A DNA stretch of 53,388 nucleotides. Origin: a virus. The stretch spans positions 1-53,388 of the IMG/VR virus record IMGVR_UViG_3300048924_000228. One strand, written 5' to 3'. Both the position numbers and the translations under genes were made by a program. Position 1 is the stretch's first letter; every line of letters starts with the position of its first letter. A model generated the notes under the pieces. It was not told the origin of the DNA. It saw only the letters and a program-made list of their open reading frames with translations, and ran no database searches. Positions 1-53,388 of this stretch are shown one piece after another.

Positions 1-12
1 CCCGGGCCCCCC

Positions 13-138
13 CCGCCACTAGGGCAGCGATGGTCATGGTCGTCTCCGATGTAGTAGTGAGGTTGCTCTATTGTAGATTGTGAGTAGGTTAGGCCGGCTG
101 CTTTAGAGCCCAACCTTTGGATCGCAGTAGTCTTGGAG
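13..138. repeat. 126-bp direct repeat, left copy (circular closure)
   Basis: Bases 13-138 are identical to 53263-53388. The copy includes the first 25 bases of the endolysin gene (minus strand, 13-37 equals 53263-53287) and the divergent spacer in front of the 150-1424 gene. The simplest reading is a circular or circularly permuted genome of about 53,250 bp whose assembly overlaps itself. A true short terminal repeat is possible but cannot be told apart here. Bases 1-12 (C/G homopolymer-like) do not match 53251-53262 and look like an assembly end artefact. Confidence 0.95.
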
Positions 139-149
139 ATCGACCGAAA

Positions 150-1424
150 ATGCTGAACCGAAGCACGACCTATGCCGCCCTTCTTCTGTTCGCATTAGCG
201 GTCTCGATGTTTCCACGGTCCTCGGAAGCGCCCACTGGACTTCTAGTGGCGGTCACGAAATGGCTTGAAAGCGCAGAGTGTGCCCGCTCAACCGGCGCAA
301 TCCTTGCTCTGTGCGCAAATGGGAAGCTTATCCCCATCGCCGCGGGCTCTCCAGGTGATGACCCTGGTCATGCCCTCATTCTCGGTATTTACGCAGCTAC
401 TACCGGCGCATCGGTTACCACGACGACGGTTGAAAACCTAAACGCGGCGATCAACTTTACGGGTCTTGCAACACTGGCGTTGCTGCTGCTCTCTCTGCGC
501 CTCAGGGCCAGCGCGCTCTTTATCCTGTTGAGCGGGCCGATCATTGCCAGCCAGTTCAACGATATCAGTCCTCATGCAGCGCAGTTAGGAGGCGCCGGCC
601 TTGCGGCAATCCTGCCGATTGCAATTCTGAATCGGCGATCTGTCCCGTGGCTTTGCACTGGCCTTCTCAGCTTGGCGCTCGCCGCTACATTTCGACAATC
701 CATCGGCCTAATGGGGCTTGCTGCCAGCATCATCGCCATCTGCATCAGACTTTGCGAGACAAGGCGCTCAGTTTTTGAGTATGGCGCATTGGCGGCGCTG
801 GTAGTTCTAAGTTACGAATCCCCGACTATCTTGTTGCACTTGCGCGACGCTGCTTACGGACTCTCCTCTGCCGATCTCATGCAGCGCCACGGCATATGGC
901 ACAATCTCTATATCGGTCTCGGCGCTAACGATAACCCTCTCGGCATCCAGTGGAACGACACTTTCGGCTTTGAGGTCGCCAACAAAGCCAACCCCGGCGT
1001 TGGATGGGCGACTGCGGCCTACTACGACACAATGCGAGGAGAATACTTCAAGCTATTTGCAGAGCACCCCATGGAGGTCGCGCAAATCTATCTTGGCAAG
1101 GTTGATGGTCTGCTGATGACGCAAATTCAGAACCCACTCGGGCGAGTACGCATAATCTTGTGGCCCACCCTTGTATCGATCGCCGCCATGTTCGTGATAT
1201 CCGGATGGAAGGCAGACCGCCGGATCATCACTATACAGATCGTTTGCGTCCTGTTCATTTGCTTCTTCATGGGGCAGGCCGTGCTGTTCCACTATAGTAT
1301 GCTCTACCTGCACCCTATCCAGATTTTCTTAGCCCTCGCAATTGGCGTGTGCCTTGACGCCGAACTGAAGAAGCGCGTCGTCGCGCATCCCAGCTCGCCA
1401 ACCATCAGTTGGCTGCGTAAGTGA
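150..1424 (+). CDS. Polytopic membrane protein, probable GT-C-like glycosyltransferase / lysogenic conversion protein
   Basis: A 424-residue protein with about eight to ten hydrophobic segments, beginning with a membrane helix right after the start. A soluble-looking loop around residues 255-310 has the pattern GIWHNLYIGLG, then NPLGIQWND and a Tyr/Arg-rich stretch, reminiscent of membrane glycosyltransferase-39-type proteins of Bradyrhizobium. The ATG at 150 is preferred over the in-frame TTG at 117 because TTGGAG lies about 11 nt upstream. It is the only plus-strand gene in this part and converges on the tail fibre gene, overlapping its 3' end by 20 nt. This placement is typical of a moron that modifies surface polysaccharide in the lysogen. 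That role is inference. Confidence 0.7.
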   Translation: MLNRSTTYAALLLFALAVSMFPRSSEAPTGLLVAVTKWLESAECARSTGAILALCANGKLIPIAAGSPGDDPGHALILGIYAATTGASVTTTTVENLNAAINFTGLATLALLLLSLRLRASALFILLSGPIIASQFNDISPHAAQLGGAGLAAILPIAILNRRSVPWLCTGLLSLALAATFRQSIGLMGLAASIIAICIRLCETRRSVFEYGALAALVVLSYESPTILLHLRDAAYGLSSADLMQRHGIWHNLYIGLGANDNPLGIQWNDTFGFEVANKANPGVGWATAAYYDTMRGEYFKLFAEHPMEVAQIYLGKVDGLLMTQIQNPLGRVRIILWPTLVSIAAMFVISGWKADRRIITIQIVCVLFICFFMGQAVLFHYSMLYLHPIQIFLALAIGVCLDAELKKRVVAHPSSPTISWLRK

Positions 1425-3321
1425 TCGATCCGACAATCGTCGATCCGTTCGCGCCTGTGTATCCGCCAGAGGTCGTATAGTTCCGCAGCAGATTATCAAC
1501 GCCGGTCGTGATGGAGTTGGTGATGGTGTTGTTGCTCAAAGAGACCTCCTTGCCGTTGCCGGTAGTATTCAGCCCAACCAGCGGCGTGACCGGCAGCGTC
1601 AGGCGAAGACTTGTTGCACACGTACCATTCGTGGGGATCGACGCGGAGTAATTGAAGAAGACGACTTGGCCAATCTGCTTGTATTTGGCAGCGGCGGATG
1701 CCGAGGTGAGCGTTCCCGTATCGCATGAAAGGGTTGGTGTAAACGAAGTCCATGCCGTTTGATCCACACCGCCGCGCGCTACCGCGAGTGTTCCAGACGA
1801 AATGTTCGAGGCGTTAGTCTGATCAAGGTTGGCGACGTTTCCGAGTCCGACATCGCCCTTTACAATACCGGTCGGCGAATTGATCACAGGAGCAGTCAGC
1901 GTCTTGCTGGTCAGTGTCTGGGTCGACCCGACGCCCACAAGCGTGTCGGAGAGCGACGGCAGCGTCCACACCGCACCGGATGCGGTAACCGCCGGAGCGA
2001 CGATCGATCCGATGCCGCTTGTGCTGCCGCCGAGATACATCGCCTGCCAGCCACTGGCCGACGTGCCGAGCGACCCTGCACGGTTGCCTGTCGGATAGAA
2101 CGTGTTATCGACGGCATACCCGCCGACAGATGCCCCAGTCATACTCAAAGAATTTGCGGCGCCCGTTATAATGACGTCGCCGCCGCCCCAGTCGAGCGTA
2201 TTGCCGGCGGACATGCAGAGCTTGTTCGGCATCTGCCATGAGGATGCCGCCCAGCTACCGGTCGGACAGCCGCCATCGATCGCACCCTGACCCGAAATCG
2301 TCGTATTAGCCGTCGTCGTCACGTTGCCGGAGATATGGCCAATTGTGAAATTGACCTTCTTGACCCAATCAAGGATCAGGTTTCCGGAGTCAACGCTATC
2401 GAGCAGGAAGACGCTCTCTTGCGTGTCTTTCGTGCTCGCTCCCGTTACCTCAAGGCTGCCATCAGAGCCTCCAGCTTGGCTTATCGCACCACCAATCCAG
2501 CTAAAATGCACTGCGGTCTTGATATATGCAGCGCGCGTCGTCGCTCCGAATGCATCGACATTCACCAGATGGCAGGTACGAAGGCCGAGCGGAGAGACAA
2601 GAGCAGAGCCATCAAAGTAGACGCTGTAATTCCACGTCGAGACACCAGCACCACCCGCGCTGATGCGGACATTGTGAATGTCGCAATTAGTGCCATAAAC
2701 TGGTGAGGCGCTCGGAATGATCGAGATCGCAGCACCGCCTGTGTTCACCGGACTACCGCCCGCGGCCTTGACAATGTAGACGTCGGAGATCCCGATAAGT
2801 CCGTCAGTCGACGACAGGAAGCCGCGCGTCGGCGTGGTCTCAACGTAATTTGCATATAGTCCAGTGGTGCCAGGACCGGAGCTGGCGCAACCAACGGCGT
2901 GAAAAGTTCGGGTCCAGACGGTTGGAGCCGATCCGAACGCATAATTTACGCCGCACCTGAATTTCACACCGCTTACGCCTGAGGCGTATGCTGCGTTGAG
3001 AGCGGGCGTGTTGTCAGCCAGCGCAGTAGCACCGCCAAAGTCTTCTATCCATGGAAGATCGGAAGCCCACAGAGCTAGATTACGATCCGCCGTCGCGCCT
3101 GCAATTCTGGTTCCGATAGCGGACGGCAGCGAAGCCGAGAACGACGGGTCAAGGCTCGGACCCGTACTGCTGAGAATACCACCGGCAATTGGTCCAGCGC
3201 TCTTGAACCCATTACCCGCCCCTCGACCGACGGGAACCGAATGGTCCGGCACCTGCCATTGTGCAGAGACCGGCGCAGCACAAATCATCCACGCCAATGC
3301 GGCGATCAAGACTCGCTTCAT
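1405..3321 (-). CDS. Tail fibre / tailspike protein
   Basis: A 638-residue protein at the end of the tail operon. It begins with a signal-peptide-like stretch (MKRVLIAALAWMICAAPVSA), odd for a virion protein but seen in other rhizobial phage fibres. The middle (about residues 80-400) is rich in short G/N/T/S turns with an asparagine-ladder feel, suggesting a right-handed beta-helix. A short repeat LTSKTLTAPVINSPTG near residue 500 is typical of phage fibre stalks. The C-terminus (from WTSFTPTLSCDTG) looks like a small beta-sandwich tip. It probably binds or cleaves a surface polysaccharide. No catalytic residues can be assigned. Last gene of the minus-strand structural block. Confidence 0.75.
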   Translation of the reverse strand: MKRVLIAALAWMICAAPVSAQWQVPDHSVPVGRGAGNGFKSAGPIAGGILSSTGPSLDPSFSASLPSAIGTRIAGATADRNLALWASDLPWIEDFGGATALADNTPALNAAYASGVSGVKFRCGVNYAFGSAPTVWTRTFHAVGCASSGPGTTGLYANYVETTPTRGFLSSTDGLIGISDVYIVKAAGGSPVNTGGAAISIIPSASPVYGTNCDIHNVRISAGGAGVSTWNYSVYFDGSALVSPLGLRTCHLVNVDAFGATTRAAYIKTAVHFSWIGGAISQAGGSDGSLEVTGASTKDTQESVFLLDSVDSGNLILDWVKKVNFTIGHISGNVTTTANTTISGQGAIDGGCPTGSWAASSWQMPNKLCMSAGNTLDWGGGDVIITGAANSLSMTGASVGGYAVDNTFYPTGNRAGSLGTSASGWQAMYLGGSTSGIGSIVAPAVTASGAVWTLPSLSDTLVGVGSTQTLTSKTLTAPVINSPTGIVKGDVGLGNVANLDQTNASNISSGTLAVARGGVDQTAWTSFTPTLSCDTGTLTSASAAAKYKQIGQVVFFNYSASIPTNGTCATSLRLTLPVTPLVGLNTTGNGKEVSLSNNTITNSITTGVDNLLRNYTTSGGYTGANGSTIVGSITYAAN

Positions 3322-3354
3322 TTCACTCTCTTAGGGTTTGTGGAACGTCGCGGA

Positions 3355-3963
3355 CTAGGTGACGACCCAGCCACTCAGGTCTTGGGCGGGATATACCCAG
3401 CCCCGCGCCAAGCCCGACGCATTGGACCAAACTGAATAGGTCGCTGCCTTCATCACAGTTTCCGACCCGTCTGCAACGAATCTGATCTCGTGATCGGAAA
3501 CGATTCCGGTCGACCAATCGACATAGGCGAACGGCACCGCATCGCGATCGGCGACAGGCGGTAAATTGATTACCGTGAGAGTCGGCGCGGCGCGCTTGAT
3601 AGTCAGGAAGGTCTCGACGGAGCCGACACCGTAGGGAGACGCTGTGATTGGCGTCTCTACGCCCAGTGAATTTTGAACGCTTGGCGGCCCAACCTGTTCA
3701 TAGCGGAGTATTTTTTCAAATGTCGGTGCGCCGCTCGCTCCGGTATAGGCCCTAACCTGGTACTCTCCGCTCGCCGCATGGAAGTAGAAGCTTCCGTCAC
3801 TCGCCGCATCGAATGGATTTCCGATGCCGACAGTACCGTTGCGGTCGCTGTAGAGAGCTGACAGAGGCTGGCCTGCGACCTCAGTGCGGACTTCGATATG
3901 CGCCCCACCGACGCCATTACCGTCCGCGTCTTGCACCACCCGATTATAGCGCGCCAATGTCAT
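3355..3963 (-). CDS. Tail-tip associated protein with an Ig/carboxypeptidase-regulatory-like N-domain
   Basis: 202 residues. The N-terminus (VVQDADGNGVGGAHIEVRTE, later DGSFYFHAASGEYQVRAYTG) is the familiar beta-sandwich repeat of phage fibre-attachment proteins, in which a small prealbumin-like domain anchors a fibre. The rest is a second beta-rich region with no motif I recognise. It lies between the large tip protein and the fibre, so it probably links the two. The spacing to the upstream gene is 10 nt. Confidence 0.6.
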   Translation of the reverse strand: MTLARYNRVVQDADGNGVGGAHIEVRTEVAGQPLSALYSDRNGTVGIGNPFDAASDGSFYFHAASGEYQVRAYTGASGAPTFEKILRYEQVGPPSVQNSLGVETPITASPYGVGSVETFLTIKRAAPTLTVINLPPVADRDAVPFAYVDWSTGIVSDHEIRFVADGSETVMKAATYSVWSNASGLARGWVYPAQDLSGWVVT

Positions 3964-3973
3964 GAAGCTGCCC

Positions 3974-6262
3974 TCAATTGATTTGCGTGCCGCGAATATT
4001 GCCCGCGCCCAAAGTCAGCGTGACAAAGCTGTTGCCGTCGAAGGCTGCGCCTCGCAGTCCTCCCGCTCCGCCGAAGTAAGTTCCGAACGCGCTATCGCCG
4101 CCGACATTGCCGGTTACTCCCGGACCACCGCCGGGGCCGCCCTTTCCAGCGAGGGAGGAAACCCGAGGACCACCCAAGCCTCCGGCTGTTGCGGTGCCTG
4201 TTCCGCCAGCACTGGCGCTGGCTCCGCCAGGAGGCCCGCCCGCACCGCCATTCTGACCAGCGCCACCGCCGCCGCCGCCGCCTTCCTTGCTGACACCGAA
4301 GCCTGCGCCGCCACCACCACCGCCGCCGCCGCTCCAGACTTCACCTCCAGATGACATGTCGACGTTGATGGGATATCGCGAGTAGAGCGCCGTTCCGCCG
4401 GGTTGGCCGGGGCCACCGTTACCCGTACTCGCACCGACGCCACCGGATCCGCCCATTCCTTGAATGCGGCCATTGATGATCAAATTAAGTACAACGCCGG
4501 AAGGCCATGACCCGACGTCAAACGATTTTAACGCCGCTGAAACAGACCCGATAATTACGCCTGAGTTGATTGTGCAAGTGACTATGTCGCCAGAGATTGG
4601 AGCTGGGTATATCGAGTCGTGCGACGATCTGAGATCGACGTTGAAGGTGTTAGCATCGAAAATAATCTGACGGTCAGTGAGGTCTGCATCAGGAGCCGTC
4701 CAAAGCATTTCCTCTGCCTCGACCGTAAATCTGTCAGGGCCTGGATTGACCCGCGTGGTCTGGATCGGAATGTCGCTCTGAGCACCTGTCGCGTCCTGGA
4801 CGCAAAAGGACTCGACGCGATAGCCCTGCCCCAGATCGACATCAGTTCCGGCATAGCGCGCGGTCGCGAACGTCACGCGGCGAGGAGGATCACGGAAACG
4901 GCCGATCAGGATTGCGCCCAGCCGATCGGCCACCGTGCGACCCGCTTCCGGTATCCAGCGCGAGTAGATCGTTTTGATCGATGACGAACCGTAGTCATCT
5001 TCCGCCTCGTCGTCTTTCGTGAGAGAGGTCGATCGGTAATTGTCTGTATTCGAAAGCGGCTTAGTCGGATCCTTCTGGCCGAAATAAACTTGCACCCTAG
5101 AAAGCCGCTGATCCGGCTGCTCCTTCGTCGTTAGCGACTTTTCGATCGTGTTATCCGGCGTGAAGGTGTCCGCATCAGTGAGAACGCCATGCAGAACCTT
5201 TAGCCGTACTTGCTGCGCGATATTGTCGTCCCAGATGGCAAGACCAGCTTGCTCCGCCAATTCAGACAGAAGCGACGCAACAGATGTTGGCTCGCATATG
5301 TTGGCAGTATAGACCGTTCCGAGATAGGTAGCCGTCTCTGCCAGCCACTCCGTTAAATTGATGTAGCTAGCCGGAACATCTGCGTAGTTTTGCAAGAGAT
5401 CATTAACGACGCTAGCGACGTCCTGCCCGACATAGCGTAGCACTGTCTGGCATCTATCCTGCGCCTTGTGGGTTGTAGCCGTCGTGCCGAGTTGGCCGCG
5501 GACAATGGTCAACGCATTACCCGACCTATTGAACGACACCACCTCGTTACCGCCGATACAGAGATATCCGGATTCGGCATATTCAGCGGCGCCGATGCCG
5601 GATGGCAGCAGCGTCGCCGAGGTCGCCGCGGCCGTTATGTCAGCCGACAGAAAACCATTTGAGAGCACCGGCGCCTGCGAGCGATCTCCGTCCGCGAATT
5701 TCAGAACGTCCTTGGCAATGAGCGTAAATTTTCCTTCCGGTGTCGGCCCATCGAAGCTGTCAACGACGAAATATCGAGTCTCCATGTCAGCGAGTTCATC
5801 GCCGAGTAGACCAGTGATCCAACGCAATTCTTGACCGCGAACGAACGGTTGGCGCGCTCGAAACTTTCCCCAGAACGTGCCTTTGCTGTATGGGTCGTAG
5901 TCCCTTGTCGCCAGATATTTGTCGAAACCTTCTCCGGTGTCGGAGTGCGGATGGTCTTTGAACGTGACGCTCAACGTAGCGCGCGTTCCTAGGTTCTTTC
6001 CAAGCGAGATCGTGGCCGGCGTGAAGGCGATGTCGAGAATTGATGCTGCAACAATGTCAATCTCTGTCGGAAGATACGACGCAGTCTTCGCGAAACGCCA
6101 CGTCACATCAGACGAGAGGAAATTTGCGGTATCTTGACAGGTGTTTTTGCAGTTGAAGCATTTGATGGCGCCCGTCGTCGGAATCGACGCTGTACACGGC
6201 GCAACGCCATAGGTGTGCGTGCAGAACGGAACGTCGAGTTCGATATAGGATAGCGACTTCAT
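3974..6262 (-). CDS. Central tail tip / host-specificity protein with glycine-rich C-terminal domain
   Basis: 762 residues, in the position of the lambda gpJ/hub protein. A cysteine pair cluster (CFNCKNTC, about residues 34-41) near the N-terminus may bind metal. The central 500 residues carry hub-like beta segments, with an EVVSFNRSGNALTIVRGQLGT stretch typical of such proteins. The last about 150 residues are extremely glycine-rich, with runs of eight and seven Gly, then a short non-repetitive end. That composition matches the polyglycine-II sandwich receptor tips described for T-even gp38-type adhesins. Its ATG overlaps the upstream gene's stop. Confidence 0.75.
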   Translation of the reverse strand: MKSLSYIELDVPFCTHTYGVAPCTASIPTTGAIKCFNCKNTCQDTANFLSSDVTWRFAKTASYLPTEIDIVAASILDIAFTPATISLGKNLGTRATLSVTFKDHPHSDTGEGFDKYLATRDYDPYSKGTFWGKFRARQPFVRGQELRWITGLLGDELADMETRYFVVDSFDGPTPEGKFTLIAKDVLKFADGDRSQAPVLSNGFLSADITAAATSATLLPSGIGAAEYAESGYLCIGGNEVVSFNRSGNALTIVRGQLGTTATTHKAQDRCQTVLRYVGQDVASVVNDLLQNYADVPASYINLTEWLAETATYLGTVYTANICEPTSVASLLSELAEQAGLAIWDDNIAQQVRLKVLHGVLTDADTFTPDNTIEKSLTTKEQPDQRLSRVQVYFGQKDPTKPLSNTDNYRSTSLTKDDEAEDDYGSSSIKTIYSRWIPEAGRTVADRLGAILIGRFRDPPRRVTFATARYAGTDVDLGQGYRVESFCVQDATGAQSDIPIQTTRVNPGPDRFTVEAEEMLWTAPDADLTDRQIIFDANTFNVDLRSSHDSIYPAPISGDIVTCTINSGVIIGSVSAALKSFDVGSWPSGVVLNLIINGRIQGMGGSGGVGASTGNGGPGQPGGTALYSRYPINVDMSSGGEVWSGGGGGGGGAGFGVSKEGGGGGGGAGQNGGAGGPPGGASASAGGTGTATAGGLGGPRVSSLAGKGGPGGGPGVTGNVGGDSAFGTYFGGAGGLRGAAFDGNSFVTLTLGAGNIRGTQIN

Positions 6263-7521
6263 CAGGAGACGCCGCCGACCTTGAGATCAAAAGCCAGGAG
6301 ATGGCTGGTATTGTCAGGCGTCGGCATCGGGTCGTCCGTGAGCCACCCATACCCGACTTCACGAGGATAGGTCTGGGGCCGCCATGCGAAGAAGAACGGC
6401 AGATCGCGGCCTTCCTTCAGGAAGGGGCGCATATAGGTCCGGAACCAGTCAGGAGAGATTAGCGATAGCGGAATGACAGTCTCTCGTGATTCCCCGAGAA
6501 CGATACGTCCAAGGAAATTTCCGCTTTCGCTGCGACCGTTCGCAACGCTGACCTTGATGCCGTCCGTGATCGCCATATGGCCGGCGTAGACCTTGCGCTC
6601 AACAACAAGGAGCTTCCCAGCATAAACAACGGCGGCACGCGGCAGAGCTTGATAGGTGTATCTCATCGGAAGAGAGCCGCCGACAGTATTGTCTTCCGTA
6701 AAACCAGATTGACCCGTTCCTGTGATATCTCCGAGCTTGAAAGCGCGATCACCGAGCGCGGTCACGCTGCTGGTAACCGCAGAGCTGACCAGCGCCGCGA
6801 GGTAGTAGCTTCCGCTCGAAGGGACGGTATATGGGGTCGACAGCTCCAGATCGACCCAACCACCCCCTGGATGCGCAAAGCTCTGGCTCACCGTCACGTC
6901 GTAGTTGCCGGCGCTATTTCGCTTGACGATCTTGGCTTTAAGTGTCGCGGCTAAGGCAGAATAGATACCGATGCTTGATACCACTGCACCAGGAATCAGC
7001 GCCGACGTTCTATCCACGATGGTGTAGGCGCTTCCGAACAAGAACGTCGTGCTGGGCTCGCGAATTGTCGTCGTGGTCAAGGCAGATTCGACCGACGCAT
7101 CGCTCGCCTGGAGGCGGATGCGGACCATCGGCATCGACTGCAATTCAAACCTGAATAGAGCAGGACCATCGTCCGGCAGCATGACCTCTTCGACAATTTC
7201 CTCCCAAACACCGTCAATTAACCCCTCGACTGACACTGGGATTTCCCCACTTCCCCAATTATGCCGCGCTACCGCGATGTAATCGATCGGGTCAATTTCG
7301 TTGGTTGTAATCGTCAAATACTGCTCGCCAGCAGCCCCGGCTCGCCACCCAAGGTTGGTCGATGGGTTCGCGAGATTCGACGCGGGATAATTCCCTTCTT
7401 CTGTATCCGCGACGATCGTGCTGGCCGTTGCAATGTTGCGCCATCCGATCACCGGATGATCGAGCGAAAGCCCGTCTGCGACATCAGCAAGAACAACAGA
7501 ACTAGAGATGACGATAGACAT
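6262..7521 (-). CDS. Distal tail protein with an inserted beta-sandwich domain
   Basis: 419 residues starting at the ATG at 7521, which overlaps the tape-measure stop (ATGA). A longer open frame to 7611 lies inside the tape-measure gene and is rejected. Residues 1-125 and about 275-419 look like one protein (IGWRNIATA, PASNLANPST, then the ending PREVGYGWLTDDP). Between them, residues about 130-265 form a separate domain (SALIPGAVVSSIGIY, LKAKIVKRNSAGNYDV, GSYYLAALV) that resembles a jelly-roll carbohydrate-binding insert, as in evolved Dit proteins. Probably forms the tail-end ring and adds a low-affinity sugar grip. Confidence 0.65.
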   Translation of the reverse strand: MSIVISSSVVLADVADGLSLDHPVIGWRNIATASTIVADTEEGNYPASNLANPSTNLGWRAGAAGEQYLTITTNEIDPIDYIAVARHNWGSGEIPVSVEGLIDGVWEEIVEEVMLPDDGPALFRFELQSMPMVRIRLQASDASVESALTTTTIREPSTTFLFGSAYTIVDRTSALIPGAVVSSIGIYSALAATLKAKIVKRNSAGNYDVTVSQSFAHPGGGWVDLELSTPYTVPSSGSYYLAALVSSAVTSSVTALGDRAFKLGDITGTGQSGFTEDNTVGGSLPMRYTYQALPRAAVVYAGKLLVVERKVYAGHMAITDGIKVSVANGRSESGNFLGRIVLGESRETVIPLSLISPDWFRTYMRPFLKEGRDLPFFFAWRPQTYPREVGYGWLTDDPMPTPDNTSHLLAFDLKVGGVS

Positions 7522-9671
7522 CAGCCGGTAAACTGCACGTTGAGCTTGTGCCCATCGCGCATCCCCTCGTTCAACGCCTCGAACATGTCGCGGACCTGGT
7601 CGCGCCCCCACATGAAGCCCTGCATGACGATCGTCGGGCCGCCTGAGGAGTTTCCCTTCGACGCGCCGGCGTTTCCGCCGCGGTTCGGCGTGATGTCGAT
7701 CTGCTCGCCCGGCTCGACCATCGCCTGAAACATCTTGCTGTCACCGCCGCCGACGCCGCCCGGAACGGTCATCGACAAGCCGTCCTTGAAGCCGGTCGGG
7801 ACGGACTGACTCTTGATTTTTGCAACCAGGGAGGCGCCCTGAGCCAGCACCGCCGCCATCGCCGCGATGTTCGCGGGGAAAGGCAATTCAAGCGCCTTCG
7901 CTGCTCCTGTATACATCGAGATCGTGCCCTGGATGACACCGAAGACCTGAGCGGCCTTTGCCATTGCAGAGCCCTCTTTGCCAAACGATGCTGCGATCGT
8001 CGCGAAGCTCCCGGCCATTGACGCGCCAGCCACATTCCACGCAGTTCCGGCGCTTTCTGCCGTCTTCTGCATGGCCTGCTGATAGGTCTCGGCGCTGATC
8101 CTGCCGTTGTCGAACAGAAGCTGGATCTTCTGCAACTCGAGCTGATAGGTCTGCGATGGCGTCAGGTTCGACTGCGTCATTTGGAGACCGGCCATCGTCA
8201 TTGCGAGGCCGCTAGCAGACATCTTCACTTCGTCCAGCTTGAGACGCTGAGCATCGCTTATCGTCGTATGGTTTGCCGTCGCAATGGCGAGAGCTTGATA
8301 TTCAATCTTTAGAGCCTCAGCCGTGCCGACAGCCTGGCCAAATCCGCCTATCTCAGCATTCTGAGCGGCCAGGGATTTGTTCTGGCTATCGAGGTACTGG
8401 TCGACCGCCGTCTTTCCTGCCATCGCCTGATAGTTGAAGTCCTTTTGGGATTTTCCGGCGCCGTCGGTTCCTTCCTTAAGTTTGCCAAGATCAGCGGTGA
8501 GCGCAGACAGGTCAAGACCGAGGCCTTTCAGCGCCGTACTAAGTACGCCCGCCCCATCCGGCACCTTTGTTGCTACATACGAAGCAATCTCGCCGATCTT
8601 CTCCTTCAGAGTGTCGAAATTGCCGGTTGCGATAGCAACCACACCGGCCATGATCAGAATGCCCTTCAGAGAAAGGCTACGGACAGCTTCAAAAGCCGCC
8701 ATGATAATCCCGGTGGCTTGGATCGCGCGCGCAAGACCAACGAAGGCTATTCCCATACTGATAACGGTTGAAGTGATCTGCGCGGCTACGAACACGGCAC
8801 CGAGCTGAAGAACGATCTTGAAGTTATCAGCGACCAGAAGCATGCCGCGCGCGAGGCCCTCAAACGCAGTCTTAAGAAATGACAATTTCGACGCCTGCTT
8901 ATCGGCATTGCTCGCGCCAGCGAGCATACGATCGGCGAACTGCTGGAGCGCCGGCAGTAGGAATGCCGTCAGCTTGACGATGACGCCGTCCTTGGCCGCG
9001 CCGAGCATGGTCAGCGTGTCGCGAAATTTCTCTGCGGCGGCAGCCGTCGGCCCGTCGATAACGACGCCGAATTTCTGCGCGTTGTCGATCATCCCCTGGA
9101 TGCCGTCGCGCCCCGCGTTCAATAGCGGGATCAGGTCCGCACCCGATTTACCGAAGATCGCCATGGCAGCAGCTGTCTTGCCGGCGCCGTCCTTCAGCCC
9201 AGAGAACTTATCCGCGAGCGATAACAATACGTCCTGCGTCGGCAGGAGCTTGCCGTTGGCATCCTTGACGTTAACGCCGAGCGCACGGAAGGCATTGGCA
9301 GCTTCCGACGTCGGCTTCCCCGCCGCCTCGACCATGTTCTTGGAAAGTTTGCCCACGCCGACGCCGAGCTGCTCCATGCTCACATCGGATAGGTCTGCCG
9401 CAAGCTTCAGCGCCGAGAGTTGCTCGACGGGGATGCCGATCTTCTGGGACTGCTTGTTGAGCTCGTCCATTGACTTCAGGGTATTGTTGATCCCCAAGGC
9501 GACGGCACCATAGGCAGCCGTGATCGCGGCACCGATGATGGCTCCGGTGGCAGCGATGTCACTAGCAAACTGCCCAAGCTTCGTGCGCGAGTCGTCGAGG
9601 CCCTTATCGAGCGCTGCAGTATCGGCGCCGAGGACTACGCGAAGCGCGCCGATGATGGAGGATCCAGCCAA
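7521..9671 (-). CDS. Tail tape measure protein
   Basis: 716 residues with a TTG start at 9671, 12 nt after the frameshifted chaperone stop and preceded by an AAGG element. The N-terminal 250 residues are a helical tape-measure domain (VVLGADTAALDKGLD; PVEQLSALKLAAD; AMAIFGKSGADLIPLLNAG). Hydrophobic helices occupy about residues 280-345 and 560-610, suited to membrane insertion during DNA ejection. The last 60 residues are Gly-rich with VEPGEQIDITPNRGG, typical of this family. At roughly 0.15 nm per residue the tail would be about 105 nm long. Scaffolds tail-tube polymerisation with the two chaperones encoded just upstream. Confidence 0.9.
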   Translation of the reverse strand: MAGSSIIGALRVVLGADTAALDKGLDDSRTKLGQFASDIAATGAIIGAAITAAYGAVALGINNTLKSMDELNKQSQKIGIPVEQLSALKLAADLSDVSMEQLGVGVGKLSKNMVEAAGKPTSEAANAFRALGVNVKDANGKLLPTQDVLLSLADKFSGLKDGAGKTAAAMAIFGKSGADLIPLLNAGRDGIQGMIDNAQKFGVVIDGPTAAAAEKFRDTLTMLGAAKDGVIVKLTAFLLPALQQFADRMLAGASNADKQASKLSFLKTAFEGLARGMLLVADNFKIVLQLGAVFVAAQITSTVISMGIAFVGLARAIQATGIIMAAFEAVRSLSLKGILIMAGVVAIATGNFDTLKEKIGEIASYVATKVPDGAGVLSTALKGLGLDLSALTADLGKLKEGTDGAGKSQKDFNYQAMAGKTAVDQYLDSQNKSLAAQNAEIGGFGQAVGTAEALKIEYQALAIATANHTTISDAQRLKLDEVKMSASGLAMTMAGLQMTQSNLTPSQTYQLELQKIQLLFDNGRISAETYQQAMQKTAESAGTAWNVAGASMAGSFATIAASFGKEGSAMAKAAQVFGVIQGTISMYTGAAKALELPFPANIAAMAAVLAQGASLVAKIKSQSVPTGFKDGLSMTVPGGVGGGDSKMFQAMVEPGEQIDITPNRGGNAGASKGNSSGGPTIVMQGFMWGRDQVRDMFEALNEGMRDGHKLNVQFTG

Positions 9672-9682
9672 TCTCTATACCC

Positions 9683-10359
9683 TTAGTTCGGCTTGCCTTT
9701 GACCTCGCCGCCGAGCAGCACGGTCCATTGCTTGGCGATGGCCAACATTTCGTCAGGAGATTGAGCCGCTTTGCGCGAACGTACTTGCAGCGCGCGCAGC
9801 TTCGGAAACGTCTTGAAACGCGGCATGGCGGCCGTGTACCAGGCAAGCCAGGCCCGCTCATTGTGCTCGCGGTTCAATTGAGCCTGCTTGCCCGCAAAGA
9901 TCACGGACAACTCCCGCGGAGTCTTCGACCAGAAATCGTCAGGGTTGAGCCCGACTGAAATCCATTGTTTCAGGAGTCCGAGCCAGTCCCACTTTTCTTC
10001 TGGCCCGGCCCCCGAGGGGGGGTAGGAGTCGCAGCGCCTCCCGGCGAAGCTTCCGCGAATGCTCCGACGAAGGCGACCGTCACGGCGTCGAGCGCCTCTT
10101 TCGGCCTGACCTTGGAGATGATTGAGCCGACGTCATCGAGCGTAAATTCGATCCCCTTGCTGTCGATCATCCCGGCCCATAAAAGCGATCTCAGCATCTT
10201 CATGCTGAATTGCTCCTCGTCCTGGAGCACGGTCTTGATAGTGCCAATCTTCATCTCCGTCGCCTCTTCGAGGCGATAGAGAGCCTCGACGGAATAGGAG
10301 AGAACGATCGTCTCGTCGCCGGCCTTCAGGATGGCCTCGCCCTTCAAAGGATTCCCCAT
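9683..10359 (-). CDS. Tail assembly chaperone, long form made by -1 frameshift (G-T type)
   Basis: Reading the short chaperone frame to the C-run at 10021-10015 and then shifting -1 gives one open frame of about 225 residues ending at 9683. The extension reads SGAGPEEKWDWLGLL, then NPDDFWSKTPRELSVIFAGK, the conserved ending of tail-assembly chaperones of gene-transfer-agent and HK97-like phages. Without the shift, the 3' frame would need a TTG start at 9910 and would lose that conserved WSKTPREL part, so the fusion is the better model. The long form is expected to tether tape measure to tail-tube subunits and is absent from the mature virion. Confidence 0.75.
9970..10359 (-). CDS. Tail assembly chaperone, short form (G type)
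   Basis: 129 residues starting MGNPLKGEAILKAGDETIVL with LEEATEMKIG, matching the GTA-gp10/tail chaperone family. The final about 15 residues after the slippery run (RGPGQKKSGTG) are low complexity and are replaced in the frameshift product. It starts 3 nt after the tail-tube gene ends. Works with the long form during tail assembly and is made in excess. Confidence 0.8.
   Translation of the reverse strand: MGNPLKGEAILKAGDETIVLSYSVEALYRLEEATEMKIGTIKTVLQDEEQFSMKMLRSLLWAGMIDSKGIEFTLDDVGSIISKVRPKEALDAVTVAFVGAFAEASPGGAATPTPPRGPGQKKSGTGSDS
10015..10021 (-). promoter_or_regulatory. -1 programmed frameshift site in tail chaperone genes
   Basis: On the minus strand the coding sequence contains seven C residues followed by T (10022-10015). 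In the zero frame the codons are ACC CCC CCT. Tandem slippage of the proline tRNAs by one base onto CCC CCC keeps perfect pairing and enters the frame that encodes the conserved chaperone extension. A G-rich stretch (CGGGGGCCGGG) follows at once and could help pausing. Confidence 0.75.
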
Positions 10360-10362
10360 GAC

Positions 10363-10797
10363 TTACGCCTGCACCAGGGTTGGCTTGCCGGTGACCTTGA
10401 AGGTGACCGAGGCGCTCATCTTGTCGTCGATCGGAGCGTCGGGTTCGAATCCCGTCAAAATCGCAGAGAACGAGAAGTAGGAGCCATCCGGGAACGCAAT
10501 CACACGGTCGATCGCCGCCAAGGGACCGTCGATGTCAAACTCTGCCATCATGGCCGCGGCTGCGGCATTACCCGGCACGAAGTTGATGTCCATGCTGACT
10601 TCGCCGCCATCCTTGAGGCCCGCGATGAATTCGCGCCATGCATTGGGGCTCTGCTCGTGGGTCGCGTCGACCGTGTCGCGACTTAGGGCCGGCGGCGTGA
10701 TCCCAGTGACCTCCGGAAGCGTCGATAGAACTGCCGGCACAGCGCCGTTGCTGGATTTGAACAGCGTGCCATAGCCGATGCGAACGCCGGTGCTCAT
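10363..10797 (-). CDS. Major tail tube protein
   Basis: 144 residues of the phage tail-tube fold: MSTGVRIGYGTLFKSSNG, then EVTGITPPALSRDTVDATHEQSP around residues 28-50 and GGEVSMDINFVPG around 65-77, typical of lambda gpV/HK97-type tube subunits of this length. Forms the hexameric rings of the non-contractile tail. It lies between the gp10-like joining protein and the chaperones, as expected. Confidence 0.9.
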   Translation of the reverse strand: MSTGVRIGYGTLFKSSNGAVPAVLSTLPEVTGITPPALSRDTVDATHEQSPNAWREFIAGLKDGGEVSMDINFVPGNAAAAAMMAEFDIDGPLAAIDRVIAFPDGSYFSFSAILTGFEPDAPIDDKMSASVTFKVTGKPTLVQA

Positions 10798-10824
10798 TGT
10801 GATATTCTCCGTTTCAGGAATGGA

Positions 10825-11286
10825 TTATTTTCCGGCTGCCATCTTGGCCGCGAGCCGCTCGGCCTTCTTCGCCAAACGTTGGCGCGCCTTTTCGATTTGC
10901 TCCTCCAAGGAGGACCTAATACCGTCCAGCACCTTCATCACATTGCCGTCGAAAGCTGGCCGGAGATGCGGCTGCGCAGCCTGATGCGCGTTGCCGAACT
11001 CGGTCTGAACGCTCTTCGCCGCCGGGCCAGGCCCGATGTACACCTCGACGTCGCTCTCTTTACTGTTCTGGCTCTTCTGCCGGCGCGAAAGCTTCGTGCC
11101 GACGGTATAGGATTCCTTCAGTCCGCCCGTCAGGCGCGGCGCCAGCGCCTCGCCGGCATCCTTGATCGGCTGGCCCTGCTCCACCAGAACGCGCTTAAGC
11201 ACGTTCCGCGCGGTTGCCTTGGGAAGCTCCTGGAGCGCCTCATCGAGCTCAGCGAGGCCTTCTATTTTGAAAGTTTGCCGCGCCAT
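10825..11286 (-). CDS. HK97 gp10-like tail completion protein
   Basis: 153 residues. The N-terminus FKIEGLAELDEALQELPKATA, the RLTGGLKESYTVG segment and the EFGNAHQAAQPHLRPAFD segment are hallmarks of the HK97 gp10 family, which joins heads to tails. The last 35 residues form a basic, Lys/Arg/Ala-rich helix. Its start lies 25 nt inside the 3' end of the upstream small gene. Confidence 0.85.
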   Translation of the reverse strand: MARQTFKIEGLAELDEALQELPKATARNVLKRVLVEQGQPIKDAGEALAPRLTGGLKESYTVGTKLSRRQKSQNSKESDVEVYIGPGPAAKSVQTEFGNAHQAAQPHLRPAFDGNVMKVLDGIRSSLEEQIEKARQRLAKKAERLAAKMAAGK

Positions 11287-11459
11287 TTTCCGCTCTGAAA
11301 GCTGACGTGCCGAACAATGAATGCGGCGGTCGCCGCAGTGTCGACGCGCAATATCCCGAGATCATGGAAGAACTTGAGCACGCCGACATAGGCTCTCCAC
11401 CAGAACGGAAGTTTGATGGTGATAGTGATCGTCGCAAGCCAGTGGACCGGACCAGCCAT
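11262..11459 (-). CDS. Small protein in the tail-joining cluster
   Basis: 65 residues, hydrophobic and aromatic (KLPFWWRAYVGVLKFFHDLG near residues 17-36), ending in a basic tail. The ATG at 11459 overlaps the stop of the DUF3168 gene by one base (TGATG), so it is probably translated by re-initiation. No family recognised; its place between tail terminator and gp10 suggests a virion or assembly role. Confidence 0.6.
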   Translation of the reverse strand: MAGPVHWLATITITIKLPFWWRAYVGVLKFFHDLGILRVDTAATAAFIVRHVSFQSGKWRGKLSK

Positions 11460-11860
11460 CACAACTCCTCATGATGCAAGAAATAGTCCCTGCTCACGCC
11501 ATAGAGCTGCACGACGTCGTCATACTGCTCTCGCTCGTCGGCGCAGAACGCGCCTTGGATGAAGACCGATGGATTGCCCACAGCGCCCGTAAACCCGCTC
11601 AGGCAGTCCTTGACGCGGTTCGCGAGCACTGTGGCGGCGTCGGCCGCTGGCGCCCATGCATCGATCTGCATGCGCGAGCGCGCGTATCCTGTGGCGCCTT
11701 CCATCTTGTAATCGGTATCTCCGGAGATCCGCGTATAGACTACGCTAGCGACCTTCACGCCCTGCGGCAGCCGGATCGGATAGACGTTGGTCCCAACCAA
11801 GGCCGAGACACCAGCATCGCCCAGCAACAAAGAACGCAGTGCCGGGCGAATGTCCTTCAT
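11459..11860 (-). CDS. Tail terminator (DUF3168 family)
   Basis: 133 residues with the DUF3168 pattern: RPALRSLLLGDAGVSALVG at the start, VYPIRLPQGVKVASVVYTRIS in the middle, then RSRMQIDAWAP and ANRVKDCLSGF. Members cap the tail tube and form the interface to the head (lambda gpU role). Starts 3 nt after the upstream gene and is coupled to the small gene downstream. Confidence 0.85.
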   Translation of the reverse strand: MKDIRPALRSLLLGDAGVSALVGTNVYPIRLPQGVKVASVVYTRISGDTDYKMEGATGYARSRMQIDAWAPAADAATVLANRVKDCLSGFTGAVGNPSVFIQGAFCADEREQYDDVVQLYGVSRDYFLHHEEL

Positions 11861-11863
11861 GGC

Positions 11864-12271
11864 TTACGCCGAGACGCCCGAATAGCCGAACAGCAGCTTC
11901 ATGCTGGTGGTCGACTTGGCAATGCCGATGATGTCGAAATATTCACCGGTTCCGACATCCGCGATCGGACAAATCCCACCGGCGACGCCGCTCAGATAGT
12001 AGGTCACACCGGCCGTAAACGCGGCGTTGAAGGTGATGTCTCCACCCTTCTGCACGCTGATCCGCTGGTTTGCCGAAGCACCGTTCAGGGAAATGGCTTT
12101 TGCGTCGCGCGCAAGCGCCGTTGCCGAGTCCGCGTCAGCGAGCCACCAGAAGCCATCGGCCGCCTTATAGAGCGCCTTGCCGGCGGCGATGGTTTCGCCC
12201 GCGATGCCGTCTTCGATGATCGCGCCAGCACCCGGCAGAACGCTTGCGGCAGTTACGGAGATATCAACCAT
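11864..12271 (-). CDS. Putative head decoration or minor virion protein
   Basis: 135 residues, beta-rich and Ala/Gly-rich: DISVTAASVLPGAGAIIEDG at the start, then AGKALYKAADGFWWLADADS and a YFDIIGIAKSTTSMKLLFGY end. The first half resembles capsid-decoration-like proteins that begin with this DISVTA pattern. A conserved partner of head-tail joining genes but without an assigned function; it lies between head closure and tail terminator genes. Confidence 0.5.
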   Translation of the reverse strand: MVDISVTAASVLPGAGAIIEDGIAGETIAAGKALYKAADGFWWLADADSATALARDAKAISLNGASANQRISVQKGGDITFNAAFTAGVTYYLSGVAGGICPIADVGTGEYFDIIGIAKSTTSMKLLFGYSGVSA

Positions 12272-12299
12272 GGCCTGAAGTCCTTTCGGTGATGAGAAT

Positions 12300-12686
12300 T
12301 TACGTCGTGGTTACGTCGGCGCGCCGGAGCGTCTTGATCGAGAGGTCAACCTGCCGCCCGACTTCATCAGGAGAAACGATGTCGTAGACGAGAGACCATG
12401 TCGGGCTCTGCACATTCGCCGCGATGCCGTCGACCGGATAAATGATGCGGTCGCCGGGCGCGAGCGGGCGCGAGGCGGACGGGATTTCGTGAAAGCGTAT
12501 CGTGAAGGTGGTCTCTTGGTTGGCCACCTTCTCAGGCTCTGCGAACTTCTCGGCGCCTTTTGTTGGGGCGACGAACGCAAAGCACTTGTACGCAATATCG
12601 GACCATGTCTCGACCGGCTCGCCGGATCCCGACTGCGTAATCGATTTCCGCTGGATTATGATCTGACGATCGTAGCGACGCTGCAT
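12300..12686 (-). CDS. Head-tail adaptor / head closure protein (SPP1 gp16-like)
   Basis: 128 residues: RYDRQIIIQRKSITQSGSGE at the start and a GDRIIYPVDGIAANVQSPTW segment are typical of the phage head-tail joining family (Phage_H_T_join). It would form the ring below the connector that retains DNA. Its ATG shares a base with the upstream connector stop. Confidence 0.85.
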   Translation of the reverse strand: MQRRYDRQIIIQRKSITQSGSGEPVETWSDIAYKCFAFVAPTKGAEKFAEPEKVANQETTFTIRFHEIPSASRPLAPGDRIIYPVDGIAANVQSPTWSLVYDIVSPDEVGRQVDLSIKTLRRADVTTT

Positions 12687-13279
12687 CAGACGTTCATGGG
12701 TCGATAGGGAGACAAAAGCGCATCAACGGCGTTCGGCATCTTTTCGACCGTGACCCCGACGGCTGCGGCAGAGGGATTATCGAACCACTGCCGGATAAGT
12801 AGGAACATGGCCTGCCGTATATTGTCGGGAACGGTGCTGGTGAAATTCGGGTCAGAACCGCCGTTCGCATATCCTGCCTTGAAAACGACGCTGACTGCTG
12901 GACTCGTCGCATAGAGCGTCGGAGCCGTATAGCCAGAGATAAAGCGCACCGATGACTTCATGCCGGTCGAGATCAGGCCATAGTTGACAGGATCTATGGT
13001 CTGCTCAACGCCATCAGCATCGAGATATTTGACGCTTGTGATCGAGATTACCGGCCCCATCGAGAGCGGCAGTGTTCCGCAAACCTCATCGAAGGACTGA
13101 GACCACGTCTGCTCACACAACGACCGCTCAAGGATGGATTCAAAGTGCGACGTCGCCGCAGCGATCAGCCCGTCAATAAGCGTGTCTTTATCCGTGTAGC
13201 CAATATCGAGCGCCGCCTTTACTTCGGTGCGCGTGACCGGCTTGATCACCGGCGCCACTGTGCGGACGGGGTTGTACAT
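12686..13279 (-). CDS. gp6-like head-tail connector protein
   Basis: 197 residues with the gp6-like/connector pattern: VTRTEVKAALDIGYTDKDTL, then LIAAATSHFESILERSLCEQ and PDNIRQAMFLLIRQWFDNP. Binds under the portal dodecamer. Starts 2 nt after the collagen-like gene. Confidence 0.9.
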   Translation of the reverse strand: MYNPVRTVAPVIKPVTRTEVKAALDIGYTDKDTLIDGLIAAATSHFESILERSLCEQTWSQSFDEVCGTLPLSMGPVISITSVKYLDADGVEQTIDPVNYGLISTGMKSSVRFISGYTAPTLYATSPAVSVVFKAGYANGGSDPNFTSTVPDNIRQAMFLLIRQWFDNPSAAAVGVTVEKMPNAVDALLSPYRPMNV

Positions 13280-13281
13280 CG

Positions 13282-14430
13282 TTACCGATCAAGCTTTGAA
13301 AGGACCGGGTAGAGGTCGCACTCGACCGTCGACCCGTCTGCGTTGAGCGCCGAGAGCATACCCTCTCCGTCTATGGCTATCCTCTGGAGACCTGGACCGG
13401 CCGGCCCGCGCGGGCCTACACCACCACGCTCGCCGGGCTTGCCAGTCTTGCCCTGCATTGCAATCATCTTCCAACCAGCGCCCGGGCAGACGCCTGGAGC
13501 ATCATGGCGCGCGATGAATGCAGCACCGCTTAGCGCGACGATGTCTAGTTCGCGATAGTCCGTGACCGCTGCGTCGAAGGTATCCCGCACCCGCGGCGTC
13601 CTGCCGTCCAAGCCGTTCCGACCGGCGGCAGCCAGACAGACCCAATCATCGTGAGGCGGCTCGCGGCCCGTGTCCTTCACTGCCTGCCAGGTCGCGCCGG
13701 CATGGGTCACGACAGCACCCTCATAATGGACCTTGTCGGACCACTGCCGAGCAATCTCGATGCGGCCCGGTGCACCGGGATCGCCCTTGGCGCCCTTCTC
13801 GGCAGGCGGCAGCGCTGACACGGCCCGATCGACCTCGGCAGCGATCAAGGGAGCGACATCCTCGACAGTCACAGCCGGGCCCGGATCTCCGTCCTTACCG
13901 GGTTCGCCAGGCTCACCTTTTGCGCCGCGCTCGGCCGGCGGCAGTGCCGCCATCGCGCGGGAAACCTCAGCTTCTACCATTGGCGCCAAATCGGCCGGCG
14001 TCACGCTGATGCCAGGCTCACCCGGAGGACCAGGCGCACCTGGTTCGCCCTTCTCAGCCGGCGGTAGCGTCGCGACCGCGCGCGCCACTTCCGCAAAGAT
14101 CATGGGCGATACGTCGTCAAGAGTGACGCTCGCGCCGTCGGCGGCCTTCGGAAGCGCTGCGACCGCGGCGGCCACCACACCATCAACCAGCGTAGCGATC
14201 TGCTCGATGGCCACGCTCGCACCAGGCGCGCCAGGCTCACCATCCTTTATCGACGCCAGACGCTCGGTTACCGCGCGCTCCAAATTGGACATGCGCAGTT
14301 CCCGCTCGGCCTCGCCGCGGCGCAGATCGGCCACCACGGCATCAATGCGAAGGCTGGCCTCGCGCTCAATTTGTCCGGCAACTGCGCCGAGCTCTTCAGC
14401 GAGCAGCTCAAGCGGAGATTTGTCGGGCAT
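13282..14430 (-). CDS. Collagen-like fibre protein with a chitin-binding-like module
   Basis: 382 residues. Four blocks of Gly-X-Y triplets (GEPGAPG, GEPGAPGPPGEPG, GAKGEPGEPGKDGDPGP, GAKGDPGAPG) alternate with about 35-residue helical spacers containing AEV.RA.A.LPPAE, itself an imperfect repeat of about 50 residues. After residue 215 comes a CBM5/12-like module (IARQWSDKVHYEGAVVTHAG, then ATWQAVKDTGREPP with aromatic residues), then a final GKTGKPGERGGVGPRGPAG block and a small C-terminal cap. Lies between portal and connector and overlaps the portal 3' end by 23 nt, which suggests a neck or head fibre. The function is inferred. Confidence 0.75.
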   Translation of the reverse strand: MPDKSPLELLAEELGAVAGQIEREASLRIDAVVADLRRGEAERELRMSNLERAVTERLASIKDGEPGAPGASVAIEQIATLVDGVVAAAVAALPKAADGASVTLDDVSPMIFAEVARAVATLPPAEKGEPGAPGPPGEPGISVTPADLAPMVEAEVSRAMAALPPAERGAKGEPGEPGKDGDPGPAVTVEDVAPLIAAEVDRAVSALPPAEKGAKGDPGAPGRIEIARQWSDKVHYEGAVVTHAGATWQAVKDTGREPPHDDWVCLAAAGRNGLDGRTPRVRDTFDAAVTDYRELDIVALSGAAFIARHDAPGVCPGAGWKMIAMQGKTGKPGERGGVGPRGPAGPGLQRIAIDGEGMLSALNADGSTVECDLYPVLSKLDR

Positions 14431-15790
14431 GCGCTATCCTGGATGTCCGAAAGGCCTGAACAGCCTTGGCGGCGTCTTCCGCAGGCTGGTCCGCGGCGTC
14501 GTCCGTATTGTCCGACGCCGCCGGGGCGGGCGCAGGCGATGGGCTTGCAGATTGCGTCTTGCCGGCCATGCTGAGCGGAATGTCCTGCATCTGTACGAGA
14601 AGCTCGCCGCCGCCAGGAACCTTCGGAAGGTCCATGAAGGCACGCGCCTCGTCCGGCGTTAGGACTCGCTTCGTGCCGTTGGACAGAGCCTCGAGCATTT
14701 CCTTGAACGACGACCGCAGCAATGCATTGGTGTCCAGCTCGAGGTATTCTTCCGGGAAACCCTTCAGGCTGAACAACTGACCGAAGGCTTCCTCGATATG
14801 GTTGAGCGCGAAGCCGAGCCCCATCGCTTTCCACGACGACATCAGCGCTTCGGTCGAAGCGAATGGCGTCCCGCCGATTCCAAGGATCTGAAGCGGCATC
14901 CGGAAGGCGAGAGCAACGTTTTGCTCTGTCATCTTCAGAAGCTCGGCAAGCTCTCCCTGCTGGGCCGTCACGGTCACCGGTTTGGCCTTCAGACCCCACG
15001 CAAGGATCGGCGTGCCACCGGCGCCCTCACCCTTGGTCTGCTCGTCCCATCGCTCGCGTAGTTCCTTCGTCTGCGGCGCCGTCAACTGCTGATCGGTCTC
15101 CAACATGAAGGAAGGCCGCGCTGCATTAAGATAAAAGGTAACCTGCTGGTTCAGCGCCGCGCCAGACATCGCCAGATCAAGCGCCGCGGCAAGAATCGGG
15201 CTTTCGCCCTTGAGCGGGTGACGCGGCGTGTGCAGGCGAATGTGAAGAACGTCGCGCGCCGGGATCGGATAGGACAGGTCGAAGCGCCGCTCAACGATCT
15301 CATTGCCGCCAAGACCATAGAAAATTGAGCCGTCGACCGCGATATACGGGCAGCCGTGGCGCATCCAGTGCAATTCCGAAATCTCGCCGCGATCATTGCG
15401 GATCGCCAGACCGAAAGCCTCGCCCTTCTCATATACGCGGCGAGTCATATTCAAAAGCAGATCCGAAATCGACTGATAGTCGTTCGGCTTGCGCAAGATG
15501 CGATAGAGGGCCGATGTCGTGACGGCCTCTCGGCCTCCCTCCGGAAGTGACCTCCAATGAGCACCAGGACACATCGCAACGGTCTGCGAGTAAGCCGAGA
15601 TACAAGCCTCGACCATCGCCCCAGCCTGCCCATTGGACTGGAGCGAATAGCCCATCTGCCACCAGTTCATGAACTGGCCGGCCTTAGCAGATAGCCAGCC
15701 GTCCGAAAGCGAGTACGGGCCGGGCCTGTACTCGCCTTCGGCGGCCTTCCGGACGGAAGGCGCAGGAACTGATGGCACAGAGACGGCCAT
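14408..15790 (-). CDS. Portal protein (HK97 family)
   Basis: 460 residues of the HK97-type portal family. VEACISAYSQTVAMCPGAHW, LYRILRKPNDYQSISDLLLN, ISELHWMRHGCPYIAV and LAFRMPLQILGIGGTPFAST give the usual clip, stem and crown landmarks. The last 40 residues are Ala/Pro-rich and variable. The dodecamer forms the DNA entry vertex. In most HK97-like phages portal lies directly after the large terminase; here it follows the capsid gene and four small genes. Confidence 0.93.
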   Translation of the reverse strand: MAVSVPSVPAPSVRKAAEGEYRPGPYSLSDGWLSAKAGQFMNWWQMGYSLQSNGQAGAMVEACISAYSQTVAMCPGAHWRSLPEGGREAVTTSALYRILRKPNDYQSISDLLLNMTRRVYEKGEAFGLAIRNDRGEISELHWMRHGCPYIAVDGSIFYGLGGNEIVERRFDLSYPIPARDVLHIRLHTPRHPLKGESPILAAALDLAMSGAALNQQVTFYLNAARPSFMLETDQQLTAPQTKELRERWDEQTKGEGAGGTPILAWGLKAKPVTVTAQQGELAELLKMTEQNVALAFRMPLQILGIGGTPFASTEALMSSWKAMGLGFALNHIEEAFGQLFSLKGFPEEYLELDTNALLRSSFKEMLEALSNGTKRVLTPDEARAFMDLPKVPGGGELLVQMQDIPLSMAGKTQSASPSPAPAPAASDNTDDAADQPAEDAAKAVQAFRTSRIAHARQISA

Positions 15791-15793
15791 CTG

Positions 15794-16093
15794 CTACTTG
15801 GTTTCGCCCACGGGACTGGGCTTGGCAAGGGTAGCCTCGTCCACCGGCTTTTCTGCCGGCTTCTGCTCAACCTTATCTACCGGCTTAACCGGTTCCGGCT
15901 TGCCGGCGTTCGCCGCTGCGACATTACCGTTCGCAATCGCGCCGCCGCCGAGAGTCTCCGGATTCCCGTCACCATCGATAGCGACGCGGAGACCGTTCTT
16001 GCTGAAAAGGACACCGTCCTTCTTCTCGACATCGGCAGGATCAGCATAGGTGCCGTCCTGGAGTAGGTAGAAACCCTTCATCTCGTCTTTCAT
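15794..16093 (-). CDS. Small paralogous protein A upstream of portal
   Basis: 99 residues with ATG at 16093. The first 45 residues (GFYLLQDGTYADPADVEKKD, then KNGLRVAIDGDG) match the neighbouring gene's first 40 residues in pattern and spacing. The second half is Lys/Pro/Glu-rich low complexity (KPEPVKPVDKVEQKPAEKPV). Probably a small virion-associated or capsid-assembly protein; no known family recognised. Confidence 0.65.
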   Translation of the reverse strand: MKDEMKGFYLLQDGTYADPADVEKKDGVLFSKNGLRVAIDGDGNPETLGGGAIANGNVAAANAGKPEPVKPVDKVEQKPAEKPVDEATLAKPSPVGETK

Positions 16094-16135
16094 AGAAATA
16101 GTCCTTCCGTGCGCGTGACGCCCCAACGGTGATGC

Positions 16136-16408
16136 TCAGGTGGCCTTGGACTCTCGCGTGACGTAGCCTTCGCCCTGCTGGTCTGATGGCTTCATTGTCT
16201 TTCCGGCGCTACCTTTTCCCTTCGGATCGGCAGGCTTCTGAGACTTGCGACGCTCCGCGTCGGCATCGACGCTGCGGCTGCTCGGAGTCTGGCCGCGCAT
16301 GGCAACGGCGGCGCCACTCGAATGTCGCATCACGCCGACTTCGTCATGAGCGACTTCACTGGGATCGACCACGCGGCCGTCTTCGAGCACATACCAGGTC
16401 TCTCGCAT
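16136..16408 (-). CDS. Small paralogous protein B upstream of portal
   Basis: 90 residues starting METHIONINE-R-E-T-W at 16408, preceded by the ribosome site GGAG 8-9 nt upstream. The pattern WYVLEDGRVVDPSEVAHDE then SSGAAVAMRG is shared with the gene at 15794-16093, followed by a Lys/Ser/Pro-rich tail. The two look like an old tandem duplication. The upstream extension of the frame to 16651 lies antisense-free inside the previous gene and is rejected. Confidence 0.65.
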   Translation of the reverse strand: MRETWYVLEDGRVVDPSEVAHDEVGVMRHSSGAAVAMRGQTPSSRSVDADAERRKSQKPADPKGKGSAGKTMKPSDQQGEGYVTRESKAT

Positions 16409-16425
16409 CGATTGTTTCTCCTGCG

Positions 16426-16908
16426 TCAGAGCACGACGCCATACAGGAGGATTTCCCGAGCGACGGCGGTAAACGTGGCGGCGCCGGCAGTGATCAGCTC
16501 GCCAAACAAGCTGCTCTTGCCGCTCGCGAGGCTGAAATCCTGCTGATCCGAATACTGGGTCTTGACGTAGCACGCGGCGCCAAGATCCACCGGAGCCCCG
16601 AGAGAAAGCGTCCCTCGATAGGATGGGAGATCGGCGCTGGCCAGGGTCCACGCCGCATTATCGGCCTGGGCGCTCGGCGGCGTCAGTGAATACAGAGCGA
16701 GCGAATAGCTCGTCTCTCCGGAAATGACCGCAGCCTGGTCGATCTTGATGACAGACGAGACGACGCGAATGATCGCGCCCTGAGGCACAATCGTTCCTCG
16801 GTTGTCGTAGAAGATGAATTCTTTCGCCGTGCTGATGATGTCGGCCGCGGAATATGCCGCGGCCGCAGGCGTAAAGCTGGCCGTCGCCTTCACACCGGAA
16901 AGGTACAT
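16426..16908 (-). CDS. Putative virion protein in the capsid-portal interval
   Basis: 160 residues, beta-rich and acid-poor (SFTPAAAAYSAADIIST, then GTIVPQGAIIRVVSSVIKID and TSYSLALYSLTPPSAQAD). No cysteine motif or membrane helix. Similar proteins occur next to capsid genes in alphaproteobacterial siphophages, so a decoration or head-fibre role is likely, but I cannot name a family. Confidence 0.6.
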   Translation of the reverse strand: MYLSGVKATASFTPAAAAYSAADIISTAKEFIFYDNRGTIVPQGAIIRVVSSVIKIDQAAVISGETSYSLALYSLTPPSAQADNAAWTLASADLPSYRGTLSLGAPVDLGAACYVKTQYSDQQDFSLASGKSSLFGELITAGAATFTAVAREILLYGVVL

Positions 16909-16946
16909 TGATGATTCCTTTGATGAGTGTGTAAGGCGAGAGCCGA

Positions 16947-17330
16947 CTACTCGTCGACCACGATCTGGAACTGACCGACCTTGGTCGCGCCGCCCGAGGT
17001 GATCGCGAGCTTGACGCGGTCTCGACTGAGACGGATCAGGTCGCTCACCGCAGTACCGCCAGCCGCATAGAGAGCGGCAACACCAGCGTTGGAATGGGTT
17101 GGCGAACGCGGATAGCAGGACTTCGTCGCGTTGACGTCGGCCTCAGTCCAGATGCCCTCTGCCGTCGCTTCCGCGGTGATCGCGAAGTCAACACCAGCCG
17201 CGAATGGGTTGGCGCCAGCGTCCTTGATGTAGTGGATGGCGGCGATCTTGCCCGAGAGAGGCGGAGAATAAACGGTCGCGTTGCCGCTGCCGTCGGTGGT
17301 GACATTGATGGTAAACCTGCGCGTACCCAT
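16947..17330 (-). CDS. Putative virion protein downstream of capsid
   Basis: 127 residues: RRFTINVTTDGSGNATVYSP, then GKIAAIHYIKDAG and FAITAEATAEGIWTEADVNA and a final RDRVKLAITSGGATKVGQFQ. All-beta pattern. It follows the capsid gene after a strong terminator hairpin and shares context with the 16426-16908 gene. Probably a head decoration or minor capsid protein. Confidence 0.6.
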   Translation of the reverse strand: MGTRRFTINVTTDGSGNATVYSPPLSGKIAAIHYIKDAGANPFAAGVDFAITAEATAEGIWTEADVNATKSCYPRSPTHSNAGVAALYAAGGTAVSDLIRLSRDRVKLAITSGGATKVGQFQIVVDE

Positions 17331-17373
17331 GGCTTTAAGCCTCCGTTATTGGGGTGTTTCGGGGTAATTAGAA

Positions 17374-17395
17374 GAGCGGGGCCTAAGCCCCGCTC
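17374..17395 (-). terminator. Intrinsic terminator / attenuator after the capsid gene
   Basis: A perfect 9-bp stem, GAGCGGGGC and GCCCCGCTC around a four-base loop, begins about 10 nt after the capsid stop. On the minus strand it is followed by a modest T-rich tract (TTCTAATTA). It would trim transcripts after the capsid gene and so make capsid message more abundant than downstream tail messages. Confidence 0.75.
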
Positions 17396-17404
17396 AAGTC
17401 GCGA

Positions 17405-18721
17405 CTACCAAGAGGTGCCGTCGATCCACTGCACCATGCCGCTGCGGCGCATTTTCCAGCTCACATCCATCAGCATGCGAACGCCGATGGTCGCGGTCTG
17501 GAAGAAGCTGCGAACGGGATCGGCCACGGTCGGAGTGCCGGACACGATCTCGAGAGGCGTGGTGTCTTCCATGTGGACAGTCGCCTGCTCCGAGATGTCG
17601 AACTCGGGAGCGTCACCGAGCGCGGTGGCGAAGTCCGAGTTGCGCAGCGCGATCAGTCGGCCGGCCGTAACGTTGGTCGATTCGACGATGTTGAGGCGAC
17701 TGGTCAGTGGCTCGGCCCAGCCGAACTCGCCGGCAGCGCCCGGGCCCGGCATCATCGACAGCGCCAACCCCTGAGCCGGGTTCATGAGCACGGTGATGTT
17801 GTCGCCCGCGTTGGCGTTATAGAACGGCGCGAGCAGCGCCTTCAGATCCGCGACGACCGCCTGATAATCGCCACCACCGTAACCAGTGGCCACTGCCGAC
17901 ACACCATTCAGAAGGCCAGCCGGTCGAGCACTGCTCGACGCAGTCGCATCCAGAATAGCCTGATCGAGGATGATGGACGTGTCTTCGAGGATCGCCTGAC
18001 GGACCAAGGCCTCCACCGCCGGAGTGCTGCGCTTGGCAAGCTCACGGGTGAACGGCACGATGACGCCGAGCTTCTTCGGGGTCATCGTCGTCGCCGCGGT
18101 CGTGATGCGGCCGACACGGATCGGCTGTCCTTCGGCAACAAAGCCGCCGCCCGCGCCGCCGATGGTGCGGCTCGGAATCGAGACCGTACCGATGCCGTCG
18201 AAGCTCAGACCGATGCCGCGCGAACGCAGCGCCGGATAGATCGAGTACGGCGTCAGGGCCTGGATAAAGTCCGCGTTGACGGTCTGGACGATTTCAGAGG
18301 CCCAGCCGGAAACGGTGGTGGTGCCAACCGTCTGGTCAGCCTTCGCGATCATCGCAACGGCATCCTGGCCGTTGTAACGCTCGCTCAGCACCTGATCGAC
18401 GGACTTGTTGCCGAAGTGAGCGATGCCGTGAGCAGCCACGGCCTTGACCAGGATGTCGAAGCCACTGATGTCCTTGCCCAGACCAAGCGGGCGGCGGGCC
18501 TCGGCCGGAACGGTACCTGACTTGCTCACGGCGCCAACACCGATCTTGGCTTCGGAGGCCTTCAGGACAGACAGAGTCCGCTCGGCCAAGGTGAGCGCCT
18601 CGGTCGCACCTTCGATCGCGTCGAGATCGAGCTCTTCGGCACCATTGAGTTCCGCGAGGTGATCACGCTTCACGTTCAGATCGCTCTGCGCATCCTCGAT
18701 GCGCTGGGCAAGGGTCTTCAT
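17405..18721 (-). other. Possible internal start producing capsid protein alone
   Basis: An in-frame ATG at 18721 (MKTLAQRIEDAQ, residue about 201 of the fusion) is preceded by the purine-rich AAAGAAAGAC about 8-12 nt upstream. Starting here would give a 438-residue protein consisting of the delta domain plus capsid, which is the normal size for an HK97-type capsid precursor. The ribosome site is weaker than for other genes, so the model is tentative. Confidence 0.4.
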
Positions 18722-19324
18722 GGCGATGTCTTTCTTTTGCAGCGGAGCGTGGCCCGCACGGGCTCGGTCCTGATTCACGGTCGTCGTTTCGGCATGCTCG
18801 CCGCTTGCAGACACGTCCCGGCGTTTCACGTCGGCATGCTCGCCAAAAACGAGGGACATGGTTTCGGAAGAGAGGTTCAGCGACTTCGCAAGCGCGACGG
18901 CCGCCGGGTTTGCAGGAACGGAGACGAGAGACGTCTCAAGCAATTCCTGCTTCGTGTAGCGTTGGCCCGCGTAGGGCTTATCTTTATCGATCGGCTCCGA
19001 CTGCAACGGCCGGAATCCAACCGAGACGGCGCGCAGGATGCCTTGCTCCACCAAGCTGATCAGCTCGTCGATCCGCGCGCTCGTGCCGCGCGCCGCGAAG
19101 TTGAGGAATGCAACGAGCTTGTTGCCCTCGACCTTGACGTCCGACCAAGTCCCGATCGGAAATGAACTGGAGTGGCCAAATAGGGCGATCGGGTTCTTCT
19201 TGAAGTTGGCGAGAACCCACCCCTTCGGATCGACGATATCCCCATAACGATCGACGGTATCGTCCGACAGAACGAACTTAAGCCCGTCGCCACCGCCGGC
19301 GACCGTCTTGTGAATGACGGACAT
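17405..19324 (-). CDS. Prohead protease - major capsid protein fusion
   Basis: 639 residues. Residues 1-160 are an HK97-type prohead protease (peptidase S78): DDTVDRYGDIVDPKGW, catalytic His51 in ALFGHSSS and Ser101 in LRAVSVGF, and the ELLETSLVSVPANPAA end. A charged linker/delta region with coiled-coil character follows (about 200-265). Residues about 285-639 are the HK97-fold capsid: TTTVSGWASEIVQTVNADFI, PFTRELAKRSTPAVEALVRQ, then a DVSWKMRRSGMVQWIDG end. Such fusions release capsid by self-cleavage or by internal initiation. Confidence 0.93.
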   Translation of the reverse strand: MSVIHKTVAGGGDGLKFVLSDDTVDRYGDIVDPKGWVLANFKKNPIALFGHSSSFPIGTWSDVKVEGNKLVAFLNFAARGTSARIDELISLVEQGILRAVSVGFRPLQSEPIDKDKPYAGQRYTKQELLETSLVSVPANPAAVALAKSLNLSSETMSLVFGEHADVKRRDVSASGEHAETTTVNQDRARAGHAPLQKKDIAMKTLAQRIEDAQSDLNVKRDHLAELNGAEELDLDAIEGATEALTLAERTLSVLKASEAKIGVGAVSKSGTVPAEARRPLGLGKDISGFDILVKAVAAHGIAHFGNKSVDQVLSERYNGQDAVAMIAKADQTVGTTTVSGWASEIVQTVNADFIQALTPYSIYPALRSRGIGLSFDGIGTVSIPSRTIGGAGGGFVAEGQPIRVGRITTAATTMTPKKLGVIVPFTRELAKRSTPAVEALVRQAILEDTSIILDQAILDATASSSARPAGLLNGVSAVATGYGGGDYQAVVADLKALLAPFYNANAGDNITVLMNPAQGLALSMMPGPGAAGEFGWAEPLTSRLNIVESTNVTAGRLIALRNSDFATALGDAPEFDISEQATVHMEDTTPLEIVSGTPTVADPVRSFFQTATIGVRMLMDVSWKMRRSGMVQWIDGTSW

Positions 19325-19339
19325 CTCAGAGATCCTTCT

Positions 19340-21205
19340 TCAGCCGAGCATGCCGGCGACGTCGAGGGTGAAGCCGCCCTCATATGACAGCGCGGCGCCG
19401 ACTGCCTGGGCCAGCGCGATTGCGCAATCGATCTTCTGGGTGGACCGCTCTTTGGTCAGCCAGTAGTTGCCCCACCGATCATTATCCGTGACGGCAGACA
19501 TCATTGCGGATACGAGGACCGGATTCATCTTGATCCTGATGCGTCGCTCCAGGATCAGTTCCTCGAGCTGTCGCACACTCATCGGCATCCAGAGGCCTTC
19601 AGCGTCCCTGCCTCCAGCCTTCGCGGCTGCCTTCATAGCGTCGTTAGGAGCGCCCTTCTTGGTGCCACCTTGCGGGTGCTCAACGAACTCGACCGTCAGT
19701 CCAAGTTGATCGCACTCCGGCTCTAGACCGCGCTTGAAAGCGTACCGATCGTAGGCCAAGCACTTCACGTCGAATTCGTGTGTCGCCTCCGCAATCGATT
19801 GAGCGACCTGCAAATAACTGATGCTCGCACCCTTCGGTGCATTCAGGTGCTTATCGCGGACCCAGATGTCATACGGCGCCTTGTCGCGATCCTGCCGAGC
19901 CTTCAGCGTATCGCCAGGAGTCCAGGCCTCAATCCAAGCATCGTAAGTCGGCTTCACAGCCGTAATCTTCTGGCCTTCTTTTTCGATCTCGACTTCTACC
20001 GACCCGGTCTTGACGCAAAACCCAAGCGCCGTGATGTCCTTGTTCTGCGAAAGATCGCAGCCCATCCACGCAGAGGCGCCTCGGTGCTCCAAGACATCAA
20101 ACTCGGCCAAGCACGGCTCCAGCACCGCGCGCGTCATCCAAGCTGTTTCGGCTTCGGTCCAGACGCAGAAGTGAAGCCGGAGGATGTTGTTCAGCTTGGC
20201 CGGGATGTCCTTGCCCTGCTTAACGACTCCAGCGAGGTACTCCTCAGTGATTGTTACGCCGAGGAGCGGGTTGGCCTTTTTCCAGCAACTCGGGTCTTCC
20301 AGAGGATCGTCGCCGACATCGAGACCGCACACATAAGAGAAAGTGGTGTCGTCGACTATCTCGCCGAGATAGTGCGCGTCGTCGTCACGCGCCTCTCGGT
20401 TTCCAGCGGCAACCTTCACCGCGTGTTCGTGCTCGGTGTAGCAGACCGAGTTTCGATCACTACCGCTGTTCGTGATCATGAGCAGCAGCGGCTGTCGCCT
20501 GAATTTGAATCCGCGCTCCAGTATCTCGAGCACGCCGCCGTCCGGATGTTCGTGGAGCTCGTCGACAAGTGCCATGTGAGGCCGCGGACCCGACCCGGTC
20601 TTTTTGGTCTCCCGCGATACCGGGCGAAAGAACGACCCGGTCTTCAAATACGCAACGTTGTGTTCTTTGCCCTCACCGCCGCTCATATGCAGCCGGCTTA
20701 GAAGTGCCGGCGACTTCTTGACCATCTTGATCGCGTCCGCGAACAATATGCCAGCTTGGTCCTTGGTCGCGCCAGCGGAGTAGATCTGCGCGCCGGCCTC
20801 GCCATCTGAAGTCAGGCCTATCAGGCCAATGCCGCCGGCAAGCGGCGACTTACCGTTACCTTTGCCCTGCTCCACATACGCGCGGCGGAAGCGTCTCGTC
20901 CCGTCCTTGCGCTTCCAGCCGAACAGGGACCCAATGATGAAGTCCTGGGCCGGCGCGGACCTGAACGGCTGGTCGTCAAACTGCCCCTCGGAAAGGCGGA
21001 GCTTCTCCTCGAAGAAACGCAGCTTCTTCGCTGCATCCTCCGCGTCAAACCAGATTCCGTCCTTGCGCTTCAGGTCGTCAAGGTGTCTGCGGCAAGCATT
21101 GCGAACGTGCGGACCGGCCACTTCCTTGCCGGAAACCACCGCCTTTGCATAGGCAGTGGCTCGATCAGTCGAAGTGCTCGTCTTTCTCTTTGGTCTTGTC
21201 GGCAT
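19340..21205 (-). CDS. terL: Terminase large subunit
   Basis: 621 residues. The ATPase half has the Walker A-like VEQGKGNGKSPLAGG (about residue 110), then Walker B MALVDELHEHPDGG (about residue 210) and the coupling motif LLLMITNSGSD. The nuclease half shows the acidic sites MGCDLSQNKDITALG and CLAYDRYAF. Length and motifs match the HK97/phiC31-like Terminase_1 family. It cuts and pumps DNA into proheads together with the small subunit, whose 3' end overlaps its 5' end by 41 nt. Confidence 0.95.
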   Translation of the reverse strand: MPTRPKRKTSTSTDRATAYAKAVVSGKEVAGPHVRNACRRHLDDLKRKDGIWFDAEDAAKKLRFFEEKLRLSEGQFDDQPFRSAPAQDFIIGSLFGWKRKDGTRRFRRAYVEQGKGNGKSPLAGGIGLIGLTSDGEAGAQIYSAGATKDQAGILFADAIKMVKKSPALLSRLHMSGGEGKEHNVAYLKTGSFFRPVSRETKKTGSGPRPHMALVDELHEHPDGGVLEILERGFKFRRQPLLLMITNSGSDRNSVCYTEHEHAVKVAAGNREARDDDAHYLGEIVDDTTFSYVCGLDVGDDPLEDPSCWKKANPLLGVTITEEYLAGVVKQGKDIPAKLNNILRLHFCVWTEAETAWMTRAVLEPCLAEFDVLEHRGASAWMGCDLSQNKDITALGFCVKTGSVEVEIEKEGQKITAVKPTYDAWIEAWTPGDTLKARQDRDKAPYDIWVRDKHLNAPKGASISYLQVAQSIAEATHEFDVKCLAYDRYAFKRGLEPECDQLGLTVEFVEHPQGGTKKGAPNDAMKAAAKAGGRDAEGLWMPMSVRQLEELILERRIRIKMNPVLVSAMMSAVTDNDRWGNYWLTKERSTQKIDCAIALAQAVGAALSYEGGFTLDVAGMLG

Positions 21206-21563
21206 CGAGAACGCGATTCCGTTCGTCGGTCAGACCGAGCTCGCTCATGTAGGCGCGCAATTGGCCGTGCTTCGCCGCCGGGAAACTCACCGGCGCAAAC
21301 CTGAATTCCTGCCACAGTTCACAGAAAGCAATCGCCGCAGGCTCGCGCGACGCATCCAGCCATCCGGCCGGATCGATGTACTTTTTCCACGCCTCGGCAG
21401 CATGGCTCTTCAGATGTTTCGGGCGCTTCAGCTTGCCGAAGATCTCGGCCGCCTTCTCAACCGCTTCCTTCGCGTCGGCGATGTCGCCGTGACGATTGGT
21501 GCGGTGCGTGCCGTCTACGATGCGAAGGTGAGCGGCCTTGGGCTTGGCTCCCCTGGCTGCCAT
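21165..21563 (-). CDS. terS: Terminase small subunit (P27 family)
   Basis: 132 residues. AARGAKPKAAHLRIVDGTHR at the start is the characteristic opening of P27-type small terminases, followed by HLKSHAAEAWKKYID and an acidic, Lys/Glu-rich C-terminus. The ATG at 21563 is chosen over the GTG at 21572 because GAGG lies 8 nt upstream. Recognises the packaging site and recruits the large subunit. Confidence 0.9.
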   Translation of the reverse strand: MAARGAKPKAAHLRIVDGTHRTNRHGDIADAKEAVEKAAEIFGKLKRPKHLKSHAAEAWKKYIDPAGWLDASREPAAIAFCELWQEFRFAPVSFPAAKHGQLRAYMSELGLTDERNRVLDADKTKEKDEHFD

Positions 21564-21700
21564 ATTGACCACCTCAGGACGTTAATCTGGCTTTCTGCGT
21601 TTTTTGGAGCCGCACCGGTCTAAGACCGAAGTCGATTTAGATTTCTGGACCGCGCCCCCCGGGGTGGGGACGACGGAACTTTTATTTTATTTTTTAATTT
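21564..21700. other. Spacer upstream of terminase; candidate packaging (cos) region
   Basis: About 137 bases without a gene. It contains a G/C block at 21650-21668 with CCCCCCGGGG, then a very T-rich stretch (21680-21703) in the plus strand. GC-rich palindromic cores beside bendable AT tracts next to the small terminase gene and an HNH gene are typical of cos sites. No sequence match can be claimed. Confidence 0.35.
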
Positions 21701-21796
21701 TTATTGCGATGCATCAATAGGCCAGCCATCAGGCCCTATGCATTGCCTGGCCTTGCCACCACGATCGATGCGCTGCTCGTCAACGTCATGGCAGGG
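21701..21796 (-). pseudogene. Remnant: 3' end of a second terminase-linked HNH gene
   Basis: In the frame not used by the overlapping zinc-finger HNH gene, the minus strand reads PCHDVDEQRIDRGGKARQ, then GPDGWPIDASQ and a stop. The intact HNH gene 700 bases away ends PCHDSDEQRIEKGGKPRQ then ADGWPID. Twenty of the 28 aligned residues are identical. Homology begins abruptly at the PCHD codons, so this is a truncated duplicate overrun by the end of the gene at 21736. Confidence 0.8.
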
Positions 21797-22404
21797 TCTT
21801 CCAACATACGGCGTAGCCACGGATCATCCTTGTGATCTCGGACCCATGCCATCAGCAGCCCGCGCCTAGCATTACATCTGTTGCAAGCGGGCTTCAGATT
21901 ATCCGTACTATTGTTGAGTTTATTGTTATCTAGGTGGTCCACCACCAGCTTTTCAGCGCCCTTCGCTCCCCAAGTCACGGTCCTGCCGCACCAATGGCAG
22001 GGGTGAGAACCGGGACCTGTAGCGTCATAGCAAACCATCCGATGCTCATAGAGATGGCCATTTCCTGAGGCCACAGGATGCGTTGGATCAGGGTGCCGCA
22101 CGTAGCCATGTTCAGATATTGTGCGGTTTCGCTTCAATACCTTGTCGTAGGTGCCGTTCCTATAAAACCGATAGTAATGGACTTCACAGTACCTGCCGAA
22201 CCTAGTTCTTGCATGGCTGGCGCATCCATCGATGGAGCACTCTTTCCATGGACTAGGAACTCGTGGCGCTTTTTCAGTTGTGCCTGTAAGGCGCCACCGC
22301 TTGTAATGCGTCTCGCAAAGGTCGCGGGCTTTCGCTTTATTGGCGCAGCCAACAATCGAGCATTGCCCAAGGTTTATTTTTCGTCCAAAACGCTTATCAG
22401 CCAT
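21736..22404 (-). CDS. HNH homing-type endonuclease with two zinc-finger repeats
   Basis: 222 residues. Two tandem N-terminal units of CSI.GC..-A..R..C..HY type (about residues 15-35 and 56-78) probably bind DNA. The HNH region (EHRMVCY, CHWCGRTV, VVDHLDNNKLNNSTDNLKPACNRC) supplies the nuclease. Free-standing genes of this kind are selfish elements that move into conserved phage loci. Its last 20 codons (from PAMTLTSS) run out of frame over a remnant of another HNH gene, suggesting that the stop was acquired at the insertion site. Confidence 0.85.
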   Translation of the reverse strand: MADKRFGRKINLGQCSIVGCANKAKARDLCETHYKRWRLTGTTEKAPRVPSPWKECSIDGCASHARTRFGRYCEVHYYRFYRNGTYDKVLKRNRTISEHGYVRHPDPTHPVASGNGHLYEHRMVCYDATGPGSHPCHWCGRTVTWGAKGAEKLVVDHLDNNKLNNSTDNLKPACNRCNARRGLLMAWVRDHKDDPWLRRMLEDPAMTLTSSASIVVARPGNA

Positions 22405-22476
22405 TTTCGATCCTCACCGATCGCTAGTGGTTAGGCCCTGCAAAGCGATGCAAACGCTTCGTGGGGCCGCTTTATT
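22405..22476. other. Short spacer between the two HNH genes
   Basis: 72 bases. It contains the small inverted repeat AAGCG/CGCTT (22445-22460) and an A/T-rich stretch before the downstream HNH gene. No promoter is evident. Confidence 0.4.
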
Positions 22477-22827
22477 TTAGTCTATAGGCCAACCGTCAGC
22501 ACTAACTGATTGACGAGGCTTCCCGCCTTTTTCAATTCTCTGCTCGTCGGAGTCATGGCAAGGGGCACATGAACTCGCCAAGTTTTCCGGATTCCAGAAA
22601 AGCTCCTCAGAACCTCGGTGCGCCACCTTGTGGTGGGCCACTGTGGCAGCGGTGATGCGCTTGGGCTTACGGGCTATGCATCTCTCGCATAGGGGCTGCT
22701 GCTGTAGCTGCCTATCCCTAAGCTTCTGCCACCGTGCTGTACCGTACCATGCACGCCATGGGTTATCCTGCTTCCTCTTGGCGTCGTGCTCCCTGTTGCG
22801 CTGGCGTAGATCTAGGGGCTTTGGCAT
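22477..22827 (-). CDS. Terminase-associated HNH endonuclease
   Basis: 116 residues. RAWYGTARWQKLRDRQLQQQ, PLCERC, the HNH core VAHHKVAHRG, NPENLASSCAPCHD and the ending ADGWPID are typical of small HNH proteins encoded beside terminases of cos phages, which are known to assist cos cleavage. Its ATG overlaps the upstream zinc-finger gene's stop by a single base. A broken duplicate of its 3' end lies at 21701-21796. Confidence 0.9.
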   Translation of the reverse strand: MPKPLDLRQRNREHDAKRKQDNPWRAWYGTARWQKLRDRQLQQQPLCERCIARKPKRITAATVAHHKVAHRGSEELFWNPENLASSCAPCHDSDEQRIEKGGKPRQSVSADGWPID

Positions 22828-23135
22828 CAGCCACGAATGATGACGACGTCGCGCTCACGAGCGCCCTGCATCATCCGGCTATGGCGAACCTCTCGCGCGC
22901 GCTCGCATGATACGCATCGCTTGGCGTTAGGCATCACCTGGAGGCGGGCAGTCTCAATATCATCGCCGCAAGCCTCACATTCAACCGGCTTTGGCAGCGC
23001 CTTCCCGGTCTTCACGCGACCTCGGAACAGCTTGACGACATCGCCCATGCGAAACGCCTGAATTTTTGCCGCTGCCTTTCGGCGCGCTCGACCGGCAGCG
23101 GTGGAAGATGGTGCAAAACGCGGCGCGCGGGGCAC
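22827..23135 (-). CDS. DksA/TraR-type zinc-finger protein
   Basis: 102 residues from a GTG at 23135, or 73 from the ATG at 23048. The C-terminal half has CEACGDDIETARLQVMP, then CVSCERAREVR, the four-cysteine zinc finger of the TraR/DksA family, which bind the RNA polymerase secondary channel. The N-terminal coiled coil is too short for a full DksA, as in phage TraR-like proteins. The basic N-terminal extension may not be translated. Confidence 0.7.
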   Translation of the reverse strand: MPRAPRFAPSSTAAGRARRKAAAKIQAFRMGDVVKLFRGRVKTGKALPKPVECEACGDDIETARLQVMPNAKRCVSCERAREVRHSRMMQGARERDVVIIRG

Positions 23136-23170
23136 TATAGCCCCGAAATTACCGGCATGAAGGCTCGGTG

Positions 23171-23216
23171 CGGTGGACGGACGACTCCCGATTACAAACC
23201 GGGAGAAATCCCACCG
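23171..23216 (-). other. tRNA-arm-like hairpin
   Basis: A 46-nt element with an outer stem CGGTGG/CCACCG and an inner 6-bp stem CTCCCG/CGGGAG. On the minus strand the inner loop reads TTTGTAA after a G.U closing pair, which is a perfect seven-base anticodon loop for tRNA-Thr(UGU). No D-arm or T-arm can be drawn and there is no 3' CCA. So it is not a functional tRNA; it may be a decayed tRNA fragment or an RNA control element. Confidence 0.4.
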
Positions 23217-23246
23217 ACTTTGAAGTGTTGACCGCTAAGTGATTTG

Positions 23247-23281
23247 CAGGTGCGGAACAACACCTGTTTCGCTTATCCACA
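23247..23281. promoter_or_regulatory. DnaA box and adjacent hairpin
   Basis: TTATCCACA at 23273-23281 is a perfect consensus DnaA box in the only sizeable spacer of this half of the genome (23136-23294). Directly beside it, CAGGTG and CACCTG (about 23247-23266) form an inverted repeat with an eight-base loop. The host DnaA or the phage's own DnaA-domain protein (30147-30746) could bind here. Confidence 0.6.
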
Positions 23282-23294
23282 CGCTCCCCACAGG

Positions 23295-23474
23295 CTACTT
23301 CTTCAGCGGTCGGAAATGGCCGTTGTACTTCTCGTCGCTGAACTCCTCGCCCTTGGCGATCTTCTCCGCGGCAACGCCGAGATAGTCCTTCGTGGCCGCA
23401 AGGTAGAACTTGCCATCGGCGCCGCGGTAGACCGCCTGCCCGATCTCCATGTCCTCGCCTGCGATTCCCTTCAT
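23295..23474 (-). CDS. Small hypothetical protein
   Basis: 59 residues: MKGIAGEDMEIGQAVYRGAD, then LAATKDYLGVAAEKIAKGEE and a basic end. The opening resembles the first strand pattern of small phage decoration-like proteins, but the family is unclear. It is the last gene of the left early operon, preceding the DnaA-box spacer. Confidence 0.6.
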   Translation of the reverse strand: MKGIAGEDMEIGQAVYRGADGKFYLAATKDYLGVAAEKIAKGEEFSDEKYNGHFRPLKK

Positions 23475-23478
23475 GGTG

Positions 23479-23655
23479 CTACTCCGGTTCCTTGATGCGC
23501 TCGATGAGCGTCCATCGACTGAAAAACTGCTCTGGCGAGAAGTCGTAATCCGAACCGCTAAACTCGACCTCGCCTCGCCTATTTACGTGGACGACCTCCA
23601 ACGAACCGCCGGGAGATCTCGCCCAATACCATCCCTCATCCAAATCATCGGCCAT
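23479..23655 (-). CDS. Small hypothetical protein
   Basis: 58 residues, acidic, with EGWYWARSPGGSLEVVHV at the start and FSRWTLIERIKEPE at the end. Such YWAR..GG..EVV proteins are common small phage early proteins with no assigned role. Starts inside the upstream gene (11-nt overlap) and ends 4 nt before the next start. Confidence 0.6.
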   Translation of the reverse strand: MADDLDEGWYWARSPGGSLEVVHVNRRGEVEFSGSDYDFSPEQFFSRWTLIERIKEPE

Positions 23656-23902
23656 GTATCAGCGCCTCGTACCTTCCGAGAAGCCTCTTCATCTCTTCGC
23701 CGTCCGCGAATGGGATGCGCTCTTTTACGGTAGCGGGCTCGACCATTTCAACGTTTTGATACTCTCCGTCCATCAACTGCACGGCGCGATCGATCTTGCG
23801 CGAGGTAGACCACGTTAAGACGATAGTACCGGCTGGGGTGCGGTCATCGCCCTCGACCTCGATTCCGGTAAGGACACGGAATTCCTTGGGCGCCAGCGTC
23901 AT
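23645..23902 (-). CDS. Hypothetical early protein
   Basis: 85 residues, mixed charge, one domain (VLTGIEVEGDDRTPAGTIVL, then a C-terminal EEMKRLLGRYEALI helix). No motif recognised. ATGA overlap with the upstream gene. Confidence 0.6.
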   Translation of the reverse strand: MTLAPKEFRVLTGIEVEGDDRTPAGTIVLTWSTSRKIDRAVQLMDGEYQNVEMVEPATVKERIPFADGEEMKRLLGRYEALIHGR

Positions 23903-24150
23903 GACTTCCTCCGTCTCTGCAAAAGCCTATCTGCCGGAAACGCCTTGCAAAACAGGATTATCCGGCTGCATGTCCCGCAAGTGATCTTTCCTCGCGTCAC
24001 TTCGACAACGCCATAATCGCTGCCGTCGGCCAACCCCTCATAGGCATATCCGCACAGCGTGACGCCAGCTCCGTGCGGGCTATCTGCGTGGATGTAGGAT
24101 TGGCCTGGGCTGATTTTCTCCTTTAGCAGCCTCCTAGCTATATCATTCAT
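23899..24150 (-). CDS. Hypothetical zinc-binding early protein
   Basis: 83 residues from the ATG at 24150, which overlaps the upstream stop. Cysteines in VTLCGYAYEG and ITCGTCSRIILFCKAF suggest a small metal-binding fold. The longer frame to 24321 lies within the upstream gene and is rejected. Confidence 0.55.
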   Translation of the reverse strand: MNDIARRLLKEKISPGQSYIHADSPHGAGVTLCGYAYEGLADGSDYGVVEVTRGKITCGTCSRIILFCKAFPADRLLQRRRKS

Positions 24151-24367
24151 CAGACAGGCTCTTTGCCTTGACCGCGTCCTCTGCCTCGTAAAACCGCAGC
24201 AGACCGCGCGCGGCCTCGGCGGAACGACGAGCATTCGCCCGCATTCCTGCAACGTCTCCGCTCTCCTTCGCTTTTTTGTCGAGAAACGGCAACAACCAGT
24301 CAATGTGCTGAGACAATTCACGGATTGCCGTTGAGAGCTTTTTTACTCGCTCATTGTCTAGCGTCAT
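24143..24367 (-). CDS. Hypothetical helical early protein
   Basis: 74 residues, wholly helical in pattern (LDNERVKKLSTAIRELSQHI, then NARRSAEAARGLLRFYEAED). No family recognised. ATGA overlap with the NusG-like gene upstream. Confidence 0.6.
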   Translation of the reverse strand: MTLDNERVKKLSTAIRELSQHIDWLLPFLDKKAKESGDVAGMRANARRSAEAARGLLRFYEAEDAVKAKSLSDE

Positions 24368-24897
24368 GCTGCCACCACAATGTTAGCCGGCAGCGTATGC
24401 CGGATCATGCCCAACAGTACCTCAATGCGGCCTTTGGTGTCGATCCGGTCCACCGTCGCCACCAGGCCGGCATAGGCACCACCGTCAGCGTCCACACGCA
24501 CCTGATCGCCGTGCTTCCACGCCACGCCGGCGCGCGCTCGCGTCTCTGCCAACCACGTCTGCTGCTCCTGCATCTGCTTGCGGAACACCGCGACCACAGC
24601 CGCGTGCGGCAGCTTGACGAAGTCGCCGCGCTCATTCCGCATGAAGTCGCGGACGCCTCGCGTCGCCTTCACCGCATCGACGTCATCGGCTCGAATACGC
24701 AGGAAGCCGTACCCCGGGAACATCGGCTTGGCGATCACGCGCGTCACCTTGTGGCCGTTCTTGCCCGTCCGTCCGGTCTTCACACGCCTCCGGATCACCG
24801 GAACGAACATCTCGAGCCCGAGCTCGTGTAGCCGCCAAACCGTCGTCAGGTCTTGCTGCGGCTGGACCAGCATCACATACCAAGGCGCATCGATCAT
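24364..24897 (-). CDS. NusG-like transcription elongation / antitermination factor
   Basis: 177 residues. The N-terminal NGN domain shows APWYVMLVQPQQD, EMFVPVIRRRVK and the diagnostic AKPMFPGYGFLRI. The C-terminal 60 residues are a KOW module (WKHGDQVRVDADGGAYAGLV, then RIEVLLGMIRHTLP). The ATG at 24897 follows GGAG by 8 nt. Proteins of this kind (NusG/RfaH) bind RNA polymerase and suppress pausing or termination. Placed at the head of the downstream half of the operon, it could let polymerase run through the long minus-strand late region; that target is inference. Confidence 0.85.
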   Translation of the reverse strand: MIDAPWYVMLVQPQQDLTTVWRLHELGLEMFVPVIRRRVKTGRTGKNGHKVTRVIAKPMFPGYGFLRIRADDVDAVKATRGVRDFMRNERGDFVKLPHAAVVAVFRKQMQEQQTWLAETRARAGVAWKHGDQVRVDADGGAYAGLVATVDRIDTKGRIEVLLGMIRHTLPANIVVAA

Positions 24898-25166
24898 GCT
24901 CCACTCCAATTCTTGAAAAACAACGACTCATCGGCAAGTCCGCCGCAGGCAGGCAGATGTTCCTCGACCGCGATTTCCGGCACGGGCCGCGGCGCACCAA
25001 TCCCATCCCGCGACGCCTGCTCTACCAGCCGCCAAATCCTATCCTGCTCCGCGATCTCCGCGGTCCTGTCGACCTCGTATCCAGCATATGGATCAGATTC
25101 AGGCGCACGAGGCTTGAGGCCAAAGTCGATCCGCCGCAGCGGCGCCCTGTGCTCTACGACGTTCAC
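24894..25166 (-). CDS. Hypothetical early protein
   Basis: 90 residues from a GTG at 25166 preceded by GGAGGG. The GTG overlaps the upstream TGA (GTGA). Acidic helical centre (AEIAEQDRIWRLVEQA), two cysteines apart. No family recognised. Its stop overlaps the NusG-like start. Confidence 0.55.
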   Translation of the reverse strand: MNVVEHRAPLRRIDFGLKPRAPESDPYAGYEVDRTAEIAEQDRIWRLVEQASRDGIGAPRPVPEIAVEEHLPACGGLADESLFFKNWSGA

Positions 25167-25291
25167 GCATCCCTCCATGCCTGAAATGCCATCCACAGCA
25201 CCAAAGGAACTAGCATGCACCACACCGCCCATTGCAGGTTCTGTGATGCTGCCTCGAATGCAGCAAGCCCTACTCCGTATGCCCCGTTCAT
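25163..25291 (-). CDS. Small membrane protein
   Basis: 42 residues with one membrane helix (WAVWCMLVPLVLWMAFQAW). Coupled at both ends by 4-nt overlaps, so it belongs to the operon. Function unknown. Confidence 0.55.
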   Translation of the reverse strand: MNGAYGVGLAAFEAASQNLQWAVWCMLVPLVLWMAFQAWRDA

Positions 25292-25539
25292 GCCCTTCTC
25301 CAAACAACCCAAGCAGCCATCGCAAAGCTGAAGACGGACGAAACGACGAATATCCAGAACAGCAATCGGCGACCGAACTCAGCGTCCCCATTCCACGCTG
25401 TGTCCACGTCATCCGGCGGCGGGTCGACGGCAGCCGTCGGCATAGCGGCCGTCGGCCTTAGCCCCAAGGTCGGCTTGACCGCAGGCATTGGCACGATTGC
25501 CGGATGTCGTGGCAAAACATCTCGCGCATCATGTTTCAT
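25288..25539 (-). CDS. C-terminally anchored membrane protein
   Basis: 83 residues from the ATG at 25539. Proline-rich soluble N-terminus, then one membrane helix (LLFWIFVVSSVFSFAMAAWV) at the very end. Overlaps both neighbours by 4 nt. Confidence 0.6.
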   Translation of the reverse strand: MKHDARDVLPRHPAIVPMPAVKPTLGLRPTAAMPTAAVDPPPDDVDTAWNGDAEFGRRLLFWIFVVSSVFSFAMAAWVVWRRA

Positions 25540-25760
25540 GCCGAGTCCTCCGCTTCGGGCCACGGCTTCGGCCCGACCGATACCAATTCGTCAATCATGA
25601 TCTCACCATCGATCTGAACGAACAGCGTAACGCGAACCTCCGCAATTTCTCCGATAACCTGCTTCACGCTCAGCGCGCGGCACTCCAACGGAACGTCGTC
25701 CAGCGTGACGGTACCCATGCCGTTGAGGCCTAACTTGAACTTGAGTGTCTTTGCGCTCAC
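25536..25760 (-). CDS. Hypothetical early protein
   Basis: 74 residues, all-beta in pattern (TLKFKLGLNGMGTVTLDDVP, then EVRVTLFVQIDGEIMIDELV). No motif recognised. ATGA overlap with the replication gene. Confidence 0.6.
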   Translation of the reverse strand: MSAKTLKFKLGLNGMGTVTLDDVPLECRALSVKQVIGEIAEVRVTLFVQIDGEIMIDELVSVGPKPWPEAEDSA

Positions 25761-26812
25761 GCTGCGTCCTCCGACCTTGGTGCGAGCTTCTCGCCCGTCG
25801 CTTCGTCGTACCCATCAGGCACGGCCTTGGAACTGAAGAAACCGCGTTGCGTGACGCCGTCCCGATCGATCTCGATCAGCTTTGGCGGCCGAGCCTTTCG
25901 CGTCTGCGCCTCGTGAACGAAGGCCGCCATTTCGACGGTTCCCTCGACGATGAAGTGCCAGCCTGGCCCGATATCATTGCCGGTTGCTGGATCGATGTTT
26001 GCCTCGACCAGCACGTGCGCCGGACAGCGACAGCCGAACATTCCCGGCTCCGGCCCAGCGTGCCGCGACCACAGCGACCGGTTGGCCTTGAACCGGCTCA
26101 CGGTCGATCGCCAATCGTCGTCGGTCAGCGGCACCGGCTCGAGCGATGGCGGAGGTGCCCCGGCTTTGGCGTGCGCCTCACGGACGGTCTGGTCGCAGTA
26201 GGCCAGCGACGCCATGTCTGTTTTGCGCTTAAGCACCGGAGGCACGGCCTTGGAAATCGTTCCGACCGAGATCCCGTCGAGCAGCCAAGTTTTGATGATG
26301 GCCATGTCCGGCGCCTTTGGCCTGGTAGCGCACTCAGCCACAAACGCAGCTTTCAGCATCGCTTCCTGCTTCAAACCAATTTCATCAAGCGCGCGCCCGT
26401 CTGCTCTGCTCTGCTCTGTATCTGCTCTGCTCTGCTCTGGGGCCGTTTCATGGAACGTGTCTGAAACGTTTCGTGTAACGGCAGGTGAAACGTTTCGTTT
26501 CTTATCCCGATGCCGTTTCACCCGTTCCGTCGAACTATCTGATATGAACTGACGATCGTCCCAATTATGTGGCCGAAAGACGCCGTCTTGGTTATCGATC
26601 AACTTCGCCTTGACGAGCTCGGCGATCCACAACGCCACCTTGGAAGGCTTCAAGCGCAGGCGCACAGCGATATCGGCCGCCGGCGGCAGCACGCCACCAT
26701 TTGCAGAGGCGATGCACTGAAGCGTGAACCAAGCCCTGTGCATTGTGTCCGAAAGCTTCAGCAGCTTCGGATGGTCGATCGCGTCGTCGTATGCGCGCCA
26801 CCAATGCGTCAT
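25757..26812 (-). CDS. Replication initiator-like protein (winged-helix, gpO/DnaD type)
   Basis: 351 residues. The N-terminal 95 residues have a winged-helix pattern typical of phage replication proteins (HWWRAYDDAIDHPKLLKLSD, then RLRLKPSKVALWIAELVKAK and DNQDGVFRPHNW). A low-complexity hinge (about 100-140) is encoded by the repeat cluster at 26400-26520. The C-terminal half has a CRCPAH cluster. This arrangement is that of lambda O, where initiator-binding iterons lie inside the initiator gene. No helicase or polymerase is encoded, so host enzymes must be recruited. Confidence 0.7.
   Translation of the reverse strand: MTHWWRAYDDAIDHPKLLKLSDTMHRAWFTLQCIASANGGVLPPAADIAVRLRLKPSKVALWIAELVKAKLIDNQDGVFRPHNWDDRQFISDSSTERVKRHRDKKRNVSPAVTRNVSDTFHETAPEQSRADTEQSRADGRALDEIGLKQEAMLKAAFVAECATRPKAPDMAIIKTWLLDGISVGTISKAVPPVLKRKTDMASLAYCDQTVREAHAKAGAPPPSLEPVPLTDDDWRSTVSRFKANRSLWSRHAGPEPGMFGCRCPAHVLVEANIDPATGNDIGPGWHFIVEGTVEMAAFVHEAQTRKARPPKLIEIDRDGVTQRGFFSSKAVPDGYDEATGEKLAPRSEDAA
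26400..26520. repeat. Repeat cluster / candidate replication origin inside the initiator gene
   Basis: Two perfect 19-bp direct repeats (TCTGCTCTGCTCTGCTCTG at 26400-26418 and 26421-26439) are followed by two copies of TGAAACGTTTCGT at 26462-26474 and 26486-26498, spaced 24 bp, each containing the palindrome GAAACGTTTC. Single CCGTTTCA boxes flank them at 26443 and 26513. Position and regular spacing fit iterons bound by the protein encoded here. Confidence 0.6.
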
Positions 26813-26988
26813 GCGTCCTGCCCTGCCAAAAACTTGCCCCGCGTGATCAGCCGCTTCGCCGTCGTCACGCTGACCTTGAACATGCCGGCGACCGCCTTGC
26901 GCGCCTCTGCGTTGGTCAGTTTCGCGCTCACGCCGAGAGCTAGCCTAGCCATGTCGTCGCGCTTCTCTTTCGGTATGTGGCTGTTCAT
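26809..26988 (-). CDS. Small helix-turn-helix protein
   Basis: 59 residues from the ATG at 26988 (an in-frame GTG at 27000 lies inside the parS-like site). EARKAVAGMFKVSVTTAKRL is a good helix-turn-helix, followed by a short basic tail. Probably a DNA-binding regulator. ATGA overlap with the initiator gene downstream. Confidence 0.6.
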   Translation of the reverse strand: MNSHIPKEKRDDMARLALGVSAKLTNAEARKAVAGMFKVSVTTAKRLITRGKFLAGQDA

Positions 26989-26992
26989 GGTC

Positions 26993-27008
26993 TGTTTCAC
27001 GTGAAACG
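26993..27008. promoter_or_regulatory. parS-like centromere site
   Basis: TGTTTCACGTGAAACG matches the bacterial chromosomal parS consensus TGTTTCACGTGAAACA at 15 of 16 positions. It lies just upstream of the 26809-26988 gene in a 25-bp spacer. No ParA or ParB gene is present in the window, so host ParB would be the partner. Confidence 0.65.
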
Positions 27009-27013
27009 CCGCC

Positions 27014-27373
27014 CTATTTGGCGTTGTAATTGAACACCTGAAGGCCGAGCGCGTATGCGGTGGCGACCTCGGCCTGTGCGCCCTTGCTGTTTTCCCAGCC
27101 CGGCAGCACGGCTACGGCGTCCGCGTGGAGGCAGATGAACTCCAGGTCGTCCTTCAGCGCCTCTCGAAGATTGAAGCCATAGACGGCAGCCGCAAGTGCT
27201 TCGTCGCCGGCTTCGTTGCCCTTCGAGATGTCGACGCCGTGGTGCTCGATATCGCGCTCCGCAGGGTTGAACACCTCGTGCCCTTCTAAGCGCAGCCGAG
27301 CGGTTGCCTCATGGAAGGACGGAAAGTTAAATTCAGGAATGCCGCGCATCGGGCCCGCCACGTAGATCTTCAT
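27014..27373 (-). CDS. DUF4406 / nucleoside 2-deoxyribosyltransferase-like protein
   Basis: 119 residues: KIYVAGPMRGIPEFNFPSFH at the start, GHEVFNPAERD, then LEFICLHADAVAVLPGWENS and GAQAEVATAYALGL. These are the landmarks of DUF4406, a small phage branch of the nucleoside deoxyribosyltransferase fold. Could act in nucleotide metabolism; the substrate is not known. Confidence 0.8.
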   Translation of the reverse strand: MKIYVAGPMRGIPEFNFPSFHEATARLRLEGHEVFNPAERDIEHHGVDISKGNEAGDEALAAAVYGFNLREALKDDLEFICLHADAVAVLPGWENSKGAQAEVATAYALGLQVFNYNAK

Positions 27374-27597
27374 GCCACCTCCTCCAAATCCTGATCAATT
27401 TCGAGCTCGCAGACCGGAACCGCGCTCTTCTCCGTCGGGAGCCGCTCCGTGCCCCGCCAGTATTCCTTCCAGTGAACCGGCCGACCGTCTTCTCCGACCT
27501 CATGCCTGGACACGCAGATCATGCCGCAGCGCCGGCAATGCTTCAGAGATCGAAAGACGGATGGGCGCTCTTTGTCGCCCCACTTGTGGGTGCTCAT
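27370..27597 (-). CDS. Zinc-ribbon protein
   Basis: 75 residues with HCRRCGMICVSRHE near the N-terminus and a later single Cys. A short metal-binding protein of unknown role. 4-nt overlaps on both sides. Confidence 0.55.
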   Translation of the reverse strand: MSTHKWGDKERPSVFRSLKHCRRCGMICVSRHEVGEDGRPVHWKEYWRGTERLPTEKSAVPVCELEIDQDLEEVA

Positions 27598-28937
27598 TCG
27601 GCCGCTCCCGGAATGGCGAAGAGAGACCCGGCCTCGAATGGCAGATCCCCCACCTTCGCTTTGATGGATTCCCGCTTCCGTTCCTCAGGTCCCGCCATGA
27701 CGAGCGCCATGCGCCGCCGGATGTCCGCCTGGTATTCTTCCTCGCGCTCTATCAAGACGGCCTTGAAGCCTTCCCGGAATGCCGCCTCGCCTGTTGTGCC
27801 GGTCCCGGCGAAGGGGTCGAGCACCGTCCCGCCCTTTGGCGTTACCAGCCTGCAGAGCCATTGCATGAGGTCGACAGGCTTAACGGTCGGATGCTTGGAG
27901 CCGAGGCGATCGTCTGCGTCTGCTTTTGCGGTGTAGAAAAACCGCGCCGCAGAGCCCGAATCCGAAAAAACAGGATGGAATTCTCTTGGCCTGGTATCAG
28001 ATCCAAATATCTTGTTTTCGCGAATTGAGCCTTCATTGCTGGGAGCGTGCGCATCCCCAACAATCGGGAACGCCGCGATTACCTCTTCACTGCCGTCGTG
28101 GACGACGTTTGCAGGCCATCGGCCCTTCTCAGAACTACCCACTCGAACGCCGGCGTAGCCGCCCTCATAGACATTCTTTGCCATCTTGTCTGATGACCAG
28201 TCGCCCTTGCCGCCTAGTCGGGGGTCATCCCCATCACTTAATCCGACCCTGCACCCATCAATGTTAACAGCCCCGGTGCCGTGCTCGATCCAATTTGCCG
28301 CCACGGTGCCGGAAATCGGTTTGCGTCCAAAGCAGATAGGCTCACACGCCGGCTTTAGTGCCGTACCCCAGCCAGCGGCGGCGGCGGCGGTAATGGGGTC
28401 TCCCTTGTCGGTCCGCTCGTACTCGGTTCCCTTAGCGACCTGATCCGAGATCGTGACCGCGCCAGCCCGACCGCGCCAATGCCCAGCCGACTTGTCCAGT
28501 TGCTTGCTGACGTCGTGACTTTTCGGGAAGCCGCTACCATAAAGCCACGACAGCATGTCCCGGACTTCAAAGCCCGCATCCTCGATCGCGCAGGCCATCC
28601 GGTGATAGGTTCGAGTCCCCGAGAACGCGACAACATGGCCGCCCGGTTTCAAGACGCGCAGGCACTCCGCCCAGAACTCAGTCGCGAATGCCGTTTCCCC
28701 GGTGTCCCAGGCCTTGCCCATGAAGCCGGCGGACGCGCGCGCATAGGCGCCGCTACCATCTTCAGGCACCTTCACGGCCGCGCTGCCGGCCTTGCCGAAC
28801 CGCTTAACGATCGACACCAGCGCGTAGGGCGGATCTGTCACGATGCTGTCGATCGAGCAATCAGCGATGCCCTTGAGCACCTCCCGATTGTCGCCGCCGT
28901 GCAGCATGACCTTGCCGTCCAGGAACGTTTCAGCCAC
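27594..28937 (-). CDS. DNA methyltransferase (N6-adenine or N4-cytosine, beta-type order)
   Basis: 447 residues from a GTG at 28937 preceded by GGAGG. The catalytic motif TDPPYALVSIVKRFG is at residues 34-48, and the cofactor motif VLDPFAGTGTTGEAAF with KHPTVKPVDLMQWL just before it is near residue 375, so the motif order is that of beta-class enzymes. The middle contains RTYHRMACAIEDAGFEVRDM and YGSGFPKSHDVSK, a phage subgroup distinct from host CcrM. Likely modifies phage DNA against restriction; an effect on the GcrA-type regulation encoded nearby is possible. Confidence 0.9.
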   Translation of the reverse strand: MAETFLDGKVMLHGGDNREVLKGIADCSIDSIVTDPPYALVSIVKRFGKAGSAAVKVPEDGSGAYARASAGFMGKAWDTGETAFATEFWAECLRVLKPGGHVVAFSGTRTYHRMACAIEDAGFEVRDMLSWLYGSGFPKSHDVSKQLDKSAGHWRGRAGAVTISDQVAKGTEYERTDKGDPITAAAAAGWGTALKPACEPICFGRKPISGTVAANWIEHGTGAVNIDGCRVGLSDGDDPRLGGKGDWSSDKMAKNVYEGGYAGVRVGSSEKGRWPANVVHDGSEEVIAAFPIVGDAHAPSNEGSIRENKIFGSDTRPREFHPVFSDSGSAARFFYTAKADADDRLGSKHPTVKPVDLMQWLCRLVTPKGGTVLDPFAGTGTTGEAAFREGFKAVLIEREEEYQADIRRRMALVMAGPEERKRESIKAKVGDLPFEAGSLFAIPGAAE

Positions 28938-29103
28938 GGCGCGCCGCCTCCCGGATATGAAACAGACGGTTCGCGACCTCGGACTCGTGCACGCCGAGCC
29001 GCCTTGCGATGTCCAGCGTGTCAATTCCCTGCTTCCACAGCGCCAAGATCAGGCCGTCGTCGACGTCAGTTGTCGCCCCGGTACTCTGCATGCGCGTATT
29101 CAT
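28930..29103 (-). CDS. Small helix-turn-helix protein
   Basis: 57 residues from the ATG at 29103. GLILALWKQGIDTLDIARRL, then GVHESEVANRLFHIRE forms a tri-helical DNA-binding unit. ATGA overlap upstream; the stop overlaps the methyltransferase start by 8 nt. Confidence 0.6.
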   Translation of the reverse strand: MNTRMQSTGATTDVDDGLILALWKQGIDTLDIARRLGVHESEVANRLFHIREAARRG

Positions 29104-29348
29104 GCGGCCCTCAATTCTGAGGCCATAGAGCGCCATCGCAGCACCTTCTGCCACCGCATGATGCTGGCCTCGTGCGACTTGAACGCCTCCCGACGCATCG
29201 ACAGCGACTGGCAGATGCTGGCGCGGCTCTCGCCGGCCGACAACGCGTCATAGACGGCGCGCCGCCGGGTCCCGGTGCGCGGAATCATCCATCCCCGCGC
29301 GTCGCGCTGGTTTTGCAGTTGGCCGGCTTTCCTGCCCCTGGCGCTCAC
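29100..29348 (-). CDS. Hypothetical DNA-binding-like protein
   Basis: 82 residues from a GTG at 29348 overlapping the upstream TGA. Strongly basic, with a helix-turn-helix-like RRRAVYDALSAGESRASICQ. No family recognised. Confidence 0.55.
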   Translation of the reverse strand: MSARGRKAGQLQNQRDARGWMIPRTGTRRRAVYDALSAGESRASICQSLSMRREAFKSHEASIMRWQKVLRWRSMASELRAA

Positions 29349-29695
29349 GCGCGGCTCCCGTGGAACACGCCAGACCGGTACACTGGGTAATTGTGCTTGT
29401 GCTTCAGCGGATCGCTCAGGCACGGCTTTACGGTGCCGGTGCGCAGCAAGATGCCTTCCTTGATCGCCTTGAGCCACACGGCGCCCCAAGCGTTGGGATG
29501 GCTCGGCTGCACCTTGCAGTGCCTGAGGATGTCGTCGACGTGTACCTCGACCTGCCGGCGCGCGACGTGGCAGATCGCGGCATAGGCCACCTCGCCGAAG
29601 TCGCTGACCAGCGCCTCCGCAAATTCAGCCTCGACGATGCCGACGTCGCGCGCGCAGCCCGCTGCATAGTCGTCAAATGAGAGCTGTTGCGCCAT
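29345..29695 (-). CDS. Hypothetical early protein, possibly winged-helix
   Basis: 116 residues: ICHVARRQVEVHVDDILRHC, then NAWGAVWLKAIKEGILLRTG and KHKHNYPVYRSGVFH. A pattern common in rhizobial phages; the middle looks like a winged helix. Function unknown. One-base overlap with the GcrA gene. Confidence 0.6.
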   Translation of the reverse strand: MAQQLSFDDYAAGCARDVGIVEAEFAEALVSDFGEVAYAAICHVARRQVEVHVDDILRHCKVQPSHPNAWGAVWLKAIKEGILLRTGTVKPCLSDPLKHKHNYPVYRSGVFHGSRA

Positions 29696-30150
29696 CAGCC
29701 CTCCACCGGCAACGCGGCCGTATTCGCCATTGCCTCCGCCAGCATGTTGCGGCGCTCCCGCACCGTCATGTCAGGCAGGAATCCGAGCTGGTTGCGGTAG
29801 TTGGGATGCGTCTTGCTCGTGCCCTTCCGCACAACCGGCGCGACGAACGTGGTCTGGGCCGGCCGCAAGATGGCCGGTCCTTCGAAATAGTGGGTCGAAA
29901 CCACGATGCTCTTTGGCGCCGGCCGTGGCCTGGACCGTTCGGCGAAACGGCGCACCTCAATACGTTTCGCGATCACGCTGCCGCCAGTGTACCTCTTGTC
30001 GGCCAGATTGAGCCGGTGAGCCTTGCCCAAGATGGCGTTGCGCGTCGTGCCGAGACTATCGGCAATCATCCGCGCCGAAAGCGAGTCATCATCCCACAGC
30101 GAACGCAGACGCTCGACCCGGTCCTCCGTCCAGAATCCAACCGGCGTCAT
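29695..30150 (-). CDS. GcrA-like cell-cycle transcription regulator
   Basis: 151 residues. The N-terminal 50 residues (FWTEDRVERLRSLWDDD, LSARMIADSLGTTRNAILGK, AHRLNL) match the GcrA DNA-binding domain. The rest is basic and Pro-rich, with PNYRNQLGFLPDMTVRERRN at the C-terminus instead of the host sigma-binding domain. Host GcrA activates promoters carrying methylated GANTC sites through sigma-70. Encoded between a DnaA-domain protein and a methyltransferase. Confidence 0.85.
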   Translation of the reverse strand: MTPVGFWTEDRVERLRSLWDDDSLSARMIADSLGTTRNAILGKAHRLNLADKRYTGGSVIAKRIEVRRFAERSRPRPAPKSIVVSTHYFEGPAILRPAQTTFVAPVVRKGTSKTHPNYRNQLGFLPDMTVRERRNMLAEAMANTAALPVEG

Positions 30151-30746
30151 GCTGCCCTCATAAATTCGTCGATCTGCGCCGACAGATGGTCGATATCTGC
30201 ATTAAGATCCTCGTCCACCATCAAGAGGCGCTCGATCTTGCGGATACCCGAGAGAATGGAAGTATGATCACGGCCGCCGAAGTTGCGCCCGATCTCCGGC
30301 AGAGACTTCAAGGTCTTCATCTTACAAAGGTAGTAGCCGACCTGGCGGGGCCGCACGATATTCGCGGTCCTCCGTTGAGCGTTAATATCGTGGACCTTGA
30401 CGTCATAGAAATCCGCCACGGCCCGTTGAATGTCCTGGATGCGTGGATACTTCCGCCTCGGTAGCTCCGTTGGCGGATCTCTCACAATGACGAGATCGAA
30501 GAACCACATCACGTGATACCAAGGTTGCGAGAAGGTCTCTTTCTTTGTCTCAATCCACCTCCTGACGGCTGGATCGATGGCTTCTAAAGGTTGATCAACG
30601 GCACGGGGCGCCGGATTAATTGTCGGACGATTCTTACCGAAGAAATTCTGACGGCGCCGCTTGACCTCAGCGACCCGTTGCCGTGGCGTTAGCCGCATGT
30701 ACGGATCGTCGTGAACAAGCGCCGCCGTCGACTGCATAGTCTGCAT
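30147..30746 (-). CDS. DnaA domain-IV-containing protein
   Basis: 199 residues preceded by a strong GAGGAGG site. Residues about 120-185 are a DnaA DNA-binding domain: VADFYDVKVHDINAQRRTAN, RPRQVGYYLCKMKTLKSLPE and the signature GGRDHTSILSGIRKI. The AAA+ ATPase domain is missing; the N-terminal half is unlike host DnaA. Such proteins could bind DnaA boxes as regulators or competitors. A perfect DnaA box lies at 23273. Confidence 0.88.
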   Translation of the reverse strand: MQTMQSTAALVHDDPYMRLTPRQRVAEVKRRRQNFFGKNRPTINPAPRAVDQPLEAIDPAVRRWIETKKETFSQPWYHVMWFFDLVIVRDPPTELPRRKYPRIQDIQRAVADFYDVKVHDINAQRRTANIVRPRQVGYYLCKMKTLKSLPEIGRNFGGRDHTSILSGIRKIERLLMVDEDLNADIDHLSAQIDEFMRAA

Positions 30747-30809
30747 GCCGCTACCTCCTCGATATGAATTCCGCTTCGCTCTCGCGAAGTGATGTCGATC
30801 AGCTAGGCC
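30747..30809. other. Spacer in front of the DnaA-domain gene
   Basis: 63 bases between the regulator at 30810 and the DnaA-domain gene; the ribosome site GAGGAGG is here. No promoter seen. Confidence 0.4.
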
Positions 30810-31298
30810 TCAGCGCCGCCGCGGAGCCAACGAACGAGCCGGGTAAGGCTGGCCCGAATAGAAATCCTCGTCTTGAAGAAGCAGGGCAGCCGCGTTCGGC
30901 GATTGGCTTGCGTCATCGAGCAATTCCCGGAGTTTGCGGCGCTGCTTGCGTTCGGCGGTGGCGAGGTCGACCGATGCCATCCAGGCCTTCAGCTTCATCC
31001 ACCAGCGCGGCGTGTTGTTGGTCATCACCGCTGCGAGGAATTCGCGGCCCCATTCGCTCCGAAGCAGGGCAGCGAGCGCGTCACCGGGGATCGTGGCCTT
31101 TCCGGACAGCCAGTATTCGCAATTGCGCAGCGAATATCCCGTGATGTCAGCGAGATGCAGCGCGGTCTTCACAGGGAAAACGGCGCGCGACCGCTCCATC
31201 AATTCGACCGTCAACCGCAATGCTCTGCGGCGGTTACCGCAATGATCTGCGGTGACGAAATTTGCGCGATTGTCCGATATGGCCGATGCTGGCGCCAT
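30810..31298 (-). CDS. Phage regulatory protein with helix-turn-helix
   Basis: 162 residues. TALHLADITGYSLRNCEYWL, then SGKATIPGDALAALL is a helix-turn-helix of the kind seen in alphaproteobacterial phage regulators, followed by an acidic C-terminus. Start at 31298 is uncertain; ATG 31199 is an alternative. First securely placed gene of the left early operon. Confidence 0.65.
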   Translation of the reverse strand: MAPASAISDNRANFVTADHCGNRRRALRLTVELMERSRAVFPVKTALHLADITGYSLRNCEYWLSGKATIPGDALAALLRSEWGREFLAAVMTNNTPRWWMKLKAWMASVDLATAERKQRRKLRELLDDASQSPNAAALLLQDEDFYSGQPYPARSLAPRRR

Positions 31299-31304
31299 GA
31301 TGAC

Positions 31305-31715
31305 TTACACCCCTGATGAGATTGATGGTTGTTGTTCCGCGATTGCGATCACGGTTGCAGTACGCAACGTGCGGGAGTTTTTACGAGCGCGATCAGCGGT
31401 CGCTACCGATGCACAACGAGTCGAAGCGACCGCGTCACGGATCCGGACTCCCATCCGGATTACAGAAGAAAATGCGGAGGCGTCGTTAAACGCCTCCGCC
31501 AGTAACGGCGCGCCCTGGGAGGAAAGCGTCGGGGGCAACGCGCGCACCGTTTCCAAATTGCATTCACAAATCGTCCTGCCGCACACCGGGCAGGAATATT
31601 TGGCCGCCGTTGCGGACTTCGAAACAAAAACGGCCGCCACCGATGCGCAGGGCTGGTTGCGCTCAGTGACGGCCGCGTCGATCCCCGGATGGGGAAGTAA
31701 AATGCGCCGCATCAT
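31305..31715 (-). CDS. Uncertain small protein upstream of the regulator
   Basis: 136 residues. The stretch KYSCPVCGRTICECNLE resembles a zinc knuckle, and the frame ends a few bases before the regulator start, which favours a real gene. The opposite strand is also open over the same bases and has a more RNY-like codon pattern, so the call may be wrong. No strong ribosome site. Confidence 0.35.
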   Translation of the reverse strand: MMRRILLPHPGIDAAVTERNQPCASVAAVFVSKSATAAKYSCPVCGRTICECNLETVRALPPTLSSQGAPLLAEAFNDASAFSSVIRMGVRIRDAVASTRCASVATADRARKNSRTLRTATVIAIAEQQPSISSGV

Positions 31716-31867
31716 GACAGCACCGCTGACGATATTTGCGGTTCGCCGAGCGACGTTATGCCCAACAAAGTGCGCTGAAAAATCAGGCACGGTGAGCAAT
31801 TTTGACCACTCAGCTTTGTGTCAATTGTGCGAAATACCCTGTTCGAAAAAGCGGAGCGGGGGTGAGT
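31716..31867. other. Spacer in the divergent control region
   Basis: About 150 bases. A perfect TTGACA lies on the minus strand at 31824-31819, but no good -10 sits 16-18 bases on. TTGTGC at 31825-31830 recalls the first half of the operator sites. Confidence 0.35.
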
Positions 31868-32125
31868 ATGCCATACAGCGACGAGGACCTGATCGAGCAG
31901 GCCATGAACATGCCGCTCACCTACTGCGATGGTTTTGGAGCGTATCGGAAGGTCAATGGCGTACTTCGGACGATCGGATTCGTCTTGCAGGGCGGCGCAA
32001 ATTTGAACCTCGCGTGCTCGCTTGTCGGAGCCGACGATGCCCAAGCCGCGACCGCAAAAGCCTTGAGACTCAAGGAACCCGCCAAGGGCATCACGATCTG
32101 GAATGGAACAAATCTGGCGCATTAG
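31868..32125 (+). CDS. Hypothetical protein of the immunity region
   Basis: 85 residues from the ATG at 31868, preceded by GGGGGTGAG. PLTYCDGFGAYRKVNGVLRT, then GADDAQAATAKALRL is a compact alpha-beta pattern found in related phages with no function. Ends 3 nt over the 3' end of the convergent Cro-like gene. Confidence 0.6.
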   Translation: MPYSDEDLIEQAMNMPLTYCDGFGAYRKVNGVLRTIGFVLQGGANLNLACSLVGADDAQAATAKALRLKEPAKGITIWNGTNLAH

Positions 32126-32340
32126 GCGGCGCCCTGCTGCATATCCACGAAGTCATTGGCGGTGACGGCACCAGCGGTTGCACGCGCAATCGCGGCCATC
32201 TTATCGCGACCGGGCCAAGCGGTGCCGTCGCAATACATCGTCACCATGATCGGAGTCACGTTGATCGCGGCCGCAAACTGATTGCGACGCTTTCTCGTGC
32301 CGTCGGGATTAGGGATTGCAAGCCAATCTGCGAGCTTCAT
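32122..32340 (-). CDS. Cro/YdaS-like DNA-binding protein, probable leaderless start
   Basis: 72 residues: KLADWLAIPNPDGTRKRRNQ, then FAAAINVTPIMVTMYCDGTA and WPGRDKMAAIARATAGAV, a Cro/YdaS-type helix-turn-helix. Start codons at 32361 and 32349 would fall in or beside the operator, so the ATG at 32340 is chosen; it lies where the promoter inside the operator would begin transcription. Divergent to the repressor gene. Confidence 0.75.
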   Translation of the reverse strand: MKLADWLAIPNPDGTRKRRNQFAAAINVTPIMVTMYCDGTAWPGRDKMAAIARATAGAVTANDFVDMQQGAA

Positions 32341-32348
32341 AAAGCTCA

Positions 32349-32376
32349 TATAGCACAGCAATAATTATAGCACAAC
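32349..32376 (-). promoter_or_regulatory. Operator/promoter O1 (28 bp) in front of the Cro-like gene
   Basis: The plus strand has two TATAGCAC half-sites (32349 and 32366) in the same direction, 17 bp apart. On the minus strand this becomes a promoter with -35 TTGTGC and -10 TATATG, spacer 17. Twenty-four of the 28 bases recur in inverted orientation at 33248-33275. Likely bound by the adjacent repressor and/or Cro-like protein. Confidence 0.7.
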
Positions 32377-32383
32377 AAGAAAT

Positions 32384-32411
32384 ATGGCACGGCTGCATGG
32401 TGCCACCGGCG
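32384..32411. promoter_or_regulatory. Inverted repeat upstream of the repressor
   Basis: TGGCAC and GTGCCA flank nine bases (about 32385-32405), forming a dyad between O1 and the repressor start. It could be a second operator or a small hairpin in the leader. Confidence 0.4.
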
Positions 32412-32415
32412 GATT

Positions 32416-32820
32416 ATGCTAACTTATAGTATGACTAGAAAAACAACCCCACTCCCCAGGACCAAACCCGAAAAGGTAGTCCGAACACGGTTTAAGACCG
32501 TCGTTCGTCCCCCCAAGCAATTCTTCCGGCAATGGCGAAAACATCGGAATATGACCCTTGAGCAGGTCGCCGTCGAATCTGGAATGACAGCCGGGAACAT
32601 CTCCGCCATGGAGCGCGGCGAGCAAGGCTACACGCCGGCAGGACTGCAAGCGCTCGCCCAAGTCTACAAAACCAACCCCGGCTGGCTCCTGGACGTTAAC
32701 CCTCTCGAGGAGGATGAGGGCCTGATGTCTATTCTCGGGCGTGCCACAGATACGGAGAAGCGCATGATTGCTGACATCGCAAAGACTATCGTCGGAAAGA
32801 CTGGAACCGGCGAGCGATGA
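32416..32820 (+). CDS. XRE-family phage repressor
   Basis: 134 residues (or 129 from the ATG at 32431). A basic arm of about 30 residues precedes an XRE helix-turn-helix: WRKHRNMTLEQVAVESGMTA, then GNISAMERGEQGYTPAGLQA and LAQVYKTNPGWLLDV. There is no peptidase domain, so induction is not through classical RecA cleavage. Coupled by ATGA to the downstream lipoprotein. Confidence 0.8.
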   Translation: MLTYSMTRKTTPLPRTKPEKVVRTRFKTVVRPPKQFFRQWRKHRNMTLEQVAVESGMTAGNISAMERGEQGYTPAGLQALAQVYKTNPGWLLDVNPLEEDEGLMSILGRATDTEKRMIADIAKTIVGKTGTGER

Positions 32821-33221
32821 AGCGGGCAGCCGCTCTGATGGCCTTGGCTCTCGCTGGCTGCCAAACTGATCAATCCGCCGTGCCGGATAGGCCGCCACCA
32901 GACGCGAAAACCGCCGTACTGGCCGCAAAGGGCAGCCTCTGGAAGGATCCGGACAGCATCAAGAACGCGAGTATCACGGCCCCGCGCCGGCACATGGGGT
33001 TTATGTGGCACGTTTGCGTGCGTGCGAACGCGAAGAACGGCTTCGGCGGCTACACCGGCGAAAAGGACATGCTGATCGGCCTGTACGACGACGGCCGGCC
33101 ACCAAGCCCTCTCATGGCCGACGCCACCGGTTATTGCGACTTCCCGCACGAGCCCTTCCCCGAGATCGAATCCGGTTATCGCCCGCCGGCCTCGGAGAGG
33201 TCGAAGGGCAAGTCAGGATAA
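32817..33221 (+). CDS. Lipoprotein co-expressed with the repressor
   Basis: 134 residues. Signal peptide with lipobox LALAGC (Cys15), then a soluble domain with FMWHVCVRANAKNGFGGYTG and further cysteines. The gene overlaps the repressor stop, so it should be made in the lysogen. Superinfection exclusion or envelope change is a reasonable guess; the domain itself is not recognised. Confidence 0.7.
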   Translation: MKRAAALMALALAGCQTDQSAVPDRPPPDAKTAVLAAKGSLWKDPDSIKNASITAPRRHMGFMWHVCVRANAKNGFGGYTGEKDMLIGLYDDGRPPSPLMADATGYCDFPHEPFPEIESGYRPPASERSKGKSG

Positions 33222-33247
33222 TAATTTCCAGCCTGACTATAATTCTA

Positions 33248-33275
33248 GTTGTGCAATAACTATTGTGGTGCTATA
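33248..33275 (+). promoter_or_regulatory. Operator/promoter O2 (28 bp) of the rightward early operon
   Basis: Inverted copy of the site at 32349-32376, identical at 24 of 28 positions. Plus-strand promoter elements are embedded: -35 TTGTGC (33249-33254) and -10 TATAAA (33272-33277), spacer 17. Transcription would begin about 33284, 20 nt before the first gene. Repressor bound here would silence the long plus-strand operon. Confidence 0.7.
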
Positions 33276-33304
33276 AACTCCTCCATTGGATTTTGGAGGG
33301 GAAG

Positions 33305-33922
33305 ATGGCCAATCGGCTTACCAACGACATTCGCGAAAGCCTTGCCTTCGCGGTTCTGCGCCATCGTTTTGCGGCGGACGTCGCTGCGTTAGTTCGTGAC
33401 TGGGCCACCTTCGCGGATGAGATTTACTGCGATGTCTACCGTAGGACCGACCGCGATCGCATGGCGGCCCTTCCTGAGGGTTGGCTGCCTACCTGCACTC
33501 ACGTTACCGCAAAGTTCGGCGAGCTTGGCTCTGGCTATGCGCAGGTCGCGTTCGATGGTCGGATCGGGAGTAACGTACTTGGCCGCTTTCAGAAGCATGT
33601 TAGCGGTCGCGGTGAATTCCGCCGCGTCCTCAACAAGCACGCTGGCGCGTGCTCGAAAGCCTACGATCAAGGCCACAAACTTTCGAAGCGCCACGAAGAC
33701 CTTCGTTCGCGCCAAGGAGCCCTTGAGCAAGCGATCCGTGAATCGCAGAAGCAAATAGAGGTTGCACTCAACGGCGTAACGACGGCGTCGGCTTTGGTGA
33801 AAGCTTGGCCGGAGATGGAGCCGTTCATTAAGCCATACCTCGGCTCGGAAAAGGTCGTTCCTGCCATTCCCACCGGAAAGTTGAACGAGATTTTCAAGCT
33901 TCCCGTCAAGGAGGCTGCGTAG
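33305..33922 (+). CDS. First gene of rightward operon; possibly an Nmad5-type DNA modification protein
   Basis: 205 residues. ATG 33305 follows GGAGGGG by 4-5 nt. LTNDIRESLAFAVLRHRF, EIYCDVYRRTDRDRMAALPE and GWLPT resemble the family called putative nucleotide modification associated domain 5, found in phages next to other DNA-modification genes. The match is from memory of the pattern, not a search. A Gln/Glu-rich helix fills residues 125-155. Confidence 0.45.
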   Translation: MANRLTNDIRESLAFAVLRHRFAADVAALVRDWATFADEIYCDVYRRTDRDRMAALPEGWLPTCTHVTAKFGELGSGYAQVAFDGRIGSNVLGRFQKHVSGRGEFRRVLNKHAGACSKAYDQGHKLSKRHEDLRSRQGALEQAIRESQKQIEVALNGVTTASALVKAWPEMEPFIKPYLGSEKVVPAIPTGKLNEIFKLPVKEAA

Positions 33923-34020
33923 TGTCCCACATCATTGAAGCAATCATCGACGCCGGGGCGATCGGACTTTTCTGCTGCGCGCTCTACATCGGCGCCGCCC
34001 TAATTACGGGAGCGGCCTGA
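33922..34020 (+). CDS. Tiny membrane protein
   Basis: 32 residues from a GTG that overlaps the previous stop (TAGTG). Nearly all hydrophobic (AGAIGLFCCALYIGAALITG). Coupled to the next small gene by TGATG. Confidence 0.5.
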   Translation: MSHIIEAIIDAGAIGLFCCALYIGAALITGAA

Positions 34021-34109
34021 TGCGCCTGCACCCGCTCGTCTACTGCCTCGGGATCAGCATCGCCGTCGAGTGCGCGATCATTTCCCAAATCGTAGCGTGG
34101 CTGCGATGA
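34020..34109 (+). CDS. Tiny membrane protein
   Basis: 29 residues, one membrane helix (YCLGISIAVECAIISQIVAW). Starts at the TGATG junction and ends overlapping the next ATG (ATGA). Confidence 0.5.
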   Translation: MRLHPLVYCLGISIAVECAIISQIVAWLR

Positions 34110-34789
34110 CCGACGTTCTGGATCTCGCCCCCGAGCTGGTCGACCTGCTTCGCACCGCGGCCGCGCACGATTTGGGCGTGGTCTGCCGGCCCGGCCAGGT
34201 GCAAAAGATCTGGCCGCTGCTGAGCGTCGCCGAGCGCCTCAAGCTTATCGTTTTCCTCGACATGGAGCGGCCGATCATCACCGACATGGGCCGGCGCGCC
34301 ATCGGCGTCCCGTCTCAGGCTCAGTCCGATCATGCGCGCCTTGTTGCCCTGTGCACGCGCCGCAAGAGGCTTCAGCCGCGTCGCGACGCTGACCCGCGAA
34401 CCGACTTCGATTACCGGTCGTACCGGTCCATGGGATACGTCTGCACGCTCGTGGTACGCCAGCCGGACAGCCGCTCCAATCCGTCTACGATCCGCGTCGG
34501 CCGCTCGCTGACCAGCGACCCGCAGTTTCTAGGCCCGCGCAACTCCATCGTTCTCCCCGAATGCGAGGGGACGCGCTTCGTGCTGGCCGTGATGCCCAAA
34601 TGGCTGCTCGACCGCGCGATGCTGCCGACTTGCCCTTTCCCGCTCGACGATGAAGACGCGTCCTGGTCCGCCGACGATCGCGCGACGTGGGACCGCCTCC
34701 GCAACGTCTGCATGTCCGTCAACATTCGAATCCGCCGCGGCGGCAAGCAACAGCCAACGGCTCCACTACAGTACGGGCAGTACGCTTAA
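34106..34789 (+). CDS. Hypothetical early protein
   Basis: 227 residues. N-terminal helical region (PELVDLLRTAAAHDLGVVCR, then WPLLSVAERLKLIVFLDMER) looks like a helix-turn-helix. The rest is rich in Arg, Pro and Asp without a known motif. Coupled at both ends. Confidence 0.6.
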   Translation: MTDVLDLAPELVDLLRTAAAHDLGVVCRPGQVQKIWPLLSVAERLKLIVFLDMERPIITDMGRRAIGVPSQAQSDHARLVALCTRRKRLQPRRDADPRTDFDYRSYRSMGYVCTLVVRQPDSRSNPSTIRVGRSLTSDPQFLGPRNSIVLPECEGTRFVLAVMPKWLLDRAMLPTCPFPLDDEDASWSADDRATWDRLRNVCMSVNIRIRRGGKQQPTAPLQYGQYA

Positions 34790-35019
34790 TGAGCAACGTT
34801 GTCCCCTTCCCGCGCGTTAATGGCGCCGCCGCATCGTCGAGCACGACTATCGGCCTATCGCGTGAGGAACTTCGCGACGTCGCCTGGACGAACTTCTATC
34901 GCGCGGAGCGGCGCCTAGGCGTCATGCCAGAGATCGCCCACCAGCGCGCCGACCTGCACGTGCAGCGCTTCGATCAGCTTCTCGACAACATCGGAAATAT
35001 CATGGCGGAGGTGGGGTGA
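34789..35019 (+). CDS. Hypothetical early protein
   Basis: 76 residues beginning MSNVVPFPRVNG, then a helical part (EELRDVAWTNFYRAERRLGV). TAATG overlap upstream, TGATG downstream. Confidence 0.6.
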   Translation: MSNVVPFPRVNGAAASSSTTIGLSREELRDVAWTNFYRAERRLGVMPEIAHQRADLHVQRFDQLLDNIGNIMAEVG

Positions 35020-35168
35020 TGGATTATTCTCTTTGGGCTTGTTTCTTTTTGATTGGAGGCGTGTTCGGCGGATTGGTCGTGCTCGCTTTGATGTCGGACC
35101 GGCCGCGCCATGCCGAGCTGCACTCCTATCGCGATGATGTGGAGGCGCGCTCGCGTAGGCTCCAATGA
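35019..35168 (+). CDS. Small membrane protein
   Basis: 49 residues with one N-terminal membrane helix (FFLIGGVFGGLVVLALM) and a charged cytoplasmic tail. Confidence 0.5.
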   Translation: MDYSLWACFFLIGGVFGGLVVLALMSDRPRHAELHSYRDDVEARSRRLQ

Positions 35169-35503
35169 CTATGCGGACGCGCGACAAGTTGGCCGCAGAA
35201 CTTCGGAAGGTTGCCGCGCTAGCCGCGCCAGGTAATGCGGCGAAGTATGAGGCATTCGCGAAGCGCGCGGAGACGGGCGAATTCGACGATTACGCCGACA
35301 CCTACGTCTGTCCGATCACGCAGCTTCATTCCGAACTGAAGGCCGCAGGCTTCGACAAGTTCGCCTCTCGAGTAGCCAACGGCGAGTTCGACGCCACCAA
35401 AGAGGAAAGCGACGAATGGGCGCGCAGCCCATCCGGACAAGCAGCTGCGAAGGAATTGCCACCCGAAATGCGCGAGCTTTTCGGCCTGAAGCTGAACAAT
35501 TAG
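35165..35503 (+). CDS. Hypothetical early protein
   Basis: 112 residues, helical: RDKLAAELRKVAALAAPGNA, then FAKRAETGEFDDYADTYVCP and FASRVANGEFDATKEESDEW. The repeated (A/R)xxGEFD pattern suggests two related halves. Function unknown. Confidence 0.6.
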   Translation: MTMRTRDKLAAELRKVAALAAPGNAAKYEAFAKRAETGEFDDYADTYVCPITQLHSELKAAGFDKFASRVANGEFDATKEESDEWARSPSGQAAAKELPPEMRELFGLKLNN

Positions 35504-35515
35504 GAGACCCACGCA

Positions 35516-35758
35516 ATGCCGCCTGAGATCAGCAATCAAGAAGCTATCCAGATGATGAACCGCTGCAAGGACGAGATCACGTCCCTGCGGGCTCGCATCG
35601 ATCGCCTCCAGCCGAAGGCCGATGCCTACGACAATCTCGCGATCGTGCTCAGCCTGCTTCCGCGTCAGAGTATCGGCATGGGTGAGGATTTGGTCTGGAC
35701 CCTGGACAAGCGCATCCGCGAACTGCAACCGAAGCCGCCAGAGGCGCCACGCGAATGA
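35516..35758 (+). CDS. Coiled-coil hypothetical protein
   Basis: 80 residues. Heptad-like MNRCKDEITSLRARIDRLQP, then AYDNLAIVLSLLP. Preceded by AGGAG 8 nt upstream. No family recognised. Confidence 0.6.
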   Translation: MPPEISNQEAIQMMNRCKDEITSLRARIDRLQPKADAYDNLAIVLSLLPRQSIGMGEDLVWTLDKRIRELQPKPPEAPRE

Positions 35759-35934
35759 TTGACCGATCGCACGGAAAGCTCATCTTCGAATGCGATTCCT
35801 GCCCGGAGATTCTGGAGACGGATAGCGCTGATTTTTCGGAGGCGTGGGAGATGGCGCGCGCCGACGGCTGGAAGGCGAAGCTTCTTGGCACGGAGTGGCT
35901 GCACGGTTGCGCGAAGTGCGGGGTTCCTAGATGA
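35755..35934 (+). CDS. Zinc-ribbon protein
   Basis: 59 residues with FECDSCPE and CAKCG, a four-cysteine ribbon around a helix (SEAWEMARADGWKA). This pattern recurs in small phage proteins of unknown role. ATGA coupled at both ends. Confidence 0.6.
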   Translation: MIDRSHGKLIFECDSCPEILETDSADFSEAWEMARADGWKAKLLGTEWLHGCAKCGVPR

Positions 35935-36380
35935 GCGATCAACTCAAACTCTCTCTGTTTGCCGCGGCGCCATCGGCAGACGCGCAGCTAATGGAGTTCA
36001 GGCAACACCAGATCGAAGAGATTTGCTGCATATTCAGCGGTCACACGGAGGACAAGATGAGCACGATCAAGCGGCGTGAGACTATGCGCGCAGAGATGAA
36101 GCCTGACGTGTACGGCGGCCCTGAGTGCGATCAGATGGTGCCGCGCTGGTGGACCTACGCCGACGGCGACAAGGACGGCGATTTTGAGCACGAGCCGCTG
36201 ACGCTCGATGCCAAGTTATTCCCACCCGGAACGATCATCTCCATTGAGGAGCCCGTTTGTCCGAAGTGTGAGGAATCGCGCGAGCCGAACTACAGGGACG
36301 GCAAGTACCTTCCTGGTCATGTTTCGAAGTGCAGATGCGGCTTCAACTGGGACGATTGGACAGGGAACGAATACTCATGA
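35931..36380 (+). CDS. Hypothetical zinc-binding protein
   Basis: 149 residues. C-terminal VCPKCEESREP and CRCGFNWDDWTG form a zinc ribbon; N-terminal FRQHQIEEICCIFSGH. Role unknown. Confidence 0.55.
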   Translation: MSDQLKLSLFAAAPSADAQLMEFRQHQIEEICCIFSGHTEDKMSTIKRRETMRAEMKPDVYGGPECDQMVPRWWTYADGDKDGDFEHEPLTLDAKLFPPGTIISIEEPVCPKCEESREPNYRDGKYLPGHVSKCRCGFNWDDWTGNEYS

Positions 36381-36589
36381 GCGAGCCAATTACCGCGACC
36401 GGATTCTGCGCTCAATTCAGCTTTGGCGACAAAGTCATCATCGACGGCGACGGATCTATTATCGCTTCCGTGATCGGCTTTGCCTTTTACCCGCATCACT
36501 ACACGGTTCTGTGTGGGTGGATCCATAACGGTGCCGCGGTTGAGGCGTGGGTCGGTGACTTTAGGCTGACGCGGAGGGTCGCCTCATGA
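36377..36589 (+). CDS. Hypothetical early protein
   Basis: 70 residues, beta-rich (FSFGDKVIIDGDGSIIASVI, then VLCGWIHNGAAVEAWV). Resembles small Tudor/SH3-like phage proteins that begin with a FGDKV strand. ATGA coupled. Confidence 0.55.
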   Translation: MSEPITATGFCAQFSFGDKVIIDGDGSIIASVIGFAFYPHHYTVLCGWIHNGAAVEAWVGDFRLTRRVAS

Positions 36590-37041
36590 GCGAACTCCGC
36601 CAGCGCGACCCGCGCCAAGAGGATGCTCGTCACCTCGCATTCGTGCGCCAGCAGCCGTGCTGCCTGCCGTTCTGCAAGCGCCAGGCAGAGCCCGCGCATC
36701 TGCGCATGGACAATCTGGCGATCGGCAAGGAACTGACTGGCAAAGGCGAGAAGCCGCACGACCGCTATACGGTCCCGTTGTGCCCGTACCATCACCGGAT
36801 CGGCGTCGACTGCCAGCACAATAGCAACGAACGCGAATGGTGGATGATGCGCGGCATCGACCCGTGGAAGATCGCCGCATCACTCTGGATCGAATCCGGC
36901 GGCGCCGCGCGCGCCCTGGAGCCGAAGACCGCACCGCGTCCGCAGAAAATCAAGGCGCGCAAGCCGAAAGAGCAGCGCTGCAAGATACCGGCTGGCCGCA
37001 AGCTTCAGTCTCGCCCGTTTCAGCAGAGGGCGCTGGCATGA
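36586..37041 (+). CDS. Ref/DUF968-type HNH nuclease
   Basis: 151 residues. Residues about 25-90 hold a treble-clef HNH pattern: CCLPFCKRQAEPAHLR, then YTVPLCPYHHRIGVDCQHNS and NEREWW, as in DUF968 and phage P1 Ref-like RecA-dependent nucleases. A basic tail (KIKARKPKEQRCKIPAGRK) follows. Probably acts in recombination or processing of replication forks. Confidence 0.75.
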   Translation: MSELRQRDPRQEDARHLAFVRQQPCCLPFCKRQAEPAHLRMDNLAIGKELTGKGEKPHDRYTVPLCPYHHRIGVDCQHNSNEREWWMMRGIDPWKIAASLWIESGGAARALEPKTAPRPQKIKARKPKEQRCKIPAGRKLQSRPFQQRALA

Positions 37042-37184
37042 TCTACGCCCTCCAATTCCTCTGCGGCGTTGTCCTGCTGGCGATCGTCGGGCCGTTCTAT
37101 CTGCTGATGCTCGGCAACGCAGTTTTGTTCGGCAGGTCCGAGAAGCGGCGGCTCGCGCGCGGGCTGGCAAGGAGGCGTTCCTAA
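37038..37184 (+). CDS. Small membrane protein
   Basis: 48 residues with a long helix (FLCGVVLLAIVGPFYLLMLG) and a basic C-terminus (RSEKRRLARGLARRRS). Confidence 0.5.
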   Translation: MIYALQFLCGVVLLAIVGPFYLLMLGNAVLFGRSEKRRLARGLARRRS

Positions 37185-37384
37185 TGTCCCGATCATTTCT
37201 CAGCGACATCATCGGCCGCCTCGGCCTCACCGTTAACCCGCAGACGGGGCAGCGAGTGCGAACGCGCTCCGAGCCTCGCGACGACTGGGGCAACACGCGC
37301 CTCATCGTCGAGGAGCAAACGCCAAGCGGAAGCTGGGTGAAGACTGGAGACGTTCCGGGTTCGAGCTCTGGCGGTCACTACTGA
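37184..37384 (+). CDS. Hypothetical early protein
   Basis: 66 residues, basic then Ser/Gly-rich (FLSDIIGRLGLTVNPQTGQR; ends GSSSGGHY). Coupled by TAATG. No family. Confidence 0.5.
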   Translation: MSRSFLSDIIGRLGLTVNPQTGQRVRTRSEPRDDWGNTRLIVEEQTPSGSWVKTGDVPGSSSGGHY

Positions 37385-37464
37385 AGCGCAGACCGCTACG
37401 AGAGCGCAACTGAGGATTTTTGAATACCCGCGCCTCGGGGTTTCTCAGGGGCAGGAGAAGAGAA

Positions 37465-37763
37465 GTGATCAACCACCCGAACCGTAAGAAGGCCGAGGCA
37501 GAAGAACTCGCTGTCATGGTCACTACCCAGCACCGCGGCGTTTTCTTCGGCTATGCGACCGACATCAGTGGCGCATTCATCGACCTTCGTGCGGCGCGCA
37601 ATTGCCTGTATTGGCCGGCAGAGAACAAGGGATTTATCGGCCTCGCCAACATGGGGCCAGTCAAAGGCTCTCGCGTCGGCCCCGCTGCCGATATGCAATT
37701 GCGTGACATCACTTCCGTCACGCTCTGCACGCCGGCAGCCGTCCAGGCTTGGGAGTCCGCGCC

Positions 37764-37773
<10 letters not shown>
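37465..37773 (+). CDS. DUF6948-like protein
   Basis: 102 residues from a GTG after AGGAG. AVMVTTQHRGVFFGYATDI, then RAARNCLYWPAENKGFIGLA and GPAADMQLRDITSVTLCTP, the pattern of the small phage family DUF6948. Function unknown. The TTG at 37420 has no ribosome site. Confidence 0.6.
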
Positions 37774-38398
<625 letters not shown>

Positions 38399-38402
<4 letters not shown>

Positions 38403-38656
38403 GCGAACAGCGTCTCAGCAATCGGCAAATCGCAACGTTGCGTCATCTAGCGATCTGCTGCGCCAATGGCGGCCAAGTCACGTTGACCCGCGATCAGCGT
38501 GAAGCGATGCAGCCACTCTGGCGTCGCGGGATTGTTGAGACGTGGTTTCGCTGTATGCCAGACGAAGGAATGCGCGGCCCATTCTTCCGGCCTTCGGAGG
38601 TCGGATGGCGATTGATTGATGCAGTCTTGAATTCGCCGCGCTCTATTGCCGCATAA
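38399..38656 (+). CDS. Hypothetical winged-helix-like protein
   Basis: 85 residues from a GTG overlapping the previous stop (GTGA). RQIATLRHLAICCANGGQVT, then LWRRGIVETWFRC resembles a winged helix. No family recognised. Confidence 0.55.
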
Positions 38657-38686
38657 CCACTGTCATCGCCGCAGGGAAAGTGACAA

Positions 38687-39313
38687 ATGCCCGCCACCGC
38701 GAAGCGCCAGCGCAAATATCGGATGCTTCAAGTCCCCATCGATCAGGAGGACGCGCGGTGGAAGTGCGAGACGTGCGAGCGGCCGACTGAGAATGACGAA
38801 TCCAGGTGGTGCATCCACTGCCGAATGTATTGGGAGGATTGCCGAAATGGACTCTACGATGATGAGTTTTTAAGACGAGGGAATCCTGCCGGACGATTAT
38901 CCGGTCTATGGCGATTACCTCTACGTCGCCGATGGCAAGATCTATCGCAGCGACTGGCACGGCATCACCGTGCGCCAACTCAAGGCGAGAGAGGGCTTCA
39001 AGGAAGTCCGCCGCTGCAACATCTATGCGCGCAAGGCCGCACTCGCGCAGTCTCAACATCAGGGCAACTGAGAATGAAGCGCCTGTATTTCGAATGGATG
39101 TGGCTTTGGTGCTGGGCTTGTTATCGGGCCTACATGGCGTTGCCGATTCCTAGGCCGGACACGCGCTACGATCGCTTTTTGATGTGGCTGCTTGGTTATG
39201 CAGGCGCTTACGCCGAAAGCAGCCGCGCCGACTTCCATCTGTGCAGTTTTTTCTATCGCAGCAAGGCCGAGCACGTCGCAGCCTGGGATCGCTATCTCGG
39301 AGATGAACAATGA
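38687..39313 (+). CDS. Open frame joining a zinc-ribbon gene to a downstream gene; probably broken by a frameshift
   Basis: The first 60 codons are a convincing zinc ribbon (WKCETCERPTEN, then WCIHCRMYWEDCRNG). From about 38875 the frame continues through sequence better explained by another frame (38886-39071) and finally enters the in-frame gene at 39074. A run of five T at 38867-38871 is the likely fault: with four T the zinc-ribbon protein would end YDDEF and stop. Either a natural indel or an assembly error. Confidence 0.45.
   Translation: MPATAKRQRKYRMLQVPIDQEDARWKCETCERPTENDESRWCIHCRMYWEDCRNGLYDDEFLRRGNPAGRLSGLWRLPLRRRWQDLSQRLARHHRAPTQGERGLQGSPPLQHLCAQGRTRAVSTSGQLRMKRLYFEWMWLWCWACYRAYMALPIPRPDTRYDRFLMWLLGYAGAYAESSRADFHLCSFFYRSKAEHVAAWDRYLGDEQ
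38886..39071 (+). CDS. Hypothetical early protein with probable CTG start
   Basis: 61 residues: PDDYPVYGDYLYVADGKIY, RSDWHGITVRQLKAREGFKE and VRRCNIYARKA, a compact alpha-beta protein. No ATG, GTG or TTG is available near the beginning of the sensible sequence; a CTG at 38886 follows GAGGG by 5 nt. Alternatively it is joined to the upstream zinc ribbon by a frameshift. Confidence 0.5.
   Translation: MPDDYPVYGDYLYVADGKIYRSDWHGITVRQLKAREGFKEVRRCNIYARKAALAQSQHQGN
39074..39313 (+). CDS. Hypothetical aromatic-rich protein
   Basis: 79 residues: RLYFEWMWLWCWACYRAYMA, then RYDRFLMWLLGYAGAYAESS and FHLCSFFYRSKAEHVAAWDR. Very rich in Trp/Tyr/Phe; possibly membrane associated. Starts 3 nt after the previous stop. 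Confidence 0.6.
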   Translation: MKRLYFEWMWLWCWACYRAYMALPIPRPDTRYDRFLMWLLGYAGAYAESSRADFHLCSFFYRSKAEHVAAWDRYLGDEQ

Positions 39314-39996
39314 CCAATTCAGATCCCCACGTCTCCGCTGAGAGTGCATCTGCGCTAACCGAGCGATTGATCCAGGCGGCGGTTGACTACGAGTTTGGCA
39401 GGATCGGTGGACCCGCCTTCACCGCAGCTCGTACAGCGGTGGAAGGAGCCATCGGCGCTCCTGCCCAACCAGTCGCGTGGTGTGGATGGCATCCCAAGCA
39501 TGGGTGGGCTTTGCAAACTGCCGGGCATGACCAGCAGCACGCGGCCTCGCTGCTCATGCGAACCGATATTGCGGGAAACCACGGCTGGAGCGTTCAACCC
39601 CTCTACGCCGCCCAGCCGCCGGCTGCTCCGGTCGAGACGGCGAGATCGGACGGCAAGACGATCGGCGAGTTCTACGGTGACCCTCGTCCCCAATCATCTG
39701 CCGCGACTGAGCAAGCGACCGGCCGATACGAGTTTCCCTACAATCGGACGTTCCAAGCGATCGCCGCTGCGACCTCCGTCTATGCGGGAGGCGTCGGCGT
39801 CAACGTCTCGGTGAAGGCGTTCCAAGAAGCTTTCAACAGCTTCCCCGACACTCTCCCGCTCACTGAACCGCAGACAGCGAGCAAGAGCGTCAAGCTTTGC
39901 TACGTGAAGCGCTGGCGGACGCTGGTCGAGTTGCCGGAGAAGTATGCCGACGAGATTGTGCAAGCGCTTCGCGAACCGCAGGGAGCAGGCAAGTGA
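39310..39996 (+). CDS. Hypothetical early protein
   Basis: 228 residues in two parts: a helical N-terminus with VAWCGWHPKHGWALQTAGHD and VQPLYAAQPPAAP (a frequent phage module that seems to bind or display such WxxHP segments), and a C-terminal region with SVKLCYVKRWRTLVELPEKY. ATGA coupled. Confidence 0.6.
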   Translation: MTNSDPHVSAESASALTERLIQAAVDYEFGRIGGPAFTAARTAVEGAIGAPAQPVAWCGWHPKHGWALQTAGHDQQHAASLLMRTDIAGNHGWSVQPLYAAQPPAAPVETARSDGKTIGEFYGDPRPQSSAATEQATGRYEFPYNRTFQAIAAATSVYAGGVGVNVSVKAFQEAFNSFPDTLPLTEPQTASKSVKLCYVKRWRTLVELPEKYADEIVQALREPQGAGK

Positions 39997-40181
39997 GCAA
40001 GATCAATAAGGGGCTGGACAAATTGCGCCAGCAGCAGGCCGCGCGGGTAATGCCAATCGTTGGCGGCCTTCTCGACGCATGGGAAGGCACAGAAAATGAC
40101 GAGAAAGCCGCCTTGGAGCAAGACTTCCCGCATCTGTGCGAGCTGCTCCGCGCGCTGAACAATGCCGTCGAGCACGGTTAA
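39993..40181 (+). CDS. Hypothetical helical protein
   Basis: 62 residues from a GTG at the GTGA junction. INKGLDKLRQQQAARVMPIV, then LLDAWEGTENDEKAALEQDF. No family. Confidence 0.55.
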   Translation: MSKINKGLDKLRQQQAARVMPIVGGLLDAWEGTENDEKAALEQDFPHLCELLRALNNAVEHG

Positions 40182-40195
40182 GATCGGAAACAGCT

Positions 40196-40426
40196 ATGGG
40201 CGAATACCTAAAGGGATATGACGTCGGCTTCGCCGCCGGAAGATTGGCCGCAGACCTTGAAGGGGGCGCACTCCTTCAAAGAACGATACAAAACATTGAG
40301 GCAGAGGCCCGTCGCTACGCGGAAATGTATCCGCAGTCGTCGGACGGCCGGAACACCTTCATCATCTTTGCCGACTGGATTGCCTCATCCTCGGTGACGC
40401 GCCTAGGTCGCGAGGGTGATCAATGA
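40196..40426 (+). CDS. Hypothetical early protein
   Basis: 76 residues: GYDVGFAAGRLAADLEGGAL, then helical and acidic. The YDVGFAAG opening is common to many small phage proteins. Role unknown. Confidence 0.55.
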   Translation: MGEYLKGYDVGFAAGRLAADLEGGALLQRTIQNIEAEARRYAEMYPQSSDGRNTFIIFADWIASSSVTRLGREGDQ

Positions 40427-40620
40427 CACCGAAGGAAGTTGCAGACGGCCTGCTGCAGATTGCCGCCCGGCGATCTGTCGAAAGCCCATTCGGCTGGGCA
40501 TCGCCAGACTGCGAAGTGCTTCAAGAGGCCGCGCGCATCGTCCGCGGCGAACCAATTAATGAACCAGAGATCAATCCAGAGGGCGTGCTGTCACATTACT
40601 ATTCGGAGCGCTGTCGATGA
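40423..40620 (+). CDS. Hypothetical early protein
   Basis: 65 residues, EVADGLLQIAARRSVESPFG then EVLQEAARIVRGE. ATGA coupled on both sides. No family. Confidence 0.55.
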   Translation: MTPKEVADGLLQIAARRSVESPFGWASPDCEVLQEAARIVRGEPINEPEINPEGVLSHYYSERCR

Positions 40621-40733
40621 ATAAATTCTATTGCAACGCCTGCTACAACACGGGCGATCTGGGTGATGACGAATACCCAGACTATGACCCGCCCACAGGC
40701 CCACTCTCGCGCCCACATGGCGGTGGCAAATGA
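40617..40733 (+). CDS. Small CxxC protein
   Basis: 38 residues: KFYCNACYNTGDLGDDEYPD, then a Pro/Gly-rich tail. Half of a DnaJ-like zinc motif. Coupled at both ends. Confidence 0.5.
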   Translation: MNKFYCNACYNTGDLGDDEYPDYDPPTGPLSRPHGGGK

Positions 40734-40933
40734 GCCAAAAGCTTCGCATCGCTTCCGAACTTCACCCGGCACCTGGCTGGATTCCGGTCGTGCTCGATAG
40801 CTCAATCAGCGCGGCATACAACGTCGATGTCGTGATGTGGTTCACGCCGAAGCCCGGCAGCCAGGAATTTGCGCAGCGGGTCGTCGAGGCGTTCAATCAC
40901 GCGATGTCTTCGCATCAGGGAAACTGCAAATGA
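40730..40933 (+). CDS. Hypothetical early protein
   Basis: 67 residues: ELHPAPGWIPVVLDSSISAA, then WFTPKPGSQEFAQRVVEAFN. No family. Confidence 0.55.
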   Translation: MSQKLRIASELHPAPGWIPVVLDSSISAAYNVDVVMWFTPKPGSQEFAQRVVEAFNHAMSSHQGNCK

Positions 40934-41145
40934 ACGAACAGGTAGACGTGATGATTGCGCAGATGAATGGCGCGACTGATCCGCCGCCGATTGCGATCAC
41001 GTTCAAACAGGGCGCGCGCACCGTGCTTCGCGTCGAGATGACCCCGGCTGACTTCGCGCTTGCCCTGACCGGGCGCCTCGTAATTGGCACGGTTACGCGT
41101 GGCGCTGGCGTTGTTGTGTCCTCAACGAAACTGACGGGGGAATAG
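40930..41145 (+). CDS. Hypothetical early protein
   Basis: 71 residues, beta-rich: PPIAITFKQGARTVLRVEMT, then FALALTGRLVIGTVTRG. No family. Confidence 0.55.
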   Translation: MNEQVDVMIAQMNGATDPPPIAITFKQGARTVLRVEMTPADFALALTGRLVIGTVTRGAGVVVSSTKLTGE

Positions 41146-41146
41146 G

Positions 41147-41338
41147 ATGAAGATCGGAAAGCTTCTGAAGGCCGAAGGACTCGACAACGTCGGTCACGGT
41201 CACGTTTTCACCCGCCCTGACAGCACGATTGCACGGTGCGGCGGCCCTGGAATGTGCGAGCAGTGCAAGAAGGACTTCGAGACTTTGCAAGCGGCGTTCA
41301 CCCGCGTGGCCGCTGATGTGGGAGGTGCGCGTGAGTGA
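41147..41338 (+). CDS. Hypothetical zinc-binding protein
   Basis: 63 residues with CGGPGMCEQCKKDF and His residues (NVGHGHVFTR). Starts 1 nt after the previous stop. Confidence 0.55.
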   Translation: MKIGKLLKAEGLDNVGHGHVFTRPDSTIARCGGPGMCEQCKKDFETLQAAFTRVAADVGGARE

Positions 41339-41648
41339 ATTCGCCGCCTTCAACCCCGAAGATCCTGACGACATTGTCGCAGACATGTTCCGCCGGCAAG
41401 TGACGCAACTGGCGCTCAACGCTGACAAGGTCACCCTGTATCGCGAGATGCCTTCTCAGCGACAGTTGGAATGCTTTGTCGCCGGAGCCCTCACCGGGAT
41501 CGTGGGGGTCGCCTTCGCTCACGTCAAGCCGGAAGGCTATGACGCAATCATGAGCTACATCGCGGATTGCTTGCCGTTCGCCAGAATCCAGGCAGAGGGT
41601 GTGCGCGATCCAGCGGTGCCTTCAGATCAGTGCGGGGGGGCAGAATGA
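41331..41648 (+). CDS. Hypothetical early protein
   Basis: 105 residues from a GTG 8 nt inside the previous gene. FNPEDPDDIVADMFRRQVTQ, then a hydrophobic helix CFVAGALTGIVGVAFAHV. No family. Confidence 0.55.
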   Translation: MSEFAAFNPEDPDDIVADMFRRQVTQLALNADKVTLYREMPSQRQLECFVAGALTGIVGVAFAHVKPEGYDAIMSYIADCLPFARIQAEGVRDPAVPSDQCGGAE

Positions 41649-41953
41649 CTGAAACGAATGCAATCGCGGGGCCGCAGAAGCGGTTCTCACTGGCTGAGAT
41701 GTCCGCCGTGATGATGGACCGCAAGCGCGTCCCGTATGGCTTCTTCCTATCTCAGGCGCTCTGGGACAACATCAGCGCCCGCTTCAAGGTCGAGATCGGC
41801 ACCGGCATCGGCACGGCACCGTTTGACCTCCACGGGATCATGACAGCGCTAGACCCGAGCCTTCCTGACACTGAGTTCGATGTGGCGTTCACGGAGCAAG
41901 CGTGGCGCGAGCGCTTATCCCAATTGACCTCAAATCAGAGCAAGTGCACATGA
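41645..41953 (+). CDS. Hypothetical early protein
   Basis: 102 residues: KRFSLAEMSAVMMDRKRVPY, then FLSQALWDNISARFKVEIGT. No family. ATGA on both sides. Confidence 0.55.
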   Translation: MTETNAIAGPQKRFSLAEMSAVMMDRKRVPYGFFLSQALWDNISARFKVEIGTGIGTAPFDLHGIMTALDPSLPDTEFDVAFTEQAWRERLSQLTSNQSKCT

Positions 41954-42333
41954 TCATTGATCGCGTGAACTACCCCGGCTTGCATGCGGCCATCACCGAG
42001 ATCGAACTCGACAACGGTGCGCATCACGTGAACCGCATCGCGGCCGGACAAGGTCTACCCGAGCCAATAGACCTCGATCACTTCACAGTGCCAGAGGCGT
42101 GGGCTCACTTGGTCGAGGGCGCCGAACGCGGCCTTGCACGTCTGCTGGAGCAAAGCCAGGACGAGTTCGAGACCTTCCTTTGTGGAGAGGAGAGCGACCA
42201 AGACGCTATTAAAGACTCTCGGGGCGATCTGTCCGAAGCACATATCCTGCTGAACGACTGGTTCAACGGCTTCCCGACAGAAGACACTCCATTCTCTTCC
42301 CCGCTGACGTCGAACAAGTTGGGTGGTGAATGA
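41950..42333 (+). CDS. Hypothetical acidic protein
   Basis: 127 residues, strongly acidic: AWAHLVEGAERGLARLLEQS, then EFETFLCGEESDQDAIKDSR. Acidity suggests a DNA-mimic or protein-binding role, but nothing proves it. ATGA upstream. Confidence 0.5.
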   Translation: MIIDRVNYPGLHAAITEIELDNGAHHVNRIAAGQGLPEPIDLDHFTVPEAWAHLVEGAERGLARLLEQSQDEFETFLCGEESDQDAIKDSRGDLSEAHILLNDWFNGFPTEDTPFSSPLTSNKLGGE

Positions 42334-42515
42334 GCCGCACACCAGCCCGCGTGACGCAAGCTGATGTCGCCCGCGCGATCCGCGCGGCGCAACAATGCAA
42401 CGCGGGCATGGTCAGGATCACGAAGGACGGCGAGATATTGATTGACCCGATTCCGGGGAAACGACGGGAACCGGATGAAAATGAAGTTGCGCCGAAGCGG
42501 AGGATCGTTCTTTGA
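42330..42515 (+). CDS. Small protein paired with the integrase
   Basis: 61 residues: TPARVTQADVARAIRAAQQC, then VRITKDGEILIDPIPGKR. Proteins of this pattern precede tyrosine integrases in many rhizobial phages and islands; an excisionase-like role is plausible. Its stop overlaps the integrase start (TTGA). Confidence 0.6.
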   Translation: MSRTPARVTQADVARAIRAAQQCNAGMVRITKDGEILIDPIPGKRREPDENEVAPKRRIVL

Positions 42516-43675
42516 TCGCCGCCATGCCCCGCCCCCGGAAGCCCTATCTGCACCGTCAGAAGAACCGCCATGGCCAGCACGTCTGGTATGTGCGCAAGGG
42601 GAAGGGCCCGCGCTATCGGTTGAGGGCTGAGTTTGGCTCGGACGAGTTCAACGCACAGTATGATGCCGCGATCCAGGGCAAGCTCCCCAAGCGTGGCCAG
42701 ACCACCGCCGGCACGCTGCGCTGGCTGTGGGACGCTTATCGGAAGACAGGCGCATGGAAGGTGCTCTCACCCGCAACGCGCAAGCAGCGCGAGAACATCA
42801 TGCTGCATGTCTTGAAGGGAGCCGGGGACGAAGCGTTCGGGGCGCTGGACAGCGGCGATATCACCGAGGGCCTTGACCGGCGAGCTGATACGCCGTCTGC
42901 GGCGCGCAACTTCCTCGACACCATGCGCGGGCTCTATCAATGGGCTAAGAGCCGCGGACACGTGCGCAAAGATCCGACTGCCGACGTGAAGCCACCCAAG
43001 CGTCGCCGGAATGCCGGCTTCGCTCCGTGGACCCATGAGGACGTGGACGCCTATTACAAGCGCTGGCCACTCGGCACGCCGCAGCGGGTCTGGATTGACG
43101 TGCTGCTCTACACGGGCTTGCGCCGCGGCGATGCCGCACTGGTCGGGCCCGGGCACATCAAGAACGGCTTTATTGAGATCCTGACTGAGAAGAGCCAGGA
43201 GATGGTCTTGGTGACGCTGCCCGTCCTCGACGTGCTGCAAGCGACCCTTGATGTCGGCCCGATCGGCACCGAGACATGGATTGTCGGGGAGCGTGGCCAC
43301 CGCTTCGTCAAGGAATCGTTCGGCAATGCCTTCTCCGAGGCCGCTAGCGCAGCCGGCGTGAAGAAGAGCGCTCACGGGGTCCGGAAGATCGCAGCCACCA
43401 TCGCGGCCGAGAACGGCGCTACGGAGTCGGAACTAGACGCCCTGTTCGGTTGGACCGGCGGGCGCATGGCGGCGCACTACACGAAGACCGCGAACCGCGC
43501 GAAACTGGCGAAACAATCGGCTGAAAAGCTGAAATCTATTCCCTCACCGCTTGCAAAAGTGGGGGCGCGAGAGCAGAATACGCTTACAGATCAACACATT
43601 AACAAAGGGCTGGTGGGGGAAGAAGAAGTCAAATCCTCTAACCGGCCCAATCACTTACAGAAAAGTGAGGGCTAA
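42512..43675 (+). CDS. int: Tyrosine-type site-specific integrase
   Basis: 387 residues. A TTG at 42512 is chosen because GGAGG lies 8 nt upstream; the ATG at 42524 has none. The SAM-like core-binding domain spans about 65-155. Catalytic residues: Arg in YTGLRRGDA, HxxR in SAHGVRK, a Trp in place of the second His in FGWTGG, and the nucleophile Tyr in AAHYTKTANR. The last 45 residues are a linker-like extension. Embedded in the early operon rather than flanked by an obvious attachment site. Confidence 0.93.
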   Translation: MIAAMPRPRKPYLHRQKNRHGQHVWYVRKGKGPRYRLRAEFGSDEFNAQYDAAIQGKLPKRGQTTAGTLRWLWDAYRKTGAWKVLSPATRKQRENIMLHVLKGAGDEAFGALDSGDITEGLDRRADTPSAARNFLDTMRGLYQWAKSRGHVRKDPTADVKPPKRRRNAGFAPWTHEDVDAYYKRWPLGTPQRVWIDVLLYTGLRRGDAALVGPGHIKNGFIEILTEKSQEMVLVTLPVLDVLQATLDVGPIGTETWIVGERGHRFVKESFGNAFSEAASAAGVKKSAHGVRKIAATIAAENGATESELDALFGWTGGRMAAHYTKTANRAKLAKQSAEKLKSIPSPLAKVGAREQNTLTDQHINKGLVGEEEVKSSNRPNHLQKSEG

Positions 43676-43914
43676 TGAGCATCGTTGAGAGCAAAGAGGA
43701 AGTTTCGGCGACGCCCTCACCTTCTGGCCGAGGCTGGTCACTTATGGGCGGGGACCGCGGCAAGTGGCATTTTTTTGGCTACGATAGCCGATCCCTTTGC
43801 GGAAAATGGGCTGAGATGAGCCGCAACATTTTGGAGCGCGACGTTCACTCAAGCAACCAGTGCGCCGCCTGCCGTCGCAAATTCGAAAAGAAACCCAAGG
43901 GAGCCACCCCATGA
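43675..43914 (+). CDS. Hypothetical zinc-finger-like protein
   Basis: 79 residues: GGDRGKWHFFGYDSRSLCGK, then SSNQCAACRRKFEKKPK. Similar small proteins (a Trp-His-Phe segment, LCGK, CxxC) occur in many phages. TAATG coupled to the integrase. Confidence 0.6.
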   Translation: MSIVESKEEVSATPSPSGRGWSLMGGDRGKWHFFGYDSRSLCGKWAEMSRNILERDVHSSNQCAACRRKFEKKPKGATP

Positions 43915-44165
43915 CCGACTTCACCGAGACCCGATCGATGCCTTCCGCCACTACCGTCCTGAAGAAGCTCCGCGACAAGCACGGCTTCGATAGCCAGATC
44001 GGCCGGCGCTGCTCGAACATCCTGGAGATCATGGACGGGATGCCGCGCCCGCCCGAGGACTGGATCGACTACCTGATGCCGGACTGGGTGCCGGAGAAGC
44101 GCCGACAGAACCTCGGGTCGATCGCGCGACAGACGGCCGACCTTCACCGGCTTCTGGCCTCTTAG
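43911..44165 (+). CDS. Hypothetical early protein
   Basis: 84 residues, helical: PSATTVLKKLRDKHGFDSQI, then PEKRRQNLGSIARQTADLHR. No family. ATGA coupled. Confidence 0.55.
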   Translation: MTDFTETRSMPSATTVLKKLRDKHGFDSQIGRRCSNILEIMDGMPRPPEDWIDYLMPDWVPEKRRQNLGSIARQTADLHRLLAS

Positions 44166-44185
44166 GCGCAGTGCAGGGGCAAGCT

Positions 44186-44389
44186 GTGACCAAGGACAAG
44201 ATCATCGCCGAACTCCAACGTATCGTGGACGGCGCCAAGCGCGACGATTTCCACGGGAAGACGCTCGGAGCTCTAAAGCGCCGCCGGCTGGTGTGGATGC
44301 ATCCGACGACCGGCAACCCGATCGTATCACCAGGAGGCCGGAAGCTGTTGCAATCCACATCCCAACTTCGACAGGGAGAATATTCATGA
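44186..44389 (+). CDS. Hypothetical early protein
   Basis: 67 residues from a GTG after AGGGG. KDKIIAELQRIVDGAKRDDF, then LKRRRLVWMHPTTGNPIVSP. The C-terminal part looks like a beta-hairpin. No family. Confidence 0.5.
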   Translation: MTKDKIIAELQRIVDGAKRDDFHGKTLGALKRRRLVWMHPTTGNPIVSPGGRKLLQSTSQLRQGEYS

Positions 44390-44676
44390 GCGAAGTTATG
44401 GAACGGAAGACGACTACCGCCCGCATGCTCTACGACACCATGACAGCCTATATCGATGATCATAAGCACTCGCGCGACGTTAGCGAGCGCTGGCTGGGTT
44501 CAGTGCTGGAGCCGCTGCTGGGTACGATCAGCGGCGTCATGAACCGCGGTAGCCCCAACGAGGCGAATAGGAAGGCAGTGGCCGCCTTCCGTGCGGCCGA
44601 GATCGAGAAGGAGATCGCCGACAAGCGCAAAGAGATTGAGCGCCTGGAGCGCGACCTCAAGACGACCGCACTCTAG
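44386..44676 (+). CDS. Hypothetical coiled-coil protein
   Basis: 96 residues ending in a long heptad helix (IEKEIADKRKEIERLERDLK). ATGA coupled. No family. Confidence 0.55.
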   Translation: MSEVMERKTTTARMLYDTMTAYIDDHKHSRDVSERWLGSVLEPLLGTISGVMNRGSPNEANRKAVAAFRAAEIEKEIADKRKEIERLERDLKTTAL

Positions 44677-44691
44677 CGCAGTGGCAAGGAC

Positions 44692-45018
44692 ATGACGATG
44701 ATCAAAAAGCACTGGCTGACGAAAGACGAGAAGCGGCTTCTTAGACCCCACGCCGAGCACTTCAGCGAGATGTTTGAGCATATCCAGGCCGAGACGACCG
44801 AGGGCCTGTATATGCTGCTTGCTGCCAGCAGTTCGTGCGCCACGAACAATTGCTGGTGGGCTGAATACCGGGCGGCTCAATATCTAATGGACGAGATCAG
44901 AACCGAACTTGCATGGCGTAATAGTCGCGACGCAGAAGCGGCCGAGCTGGTGCAGCCTACGGGTCACATCTTGGATCGGATGGCGGACGATGGCGCCCGC
45001 ATCCCAGATTTTCAGTAG
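44692..45018 (+). CDS. Hypothetical early protein
   Basis: 108 residues, helical: KHWLTKDEKRLLRPHAEHFS, then CWWAEYRAAQYLMDEIRTEL. No family. Confidence 0.55.
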   Translation: MTMIKKHWLTKDEKRLLRPHAEHFSEMFEHIQAETTEGLYMLLAASSSCATNNCWWAEYRAAQYLMDEIRTELAWRNSRDAEAAELVQPTGHILDRMADDGARIPDFQ

Positions 45019-45035
45019 CAACTTGGGAGGAGACT

Positions 45036-45260
45036 ATGAGCTTCGACTACATCCGTAAAACCTACGCCGTGCCGGCAAAGCGTGGTGGGCGCGTTGAATA
45101 TACGGGCGGCGGCTTCTCTAAACTCGGCACCATCAAGAGCGCGAGCGGCCCGCATCTTATGATCGTGCTCGACGGATCGAAGCACGCCATGCCATTTCAT
45201 CCCACATGGGAGCTTCGGTATCTCGACACACCTGAAGTGCCGAATGGAGAGCGCCAGTGA
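45036..45260 (+). CDS. Hypothetical beta-barrel-like protein
   Basis: 74 residues: VPAKRGGRVEYTGGGFSKLG, then MIVLDGSKHAMPFHPTWELR. This resembles a small SH3/KOW-like barrel seen repeatedly in phage early regions. Preceded by GGAGGAG. Confidence 0.6.
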   Translation: MSFDYIRKTYAVPAKRGGRVEYTGGGFSKLGTIKSASGPHLMIVLDGSKHAMPFHPTWELRYLDTPEVPNGERQ

Positions 45261-45496
45261 AGATCACAGTTTCTGAAATCAATCGTCGCCCTTACGACGA
45301 TGGCAGCGGTTTCCGCGAAGAGATCAAAGCTCGCTGGCATCGAGATGGGGAAAAAGATATCGCCGCCGATGTCACCATTGCGCAGGGCGAGCAGCGCATC
45401 GTCTGTACGTTTCAGGAATGGAGGGATTTGCGGCTAGCGGTTGACGAAGCCATATCTGAAACTGGCTGGGTCGTGCCGGCTACCAAGCGATCCTGA
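45257..45496 (+). CDS. Hypothetical early protein
   Basis: 79 residues from a GTG at the GTGA junction. KITVSEINRRPYDDGSGFRE, then beta-rich. No family. Confidence 0.55.
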   Translation: MKITVSEINRRPYDDGSGFREEIKARWHRDGEKDIAADVTIAQGEQRIVCTFQEWRDLRLAVDEAISETGWVVPATKRS

Positions 45497-45514
45497 CCGA
45501 ACATTGAGGACGTT

Positions 45515-45700
45515 ATGAAAATCGCACCAAAATCTAAAGAGACCGCAACTCAGAAGATCGCCGTCGAACTCCTCCAGATGAACAAGGACGCTCTGGCCGC
45601 GCTTGTGACGCTAGGCGCCAAGGCTGGAAATCCGATGCAGTTCATCACCAACGCCACTGACCGCTTCGTGGTCGCACAGATGCTTATTCAGGTGCGCTGA
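45515..45700 (+). CDS. Hypothetical early protein
   Basis: 61 residues, helical: TATQKIAVELLQMNKDALAA. No family. Confidence 0.5.
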   Translation: MKIAPKSKETATQKIAVELLQMNKDALAALVTLGAKAGNPMQFITNATDRFVVAQMLIQVR

Positions 45701-45882
45701 TGAATGAAGAACTTAGCTGGTGTGACTATTGTAAGAGCTGGCATAGCAGGCCCTGTGGCGAGGGGTGCGTTTGGCAGCCGACGGACCCAACCGTCGAACG
45801 CACGCTGAGAGAAGTCGATTTGAAGAAAAGGCGTGCACATAATCGAAAGTATCCTTTGTCAGTTACATTTGAGCGGAGATGA
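45700..45882 (+). CDS. Small zinc-binding protein
   Basis: 60 residues: LSWCDYCKSWHSRPCGEGCV, a dense Cys/His cluster, then a basic tail. TGATG coupled to the previous gene. Confidence 0.55.
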   Translation: MNEELSWCDYCKSWHSRPCGEGCVWQPTDPTVERTLREVDLKKRRAHNRKYPLSVTFERR

Positions 45883-45915
45883 TGCGGCGATGAATGGCAG
45901 TTGGGTCTCTTGGAC

Positions 45916-46134
45916 ATGACGGACGGCGACGAGGATAAATATATTCCCTACGGCAGGGTCATGGAGTGTGCAGCCCGGCTGGTGTTCGTTGCGCTTCTCT
46001 TTATCATTCTCTACGGCGCACATGCATTTGGGACCGACAAGCCGCCTCCCGCGCCAGATTGCTGGCCTTGGTGGCAGTGCAACGGATCGAAAGAGACCAA
46101 CCACCCGAACTGCAAATGCTGGGACGGCAAATGA
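45916..46134 (+). CDS. Small membrane protein with Cys-rich end
   Basis: 72 residues: acidic N-terminus, one helix (LVFVALLFIILYGAHAF), then CWPWWQCN and CKCWDGK. Start at 45916 or the upstream TTG at 45901. ATGA coupled downstream. Confidence 0.5.
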   Translation: MTDGDEDKYIPYGRVMECAARLVFVALLFIILYGAHAFGTDKPPPAPDCWPWWQCNGSKETNHPNCKCWDGK

Positions 46135-46280
46135 CATTCGATCAAATATGCGAGGTCGCAAGGTTGACGCCCACTGAGCGAGACCAGGCCGCATGGTTTC
46201 TGGCTCAATACCGAGCAAAGCGGGATTATGAGGAATTGCGGATTGCTCCTGAGAAGCGTGAGGCCGCGCACGATGCCTGA
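46131..46280 (+). CDS. Small hypothetical protein
   Basis: 49 residues: TFDQICEVARLTPTERDQAA, then FLAQYRAKRDYEEL. Helical. ATGA coupled. Confidence 0.5.
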   Translation: MTFDQICEVARLTPTERDQAAWFLAQYRAKRDYEELRIAPEKREAAHDA

Positions 46281-46443
46281 GTGCAAGAAATGCAAGGGTG
46301 GCGGAGCGATGGTTATGCGTGATGGCAAACTGATGGCGCAAAGCGCCATCCCAGTTCCAGATCAATTGAAGCTGAAGGCCAGCGAACAAATCATTTGTGA
46401 TAAATGTGACGGCTGGGGCCGCACCGAAGATGCCCCAGTCTAG
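46273..46443 (+). CDS. Small DnaJ-type zinc-finger protein
   Basis: 56 residues with PECKKCKGGGAMV and CDKCDGWGRT, two CxxCxGxG halves as in the DnaJ zinc domain. Overlaps both neighbours. Confidence 0.6.
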   Translation: MPECKKCKGGGAMVMRDGKLMAQSAIPVPDQLKLKASEQIICDKCDGWGRTEDAPV

Positions 46444-46462
46444 CGATGTTGAGCAGGATGTG

Positions 46463-46708
46463 ATGATGCGATACCTCCAGCCAGATAGCTTCGATATCAA
46501 ACTCGTCCTTGAGGGCAAGCTGAAGTGCTGCCCATTCTGCGGTGACGCGCTCTCCGCTATCATCAACAAGGTCAACGATACATCGGGCGTCTTCCGCAGC
46601 ATCATTTCATGCTCTAAATGCACTGCGCAGACCAGCTACAATGCTCGCGATCTGGACGAGGCTAGACATGGCGCTATCGATCGGTGGCAGGCGCGTAACT
46701 ACAGCTAA
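46463..46708 (+). CDS. Lar-type restriction alleviation protein
   Basis: 81 residues from the ATG at 46463, after AGGA. LKCCPFCGDALSAI, SIISCSKCTAQTSYN and AIDRWQAR give the four-cysteine layout and closing W.AR of the Lar family, whose founding member (Rac prophage) protects DNA from type I restriction. The frame extends up to 46430. Confidence 0.7.
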   Translation: MMRYLQPDSFDIKLVLEGKLKCCPFCGDALSAIINKVNDTSGVFRSIISCSKCTAQTSYNARDLDEARHGAIDRWQARNYS

Positions 46709-46729
46709 GCGAACATCGTGAGAGAGGCC

Positions 46730-46897
46730 ATGGACGATATCGACTACGAAGAAGCCGAGGATGAAGAGGAAGACAGCCGCGAGGCTGACTGTGGTCGCTG
46801 GGACCAATCGGCGGGTGGCCTGACGAAATATTGCAGACTTGCCGGCACGGAGTTTTGTGAATGGGATTGCCCGCTCCATCGCTGGATGATCAGCTAG
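46730..46897 (+). CDS. Small acidic Cys-rich protein
   Basis: 55 residues: DDIDYEEAEDEEEDSREADC, then KYCRLAGTEFCEWDCPLHR. A very acidic arm on a small metal-binding fold. AGAGAGG lies before the ATG. Confidence 0.55.
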   Translation: MDDIDYEEAEDEEEDSREADCGRWDQSAGGLTKYCRLAGTEFCEWDCPLHRWMIS

Positions 46898-46928
46898 GGC
46901 ACAGTTGGGCAAACAACGGGGACGTGAG

Positions 46929-47726
46929 ATGAGCCGCCTCAAGGATACCGACGAGTTCGGAAACCGCATGAAGGCTTACGAGGCTGCGGAGACGGCGCGC
47001 AAGTTTGACGCGACGCTGCCGATATATGCCCGGATCGACGGCCGATCATTTTCCCGGTTCACGCGCGGGATGGATCGCCCCTTCGACGCCAGTATGACCA
47101 AGGCCATGGTCGAGACGACCAAGCACCTTGTCCACGAGACGCACGCGCGGATCGGCTACACGCAGTCCGACGAAATCAGCCTTGTGTGGCTGGCTGACAG
47201 CCCGGAATCGGACGTCTTCTTTTCGGGAAAGGTCCAGAAGATGGCGAGCGTTCTGGCCTCGATGGCCGCCGCCAAGTTTGCGCGCGTCTGCCCGCCCGGA
47301 TACGAGGACAGGATGCCCCATTTTGACTGCCGAGTGTTCCAGCTACCCTCCAAGGAAGAGGCCGCCAACGCCTTCCTGTGGCGCGCTATGGACGCCCGTA
47401 AGAACGCCATCAGCATGGTCGCCCAAAGCCGGTTCTCGCACAAGAAGCTGCACGGCCAGGATCAGAAGGCTATGCTGGCGATGCTCAAGGAGATCGGCGT
47501 GAGCTTTGAGACCTTCCCGCTGGCCTTCCGGCGAGGGTCGTTCGTCCGCCGCTTCAACGTCGAGCGTCTGCTGACGGGCGAGGAACTGGAGCGCATTCCG
47601 GAGAAGCACCGGCCTACCGGACCCGTGATGCGCAGCGAAATGCGCGTGGTCGAGATGCCGCCGTTCAACCGGGTTGCCAACCGCGTCGAGGTGATCTTCG
47701 ACGCGGCACTTCCCCACTCTCCTTGA
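46929..47726 (+). CDS. Thg1-like 3'-5' polymerase (tRNA-His guanylyltransferase family)
   Basis: 265 residues. The catalytic landmarks are all present: PIYARIDGRSFSRFTRGM with metal-binding Asp37, GYTQSDEISLVW with Asp81 and Glu82, and HFDCRVFQLPS, then WRAMDARKNAISMVAQSRF and SHKKLHGQ. Members add nucleotides in the 3'-5' direction to tRNA 5' ends; bacterial and phage relatives often repair truncated tRNAs. Last gene of the rightward operon. Confidence 0.88.
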   Translation: MSRLKDTDEFGNRMKAYEAAETARKFDATLPIYARIDGRSFSRFTRGMDRPFDASMTKAMVETTKHLVHETHARIGYTQSDEISLVWLADSPESDVFFSGKVQKMASVLASMAAAKFARVCPPGYEDRMPHFDCRVFQLPSKEEAANAFLWRAMDARKNAISMVAQSRFSHKKLHGQDQKAMLAMLKEIGVSFETFPLAFRRGSFVRRFNVERLLTGEELERIPEKHRPTGPVMRSEMRVVEMPPFNRVANRVEVIFDAALPHSP

Positions 47727-47735
47727 GACAGCGCC

Positions 47736-49058
47736 CTACAGCGCGAACCGCTTCCGGGCCTGGATCGTCCGCCACCGAACCGTAGCCGTCCCCGCCCCTG
47801 ATCCGATCGCGTAGAGCCGCATCGACATGAACGCGCCGCCGCCCTTCACAGTCACGGGATACGGCGGCGTCTTGAGGAAGTACGTCACGCCGTCGGTCGG
47901 GATTGCGTTGTTGTCCAGCGGCTTCAGATCCGTCAAGTTCCACGTCGTGGTGCCGTCGGCATATTGAAGGTCCATCTGCACCCCGGCCAGGCTCGTTGCA
48001 CCACTGTCGATGACAACGCTGCCGACGCCTTCGAGGAAGTCCCCGATGCTGATGTTCGCGATCACGGCGTCTTGCCGGATGCGGATGATATCGCCAGCGC
48101 CGCCAAAGGTGCACGCCATGATGCACTCTGTTCCAGGCGAACCGTCCGATGGCGTTCCCGTCGAGATCACCGCGGTCTGCGTGCTGCCGCCGCCCGTGCG
48201 GTCTGCCGTCCAGCTTCCCGGAACTGTGCCGGTGATGCCGTTCGAGCCAGAGCCTGTGCCGCCTGATGTCGTCATGAACAGCGGGTTCAGGAGCAGGTTA
48301 TTGGTCGTGATGGCCGTGACCTCGTTCACGTCCGAGGGCAGGTACGGGACAGCCGGCCAGTTTGCAGCCAGGATCGGCGCCAGATCCTTGCCCCCGAAAT
48401 AAGCGCCCTTGTTGCTCTCATGGGTGCCGCTGCCGGCAGCTTCAGCTGCGTAGCCGGACTTGAAGCGAAGCGTCGAGGTGGTGGACGCTGCGGGATCGTG
48501 CATCAATTGCCATGCATCCCAGAGAACAACCCGGCCTTCAGCTTCTGCGAACTCGCGAAGACGCTGGTTGAGGTTGATCACTGCCGCGATCTGCGCGGTC
48601 CCGAACACCTCCGCGCCGCACTCCAGGAAGATGAGCACCTTCTGGCCGCCGGCCCGGATGAACTGCTGGGCCGCCCACTGGATGTTCTGGAAGCAGATCA
48701 GAGCGACGTTTGCGGTCGTGACGGCAACGCCCTGGTTGGGTCCAACCGTGTTGACCGTTGTGTAGCCGACGCCCGCATTGTTGATGTCGTTGACGCCGAT
48801 GCGGATGATCAGCGTACCGGCGCCCGACGCAATGGTCGCTGCGACCCGCGCCAGCATCTGGTCAGACTGATCGCCAGAGTTGCCGCCGTTATAGACCATC
48901 TTGATACGATGGCCGGTGCGAGCCTGTGCGCAGGTGAACGCCGTGTAGCCGCTGAAGCCGAAATTGTTGCCAAGGCTCTGGTAGAACCGAGCGGGCCTAC
49001 TATCACCAAGCGATGCCCCGTAGCCGATTGGCTTCAATGCAGTGAGAATATTGGTCAT
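47736..49058 (-). CDS. SGNH/GDSL esterase tail protein
   Basis: 440 residues. SGNH blocks: GASLGDSRPARFYQ (nucleophile Ser), MVYNGGNSGDQSDQM (Gly/Asn), IIRIGVNDINN (Asn), GTHESNKGAYFGG (His). From about residue 255, a separate beta-sandwich of carbohydrate-binding type ends the protein. Such proteins de-acetylate or bind capsular sugars. Separate from the main tail genes and next to the lysis block; ends converge with the Thg1-like gene. Confidence 0.8.
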   Translation of the reverse strand: MTNILTALKPIGYGASLGDSRPARFYQSLGNNFGFSGYTAFTCAQARTGHRIKMVYNGGNSGDQSDQMLARVAATIASGAGTLIIRIGVNDINNAGVGYTTVNTVGPNQGVAVTTANVALICFQNIQWAAQQFIRAGGQKVLIFLECGAEVFGTAQIAAVINLNQRLREFAEAEGRVVLWDAWQLMHDPAASTTSTLRFKSGYAAEAAGSGTHESNKGAYFGGKDLAPILAANWPAVPYLPSDVNEVTAITTNNLLLNPLFMTTSGGTGSGSNGITGTVPGSWTADRTGGGSTQTAVISTGTPSDGSPGTECIMACTFGGAGDIIRIRQDAVIANISIGDFLEGVGSVVIDSGATSLAGVQMDLQYADGTTTWNLTDLKPLDNNAIPTDGVTYFLKTPPYPVTVKGGGAFMSMRLYAIGSGAGTATVRWRTIQARKRFAL

Positions 49059-49059
49059 A

Positions 49060-49233
49060 TCAGCTCAATCCCGTGGCTATCGTGATGCGCTGCTCAGCGC
49101 CGTTGGTGTCCATGACTGTGATGAATTGTTCGGAGCCGTTGTTGTCGGTCACGGTCGAGAATTGCTCGCCGGGCGGCGGCTGTTGCGCTGACCCAAGGAC
49201 ACCGATGACGAGCATTTTTGGAACATTGATCAT
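49060..49233 (-). CDS. Small protein upstream of the esterase
   Basis: 57 residues. After a hydrophobic start (VPKMLVIGVLG) two imperfect repeats follow (EQFSTVTDNNGS, EQFITVMDTNGA). Adjacent by 1 nt to the esterase, so it may help attach that protein to the virion. Inferred. Confidence 0.55.
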   Translation of the reverse strand: MINVPKMLVIGVLGSAQQPPPGEQFSTVTDNNGSEQFITVMDTNGAEQRITIATGLS

Positions 49234-49478
49234 CGCGTGCACCTCTTGGCCTTCGCTATCGTTTCCTCAGAAACCCCTTCAGTTCGAGCCTTGGCCTCCG
49301 CCGCTTTCTCGCTGCCTGCGATGTCGACCGCACGCCTCGCTATCCAGCAGAAGGCGGCCGATGGCGCTTGCCTGGAGATCACGACTTCGGCCGCGCCGGC
49401 AGTGCCCACAGCAACGAGCAAGACAAAGGCCGCAATCACACCTGCTGTCAGGAAGGTTTTGGCGTCATCCCGGTTCAT
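49230..49478 (-). CDS. Small exported or anchored protein
   Basis: 82 residues. One hydrophobic segment (TAGVIAAFVLLVAVGTAGAA) and then a soluble part with FCWIARRAVDIAGSEKAAEA. ATGA coupled on both sides. Confidence 0.55.
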   Translation of the reverse strand: MNRDDAKTFLTAGVIAAFVLLVAVGTAGAAEVVISRQAPSAAFCWIARRAVDIAGSEKAAEAKARTEGVSEETIAKAKRCTR

Positions 49479-49813
49479 TGGACCGACACCCGCGCCGTTC
49501 CGCCCATGCCCAGAGCCCGCGCGGCTCCGTAGGAGAGGTCAACGCATCGTCCGCGCACGAATGGGCCGCGATCGTTCACCCGCACCGTGACGCTCCGGCC
49601 GGTCTCCTGAGAGGTGACGACGATAACAGTTCCGAAAGGCCGAGTTCGATGGGCGGCGGTCATGGCTAGCGGGTTCATCCGCTCTCCTGAGGCGGTCCGG
49701 CGCCCTCCGTAGCCATCGCCAACGCCATAGTGGGATGCGATGCAGGTTTCGGCTCGAGCGGTAGATGCGACGCAGGCGAACGCCAGCGCGGCCAGAAAAA
49801 GGCGAGACTTCAT
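49475..49813 (-). CDS. RlpA-like double-psi beta-barrel protein
   Basis: 112 residues with a signal peptide ending ARA. CIASHYGVGDGYGGRRTASG, MTAAHRTRPFGTVIVV and VRVNDRGPFVRGRCVDLS cover the full RlpA barrel including the catalytic Asp in NDRGP. Host RlpA is a septal lytic transglycosylase; here probably a peptidoglycan hydrolase assisting lysis or DNA entry. The SPOR domain of host RlpA is absent. Confidence 0.85.
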   Translation of the reverse strand: MKSRLFLAALAFACVASTARAETCIASHYGVGDGYGGRRTASGERMNPLAMTAAHRTRPFGTVIVVTSQETGRSVTVRVNDRGPFVRGRCVDLSYGAARALGMGGTARVSVQ

Positions 49814-49839
49814 TTGTGATGCTTTCGTGTGGTGATGGA

Positions 49840-49956
49840 TTAGATCGGCAGACGAGCCGGCATCGTCAGCAGCAGGATGAGAACGGCGATGAGGGCGAAC
49901 AGGCCCATGCCAGTCAGGATCAGGAACAAGCGGGCCGCTCGTTTAACGTAAGGCAT
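49840..49956 (-). CDS. Small membrane protein of the lysis block
   Basis: 38 residues: basic start (PYVKRAARLF) then one membrane helix (LILTGMGLFALIAVLILLLT). Could be an antiholin-type or accessory protein. Confidence 0.5.
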   Translation of the reverse strand: MPYVKRAARLFLILTGMGLFALIAVLILLLTMPARLPI

Positions 49957-49976
49957 CGGACTGACTCGCAGGGTCT

Positions 49977-50168
49977 TCAATTCTTGGACAGTGAGCGGAT
50001 GGATATTTCGTATCTGTCACCGTCGAACATATCCCCGCGCTCACGCATCAGGTTGAGGACTACGTATTCGCCATAAAGGCCGTAGTCAGGGTCGATATCG
50101 AATTGCGATTTGACGATGCGGAACGTGGGGCGGATGATCTGGCACTTGGCCTTGAGGAGGATCGGCAT
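49977..50168 (-). CDS. Small hypothetical protein
   Basis: 63 residues from the ATG at 50168, next to the upstream stop (TGACATG). PILLKAKCQIIRPTFRIVKS, then DYGLYGEYVVLNLM, beta-rich. No family. Confidence 0.5.
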   Translation of the reverse strand: MPILLKAKCQIIRPTFRIVKSQFDIDPDYGLYGEYVVLNLMRERGDMFDGDRYEISIRSLSKN

Positions 50169-50169
50169 G

Positions 50170-50688
50170 TCAGTGCCGGAGAAAAATAGCCGCCGCAGCG
50201 ACGACAAGACCGACTATCCCGATCAGGTAGCCCCAGAGATCGCCAGCTCCTTTTGACTTTCCCTCCCCGGTGTCAAGGCGCGACGTCAGGCGGTCTATCT
50301 TTTCGTTGGTCGCTTTGCTGGCCTCGTTCGTGGCCTTTGTCACTGCCTCGATCTGTTTGGTAAGGGACTCTTCGATCTTGTCCCTTGTGTCGTTCGCCGA
50401 CTTGAAGGCCGCATCCAACCTGGTCTGGTTGTCTTCTCTCGCTTGCCTGCCTAACTTGTCGAGTCCCTGAAACTTCTCCTCGTGAAGGTCGCGTAGATTT
50501 CCGATCGCGTCAGCTGTCTCGACGTATTTATGATCAAGGCGGCTTTCTAGTGAATCGGTTCGGACCTCGTGGGTCTTGAACTTTTCAGAGTTCAGCTCCT
50601 TGAGATGGTTTATCTCTCTGAGCAGGCTTTCCGTCGTGAGTAAAGTTGGATCTGGATCAGGCTTGTTAGGCTGTTGCGGCGCCGCCAT
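50170..50688 (-). CDS. Tail-anchored coiled-coil membrane protein
   Basis: 172 residues. A long coiled coil (about residues 20-140; LLREINHLKELNSEKFKTHE and ATNEASKATNEKIDRLTSRL) ends in a membrane helix (LWGYLIGIVGLVVAAAAIFL). Inside-out counterpart of the neighbour at 50716. Role unknown; a pairing that spans membrane and cytoplasm is possible. Confidence 0.65.
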   Translation of the reverse strand: MAAPQQPNKPDPDPTLLTTESLLREINHLKELNSEKFKTHEVRTDSLESRLDHKYVETADAIGNLRDLHEEKFQGLDKLGRQAREDNQTRLDAAFKSANDTRDKIEESLTKQIEAVTKATNEASKATNEKIDRLTSRLDTGEGKSKGAGDLWGYLIGIVGLVVAAAAIFLRH

Positions 50689-50715
50689 TTATGCCCCCGA
50701 AGGGGCGGAATGCCC

Positions 50716-51132
50716 CTATGACTTCTCGTCCTGCTTCTTCTCGATGCGCTCCAAGCGCTGCGTGATGTTCGCGAAATTTACCGTCAGAAAATCATCGTGC
50801 TGCTTCATGTGGATCAGGAAGTCATCCTTGCGGATGTAGTTGTCTCGAACATGAAACTCGAACAGCCGAACGTGCTCCTTCAGAGCATTGAGAGAGTCGC
50901 CAACGTTGTGAGTTGCGCGCTCATGGCGGACCTCAAACTCGCTCTTGGTCGAATCTATGCGCTCTTCGATTTCATTTTTGGTTGCCGTCAAGGCTGACGT
51001 CAGGCGCGTTTCCACGGCCGTCAGGTTCTTCGACAAGTTCCAACCGCCACCGAAAATCCGCTGCCCTAAATTAAGGACCAGCGTGATTCCAGCGAAGACC
51101 AGCGCAATGATAGCGACAGCATTACTGTCCAT
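50716..51132 (-). CDS. N-anchored coiled-coil membrane protein
   Basis: 138 residues. One membrane helix (AVAIIALVFAGITLVLNLG) followed by a coiled coil (NEIEERIDSTKSEFEVRHER, then ITQRLERIEKKQDEK). Topology is the mirror image of the preceding neighbour. No family recognised. Confidence 0.65.
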   Translation of the reverse strand: MDSNAVAIIALVFAGITLVLNLGQRIFGGGWNLSKNLTAVETRLTSALTATKNEIEERIDSTKSEFEVRHERATHNVGDSLNALKEHVRLFEFHVRDNYIRKDDFLIHMKQHDDFLTVNFANITQRLERIEKKQDEKS

Positions 51133-51283
51133 TGCGCAGCATCTTCCGTGAGCAATTTTGGACAGCCCCCCTTAAGGAACCTGTGATTGAGTATCCGGCA
51201 GCCATCATATTTAGCCCTTGTCCGAGGGTTAATTGGGTGGTCAGGCTCGGCCTCACGTTACGAGCGCGAGGTCGGGCCGCTTG
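51133..51283. other. Spacer between the coiled-coil and spanin genes
   Basis: 151 bases without a gene. CGGCCTC and GAGGTCG (about 51249-51275) form a weak stem; a T-rich run follows on the plus strand. No promoter is convincing. Confidence 0.4.
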
Positions 51284-51499
51284 TTATTTCTTGGGTACGC
51301 ACTGATCTCGATAGGTCAATTCATTCGCAAGAATACGCTTCTTCACGTCCAGCGCAGCAGTAATCGCGCCGTCGCCCTTTTGAACGACGACGCGATTATA
51401 GACCTGGCAGAAGGAGTCGGTCAGCGGTGGTGCGTGGGCGCAGCTACCTAGGCTCAAGGCCGCGCAAACCAGAATCCACCTCTTCAGGTGACATCGCAT
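51284..51499 (-). CDS. o-spanin (Rz1-like outer-membrane lipoprotein)
   Basis: 71 residues. Signal peptide with lipobox LSLGSC (Cys20), then a short periplasmic domain with DSFCQVYNRVVV and LTYRDQCVP, a pattern usual in alphaproteobacterial Rz1-like proteins. It starts 56 nt inside the upstream i-spanin gene, the classic nested spanin arrangement. Confidence 0.75.
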   Translation of the reverse strand: MRCHLKRWILVCAALSLGSCAHAPPLTDSFCQVYNRVVVQKGDGAITAALDVKKRILANELTYRDQCVPKK

Positions 51500-51668
51500 T
51501 GACCTTCTCCATAATTGCCCTGCCGGCTTCAGTCTTGACGAAGATGGATTGCGTTACCTCAGCAATCGCCTTGTCGTAGCCCTGAGATATCAGCCCGCGC
51601 TCGTGAGCCCAGGTCATGATGCCATTCACGAACTTAAGCAGCGCGAGCGCGAACGATACCCAGCCCAC
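51444..51668 (-). CDS. i-spanin-like inner membrane protein
   Basis: 74 residues: an N-terminal helix (WVSFALALLKFVNGIMTWAH) and a charged helical periplasmic part. Together with the overlapping lipoprotein it would span the envelope and fuse the two membranes at lysis. Shorter than lambda Rz. Confidence 0.65.
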   Translation of the reverse strand: MGWVSFALALLKFVNGIMTWAHERGLISQGYDKAIAEVTQSIFVKTEAGRAIMEKVNAMSPEEVDSGLRGLEPR

Positions 51669-51671
51669 GGC

Positions 51672-51926
51672 TCAGAGACCCGGACCGGTGCTCACTGCGC
51701 CAGTCGCGTTGCTCACGGTCGGAACGTCGGCCCGCGCAGCAACGGCGTCAGGGACAGCCGTGGTTCCGGACTTCACGAACAGGCCCCAGAGTACCGCACC
51801 GATCGAGCCGACCGCGCCGATGATCGACGTGACCTGATCGGCCGAGAGATAACCCTTGCCGGTCAAGAAACCGCCGCCCGCGATCAGGATGTAGCGCAGA
51901 ATCTGCCAAACAGTATCCCACTTCAT
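51672..51926 (-). CDS. Holin (Pam3-gp28-like)
   Basis: 84 residues. KWDTVWQILRYILIAGGGFL, TGKGYLSADQVTSIIGAVGS and IGAVLWGLFVKSGTTAVP match the Pam3-gp28 type small holin: two membrane helices around a short loop. The ATG at 51926 follows GGAG. Opens the inner membrane to time lysis. Confidence 0.75.
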   Translation of the reverse strand: MKWDTVWQILRYILIAGGGFLTGKGYLSADQVTSIIGAVGSIGAVLWGLFVKSGTTAVPDAVAARADVPTVSNATGAVSTGPGL

Positions 51927-52013
51927 TTCATAGTCTCCAGTGATGCTTGATTTGCGCGATGCCGTCACGCGGCGGAAATTGGCGCCGGGATATCCCGCCC
52001 GGCTCGGGTCTGG

Positions 52014-52529
52014 TCAGGAGGTCGGCGCGTCGGGGACGAGGTCGTCAACGGCCTTCACGGCCGTATCGAGGTCGGCGACCCGCTGCTGGAGCGACAGGGC
52101 CTTGACCACAACCGCATCGATCTTCTCCTGCATTGCAGGATCCGTGACCTGGTTGCGCAGGTCCGCGATCTGGGCGAGCAGAGCCGAGGTTTCGCCGCTG
52201 ACCTTACCGACTTCGGTAGAAATTCCGTCGAGGCCCGTGCTCACTGCGTCGAGAGCCGCATCGACATCTTCAATTTTTGCCATGATGAGTTCCTGTCTTT
52301 CGTGGATGAAGCCGAGCATTTGTTCGATCCGGCAAAGCTGCTCGGCGCCGGCTTTGTCGAGATGGTAGAAGTGATGGACTTCTAAGCGCATGGGCACGGC
52401 CTCCGGCGCGATAGCCCCTCGCGCGGTCGATTTGTGGCTAGTGATGAAATTGATCGCGTAGAGAGACGCTCCGAGCACGGCCGCAAGCGCCAGAGCAAAG
52501 AGCGCGATGTGCCACAGTTGAAGCCTCAC
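52014..52529 (-). CDS. Membrane-anchored coiled-coil protein of the lysis block
   Basis: 171 residues. One membrane helix (ALFALALAAVLGASLYAINF), then a linker with HHFYHLDKAGAEQLCRIEQM and a coiled coil (DAVSTGLDGISTEVGKVSG). An internal ATG at 52283 with CAGGAACTC upstream would make a soluble 89-residue form. Two products from one gene are thus possible. The start overlaps the endolysin stop. Confidence 0.6.
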   Translation of the reverse strand: MRLQLWHIALFALALAAVLGASLYAINFITSHKSTARGAIAPEAVPMRLEVHHFYHLDKAGAEQLCRIEQMLGFIHERQELIMAKIEDVDAALDAVSTGLDGISTEVGKVSGETSALLAQIADLRNQVTDPAMQEKIDAVVVKALSLQQRVADLDTAVKAVDDLVPDAPTS

Positions 52530-53287
52530 GCCTCGCTGCCTGACTTAACCGCACTCCCCGTGGCGCCCAGCTTCCTTCCAGTGGTCGGAACGGCTACGCC
52601 GGCGGGCCAGCGGATGCCCTTCACGGGCCTGGACTTGGCAATCTTGGTGATGTTGACGCTGTCGGACTGGTTGCCGCCTCGGCAATAGTAATAGGTCGCG
52701 TCCTCGCTCTCGTAGAGGGTGACGTGGCCGCCACCGGTGCGGCTGTAGACGAGCACGGCACCTGGCGTCGGCACCTTCAGGGCCTGCCCCCAATCGGCCC
52801 AGGCGAGCGCTGAGAGCGGCGCGGAGCACGGCTTGATGCCGTTAACCGCCATGACATAGCCCATCTGGAGGCCGCACCAGGGGATGCTGTCGTGGTTATA
52901 CCAGCCGACGTTCCCCTTGAGGTCCGGGTAGCGCCGGACGATCTCATGGGCCATCTCGACGATGAAGGGATTGTCCTTCGAGCCCGGGGCCTCGAGCGTG
53001 CCAGTCAGGGCCCGCATCGTGGCGAGCCAAGGGGCGACCTTCAGCACCGAGGGAGGCGGCGCGATCTTGTCGAGCTCTACCGCGGTCGGGCCGTCGACTA
53101 CGCCGTCCGGCTTCAGCCCGTGGACGGCCTCAAAAGCCTTCAGCGCCGTCTGCGTGATCGGGCCAAACTCGCTGTCGGCCTGGATGTCGTATCCCGCATT
53201 GCGAAGGGCGATCTGGACGGCGGTCACGGCTGGCCCAATTGCGCCCATGCGCAAGGGGCCAGCCGCCACTAGGGCAGCGATGGTCAT
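52526..53287 (-). CDS. Endolysin: peptidoglycan-binding plus CHAP/NlpC-type amidase
   Basis: 253 residues. Residues 14-75 are a PG_binding_1 domain (MGAIGPAVTAVQIALRNAGY, then FGPITQTALKAFEAVHGLKP). Residues about 85-225 are a TIGR02594-type cysteine peptidase/amidase: Cys in DSIPWCGLQMGYVM, His in GGHVTLYES and the Asn of GGNQSDSV. No signal peptide, so release depends on the holin. The start lies in the terminal overlap. Confidence 0.9.
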   Translation of the reverse strand: MTIAALVAAGPLRMGAIGPAVTAVQIALRNAGYDIQADSEFGPITQTALKAFEAVHGLKPDGVVDGPTAVELDKIAPPPSVLKVAPWLATMRALTGTLEAPGSKDNPFIVEMAHEIVRRYPDLKGNVGWYNHDSIPWCGLQMGYVMAVNGIKPCSAPLSALAWADWGQALKVPTPGAVLVYSRTGGGHVTLYESEDATYYYCRGGNQSDSVNITKIAKSRPVKGIRWPAGVAVPTTGRKLGATGSAVKSGSEA

Positions 53288-53388
53288 GGTCGTCTCCGAT
53301 GTAGTAGTGAGGTTGCTCTATTGTAGATTGTGAGTAGGTTAGGCCGGCTGCTTTAGAGCCCAACCTTTGGATCGCAGTAGTCTTGGAG
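53263..53388. repeat. 126-bp direct repeat, right copy
   Basis: Right-hand copy of 13-138. It carries the intact 5' end of the endolysin gene. The part after 53287 is the divergent spacer between endolysin and the membrane-protein gene that starts at 150 (equivalent to 53400 on the circle). On the minus strand a TACAAT hexamer sits about 30 nt upstream of the endolysin start, with the ribosome site GGAGACGACC before the ATG. No convincing -35 was seen. Confidence 0.95.

Follow-up and report, generated by a model that had tools for sequence, protein, structure and literature searches.

An early phage operon with DnaA-domain, GcrA-like and methyltransferase genes: a possible phage-owned module built from DNA-binding parts of host cell-cycle regulators

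The early operon of a temperate alphaproteobacterial phage encodes a DnaA domain IV without its ATPase, a GcrA-like protein without the sigma-interacting domain and a beta-class DNA methyltransferase. We tentatively read this group, with a little less than even confidence, as an early regulatory module that is owned by the phage and built from the DNA-binding parts of host cell-cycle regulators. The reading is based on the observed gene content, domain loss, overlapping genes and recurrent linkage; what we infer is where the proteins bind, which motif is methylated and how phage or host is affected.

The early gene run

The DNA analysed here (the window) spans the 53,388 bases of a virus record from IMG/VR. 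Since it carries a tyrosine integrase, structural genes (terminase, head and tail) and a cI-like gene with a small divergent gene, we take it to be a temperate phage. A train of genes on the - strand runs below the cI/cro-like region, in the order 162-aa, DnaA-domain, GcrA-like, 116-aa, 82-aa and 57-aa proteins, followed by the methyltransferase and then by the 75-aa, DUF4406, 63-aa and DnaD-like replication proteins.

42512-43675, + strand: tyrosine integrase
32416-32820, + strand: cI-like gene
32122-32361, - strand: small gene with a weak HTH_3 match, divergent from the cI-like gene
30810-31298, - strand: 162-aa early protein, first of the train; homologue in L028, no match in Pfam
30147-30746, - strand: DnaA domain IV only, 199 aa (PF08299, 7.5e-25; 1j1v, E = 8.5e-20)
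29695-30150, - strand: GcrA-like protein, 151 aa (PF07750, 2.7e-12; 5yiu, 4.9e-8)
29345-29695, - strand: 116-aa protein with no assigned family
29100-29348, - strand: 82-aa protein with a GTG start; stop/start overlap with either neighbour
28930-29103, - strand: 57-aa helix-turn-helix-like protein (weak Sigma70_r4_2/HTH matches, below cut-off); overlaps the methyltransferase start
27594-28937, - strand: beta-class DPPY DNA methyltransferase, 447 aa, PHROG 67 family
27014-27373, - strand: DUF4406 protein (PF14359, 9.8e-20)
26993-27008, no strand: parS-like site TGTTTCACGTGAAACG (15/16 match; 0/100 shuffles)
26462-26498, no strand: two TGAAACGTTTCGT repeats, 24 bp apart, in the replication gene, adjoining the gene's lowest local GC
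25757-26812, - strand: replication-initiation/DnaD-like helicase-loader-type protein (phrog_3926, 1.9e-14; phrog_10469, 2.3e-7)

Stop/start codon overlaps join the genes from 30746 to 28930, that is from the DnaA-domain gene to the methyltransferase. From this gene anatomy the three genes of interest, all on the - strand, likely form one operon, as the original prediction had proposed. The TTG start at 29024 that was listed mechanically for the methyltransferase is probably wrong; the GTG at 28937 agrees with the family alignment. Early phage operons gather regulators anyway, an observation that counts against reading these genes as a module. A serious rival, though less likely, is co-location without shared function: the methyltransferase would serve anti-restriction, the helix-turn-helix protein would be a generic regulator, and both would just happen to lie in one early operon with a replication protein. 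The second small HTH-like gene of the operon is consistent with this rival.

Two DNA-binding proteins and their adjacency

DnaA models covered only about residues 96-195 of the 199-aa DnaA-domain protein and the PF08299 match was confined to residues 103-171, with the AAA+ ATPase domain III absent in the domain-model search, as expected for a DnaA DNA-binding domain without its ATPase. The domain IV helix-turn-helix is present with its RDHT signature (GGRDHTS, against GGRDHTT in E. coli, in the 1j1v alignment). In that alignment the equivalents of E. coli DnaA R399, R407, Q408, D433, H434 and T435 are retained and the position of H439 is Ser, where the numbering and roles of these residues are those we presume for the E. 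coli protein. Because the AAA+ domain is missing, the domain content suggests a protein that could bind DNA with no ATP cycling and no usual DnaA oligomer. It would bind DnaA-box-like DNA without ATP control, and may help or restrain phage replication together with the DnaD-like protein encoded downstream, or act as a repressor. A single-protein scan of viral contigs with this protein returned zero relatives. Stand-alone DnaA domain IV proteins are likewise found in Bradyrhizobium phages ppBeUSDA76-2 and ppBjS10J-1 and in Rhizobium phage RHph_N28_2. In the two Bradyrhizobium phages the gene lies in the early region, upstream of replication-type proteins (a DUF1376 protein and, as judged by eye, a relative of the window replication protein), a placement that favours the module reading; unlike in the window, it has no GcrA neighbour.

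In the 151-aa GcrA-like protein the PF07750 match extended only over residues 7-63. The protein scored 53 bits against a model of the host DNA-binding domain, and its residues 7-53 were 51-56% identical to two host GcrA DNA-binding domains. The N-terminal DNA-binding domain is what it has in common with GcrA of Caulobacter crescentus and other Alphaproteobacteria (PF07750; 5yiu, 5yix, 7ye1), with the shared pattern W...LxxLW...SA..IA..LG.TRNA..GK.HRL. The sigma70-interacting domain gave no match in the window protein, which bears out the different C-terminus that had been noticed in the sequence; in its place the window protein has a short conserved C-terminal helix motif, SKTxPxYRNQL...MLAxAxxNT. 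In the predicted model the DNA-binding fold is confident; beyond a disordered linker lies a C-terminal helix at residues 130-145, modelled with moderate confidence. Since the sigma-interacting domain is lacking, the protein cannot activate through the usual sigma contact. It would bind DNA via its GcrA-type domain and would probably be a competitor or repressor, or recruit a phage partner via the C-terminal helix, whose motif may have taken the place of the sigma contact as an interaction peptide.

These features bear on the idea, put forward in the original prediction, that the three proteins mimic or override the DnaA, GcrA and CcrM of the host and so time phage replication with the host cycle or force that cycle. 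Takeover of this kind is favoured by the identity of the GcrA DNA-binding domain to its host counterparts and by the DnaA-box-contact residues, which are mostly retained; the absence of the sigma-interacting domain argues against it, and we regard it as quite unlikely.

An initial alignment of GcrA proteins proved too diverse to serve as a query, and a single-protein scan of viral contigs with the GcrA-like protein found zero relatives. When 397 genomes were searched with the GcrA-like alignment, 387 matched; among the matches listed the DNA-binding domain contributes most of the score, as it does for host GcrA. The C-terminal motif alone matched in 2 of the 397 genomes, and fragments of it also occur in a few other alphaproteobacterial genes. 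The sigma-interacting domain was present in 75 of 116 phage GcrAs among the matches listed in a GcrA-centred sample. Among these matches GcrA with the sigma-interacting domain is the common phage form, and the window belongs to the truncated minority.

An independent sample of at least 120 virus loci was drawn with a DNA pattern written for the recognition helix of GcrA, and nearly all of the loci among the matches listed encode a GcrA domain. Among the matches listed, the DnaA-domain and GcrA genes lay within 700 nt of each other in 10 of the 14 loci carrying both, compared with 2.9 such loci on average and at most 8 under random placement (2000 permutations), a comparison that somewhat overstates the surprise because random placement ignores operon structure. 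The two genes were on the same strand in 14/14 of these listed loci. Adjacency above random placement speaks against co-location without shared function. The gene order DnaA-domain then GcrA-like is common to the window, L002, L233 and L234, and so is the C-terminal helix motif, which is conserved at least as strongly as the helix-turn-helix. At this locus L002 and L233 are nearly identical, and L002 further carries the methyltransferase and replication genes, arranged as in the window. The GcrA helix-turn-helix has drifted in L002 and L233, so methyl reading may be lost there; this drift counts against the module reading.

The methyltransferase and its recurring GcrA neighbour

Matches to PF01555 (1.5e-26) and PHROG 67 (1.3e-69, a profile match over the protein) confirmed the predicted DNA methyltransferase of the operon. 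Its motif order, with DPPY first (residues 35-38) and FxGxG late (DPFAGTGT, about 374-381), is that of the beta class. DPPY was found in 23/23 aligned rows of the family and the NPPW/Y/F catalytic motif in none. Identity as CcrM was rejected, since the enzyme scored 59 bits where the equivalog (NF050803) has its cut-off at 830. The CcrM C-terminal extension is absent: the 6pbd match stops at residue 270 of the 366-residue chain, and the window enzyme ends 26 residues beyond the end of that match. The family also occurs in mycobacterial, Arthrobacter, Salmonella, Klebsiella, Pseudomonas and archaeal phages, whose hosts are outside Alphaproteobacteria. Since the enzyme is not CcrM, lacks the extension and belongs to a phage-wide family, specificity for GANTC finds no support, and the methyltransferase would write its mark on DNA at a motif that is probably other than GANTC. 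The predicted structure was poor in the middle of the protein (pLDDT below 50 over residues 215-352), and specificity was therefore not read from the model. In the published GANTC-specific methyltransferases from prophages of Sinorhizobium and Paracoccus the motif is NPPW/Y/F (PMC5537653). Among these, phiLM21 p027 and Phi2/Phi3LM21 p21 resemble the window in being phage adenine methyltransferase genes in or adjoining the replication module of alphaproteobacterial phages; they carry NPPW/Y/F, whereas the DPPY beta-class enzyme of the window is of a different type (PMC5537653).

Among the 16 XYNY'X' palindromes, GANTC showed the strongest depletion in the window, at 0.68 of the expectation from a maximum-order Markov model. 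Median values were 0.57 in relatives with GcrA and 0.63 in those without (p = 0.37). Since depletion is equal with and without GcrA, it fits life in CcrM-bearing hosts and not the enzyme, and we rejected it as evidence for a GANTC methyltransferase. That the enzyme is not CcrM and that GANTC depletion follows the host both argue against the takeover of the host cycle. Eight bacterial genomes with this methyltransferase locus each have one full-length GcrA of their own, a point for the module reading, and some carry weaker extra copies too. Among bacteria, the closest methyltransferase locus (65%) comes from an Afipia genome, and the phage may accordingly have its host in Nitrobacteraceae.

A GcrA-family gene was found in 9 of 50 virus records with a methyltransferase of the window's family, and it lay upstream of the methyltransferase on the same strand in 9/9, with -37 to 1063 nt between the two genes. 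The window adds a tenth case (gap 757 nt) and DMCA, a cultured Caulobacter phage, an eleventh (870 nt). The other 41 of the 50 records searched, some records being fragments, were without GcrA, which counts against the module reading; since most family members lack it, the pairing is optional and not obligatory. Co-location without shared function is favoured both by this and by the spread of the family through phages of non-alphaproteobacterial hosts, but it sits poorly with GcrA being just upstream on the same strand in 11/11 cases where it is present, across scattered enzyme lineages. On the methyltransferase tree the GcrA-linked enzymes required 7 parsimony changes, compared with a shuffled mean of 8.6, and at least 3 of these changes were forced by well-supported branches. 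This scatter indicates that the pairing arose or was retained repeatedly. For one of the contigs, L045, there is a match to a prophage-like locus in Kaistia soli DSM 19436 (L110).

The methyltransferase of DMCA (PQ480021), DMCA_087, belongs to the window enzyme's family with 54.6% identity. As in the window, a GcrA gene (DMCA_084) lies upstream on the same strand; a replicative helicase lies downstream. DMCA_084 retains the sigma-interacting domain, whereas the GcrA-like protein of the window does not. No DnaA domain IV was found in DMCA by Pfam, and a degenerate DnaA domain considered in DMCA_085 was weak, unsupported by hhalign or Pfam, and was rejected. The presence of the pair in a Caulobacter phage is a point in favour of takeover of the host cycle. 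Taken together, the recurring pairings, including that in a Caulobacter-grown phage, suggest a phage-owned module and not a plain copy of the host cell-cycle clock.

DNA sites and meaning of the gene group

The DnaA box that had been noticed near the operon is weak. The one exact box, TTATCCACA, is at 23273, 4.3 kb away, and was matched in 11/100 shuffles; boxes with one mismatch numbered 8 in the window, where 9.9 were expected, and no DnaA-box cluster was found in it. With counts near chance, a DnaA-box origin was rejected. The lack of enrichment argues against takeover of the host cycle, and the lack of a cluster also counts against the module reading. The parS site of the original prediction was recovered as the parS-like site listed above, just outside the interval first noted. 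No ParB gene was found in the record, and the parS core was absent from the other loci examined. Host ParB could bind the site, and a host-type parS is in keeping with takeover. The TGAAACGTTTCGT repeats are a possible phage origin within the replication gene.

Alphaproteobacterial phages have been proposed to have an interest in the host cycle (PMC9437464). A GcrA relative encoded by a phage, as in the window, is gp222 of phiCbK-like phage, for which an altering of the host replicative state was proposed (PMC3556154). PhiCbK is a large swarmer-cell-tropic siphophage, and the available part of that source reports no linked methyltransferase or DnaA-domain gene (PMC3556154). That phages with GANTC-specific enzymes (PMC5537653) and with a GcrA homologue (PMC3556154) are known is a further point for takeover. 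Of the host-cycle kit originally predicted, the homology to host regulators and the recurrent grouping stand; its mimicry of the host is undercut by a methyltransferase that is not CcrM and a GcrA-like protein without the sigma-interacting domain.

The open-access literature, to which our search was mostly confined as opposed to subscription journals, gave no description of the GcrA-methyltransferase linkage or of a truncated GcrA. Phage GcrA and phage GANTC methyltransferases were published separately; the linkage and the truncated form appear to be new. A more specific and rather improbable form of the phage-owned module would be a writer-reader epigenetic switch built repeatedly by alphaproteobacterial phages, in which an orphan methyltransferase is paired with a GcrA-type reader of a phage-specific methylation mark; in the lineage of the window the reader would be without RNA-polymerase contact and paired with an ATPase-free DnaA governing phage replication.

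So far phage GcrA homologues and GANTC methyltransferases have been noted singly, as signs of phage interest in the host cycle. With the repeated pairing of a GcrA-type reader and a methyltransferase of another type, found also in a cultured Caulobacter phage, the question of a methylation-dependent regulon of the phage's own versus that of the host becomes directly testable. A GcrA without its sigma domain and a DnaA without its ATPase would be natural dominant-negative tools for the study of the alphaproteobacterial cell cycle.

GcrA and methyltransferase genes in relatives

The methyltransferase of the cultured Caulobacter phage DMCA (L289) belongs to the same family as that of the window; the locus at 6480-9326 has the order GcrA, two small genes, methyltransferase and replicative helicase, with the sigma-interacting domain retained in the GcrA of this phage. 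Among the other loci compared, L019 (6808-7992) and L026 (6646-7992) contain the GcrA domain within a long ORF of 394 and 448 aa, respectively; in both, the end of this ORF shares 4 bases with the start of the methyltransferase gene. In L045 (7983-9312) and L047 (2289-4256) the methyltransferase seems to be divided between two ORFs.

Elements around the operon

The following features were found in the window:
24364-24909, NusG/RfaH-like antiterminator gene
31474-31499, strong terminator-like hairpin of 11 pairs that separates the operon from the cro-like region
32349-32382, 17-bp tandem repeats (TATAGCACA...) in the interval that separates the cI-like gene from the cro-like gene
33263-33922, Nmad5 (nucleotide-modification-associated domain 5) protein

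The tandem repeats are likely operators, and the Nmad5 protein possibly provides an additional DNA-modification function.

Candidate origin and parS-like site

Within the replication-initiator gene TGAAACGTTTCGT is present twice, 24 bp apart (26462-26498), and the lowest local GC adjoins this pair, which we regard as a candidate phage origin. A parS-like site at 26993-27008, matching TGTTTCACGTGAAACA at 15/16 bases, coincides with the start of a 63-aa ORF. No ParB gene was found in the window record; the phage genome could serve through this site as a loading target for host ParB.
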